Below, piece after piece: positions 1-19,493 of a DNA stretch of 19,493 bases (position 1 is its first letter; each line of letters begins with the position of its first letter). The DNA lies in NCBI GenBank assembly GCA_015852425.1, contig JAAAIG010000399.1, positions 11,049-30,541 on the forward strand, written 5' to 3'. The notes below the pieces were generated by a model. That model made no database searches, was not told the DNA's origin, and saw only the letters and a list, made by a program, of their open reading frames with translations. Made by a program: the position numbers and the translations under genes. This DNA comes from Gryganskiella cystojenkinii (Eukaryota > Mortierellomycota > Mortierellomycetes > Mortierellales > Mortierellaceae).

Positions 1-569
1 TGCTCAAGCTCCCATCAATGCCCTGAGGAAGTCGAACACGCTTTTTTTTTTTTTTTCTGAAGGGAGTTTCATAAGGATGCACAAAACATGACAGCACAAT
101 CTCCAGTATGTCACCCGACACCCCAGGTCTCCTATCTGAACTGGTAGCCTTATAGGGTAAAGTCGTTCGAGAACCCGAAAGGCTGGCTCTGAGTTTCCAC
201 CTGCTGTACCGTACCAAAACCCTATCCCGTCCGCTGAGGCCCAGGAAGGGCATTGCTATTGCTTGTGAAAATAACAGACTGACCGGGAAAGTGTGCAAAA
301 TAGAGTTCAACGGGCAACAGACGAGGGACATTTTTAAGGTCATGCCATTACATTATCTACGATTCAAGGCAGGCCAAAAGGGGCAGGGATGATGAGGGCA
401 AAAGAAACTGACTTTTTCTAAGTCAGACGTAATCTTTGCAAGGCATTTGACTGAAAGTCATGGCCTTGATTTTCGACATGCATAGCCCATACCGAGGATT
501 AGAAAGGTGGCTCACCTCTCTTGTCTGCTCCGTCGCATCCATTATGACTGACTTAGAAAAGACGGTTTC
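1..569. other. Non-coding stretch at window start
   Basis: No reading frame of coding character was found on either strand. A run of 15 T lies at 42-56. I see no RNA gene or repeat here. Confidence 0.5.
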
Positions 570-735
570 TTGCGCCCTCACCATCCTCGCCCTTGTTGGC
601 ATGCCCTGAATAATCTCGCCATCATTGCTCTCCTCTCACTCTTCCTTTCTCTCTATCTTTCTCTATTCGCTCTCACTCCGTCTCCTATCTTTCTTCCCAT
701 CTCTCTCATCTCCGGTATACTCTCTCTCTCTCTCG
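570..735 (+). promoter_or_regulatory. Pyrimidine-rich promoter/leader tract
   Basis: The block is dominated by C and T and ends in a CT microsatellite directly before the ATG at 736. CT-rich tracts upstream of start codons are common in fungal promoters that lack a clear TATA box, and no TATA box is seen within 100 bases. An ORF can be read through the tract, but its Ser/Leu-rich translation simply reflects the CT repeat, so I place the start at 736 and not further upstream. Confidence 0.45.
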
Positions 736-1605
736 ATGCTGGACTCCTTTGCTGTCACTTCCAAGTTCAGTAAAACGCAAGCGAATGTTCTTCGACTCTC
801 TGTCGTGCTAGCAGCCGTCGCCATCGCCATCTTCAATTATATCTCGACTTGTTCGCCAAACTATGAGACCACTTACTCTGATAAGTGCGACAAGACCTTA
901 CTCCCATCTGGTGCCCAGTTATCGTATGACCAATTTACGATGGCAACTCAATCGCAACTGAACGACTACGATGGATTTAAGCCACAGAACTGCACTGTCT
1001 ACGAAACGACCATCCAAATGTGGTTTACGACCAAAAATCTTCCTACGCATAAGGTGTACATGAACGTAGGCCGCAACCATGGCATTGATCTGTCGGTGCT
1101 CGATATCAAGTTCAAGTTCTGGCATGAGAACTATGAGGAATCGTGAATACTGTCCAGGCTCTCAAGCACTATCAAAAAGTCCCGCCTCAGCCCAACCAAC
1201 CGCCCTTTGACGCAGTGGAATTCAAGCATGGCTGGGGAGTCGACCGCGACAATAGCCTGCGCCTGTTTAACGATAACCCAACCACTATTCTACAGCCCGG
1301 GGATCCAACTGTAAACACTACTCTCTTTGATTCCTTGATGAAGACAGCGGTGGATGATGTTCAGGGAAAAGCACTCCCTGGCGTGAAATACCTCTGCAAT
1401 AAGTGTGGATCGAAAGCAGCTTGGACTGAATCACGCAGCGCGCCTGCCTTGATCTGGAAATTTATCTTCAACACCGCCAACACCATTGGTACTGCCGTGG
1501 GTCTCCTTGTGCTACTTCGTCAAGGATTCGCTTAACGACCTTTTGCCGAAGAATAAGGACCAGGACAAGGAGGAAATGATGCCTTTAGTGAAAATAGTGC
1601 CCTGA
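736..1605 (+). CDS. Two-pass membrane protein of unknown function, frame interrupted twice
   Basis: I do not recognise the family. From ATG 736 the protein has a short basic cytosolic start, a membrane segment at about residues 18-37, then an extracellular or lumenal region with scattered cysteines (CSPN, DKC, NCTV and a CNKCG motif), and a second membrane segment near the C terminus (1456-1510) followed by a charged tail. The reading frame runs 736-1146 in frame 1, about 1143-1510 in frame 3, and 1513-1605 in frame 1 again, with a stop at 1603. All three parts have coding character: the tail reads YFVKDSLNDLLPKNKDQ and only makes sense in frame 1. The first shift could instead be a 92-base intron (1066-1157, GTAGGC to CCAG, phase compatible). 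The second has no credible intron. The two shifts cancel, so these may be sequencing or assembly indels or a young pseudogene. Confidence 0.6.
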
Positions 1606-2559
1606 GCAATGTAGGAAGGAGTACGGCACATAAGAAATTTCTCCCTCGTTACCTTGCTTACAACCTGCAGTTTTTTTTTTTTTTTTTTTTTGGCTCTTTC
1701 CGGGTTAAAGGCGGTAAAACAACTGGACTGCTTTTTTGATCCTTCAGATCACGTCGAAAACGCACGCATATCGAGATCTTTTCTCTCCAAACTCGCCACT
1801 CATCATTATTTGAACACTTGCCCATCATTATTTCACTGCCCGTTGATTGAACGACCTTCTTCCCAAGGCTCCTTATTTTCCCAAAAAGCACTATTTTGAC
1901 AAGGAAAACTCATCGGTTACAACCATGACATCACCTCCATTTTCCGCTATTGATTGTTGTGCTCGCCGCATGACAAAGAATCTCTTGAGAGTCAATGTAA
2001 TTACAATCTCTTCCCTCTGGCTGTTTTTCTAAGACCCATACCCACATACGATATACGACTTTCACTCTCACAACTTGCCTCTTTCCCTGTCCGTGTTTTT
2101 CAGTGGAGACTGCTCTAGGCGTATCCTTTAAGAGCAAGATGATTAAGAAGTCAATCTTAAATGCATGCAACTGTGATCATTAGACAAACCCTTTTAAAAT
2201 GGCAGAGTCGACCGACCACACTTCATTTTTATTTGAGAAGAAGTGTGAAGGTGTCCTAAGCATCGGGATGGCTTTGTCGAAATATTGAGGGGGGTTGACC
2301 TCATCCACATGTAAAACTGCCCACAACTTGATCAATATACGAATGAGTCCTGATCATTAATTCGTTAAGCGAACGAGGGCAACTCATGAAGGGAACTACT
2401 ATCAGTCACTTTGAAGACACACGATCCATGGGAGGAACTATGTCGGGGGGTTTGAGCAGATTGGAGTTGGAGGGGGAAAAAAAAAAAAAAAAAAAAGAAT
2501 GGAATGTCACGATCGAGCATCATCCATGCTTTCTTTTTGTTTCTTTTTTGATTGCTCAT
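1606..2559. other. Intergenic stretch with T and A homopolymers
   Basis: A run of 21 T lies at 1671-1691 and a run of 20 A at 2477-2496. Short ORFs occur on both strands, but none has a start context, domain or composition that supports a gene. Confidence 0.5.
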
Positions 2560-2571
2560 TGACTTGAAAAG

Positions 2572-2577
2572 TTTATT
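2572..2577 (-). terminator. AATAAA polyadenylation signal
   Basis: TTTATT on the plus strand reads AATAAA on the minus strand, about 20 bases after the stop of the small secreted protein gene. It fits the 3' end of that transcript. Confidence 0.55.
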
Positions 2578-2597
2578 GAAAGGGTGTTCCTATTTTT

Positions 2598-2789
2598 TCA
2601 AAAATCAGTGCTGATGACCTTGTAGCCAGGAGGGCATTGCGGGCAATTGGCACAGCCGACCTTGGTGACTTTATCACCTTGGTCATTCTGGCAGACGACA
2701 GTGCAAGGGGCGCCGATGCAAGCGGCATTGACTGTCGACATGGTGGCAACGATGGCGACAAAGGTGATGGCAGCGAGAGAAAACCTCAT
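2598..2789 (-). CDS. Small secreted cysteine-rich protein
   Basis: The product is 63 residues. Residues 1-22 form a typical signal peptide (MRFSLAAITFVAIVATM...VNA) with a probable cut after VNA. The mature part of about 41 residues carries six cysteines at 24, 29, 33, 46, 49 and 52 (spacing C-x4-C-x3-C-x12-C-x2-C-x2-C), so three disulfides are likely. I do not recognise the family. It could be a secreted effector-like, antimicrobial or cell-wall-associated peptide, and the sequence does not decide. Support for a real gene comes from the signal peptide, the AATAAA just after the stop, and a TATA box plus leader intron upstream. The start is the first ATG after the predicted leader. Confidence 0.75.
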   Translation of the reverse strand: MRFSLAAITFVAIVATMSTVNAACIGAPCTVVCQNDQGDKVTKVGCANCPQCPPGYKVISTDF

Positions 2790-2837
2790 TGTTAGATGTT
2801 GATTGAGAGTATGACGAGTGTTGAGTAGGGTTTCTGT

Positions 2838-3000
2838 CTATTGGTGGGATATTGTAGGATCAGATACAATTAATACCGACCTCGACACTCTGATGCAGTC
2901 GTATGTGTTGGGGGGCTATGGCGTTTCTCGCAAGCATTCTGGGCTGATTTTTGATGGTCGTCTGCGTTCTCTCTTTGGCTGCTCTTTCGATGGTGCTTAC
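2838..3000 (-). other. Probable intron in the 5' leader of the small secreted protein gene
   Basis: On the minus strand, GTAAGC at 3000-2995 is a good donor and CAATAG ending at 2838 a good acceptor, with a CTGAT branch-point candidate about 30 bases before it. The span is 163 bases. The predicted first exon between the TATA box and the donor contains no ATG, and the acceptor lies 48 bases before the start codon, so the intron would be entirely untranslated. Confidence 0.45.
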
Positions 3001-3085
3001 CTTTGCGCTTTGCAGCAATTGTGAGAGTCGAATTTTGAGTGAATCTGGTTTGTTTCAGTTGCGGGGCGCTACGCGGATAGGCCCT

Positions 3086-3094
3086 CTTTATATA
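3086..3094 (-). promoter_or_regulatory. TATA box of the small secreted protein gene
   Basis: TATATAAAG reads on the minus strand. It is about 300 bases from the ATG, but about 135 once the leader intron is removed, which agrees with the TATA-to-ATG spacing of other genes in this window. Confidence 0.5.
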
Positions 3095-3099
3095 TGTGA

Positions 3100-4950
3100 A
3101 AAAGGGGTGGGAAAGGAAAGAGGACACATCACGCTGTCGTGGTTCGGGTGTAGAGCCTGAGCCGCCATGAAGGGCGTTGACGGCGACGTAGAGCCCATTC
3201 TCGCTCACGATTTCCACCTGGTCAAAAAAGTCACTGGTGAATGCTTGAAATGTTTTTTTTTTCTGGTGAAAATTCAAAATACAATTAGACTAGAACGATT
3301 TCAACGGCTGTTATTTTTCTCTGTTTACCCGGAATGCTTCTTTCTGATGTTCCTTGGCCAATCCGAGTAAAAAATATATTGGTTCTTTTGCGTGTCCAGA
3401 CCCGACATACGACTGATCCCAGCAAGCGTTTCGTTTGTTCTTGTGCGCCATCAACCGCCAAAATTTTAATGTTGAGTCGGTGTTTGCGTAGTCCACCACA
3501 ACAAACAAAGAGATGTCAAGCTGAGAGAGATGCCAATAAATTTACTGTAATCATCAAGTGTCGCAATGAAGACTAAAATGGGCAAACATCACGGCTTCAT
3601 AGTCCAATCGGATTCAGAGGCGCTAGATCCAAGTTGAAAGCTCTGGAGCATTGGGGCTCTTCGTAAAGAAAATGGAGAACAAAACACAAGACGCGCCGCA
3701 CCGACGTCCAACAAGATTTTTTTCAGGCGACAGTATTGTGGTGTTGGATCAAAGAAACTAAAAATTCGCGGCGTCGCACGGAACACCTTTTATTGTTGTG
3801 CTGTCTTGTGTCTCTCAAAAGCGGCGGAGAGCTAGCTCATGGGGGAACGAGGCGCTCAGTTTTTTGTCATCCAAGGTTTTGCGAAAGAGAAAGGACCGGA
3901 GATATCACAGGGCATCCCATGAGAAAAAATTCTGAGACCAACTTCACCCCTGGCAATAGAGCTCTCAACGGCTATTTTCCCCAGAAGACGACCGCTGGGT
4001 AAGAATGGAAAGATTTTCACTTTTTTTTTAAAGCAACATATGGGTTTGAGGTGCCAGAGAGTGCGTCAAGTGGGATGTGCAACATTTTGTGTGGCGCACC
4101 CTCTTCCTTTCTCTGCCTTGTTGTACGCTCGTCGACCATTTTAACTTCTTATCTCCTTTTTGTCTCACTACTAACAGAGATTCTGCAGCGATCAGTGATA
4201 TTAGGTAATATCGTAAGAAGGGAAGAGCTGGAGCAAAGCATAAATGTCAAAGTGACCATAACACGTGGAACGGAGGACCTGCGGCAGGTGAAATCGAAAA
4301 CCATGATCATTGTTTCGGGGCAAGCCCTGGTGACGGGGATGAGGTCAAGTTCAGAAGAAATTTTCTTGCCTCTCTTTTTTTTTTTTTTTTTTTTCTGGCT
4401 TCGCCCAGTCCCCTTCATCTTCCTGTTACGGTACAAAATATTTTCGAATGCTGTTGTTTGTTGCATGATCTGTCACCACTGTTGAACCCTTGCAACAAGT
4501 CGAAGAGCAACAACAAGGGGGCCACGACTGCGCACTTAACGACCCAAGCCAAAAGAATATCAACATCAGTAGCCATACCATCATCACTGTCATCGCCTTC
4601 CGGGGTGCATCACCCGCCAGATTGAGGCGACAATTAAAATGAACATCGTTCGAAGTGATCAATTGACCCCAAGAATATATCAACTTTCTGTCAACACTGC
4701 CGACGGCAAAGATGGGATTGGGATCGACAAGATTAGTGCAGACAGCCTGGCTCCTGTCGCACTAAATAACTAAACACAAATAATATTGAAGAGCCAGGGC
4801 AAGAGACGCACCAAGAAATAGAACAAACCGATGATCACCACAGAGTACAGACCATTATACAAAAAGATCAGGTACAAGGATCAACACTTTTTCCATTTGC
4901 GGGCCAGTAACAACTGCTTCAACCTACAGTACGGCGCCGCAGGCCAGGTC
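3100..4950. other. Intergenic stretch, no supported gene
   Basis: Several ORFs of 60-144 codons exist on both strands but overlap one another and show no recognisable domain. A run of 20 T lies at 4375-4394. The minus-strand frame around 3170-3250 has a natural-looking stretch (DFFDQVEIVSENGLYVAV), but nothing around it supports a gene. Confidence 0.4.
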
Positions 4951-4953
4951 CAA

Positions 4954-5632
4954 TCATTTCCGTTGTATTCCATGTTTTGGACTCGATGCTCGATGACCAT
5001 CCACTCCCAAGCCGGCTGCATGGGTAATGTACTCGGTTCTGCGACTGTCGCTGCCCTCAAGGGTGAATGGCACAAGATACAGATCACCTCCGCTAGTAGG
5101 GTATGGCGAACTTCCGTATCCAGGGCTACAAAGAAATTCCTCTGATTGACGATCTTGATGCCCAGAAGTGAGGCGGCGACCCTTAAAGTATCTGACATGT
5201 GGTCAATCGAGCTGAGGAGCCGATAAAGTGGCAGAGTAAAATGTGTGAGCTTTTCAAGTTTGTGCATTACAATGAGATGTCCACCGCGCAGTACTGTACA
5301 TGCATTAGGTGGACGACATTAGACGTGACACGATGTCATAAAATTCCTAGACTCGTTGGGAGATTAACGAACGACGCTGGTGCTTTGGAAAGGTCACTGG
5401 TCTCCAGTCTGGTCTCAGGAAGGAGTGGAAACCCCTCTCACCCGATACCTGCTCCCTGAGTGCAAGAAGCCTTGCAGTCATTTGGCTTGTGCAGAGCTAC
5501 GGACCAGAGGTTATCCTTATAGTTTGTGACAGTAAAAGTGCCAGGGAGATCAAGGGAGTTTATTTCCGAGCGTTGTGTGAGTACGGCACCTCCATCTGAG
5601 GGAAGGAACGGAACTGTGGACATAAAGGACAT
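4954..5632 (-). pseudogene. Possible decayed coding region, family not recognised
   Basis: On the minus strand an ORF starts at 5632 (MSFMSTVPFLPSDGG) and runs to a stop at 5438, with a segment of natural composition (FTVTNYKDNLWSVALHKP) and two cysteines near its end. Further along, 5163-4954 in another minus frame reads GGDLYLVPFTLEGSDSRRTE and then THAAGLGVDGH before a TGA. A longer overlapping minus ORF covers 5267-4881 in a different frame and is Leu/Cys-rich, so the true frame is uncertain. Gly/Ser/Thr-rich beta-type sequence split over frames suggests remnants of one secreted or lectin-like protein. I cannot name a family, and chance ORFs remain possible. Confidence 0.3.
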
Positions 5633-5870
5633 GCCAAACTACAAAATGCCTAGCTCGGGCAGGAATTGAAAACTAGGCTTTAAACAACTTTTTTGCGACT
5701 CCTATTTTGGTCGTGTTCTCTCATAAAAATGTTTACTCAGAGTTGTCTAGGACCACTTTGGCATCTATAGCCCCCCTTTAACCTAGAAGGTTCTTTCGAA
5801 ATCTCAAACGGCGATTAAGACTAACCGCCACTCTGATTAACGCCGATTATCCGTTACGGCAGACCCTTGA

Positions 5871-6091
5871 ATCAACCCAGAACACGAAATCATTACTGCC
5901 GTCTCTGAAGATTGCTCAGCAGAGTATTTCGTCCCCAATGTCAACCACAGCCCCGGCGCAGCCTACGCAATGATCGCATAGGGGCATCAATATGACATTG
6001 ATAGCAATCTATCCTTCTCCATCGATGGCGACGGTCTTCTTCGCATTGTGCCTCCCGAGAGATGGCGACGCAACCTCTATTCTTACCGCTG
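5871..6091 (+). pseudogene. Possible short coding relic
   Basis: One plus frame stays open from 5871 apart from a single TAG near 5980, and reads naturally on both sides (SAEYFVPNVNHSPGAAYA before, LSFSIDGDGLLRIVPPERW after), ending at a TGA. No start codon, promoter or family is recognisable. It may be a remnant or chance. Confidence 0.2.
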
Positions 6092-6099
6092 ACAAGAAT

Positions 6100-7500
6100 T
6101 GCCAGCGACAGCACCTGCGTATATGCCTCTATTTTCGAGGATTTCATGACCCCGGGACTAGATGATATCCTGTCCGTAGGGTCTCCGATCATGACTGATA
6201 GTTTGTTTTTGGTGGGCATGGGCACAGACGGATAGTTATAGGTGCCAGTCCCTCAAACGGCGTCATAGGTAGTTGGTCAATTCGATCTTAGGCGCTGTAG
6301 GCGAGAGTGAAGTGTCTTCATTTTCCTTCTGACTCATCCTCATGGTCACCCTGCGCAGTCCAAAGTTGCATACGATAACCTGAATAAGAACAGCCGCAAA
6401 AATTGAATTGTCTGGAGGACTGCAGCCGAAGGAACAGAAGAAATAGAACAATAGCCTACCTTCGTGGAAAAATTCAGTCAATGAAGGGAACGACTGTGCT
6501 CCTTTTTTTAGCATTCCTTTCCCAGCCACTTCTGTCCTCTCCCTACTTCCTTTTCCAATATGCTGTAAGCCCCTCACTACGATGGCACAGACAACGTACA
6601 TCGTCATATTTTTGAGAGTGAAAAGTGACCAACATTTGCGAGTCATAGTACCTTTAATCATTTTACGTCCCCAATTTTCCCGAAATCCTCTTGGAGTTCT
6701 CCTTTACCTGAAAGCGTGGTTGTTCAACTATATTACTGTTAGATTATGACATCCAATGACCACAAGTTGCTATTTCAGTAAAAGAGGAAGATCCGACAGG
6801 AACAGATCCAAAAGCGGCGTCGCTTGAACAATTGACTGCCCACAGCCATGCTTGGCTTTTGACTCAAATATTTCTGCCAATAGAAAGCAAGGACTATCCC
6901 TTCACCCTCGTAACACGGACTAAGAGATATCGTGCTCTCATTGCTCCGCGTATACTTGATCATAAGTAGTCTAATTTGAATAGGTCTGTGCATCCCTTGG
7001 ATTATGCCGTTTTGCTTACACATGCCTCGATCGCTATCCCCATTCCACGTACAGTACTGTAACCCGGTACAATTTCCCTTTCACGATGGTACGATTGATG
7101 GTAACGAGAAGGAAGTCCACTCTCTTCTCGACCCTTAATTTCCAAAGCACCTGAACCCTTCCTTCATCGAAAACTCGGGTTTTTTCTTTCTTTTGCTCAA
7201 TTTCCATTCCCAATATTTCTTTCTTCCTCAATATCTCCTATTTCTACTTGGCACCCCCTCATTCTCTTTCAGCATCCTGCTACACAGACTGATTTGTAGC
7301 TGTCCGACCTTTTCTCCCTTCTTGGCTTTTGCAGACACCTGAAAGGGTTCCCCTCCTCATTGTCCAGATTGAACTGAAGTTAGCCACATCCTTTCTCACA
7401 GGTATCCGCTCGTTTTATGGTTGCTACTCTCTCGGAGAATTGATGAGACGCTGTTTGCTGCCTACCCCTCGCCTTCAACATGTTGAAAGTGATAATTTCT
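6100..7500. other. Intergenic stretch, weak ORFs only
   Basis: A minus ORF of 132 codons (6661-6263) has a polar tail (SQKENEDTSLSPTAPKIE) and contains intron-like signals (GTAGGC to TGCAG), but no promoter, domain or consistent exon chain could be built. The rest shows no coding character. GTACAGTACTGT at 7049-7060 belongs to the dispersed motif described in the findings. Confidence 0.35.
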
Positions 7501-7731
7501 GGGGATATATAAGGATGACTCACCGAACCTCGAGCACTATTCGTCATCATCTGTCGACGCCATACTCCAAAAACACATAGCACAACGGCGTTCAATAGCC
7601 CTCTCTCTCTCAAGAACCGTCTCACAACCTTTTCAAGAACTTCTTGCGAACCATTAGGATAATACCTCACTGAAATATTGTAAGGGTTCTTGCACAACTC
7701 TCGTAATTGTTTCATATCACTATTGCAAACA

Positions 7732-7863
7732 GTAAGTGCGAGACTGCTTTTAAAAAATACAATTAAGCATATGCACGGTTATCGCACTTGGAGTGGTATA
7801 TTAAAAAGCTCTTCGAGTCGTCTTCTGACCTTGTATCAACCCGTACTCTTCGTTTTCCTCTAG
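7732..7863 (+). other. Possible leader intron before the NlpC/P60 gene
   Basis: GTAAGT at 7732 is a consensus donor. TTTTCCTCTAG ending at 7863 is a good acceptor, with CTGAC at 7825-7829 as branch point. The span is 132 bases and ends two bases before the ATG at 7866. The exon before it has a TAA in the gene's frame at 7704 and no ATG after it, so no signal peptide is added. Against it, a TATA-like TATATTAAAA at 7797-7806 inside this interval could instead start a short unspliced leader. Confidence 0.4.
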
Positions 7864-7865
7864 AC

Positions 7866-8321
7866 ATGGCCCCTTACGACCCCACAGCAGCGATCAATAG
7901 CGCCAGATCCCAAATTGGCATCCAATATGCCTGGGGTGGCGGACACGGTCCTACTCCTGGCAAGACCCGAGGTACCTGCCAGTGGTATGAGGGGCCACCC
8001 TACCCATGCGTTGATGACAAAGTCGATGGCTATGACTGCAGTGGTCTTGTTCGTTATGCTGTTTGGCAAGGATCCGGAAGGTCCATCGATCTTGGCCACG
8101 GTGGCAACACTGACACACAGTACCGGGATGGCCACAGTCGCAAAATCACTTTAGGGGAGAGACAGCCTGGCGATCTCGTTTTCTATGGCACGCCTGGTAA
8201 CACTCATCATGTTGCCTTGTACATCGGCAATGACAGGATGATCGAAGCTCGAGAGAGCTTGACGCCTGTGATGGAGTCTCAACTTCGCACTCAGAACGGC
8301 CTCTGGGTCCGCATTGTTTAA
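7866..8321 (+). CDS. NlpC/P60 family cysteine peptidase-fold protein
   Basis: The product has 151 residues, the size of a lone NlpC/P60 domain. The family cleaves peptide bonds in peptidoglycan stems, typically between D-gamma-glutamyl and diamino acid residues; some members act on other amides. Visible motifs are an N-terminal helix and a YAWGGG motif (21-26), DGYDCSGLVRYAVW with the catalytic Cys58, QPGDLVFYG (100-108), HHVALYIG with His115, and MIEA with Glu127. Cys-His-Glu at this spacing matches the triad known from mycobacterial RipA; many relatives have His third. Cys38 and Cys48 in an insert (about 28-53) could form a disulfide. No signal peptide is encoded from this ATG; an in-frame upstream TTG at 7788 is not credible. 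The CDS is intronless. Fungal NlpC/P60 genes are usually explained by bacterial transfer, which is inference here. Confidence 0.88.
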   Translation: MAPYDPTAAINSARSQIGIQYAWGGGHGPTPGKTRGTCQWYEGPPYPCVDDKVDGYDCSGLVRYAVWQGSGRSIDLGHGGNTDTQYRDGHSRKITLGERQPGDLVFYGTPGNTHHVALYIGNDRMIEARESLTPVMESQLRTQNGLWVRIV

Positions 8322-8404
8322 GTACGTGTTCCTCATATGGCGGTTTCGCAGCTCAAGCGACATCTGCCTCCTGTTATTTCCTCACAGTTTGCGACACGGT
8401 GAAT

Positions 8405-8410
8405 AATAAA
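8405..8410 (+). terminator. AATAAA polyadenylation signal
   Basis: AATAAATAAA lies about 85 bases after the NlpC/P60 stop, a suitable place for the 3' end of that transcript. Confidence 0.45.
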
Positions 8411-8575
8411 TAAATTCGCTATCAGAGGGAAGGTTTCTATGTTATATTAGCGCGCTTTTTTTGGATTCGTGCCCGAAAAGTATAGGTCACCTATGACGAT
8501 CATGCCCTGGAGTGCTCGCCACCAGATCGTGCAAGCCTTATGGGGAATAGTCGCGTTCCTGAATTGAAACATTAG

Positions 8576-8591
8576 GTCACGGTACCGTGAC
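8576..8591. repeat. 16-base perfect palindrome
   Basis: GTCACGGTACCGTGAC is fully self-complementary with no spacer. It lies between the NlpC/P60 gene and the lectin relic. It could be a binding site for a dimeric regulator or simply chance. Confidence 0.5.
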
Positions 8592-8602
8592 ACCTATCAT
8601 CC

Positions 8603-8750
8603 ATATATTCCACAAGACTTGGTACCAAAGATGACTACAACCTGCTCTTCCAAGAGGACGGCGATCTTGTTATTTGCAACACCAATGACAGCCCCATATA
8701 GTTTTCCGGAACGAATTCCGGAGCCAATAAGACGCTAAGGCTTGTTCCTT
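8603..8750 (+). pseudogene. Bulb-type (GNA-like, D-mannose-binding) lectin domain fragment
   Basis: One plus frame reads DDYNLLFQEDGDLVICNTND, then SPI, a stop, and FSGTNSGANKTLRL. This follows the B-lectin signature: a hydrophobic strand, Q-x-D-G-(N/D)-L-V, then a P-I-W-x-S-G-T turn. The stop TAG at 8699-8701 sits exactly where the family has tryptophan (TGG), so a single G-to-A change explains it. A TGA closes the frame upstream at 8588. Only about one of the three usual repeats is present, and no start codon, intron or terminator can be attached. It is a relic of a mannose-binding type lectin, and the motif match is by eye. Confidence 0.6.
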
Positions 8751-8759
8751 CTTTTTGGT

Positions 8760-9485
8760 TGTTCGCCGACAGTTACTTTTCAATTGAAGAAGCAGCTCCC
8801 GCTGTCATGTGGTGTTCTCTCCTTTTTTACATCTATTAAAAAGTGTCCATCGAGCACCCGCTACTGCAGTACATCGTGACTCTTACAAATCTTATCTAAG
8901 TCCGACTGTCCATCTATGCTATTGAGCCACTGTCTTCTGCATCGACACCACTGGAGTCGAGGCCAGAAGAATTTAGAATTATGTCTTGACGGCCCCATAT
9001 CGACCCTTTGCTCTGCCAAAAGAAAAAAAAAACGTCGGGCTGTCCGGAAGTACGAAAGACGTCTTCTTGTTCTTTTCGATTCTTGAGCTGGGCAAGGGAA
9101 GAATTTTCTTGCTCAGGTCCTTCTTAATGGGACCAGCAGAGCTTCGACAAGAGCGTGGATTAATAACAGGGTGTATTTTTTTTTGTTTGTTGCTTGGAGA
9201 CGAAATGGCTCCAGTTATGGGTATGCCTTCGGTGGTACGCCTTCGATTTGTCTAGTCTTACCACTTGTTTATCTCTTTGAACGATGGTCCCGATTCATTC
9301 TTGGCAAGAGTGTAGCTTGTGTAACAAGATGAGGCTCTGGATACAACTCCAGGACAGATCCACCAGTCTCTCAACGACCTTCTATAGTACCTCCTCGCCC
9401 TCAATAGATCGTCTTCAAAGCCCTCATTAAATAACTCCTTAATGAACACACAGCATCTTCCCACCATCGACTGCCTTGTTCTTTT
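8760..9485. other. Intergenic stretch, nothing supported
   Basis: Short ORFs on both strands lack coding character. No RNA gene or repeat was seen. Confidence 0.4.
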
Positions 9486-9489
9486 ACAG

Positions 9490-9726
9490 TTTGAATGGCT
9501 CCTGGACATGACTAATGACACGTCGTGGGCGACCGCAACTTTGTTGTCCAACAAGCAGCGCCGAAGTGGAAGAGATCGGAGATCGCTCCTCAGCACTCGG
9601 AATCACGAGCGGGAGTAGTTGCCTGGCTCGAAAAACCTTTCGCAAGCTCGCAGGTTGCGAGTATTTTTCTAGAGCTCCGACAACGGGCAAGTCAGGCGTA
9701 CAAATTTGGCACGTGGTTCCATTAAG
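9490..9726 (+). pseudogene. Unrecognised exon fragment with a one-base shift
   Basis: TTGTTCTTTTACAG ending at 9489 is a textbook splice acceptor. Directly after it, frame 1 reads FEWLLDMTNDTSW; at the GGG around 9527-9529 the reading must move to frame 0, giving GDRNFVVQQAAPKWKRSE and later VVAWLEKPFASSQVASIF and QAYKFGTWFH, with a TAA at 9724-9726. The two parts join naturally if one G was lost from the G run. I do not recognise the protein and could not assemble upstream exons. Confidence 0.4.
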
Positions 9727-9729
9727 AAA

Positions 9730-10610
9730 ATTCGAAACGCTCTGAAAAGTTTGTGTCTTTCTCGGGAAACCTCAGGAACGACTCATGTCTTATATAATAC
9801 AGGCACCCCTAACCTTCGACTTGAACTCTGAGCAAAGGTTGCGATGAAGGAATGGGTCATGTTCTGGACTCTTTCTTTTAAAAAAAATTTGTTTGACCAG
9901 CTATTAATACCTCATTCTGGAGCGAGATATTGACTCGGCATGAGAATCACCAGGTTTGTGGCTCCCATCAAAATGGGCGACAGAAATCGAACCACCAACA
10001 CATTTTCATTTTCGTATCCCCGATGCTCCGATTCTGGCTGACGAACTTAAGGTTCGATAGGGCGTCAAAAAAAAAATAATCTAGAGCCCGTTTCGAATCC
10101 TGTCGGAAGGTTGGCATCAAAGCTGTTCCCCATCAAATCCTTCCCAAAATAACAAACAAAAAGATTTTGTACCAATCAAAGGGGATGGTGGGATGGGTGG
10201 AAACATCGAACAAGCTGTGGATTCCTTTCCGAAGGCTCTCCAAAGGGCGTCAATCGACGGTATAGGGATCGGAAGACAAAACCCACGCCCATCGATCAGA
10301 TTGGTACAGCAACCAAGATACATCCCGAGTCATGAGAGCGCGTTCGAACCAAACGAAAGCTCGCTGTGAGAGAAAAGTTATGCATGTTGAGCCATAGAGC
10401 AAGAGACATTTCATGGGACCCATGGCAAAGAAGTACAATGGTGTAAGCCAACGTATGGCTCTCGCATTCCATGCCCACTTTTCATCTTTCCTCGTTTCAT
10501 TCTCAATTTTACCCTGTCTACAGGCGATACCCTGGCAGAAAGCCGAGAAATCGCTCGCATTGTTGGAAATGATATCCAGGGAAAGGTAGTAAGTTCTTGA
10601 GGTCGCACAT
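9730..10610. other. Intergenic stretch, nothing supported
   Basis: Minus-strand ORFs at 10117-10478 overlap each other and show no domain. The right end is the upstream region of the cystine-knot peptide gene. Confidence 0.4.
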
Positions 10611-10624
10611 GGAGTTGTCGTTCG

Positions 10625-10632
10625 CTATATAA
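10625..10632 (+). promoter_or_regulatory. TATA box of the cystine-knot peptide gene
   Basis: TATATAAA lies 90 bases before the ATG at 10715. A pyrimidine-rich tract follows at about 10655-10700, consistent with a transcription start there. Confidence 0.65.
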
Positions 10633-10714
10633 ATATGGGTTAAGTCGCCCAATTTCACTTTTTTTCCTTTCTTCTTTACATTCTCCTTCAAAGCCCAAGC
10701 CCCCACACTCCAAG

Positions 10715-10930
10715 ATGCTTTCCAACAAGTTGTTCCTTATTGCCCTGATGGGCGTTGCTCTCGTGGCCAGCGTCGTCGAATCCTCAGTCATTCCCGAAAA
10801 GCGTGCAACCTGTCTTTCGCTGGGATCAAGCTGCAGCGTTATTCCCGATATCACTCGTCCTCGCTGCTGCAATTTCCTTGTTTGTGACCTCAAGACTGCC
10901 AGATGCAAAAGCGGTATCACCATCAACTAA
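10715..10930 (+). CDS. Secreted pro-peptide with inhibitor-cystine-knot cysteine pattern
   Basis: The product is 71 residues. Residues 1 to about 23 are a signal peptide, followed by a short pro-region ending in Lys29-Arg30, a Kex2 processing site. The mature part of about 41 residues has six cysteines at 33, 40, 51, 52, 57 and 64: C-x6-C-x10-C-C-x4-C-x6-C. The CC pair and these spacings fit the inhibitor cystine knot (knottin) framework, a very stable three-disulfide fold used by peptides with many roles, including protease inhibition and channel or membrane binding. The role here cannot be read from sequence. The gene has its own TATA box and polyadenylation signal and no intron. A longer minus ORF over the same bases lacks these features and is a shadow. 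Confidence 0.8.
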   Translation: MLSNKLFLIALMGVALVASVVESSVIPEKRATCLSLGSSCSVIPDITRPRCCNFLVCDLKTARCKSGITIN

Positions 10931-11060
10931 AGTACCCGCCATGAGCCTCTTTCCTGTGTGAGATCATACCCTGTTATTCAACCAACGGTTCAATGCGGAA
11001 TCCATACAAAATATAATCAAGATAAACGAGCCTCTTTGTCCACCAAAAACATAAAGTAAA

Positions 11061-11066
11061 AATAAA
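11061..11066 (+). terminator. AATAAA polyadenylation signal
   Basis: AATAAA lies 130 bases after the stop of the cystine-knot peptide gene, in an A-rich stretch suitable as a 3' end. Confidence 0.4.
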
Positions 11067-11189
11067 CCGTGTAAAGTTAATGGTCAACGAGGTCAATAGA
11101 GGGATTTATTAATTCTGTCCGGGCAAAGACTATATCATTGCCCGCCTACAAATGACTGTACATTCCAATCTAAGACACAGGGGTATATT

Positions 11190-11816
11190 ATGTGGCAATT
11201 ATGCAACGATATTCAACCACACACCGCGTCAAATATAATAACGAAATTCTTAGTAGCTACATCGCCAAATACTCCACCGATGGAACAAAAGTGGATGAGT
11301 AGCCATCAAGTTGTAAACGTGAGGGAGTACTGGAACTTGGTCGTTCAGAAAGGATATTCGGGATTAATGGCCATGTCTAGATTGGAGATGGTGGTTCTTC
11401 TTTCGTTCATTCTCGATGCCGACGTCAGCCTTCGACATGATTCCAACAACTCTCAGCCTCATTTGCAGGACTGGCTTCGTCATTTTGCCGTGGAAGAATT
11501 GATCGAACTTGAAACAGCCGCCCTCCAACATACTGACCCCGATCTCTCTCACATACAACACCTCATAGAAATCGAGCAGGAAATTCTCACAGGCGGGCAC
11601 ATCGAGAAGCCAGCTTTTTGCTCTAGGCTCGACTGGACAGAAAGGGAAAACGCAGCGCCCAATATTCCCTTCGATGCATTCAACAACAACGCCAACGTCG
11701 CCTCATCCCCGCCAATTCTGACCCAGACCCCCCCCCCCCCCCCCCCCCCCAGAGAAGAAAGTTCATGTGTTGCTCTAACGAGTGTCGCTGCCTCCATCAT
11801 CGTCGTAGGTGCGTAA
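11190..11816 (+). CDS. Hypothetical protein with poly-proline run and hydrophobic C terminus
   Basis: The ORF is 208 codons. Its middle (residues about 45-130) is predicted mostly helical and acidic, for example WLRHFAVEELIELETAAL; the later part is Asn/Pro-rich, and the end has a short hydrophobic stretch (VALTSVAASIIVVGA). I recognise no family. TATATTA at 11184 overlaps the first ATG, so the in-frame ATG at 11280, 96 bases downstream, may be the real start (178 residues), matching the TATA-to-ATG spacing of other genes here. A run of 23 C at 11728-11750 encodes the prolines and makes the frame after it uncertain: one other frame ends after ten codons, and the third gives a Cys/Arg-rich tail ending at 11835. 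An AATAAA follows at 11838. Confidence 0.5.
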   Translation: MWQLCNDIQPHTASNIITKFLVATSPNTPPMEQKWMSSHQVVNVREYWNLVVQKGYSGLMAMSRLEMVVLLSFILDADVSLRHDSNNSQPHLQDWLRHFAVEELIELETAALQHTDPDLSHIQHLIEIEQEILTGGHIEKPAFCSRLDWTERENAAPNIPFDAFNNNANVASSPPILTQTPPPPPPPREESSCVALTSVAASIIVVGA

Positions 11817-11837
11817 GTAGAGCAGTTGAGGTTTGAA

Positions 11838-11843
11838 AATAAA
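11838..11843 (+). terminator. AATAAA polyadenylation signal
   Basis: It lies 22 bases after the stop at 11816, consistent with the 3' end of the hypothetical protein gene. Confidence 0.4.
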
Positions 11844-11849
11844 TAATTA

Positions 11850-12580
11850 GAAAAACGAACATATTCGTTGAAGAAAGTGTACGAGCTGCTCGTTCGTCCT
11901 TTTTTTGGGCATTGAACGCTGTTAGTTTGAAATCCCTTTTTTGGAAACCTTCGAAAAAAAAATTCGTACGACTGGTGTAGGATGTGCCGGGTTGCCATCA
12001 TACAAAATTTGAAAGGAAAAGAAGACATGGCATCAACAACACTGTTGTAACTGATGGGTTTGAGTACCTTCTGGCGCTCGGCATGGTCCAAACAGGGATG
12101 CAGCTCACTGGGCATTATATTATATCGATCCTCAATGTAAAGCGGATATTGCTTCCTTCAACCAAAACTTCCAACACAGCTCGAAATATGTGGTGATGGA
12201 ATCTTACAGAAGCCAGAAGCCTCCAGGAGGTTCATTCTCAAGTCAAGAAGCGACTGGTACTCCTTTGGTATGTACTGTGGTCATTGTTTCGAACTTGTCG
12301 CCCTTGCCATGCAATGGAAGGATGTAGATATGAAGATATCACGTTCAAAACTGTCACAGGTTTGATTTGGCGCGTGGTGGACGGGGATGACCTGGAGACT
12401 ATTCTCACACCATCATTTGATTCTTTCCAATGCCCCATGAATTTTCCCACCCTTTCTTCAGCTTGCCCTTGATCTTTCTCATTCCTGTTCATAAGTGGAA
12501 TAGTATTCTGATAATACATTCTCACTATGCCCTAATGATAATAATGACTTGATTTGTTACTTTTCATTAAGGTCCCTTTT
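11850..12580. other. Intergenic stretch, nothing supported
   Basis: Small ORFs on both strands (for example minus 12525-12238 with an acidic-basic helix near QAEERVGKF) have no promoter or recognised domain. The right end is the upstream region of the plus-strand promoter at 12585. Confidence 0.35.
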
Positions 12581-12584
12581 CACA

Positions 12585-12592
12585 TATATAAG
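12585..12592 (+). promoter_or_regulatory. TATA box facing the inverted repeat from the left
   Basis: TATATAAG lies 92 bases before the ATG at 12677, the same spacing as the TATA box of the cystine-knot gene. Transcription from it would enter the left repeat arm. Confidence 0.5.
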
Positions 12593-12676
12593 GAAGGCAT
12601 GCATCCTTGTGTCCTGCTTTGAGACGCATCTGATCCTACTTCAAGACTCAAGACTCGCAACACACTCCTAAAGCTC

Positions 12677-12787
12677 ATGGCAATTGCTCCAAGAACCGTT
12701 GCAAGAGCCATTGCAAGAACTGCCATAGACCCTGAGAACGTTCGCGTAACTGTCCATGAAGCCCTTGTACTGTACCACCCCGACTGA
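12677..12787 (+). pseudogene. Truncated ORF ending at the repeat boundary
   Basis: From the ATG, 36 codons of natural composition follow (MAIAPRTVARAIARTAI, then DPENVRVTVHEALVLYHPD), and then a TGA at 12785-12787 whose last two bases are the first bases of the left repeat arm (12786). The gene segment inside the arm continues in a different frame (ATG GGC AAT from 12789). This looks like the first exon of a gene whose continuation was replaced or knocked out of frame when the repeat arose. A good TATA box lies upstream. I do not recognise the protein. Confidence 0.45.
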
Positions 12788-12979
12788 CATGGGCAATGAC
12801 AAGTTTCAGATTTCTCTATCCTCGTCTCCTGTTGGGCAGTCGACCAGCCAGTTTCAGCTACAGACACCCACAGCTCATGGTAGTCTACTTGTAAGTGTGC
12901 TGCAGGCCTTGAGCCTAACCAGTGTGCCTCTCCTGCACAGAATGAAGCTCGCCATTATCAACGAACTCTTCCGACAGGA
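12786..12979 (+). repeat. Left arm of a 194-base inverted repeat
   Basis: The arm is the reverse complement of 13002-13195 with only two mismatches that I can find, at 12798 (G against A in the other copy read the same way) and 12973 (G against A). It carries, in plus sense, a coding segment (KFQISLSSSPVGQSTSQFQ onward), a 50-base intron at 12891-12940 (GTAAGTG donor, CCTAACC branch point, CTGCACAG acceptor, phase 0), and the start of a second exon (NEARHYQRTLPTG). Confidence 0.95.
12891..12940 (+). other. 50-base intron inside the left arm
   Basis: The donor GTAAGTG, branch point CTAAC at 12914-12918 and acceptor CACAG at 12936-12940 are all consensus. The identical intron occurs on the minus strand at 13090-13041 in the right arm. 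Reading through it keeps the frame open for a while, but splicing joins SLL to NEARHYQ in phase 0. Confidence 0.65.
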
Positions 12980-14083
12980 GCATTTTTTTCGCCGTCAAGT
13001 ATCCTGTTGGAAGAGTTCGTTGATAATGGCGAGCTTCATTCTGTGCAGGAGAGGCACACTGGTTAGGCTCAAGGCCTGCAGCACACTTACAAGTAGACTA
13101 CCATGAGCTGTGGGTGTCTGTAGCTGAAACTGGCTGGTCGACTGCCCAACAGGAGACGAGGATAGAGAAATCTGAAACTTGTTATTGCCCATGTCGACAG
13201 GCTCGATGCATCCGTAAGCAAAACTTGACATGGAGGATGGCCTAAGAGGAGATATGGAGGAGTCTGGCAGCACCGGAGCTTTACCCTTGCTCTTGCGCCG
13301 CCTGCCAGCGGTTTTGGCAGCCTCGTCCTCAGCGATCTGAGCGCCATCGTCAATTTCCATGAGCCCTTCGCCAATGGGGGAAACTAGAGCTTGTGCTTGC
13401 TCGATGGGTTGATGGGATGCTTTGTCTTTGTTCTTGGTGCTCTCTCAACTTGGTAGTGTCTGGTACGGATAAACGGTTCGTCGTTGTCGTTGTCGTAGTC
13501 GTGGTCCTCAACAATAGGTCTCAAACAGATCGAGAAATCTAACGAATCAGCATCAGAGGGAGCGCGTTAGAGGTGGGATCGACACCCTATAGTCCCTGCT
13601 TCAAATGAATAATGTGCAGTTATCGTATCTTACTCGCAGCTGAGAGCTTCGTGCCCCATTTCTTGATACGGCTCGCATACAGCGGCAGCGTGCGTGGTTG
13701 TAAATACGACCTTCTTTTTGCCCGGTGCAGCTTTTCGTAGAGACCCGGGCTTTATCTTCTTGAAACTGATGGTTGACTGTGGAGAGGTGTTGTTGGTGGA
13801 GGAGCCGCTATTGCTGGTAGGGCGTGGCGATGGCTTTCAGGCATTTTTGCTAACGGATGCCCTCGAGCTTGGCCTGAACCAAATCATCATGGCAGCCATC
13901 GTCCTTCGCCCGTTTTCTCTTGCCCTTGTCTTGAGAGGCGCTGCTGATAGTGCTACAGGTGGCGAGGGTGTATGGACGAGGCGCCGCCTGCGCCCGTGTC
14001 ACCATTCGTCGGTTGACCTTCAGGGCTTTAACTGGTGGAGAATGGCTCTTGGAAGATCCTGGTTCCTTACGGTGTGATATCAT
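12915..14083 (-). pseudogene. Ser/Thr-rich basic, probably nuclear protein; broken gene ending in the hairpin
   Basis: Family not recognised. The ATG at 14083 lies about 100 bases after a TATA box. The protein has basic clusters (DKGKRKRAKDD, GRRRKSKGK, KAAPGKKKVVF), an acidic tract (EDHDYDNDNDEP) and a Ser/Gln-rich segment, as in nuclear regulators. Coding character moves between frames: a TAG at 13852-13850 and TGA at 13839-13837, avoidable by a phase-0 46-base intron 13879-13834 with a weak GTTCAG donor; a probable 38-base intron 13633-13596; a shift next to a TAA at 13569-13567 that no intron explains; and a two-base shift in a CT repeat at 13440-13446 (GAGAGAGC on the coding strand). The last intron is 13090-13041. 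After the right arm the frame crosses the spacer and ends at a TAG (12917-12915) inside the opposite arm, so the native 3' end is lost. Confidence 0.55.
13002..13195 (-). repeat. Right arm of a 194-base inverted repeat
   Basis: It is the reverse complement of 12786-12979, separated from it by a 22-base T-rich spacer (12980-13001). In minus sense it is continuous with the coding sequence of the gene starting at 14083 (CIEPVDMGNNKFQ), so this copy sits in its parent gene and the left arm is probably the derived copy. Confidence 0.95.
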
Positions 14084-14182
14084 TCAATGGGAAAGAATGA
14101 TGGTTGGTACAGAGAAAGCAGTGTGAAGCGTGTGTATTCGTGCCGAATAAAGAACGGAAGAAAGAACTTTATCGATACTTCA

Positions 14183-14190
14183 TTTTATAG
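14183..14190 (-). promoter_or_regulatory. TATA box facing the inverted repeat from the right
   Basis: CTATAAAA reads on the minus strand, about 100 bases before the ATG at 14083. It points towards the hairpin, opposite to the TATA box at 12585. Confidence 0.5.
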
Positions 14191-14194
14191 TCAC

Positions 14195-14880
14195 TGATGC
14201 TGCAACCACCATCTACACATCCATCCTCTGTTGCCTTCAGCCTGCTCGCCTGACTACACTCAGGTGATACTATCCTCATTTGCCTATTCGCGCAATAGCA
14301 CAGAACCCACGACGTGTCAGTCTGTGCAGGTTGTGGCTGCCGTTGATTGATGCCCTACAAGATGTCTATTCCCGAAATATGCCTGCTGTCTTTTCTCCTT
14401 CCGTCCTGTTGTCCTGTTGTACATCATGTGCCTCTCGTCATTAAGTTCATATGGTCTTGCATGTGGTTGACATGGTCTTACATGTGCCTACATGGTTCCC
14501 GCGTGATACCCCCTATATGACGTCCCTTTACTATTCTCGAAAAAACGTACTATATTTTCGCCCTACCTCCTGTTGTTCACCTTGCGCCTCACATGGTCTT
14601 GCCACGAGTTGATTTGATGGTAGAGGAAGGATTAGATGAAGGTGTGGGCAGTGATGTGCCCTCTTGCGTGACAAGCATTCGCGTGAGAAGCACCTGCTAC
14701 CTTATTCGTGACTGCTCCAGTGTGATCTTTGCACGTTACCAAAAAAAGAGCATGTTCCCACGGACAGGGGGTAAAGAAAACTAGTTCATTTGATCGCTTT
14801 TACCTCATTTCTTCAAATCCTTCTTAAACTTCTGTCCTAGCCTTCTCTCTACATCCCTTCTTCACGTTTTCACGTTCCCC
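14195..14880. other. Intergenic stretch with short degenerate repeats
   Basis: ATGGTCTTGC at 14451, CATGGTCTTAC at 14471 and CATGGTCTTGC at 14592 recur, each near CATGTG or CCTGTTGT words, suggesting a degenerate tandem duplication. No gene is supported. The right end (14820-14880) is pyrimidine-rich and promoter-like. Confidence 0.35.
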
Positions 14881-14894
14881 TATCACTGTCTTCA

Positions 14895-15329
14895 ATCTGG
14901 CTCGATTTCGGACGCAAAAGGGCACATAAACATGCATCCATTACCAAGGCGAAAGTCAAGTTGGCGAAAGAACAATTACAAGAAGGAATATCAGCTCGGA
15001 ACTCCACATCATCAGTCAAGATCTCTGTTGGATCTGCCATCAGCATCCGCAAGGACAATGAGGAGAACATTCCCCTCCTCAGATCGGTCGACCTCGAAAC
15101 ATCACCAAGAAGACCAGAAGGAAGATGGCACTCTATTTTATTCTGGGAAGGACAACAATCGCCATCTATTTATATTTGCCTCCATTCCTCTTTCAATTTT
15201 TATCTCCTTTCCACAGGAACCTTGCTGCAGCCAACGGCCATGACGGGACCAGAGTCAAGGGCTGGTCAAACTTTTGACCCTCGTCTTCGACACAGCAACA
15301 CAGAAACACTTCATCACGACTCGACTTGA
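14895..15329 (+). pseudogene. Coding fragment, possibly the N-terminal part of the decayed family gene downstream
   Basis: Frame 0 reads HASITKAKVKLAKEQLQEGI, then a Ser-rich stretch and IPLLRSVDLETSP, with stop at 15327. Composition is natural for a fungal linker or low-complexity region with one basic helix. There is no ATG at the head of the frame; an ATG at 14932 is in another frame. It is preceded by a pyrimidine-rich tract. Given its strand and closeness, I infer it is the first part of the decayed gene at 16094-17408, but I recognise no domain and the region after about 15140 may be non-coding. Confidence 0.35.
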
Positions 15330-15577
15330 TCCGCAAGCAGGGTAACATACTGTCCTCTGGAAGGATGTTCCGATGATTTTCAAGAACGCTTACCTGGCTC
15401 GGGGTTCTGTGTTGCCACAGTACCCTTCCTCATAGGAGACGACACCTACGAGGAGTAAGTCCTTTGACTATGCAACCCTTTAGTACATCCCGCAATATCT
15501 AGCAACGTCATTATTTGACAATTATCACCTCAGTTAGGTTTGTACCTCGTCGGATCGTCTATTACTCAGATACAGCA

Positions 15578-15904
15578 ATGGAGATTATACTAGAAGAAGA
15601 CGCTGTCGTCAACACGTTCGTCTTTGAATTACCAGTAGTTCAAGCGCCAGAAATTGAGGCGCTAATGGCCGTGATGGAGCCTGTCATCACTCAACCTGTC
15701 ATCGGAGAAGCCACTGTCAGAGAACCGGTTATTAACGAACACATCATCGGAAAATCGGTCATCGAGACCCCTTCCATCATGGATCGTAAACTAACTATGC
15801 CTATACATTCAACGCTCGAGCTCAACACTTCAAAGGCACCACAGGGACAAACCAGGGTCAACCATTCACTATTCATTCATCAGATCGTTACCGGAGAACT
15901 GTAG
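15578..15904 (+). CDS. Short ORF with Pro-Val-Ile quasi-repeats
   Basis: From ATG 15578 the ORF has 108 residues. The centre repeats a Glu/Gln-Pro-Val-Ile theme (EPVITQPVIGEATVREPVIN and on to KSVIETPSI), which looks like a short degenerate amino-acid repeat rather than chance. It could be a middle segment of the decayed gene that surrounds it, or a small separate gene. No family is recognised, and no promoter or polyadenylation signal was found. Confidence 0.35.
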   Translation: MEIILEEDAVVNTFVFELPVVQAPEIEALMAVMEPVITQPVIGEATVREPVINEHIIGKSVIETPSIMDRKLTMPIHSTLELNTSKAPQGQTRVNHSLFIHQIVTGEL

Positions 15905-16093
15905 GATCAACTCAGGGTAATCGATGGTCAAGATGAACTATAGGCAGCGAGTTCCATCACCAACAACGAACCATCGTCCACCGCCATGGTGTCAAGGGCA
16001 ATAATACCACCTGCTCCCTCGGGTCTCACGTTCGTCACACGACGCCATTTCAGTCTTATTAGTCACTCTACAACGATTACCTGAGCGCCCATC

Positions 16094-17408
16094 ATGTCTG
16101 GTCAGGTTGCTCAGGCGAACGTGATTATGGACCTCATGAGCTCATTACTTACCGCTCAAGTCTGAAATGGATAAGAACGCAGGCCTTCAACAGCAACTCA
16201 TGGAAATGAGTCAAAAGATTCCCAAGATGCAGCAAATCGCCCTCGATCACCTTTCCAACCTTGCAAACCCAGATCGAGGCCGTCCTCACCCGAATATACG
16301 AGCTCCACGAATACCCCATCCCGAGATAGTTCATTGTCTTGCCCAAGGTCGGCGGTCGGTCCACGCGAGATGCGATTTGAAACCGTTCAGGCAACAGCAG
16401 TTCCGGTTATGTTTCTTGTGCGAATGTGGGCGGCATACGACCAAGGACGGTGCCACGACTATTGACGAGAGGTCCATTTGACGAAGCATGACAGATACGA
16501 TATCGATCAGCCAACAGAGTTCTTTCGCAAGTATGGTCACTATATCATGTCAATGATGCAAATGTTCAAGATCGGAGTCTAAGCCGCCAGTCTGGTGGTT
16601 CCTCGGCTGGCGCATTTCAATTTAGTCGAGAGCATCGATATGACGACTCGACAACTCGCAGAAACCAAGGGCTCAATCCGCTCCTTGGCCGATGAGACCA
16701 TTGCTTTTATCGAAGGTCAACATGCGCGGCTCAACGTGGATGCACTTCTCAGTAGCAACGGCAGTAGAGGCGGCAGCGGCGTTTACGTCCATTTGCTGTT
16801 GCTGGCCCTCAAAGGCGTCGAATTGGAACAGCTTGAGAATTTTCTTCAAGTCGCGGACACAGGGAGAGCGCTCGGTAACCATTCAAGAACGATGACCTCG
16901 GATGGTCATGTGAAGTGGGTCAGTCGTCACCACTTCCGGCCAATGTACAGGCTTTAAGTCATCAGCAGCTGTTGGGCATCGTGTATGAGCATAGTAGTGT
17001 CCTGGAAGAGACTATTAGTTCGTTAACCATGTCGCTCGCGAGCAAGACTGTCGCGAATCCGCTTTACGCCGCACTGGAGCAAGCTCATGCGATCCTAGAA
17101 CTCCAAGTCGAGCTGGGCTGGGATGTCTCAATGGAAGACCTTCGCAAATTTGCAAAAGCCATCAGCAAATCTTATGTCACAATTTTGATCGTCCACAGCG
17201 ATCGCTTTCGGGCGGTCCGACCATGAACATCGTCAACAGGAACCGCCATTACGCGCCTCTGATCCAGCTTCTTGGAAACGGTCGTCTTCAATCAGCCGAG
17301 TTTGGTATCAAGGACATTTCCGCAGAGTCGACCTCTCGGCTATCCGTGTCGCGCCTCATATTCGTGCCATTTGCATTCCCAATTAGTACTGAACCAAGCG
17401 CGAAATAA
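16094..17408 (+). pseudogene. Decayed member of a large fungal (Mortierella-type) hypothetical protein family
   Basis: Reading across frames gives a continuous protein: SGQVAQANVIMDLMSSLL; a helical Gln/Leu-rich stretch; LQTQIEAVLTRIYELHEYPI, then FIVLP; FRLCFLCECGRHTTKDG; a KHDRYD...EFFRKYGHYIMSMMQ block; VVPRLAHFNLVESID; LENFLQVADTGRALGN; TSDGHVKWV; then leucine-rich-repeat-like segments (ILELQVELGWDVSMEDLRKF, IVNRNRHYAPLIQLLGNG). I recall this motif order from large uncharacterised proteins of Mortierella-type fungi; it is unnamed and unchecked. Frames run 2, 0, 1, 0, 2, 1, 0 with changes near 16163, 16263, 16360-16380, 16476, 16930-16955 and 17215, plus in-frame TAG 16327-16329 and TAA 16580-16582. 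No plausible introns explain these, so it is a pseudogene. The family's usual function is not known to me. Confidence 0.75.
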
Positions 17409-17411
17409 GAT

Positions 17412-19493
17412 CATAGGTTTTGATTGTTTAAACGAACGTGTTGTTTATTTTTATTTGAGACGGGGTCTTTTTTTTACACAAAAATAAAATGGAGGGACTA
17501 ATCCAAATAGGGTGAACATCAAAGAGTTAGAGGTGAGAGACAAAAGTCATTCTAGAAAAAATATGCAGGGGCGGTAAAAGTCCGACACCTACAACAAACA
17601 AAAACACACAAAAAAAAAAAAGTCAAACAGTCTGCAGACCCAACAGCCATTCAAATGCAGGGTTCAAATCAGTGCATGATGCAAGGAGTTTGACAGGAAA
17701 AAAAAATGAAAAAAGAGATGGGACGTTGGGCGAGAAGTGTGACCGCGTGACAAGAGATTATCGAGAAACGCCTTAGACCCTCCAATCAAAGTATTCTCGT
17801 CATGGTGAGAGCGTGACCAAAAAGTGCGTCCCTTGATTTTGTGCAACATTGAAAATAGGCGCATTCTCTACCTTCTTATGGGGGTTATTGTCCAGTCTCG
17901 AACATCCCCGGCAAGTTCCCATCTGTTTCCCAGGAACCTCTTCAAAGAGAGCTACATGGAACAGGGGCTGTCAAACAAAGTGAACCCCCTCCCCTCCCCA
18001 AAAAAAAAACACACCAATAGAAAGGTCTTCCAAGGCCATTTTCCCATCAGATTGCGCCATCGATGTTGGAAAGAAAAGGAGCTAGGACCGCGTATGTAAC
18101 AGCTGCTTCGGTTTGGTAATGTTGACCTGTGACGACCACCATCCAAGCGGGAATGAATTATAAAAAAGCAACTCAACAGACGACCAGTCAAACTGAATAA
18201 AACAAACGCTCTCAAGTAGTGAAGCTCGAATCCGAGAATTTGCACTGAATAATAGGCCTATCCGCGATTGTGATCAAACTCTGTTCACGGAATGAGACTG
18301 TGCCCAGAGAGAGTTTAACAATTGGACAGGGCTTTCTCTGTCCCTGGACTTGAGCTGGCTTGGGCCCTTTTGCTCAAGCCGGTGGCAACAAAATGTGCGC
18401 TCTGTTTTCATTCACTTCGCCTGGGTTGCGCCTCTTTCTTCTTTCTTAGTCTTTTCCTGCGTGATCATCTAAGAGCGAGCGGAACAGCTTTATGGCAATG
18501 CAACTTGTGCGCTGGCACTAATACCCGCTCTTTCTCCTAAATGTCTTTCTCAAGTCTGACCTCGAGCATCTCTCATTGAAAAAAGGTCACTTGTACAAGG
18601 TCGTCAAATGACGATTTGTTCACATTGGTCATCACCTTGCATGGATATTGTACCCCAGCAGACCACGTTTTCAACGAGACTCGGAGGACTAAGAAACGGA
18701 GGTGCATCATTTTCTAAGCCACAGAACGAGGCCAAAAAAGTCTGAGAGCCTCATCTCTCTAACAAGACATCCGCTAACGTCCTCCACCCAACCATCGCCC
18801 TTTCGCCGCTTTTCCTGTCCCATCCATGCCTACAATTTTGTGTTGTTGATATTTTTTATGAGAATCCCTGGGGTTGCTCCGTCGTTTCTCGGAAATCGAC
18901 TGTTCAAACCTCCAGGTCAACACTGCTAAAACATGAATCTTGGAAAATGGACTGTCAACAAAACTAAAGGACTTGTGGCAAGCAAACAAACAAACAACCG
19001 ATCTGATAATCTTGAATTCTATCGTTGCCGCCTCTATAAGAAAAAAAAAAAAAAAAAAAGGAGCCCCCTTCTCACAAATTTTTTTTCCCTGGGATTGCAA
19101 TCACGCCGTTTGATGTACAGTACTGTACTGTACCTGCATGAACCCTCCTCGGTCACAATTGATGGCCATGTTTTGTTTGTCAACCGTCGCAAGCTAATGC
19201 AAGGGGCGTAAAGGAGCATGGACGTTGTTGACGGCCTTCATCCAATGAGCGACGAGCAGATGCCCTGGGAAATCGCGATCAATTTTTTGATGGGGCAGGC
19301 TCACTTTTTTGTTTCGCGCGCTTTCACCTTGTCATGATTAAAATTGTCGCTCTTTCCTTGTTTGCCCATGAACACATTTCTAGCTTTGGCTGAGTAACGC
19401 GGCGTGCTCTCAGGGTCCATTTGCTGGACACCTAGTCATCACACGAACTTGTCAGTAACACATGACTAAAGATGGATGGTACAGTACACCGTG
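17412..19493. other. Long stretch without a supported gene
   Basis: AT-rich patches, A runs and CT-rich promoter-like sequence occur, with only scattered short ORFs of no coding character. A run of 19 A lies at 19041-19059. GTACAGTACTGTACTGTAC lies at 19115-19133 and GTACAGTAC at 19479-19487. The left end contains possible AATAAA signals near 17484 after the decayed gene. Confidence 0.45.
19115..19133. repeat. Tandem GTACAGTAC/GTACTGTAC motif cluster
   Basis: GTACAGTACTGTACTGTAC contains three overlapping copies of a 9-base word or its reverse complement. Single copies occur at 5291-5299, 7049-7057, 12767-12775 and 19479-19487. Confidence 0.7.

Follow-up and report, generated by a model that had tools for sequence, protein, structure and literature searches.

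A near-perfect 194-bp hairpin inside a decayed gene-family copy of Gryganskiella cystojenkinii, with a probable foldback origin at a native short inverted repeat

Gryganskiella cystojenkinii belongs to the Mortierellaceae (Mortierellomycota), and its genome is represented by an assembly of 35 Mb in 1050 contigs. The stretch analysed here, which we call the window, comprises 19,493 nucleotides (positions 11,049-30,541) of contig JAAAIG010000399.1 and contains a long hairpin locus whose features are collected in Table 1. An earlier note had described a 194-base inverted repeat with a 22-base spacer and two mismatches, a description that proved exact, as direct comparison of the arms found 192 of 194 positions to be complementary. 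The mismatches are located at 12798, where a G stands opposite 13183, and at 12973, where a G stands opposite 13008 (both an A after reverse-complementing 13002-13195). The RNA stem of about 194 bp that had been postulated is likewise recovered by single-strand fold prediction, which returns one unbroken stem of 194 pairs with -411.8 kcal/mol. Within a 3-kb span, the longest exact inverted repeat measures 174 nt, compared to 12-14 nt in 20 out of 20 dinucleotide shuffles. In an ungapped search of 39 loci, which amount to 177,828 bases and form a partly overlapping, non-random sample of the genome, no arms reached 100 nt except those of this hairpin, which locus L051 contains by overlap; after them, the longest arms measured 40 nt. 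Across the whole window, Rfam gave 0 matches at gathering score and a tRNA scan found none.

Table 1. Coordinates of the hairpin and of the features around it (window positions).
Feature	Position	Strand	Remarks
Promoter/leader-homologous region	12444-12711	+	Aligns to sequence of contig C776 lying upstream of a gene predicted to encode a small secreted Cys-rich protein
TATA box	12585-12591	+	201 nt to the left of the hairpin
36-codon ORF in the leader	12677-12787	+	Stop codon lies across the outer junction; possibly without a role
Left arm	12786-12979	+	Inverted duplicate of gene-family sequence; inner 10 nt (12970-12979) native
Mirror copy of the predicted intron	12891-12940	+	In the left arm; by sequence
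Truncated, decayed family copy	12970-14141	-	From blastn against L007-L018 and reading frames
Seed, 3' half	12970-12979	-	TCCTGTCGGA; 9/10 pairs with 13002-13011
Spacer	12980-13001	-	22 nt of native family sequence, loop of the old quasi-palindrome; paralogues collinear through it
Right arm	13002-13195	-	Native gene-family segment comprising the last part of exon 1, the 50-nt intron and the first part of exon 2
Seed, 5' half	13002-13011	-	TCCAACAGGA; inner end of the right arm
Predicted intron	13041-13090	-	50 nt, GTAAGT...CTAAC...CAG, in the right arm; by sequence
TATA-like box	14183-14189	-	Regular-expression match; close to where the decayed family copy starts

Paralogues of the hairpin segment, for which the earlier note had proposed to look, do exist, as a DNA query matched at least 12 other loci elsewhere in the genome, the closest with 86-87% DNA identity. 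Minus-strand similarity to these loci (L007 to L018) runs from about position 14141 to 12970, is best in L008 and recurs at 14388-14470 in L017 (blastn), and the right arm remains collinear with the paralogues far past its own end, namely to 13515 and in L008 further. Downstream, the paralogues carry an exon that looks coiled-coil-like by eye and that is absent from the hairpin-bearing copy. Since 8 of the 14 matches to this exon in a search of the own genome contain in-frame stops (7 of 10 loci), the parent family looks largely decayed. The two arm-containing ORFs, scanned among nine window ORFs, gave no Pfam match, and neither the 112-aa coiled-coil exon (E <= 0.001) nor positions 12995-13360 of the minus strand (E <= 0.1), each searched against 8 candidates at the protein level, found a match; as such, the family is left without a name here. 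Contig C328 (locus L029) stops at 40997 inside a copy of the same family, and further copies on C349, C218, C177, C301 and C1027 also lie near contig ends, which is why the family may be one that breaks this assembly.

The arms are not equivalent with respect to this family: the right arm is native, whereas the left arm is a copy of this adjoining arm in reverse complement. Eleven of the 12 paralogues were aligned across the junction, L018, which matches only outside it, being left out. In five of the 12 (L007, L008, L010, L011 and L015), native-strand BLAST alignments reach 12970 and thus cover the spacer plus 10 nt of left-arm sequence. Alignments of four further paralogues end within 13 nt of that position (12977 in L017, 12980 in L009, 12983 in both L013 and L014), those of the remaining two end farther off (12998 in L012, 13019 in L016), and none among the 12 extends beyond 12970. 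The point at which native-strand homology stops is the end of a short inverted repeat. In the hairpin-less loci L007 and L008, TCCAACAGGA ... TCCTATTGGA form 9 of 10 Watson-Crick pairs around a loop of 22-23 nt, and the native register was the best among 51-58 downstream registers in five out of five paralogues scored. Given that L007 and L008 carry the quasi-palindrome in the absence of a hairpin and that the native register ranks first, the short quasi-palindrome is most likely the older structure and the left arm a foldback copy of 184 nt. The second stem mismatch falls into this seed, as the foldback model permits. It counts against a foldback origin that a strong quasi-palindrome of 9 of 10 pairs is present in only two of the 11 paralogues scored, with the other nine showing 7, 7, 7, 6, 6, 6, 5, 3 and 3 of 10 pairs at the seed site.

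Taken together, we place good confidence in a foldback origin of the hairpin. In the sequence of events that we propose, a growing strand would have copied to 12970 within the decayed family member, where its 3' end TCCTGTCGGA would have paired with the upstream TCCAACAGGA across the 22-nt loop. From there, 184 nt would have been copied back along the strand's own sequence to 13195, at which point a second switch would have joined the new end to a homologue of a secreted-protein gene leader, the outcome being a near-perfect 194-bp hairpin at a distance of 201 nt from a TATA box. With regard to the route, a template switch in replication, quasi-palindrome correction and foldback-primed break repair would all be compatible with this scheme. 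The presence of an inverted repeat in a dispersed family could also be imagined to reflect a transposon with terminal inverted repeats (MITE-like) or a snapback element; yet the arms consist of exon-intron-exon sequence of a family gene and their inner end lies at a native 10-nt repeat, so that we regard this reading as hardly credible. A MITE or snapback transposon was furthermore rejected in an ungapped search of L007-L018, which contained no inverted repeat of 100 nt or more, the longest measuring 40 nt.

The copied part of the arms differs at 1 of 184 positions, in line with the recent origin that had been suggested from the near identity of the arms. The difference lies at 13183, where all eight paralogues with sequence at that site (three others are gapped) agree with the left arm; the left arm thus keeps the ancestral base, and it is the right arm that has changed. 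Both arms are equally distant from L007 and L008 (158 and 159 of 184). Based on this equal distance and the single difference between the arms, the event is much younger than the spread of the family, provided that the likeness of the arms is not due to gene conversion.

A rival reading is an artefact, in which single strands folded back at short inverted repeats during library preparation or amplification and the resulting chimeric reads entered the contig at assembly. Libraries are known to contain foldback chimeras that start from short inverted repeats (PMC10908179), such artefacts have also been described in PMC6218980 and PMC12870357, and an assembly of this many contigs is possibly a short-read one. 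However, a foldback artefact accounts for one junction, whereas a second one exists at 12786, where the left arm gives way to near-single-copy DNA. An artefactual copy should moreover carry the derived base of the right arm at 13183, which the left arm does not, an argument that holds if the right-arm base is not an error. No orphan continuation of the hairpin-bearing copy was seen in the 14 downstream-exon matches. We thus judge an artefact to be less likely, and indeed unlikely. The end of contig C328 was considered as a lost continuation and set aside: its fragment has 71-75% identity to L007 and L008, compared with about 86% for the hairpin-bearing copy in the arm, and probably represents another subfamily for that reason (it has 84% identity to L009, over 55 bp only, and about 86% to L015). 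At 11728-11750, the window contains an unbroken run of 23 C, a possible weak point of assembly.

On its left side, the hairpin adjoins a region (12420-12795) that is single-copy in the genome save for a 55-base match on contig C776. The alignment of the promoter/leader-homologous region to C776 has a local score of 56, compared to at most 17.5 among 200 shuffles and at most 16.5 among 132 other 500-bp stretches from 8 loci, and the gene on C776 is predicted to encode a 52-aa Cys-rich protein that, judged by eye, is apparently secreted. The TATA box is nearly palindromic and matches the minus strand too, so that it gives no direction by itself; its assigned direction hence rests on the C776 homology. 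A further small secreted ORF, recognized by eye, is preceded on the minus strand by the same CACATATATAA context, at 3094. A search for a C776-type protein body in the window gave a best tblastn E value of 0.70, which is not significant. We infer that the hairpin occupies the former site of the body of such a secreted-protein gene, and that promoter activity of the homologous region may have survived. A genome search with the 36-codon leader ORF returned only the ORF itself at E <= 10, for which reason it may not be a gene. As further observations, small secreted Cys-rich ORFs were seen by eye at 10715-10930 (+) and 2789-2598 (-), each preceded by a TATA box (10626 (+) and 3094 (-), respectively), and the segment at 12158-12417, just left of the promoter-like region, is a dispersed repeat or paralogous segment that has counterparts, most of them with 73-83% identity, on 12 other contigs.

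As to whether a hairpin RNA could be processed, the genome encodes components of RNAi. An Argonaute ORF with PAZ, Mid and Piwi domains is present, Piwi matches occur on six contigs (C12 included), and an Argonaute ORF on C728 matches hypothetical protein BGZ83_009745 of G. cystojenkinii with 100% identity. Two Dicer-like ORFs each have two RNase III stretches, one of them with a below-cut-off PAZ match, a third, weak RNase III match barely over the cut-off is found on C262, and RdRP matches are found on C608 and C719. In Mucor circinelloides, which like G. cystojenkinii is an early-diverging fungus, silencing by an inverted-repeat transgene needs dcl-2 and ago-1 and is amplified by RdRP (PMC3720535). 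It is possible that the hairpin feeds RNAi. Transcription from the promoter-like side or from the family side would make a hairpin RNA, which the Dicer-like enzymes might cut, and the small RNAs would act mainly on their own locus and weakly on the closest paralogues; from a plus-strand transcript, splicing of the mirror intron would leave a stem of about 105 + 39 bp. For small RNA production from the hairpin as such, our expectation remains tentative and below even. Literature searches on small RNAs, Dicer or Argonaute in Mortierella returned only reviews on other subjects, a weak absence given that most subscription journals lie outside the coverage; the same restriction weakens the finding of nothing on the species, its family or low-coverage Illumina genomes, and among the matches listed for fungal inverted-repeat small RNAs Mortierella was unmentioned.

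A regulatory role against paralogues, as inferred in the earlier note, fares poorly. Of the 174 21-mers of the arm, L008 matches four exactly, L016 three, L007 and L017 two each and the other eight loci none, so that near-identical targets in trans were not found at the 12 loci (0-4 of 174 per locus); with up to two mismatches allowed, the maximum is 67 (L007). The in-frame stops in the downstream exon at 7 of 10 loci weaken such a role further. Because the arm shares few exact 21-mers with the paralogues, any present small-RNA effect would be mostly on the hairpin locus itself. One could nevertheless imagine a hairpin gene comparable to maize Mu killer, kept because its siRNAs silence the family paralogues in trans. 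A partial inverted duplication of a multicopy-family member behind the promoter-like region of another gene would suit this reading, as would the RNAi genes and the proposal that readthrough from a flanking gene drives Mu killer (PMC3440606); against it, only four of the 12 loci have 2-4 exact 21-mers while eight have none, the open-frame copy L015 has 0 exact 21-mers and 12 with up to two mismatches, and there would be little to gain as the parent family looks largely decayed. We consider it quite unlikely. A newborn hairpin-siRNA gene behind a captured promoter/leader, already making siRNAs, with spread by RdRP allowing the family to be partly silenced, seems to us unlikely.

Another possibility is that the hairpin is real yet inert, that is, a young foldback scar in a pseudogene that yields no dsRNA, or dsRNA of no consequence, and that will decay. 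The stops in 8 of the 14 downstream-exon matches, the adjoining dispersed repeats, the decayed gene seen nearby by eye and the paucity of exact 21-mers shared with the paralogues are in line with such a scar, whereas the promoter-like sequence adjoining the hairpin, the RNAi genes in the genome and the fact that fungal inverted-repeat loci are known to give small RNAs (PMC4578785) argue against it; from our point of view, the matter is evenly balanced. As a whole, we regard recent foldback copying inside a decayed member of a multicopy family, possibly followed by the formation of hairpin RNA, as the best explanation of the locus and as fairly probable.

Foldback copying has several counterparts in the literature. 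Template-switch RNA hairpins (PMC8794818) are likewise produced by a one-step reverse-complement copy beside its source and pair near-perfectly, and the foldback from a native quasi-palindrome would be the version of such a hairpin at the present locus; however, no stem as long as 194 bp appears in the passages considered, and unlike those hairpins the present locus has a second junction and lacks the downstream native sequence. Quasi-palindrome correction or palindrome elongation in yeast rad27 (PMC5677150) likewise has a nascent strand fold back where a repeat is imperfect and use its own arm as template, but the example given there is a perfect repeat with 16-bp arms in a mutant strain, whereas 184 nt would have been copied here in what is presumably a wild isolate. 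Hairpin-initiated inverted duplications in yeast (PMC3974649) resemble the proposed scheme in the hairpin at a break end, the primed inverted copying and the capture of a second end. There, copying proceeded along the left arm of chromosome V toward the centromere with capture by homologous recombination, in contrast to the 184 nt copied at the present locus.

With respect to the possible output, maize Mu killer (PMC3440606) also is a partial inverted duplication of a multicopy element gene for which readthrough from the flank is proposed to make the hairpin RNA. Its hairpin of about 4 kb silences an active transposon, whereas the family considered here looks decayed. Small RNA loci of Puccinia striiformis (PMC4578785) provide a further fungal case of long inverted repeats of gene sequence, with inverted repeats accounting for 14 of 33 gene-associated small RNA loci; the examples in the passages considered are tail-to-tail pairs of homologous genes, while the present locus is a truncated gene folded on itself. 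The base rates in PMC13155455 cover spacers of up to 8 nt only and hence have no bearing on a spacer of 22 nt.

The main interest of the locus lies in the fact that its precursor state is still readable, as the seed repeat survives in unrearranged paralogues, and the analysis adds to the earlier note the seeding by a native repeat, the truncation of the parent copy and the neighbouring promoter/leader homology. To our knowledge, the birth steps of long hairpin siRNA genes have mostly been inferred from older loci. The postulated chain from quasi-palindrome via foldback copy and promoter capture to Dicer substrate thereby becomes directly testable, and even if no small RNAs are made, the locus remains a clear case, found in nature, of long foldback copying in a fungus.

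Elsewhere in the window, an uninterrupted ORF at 7788-8321 (+) matches NlpC/P60 (E 3.4e-16) and Amidase_5 and is the sole one to pass Pfam among the nine window ORFs. NlpC/P60 is a cell-wall hydrolase domain common in bacteria, and the ORF is possibly horizontally acquired. Lastly, a decayed gene with stops and shifts was recognized by eye at about 16170-17400 (+); it contains a motif like IEAVLTRIYELHEYPIP, which we take to be typical of large P-loop protein families of Mortierella.
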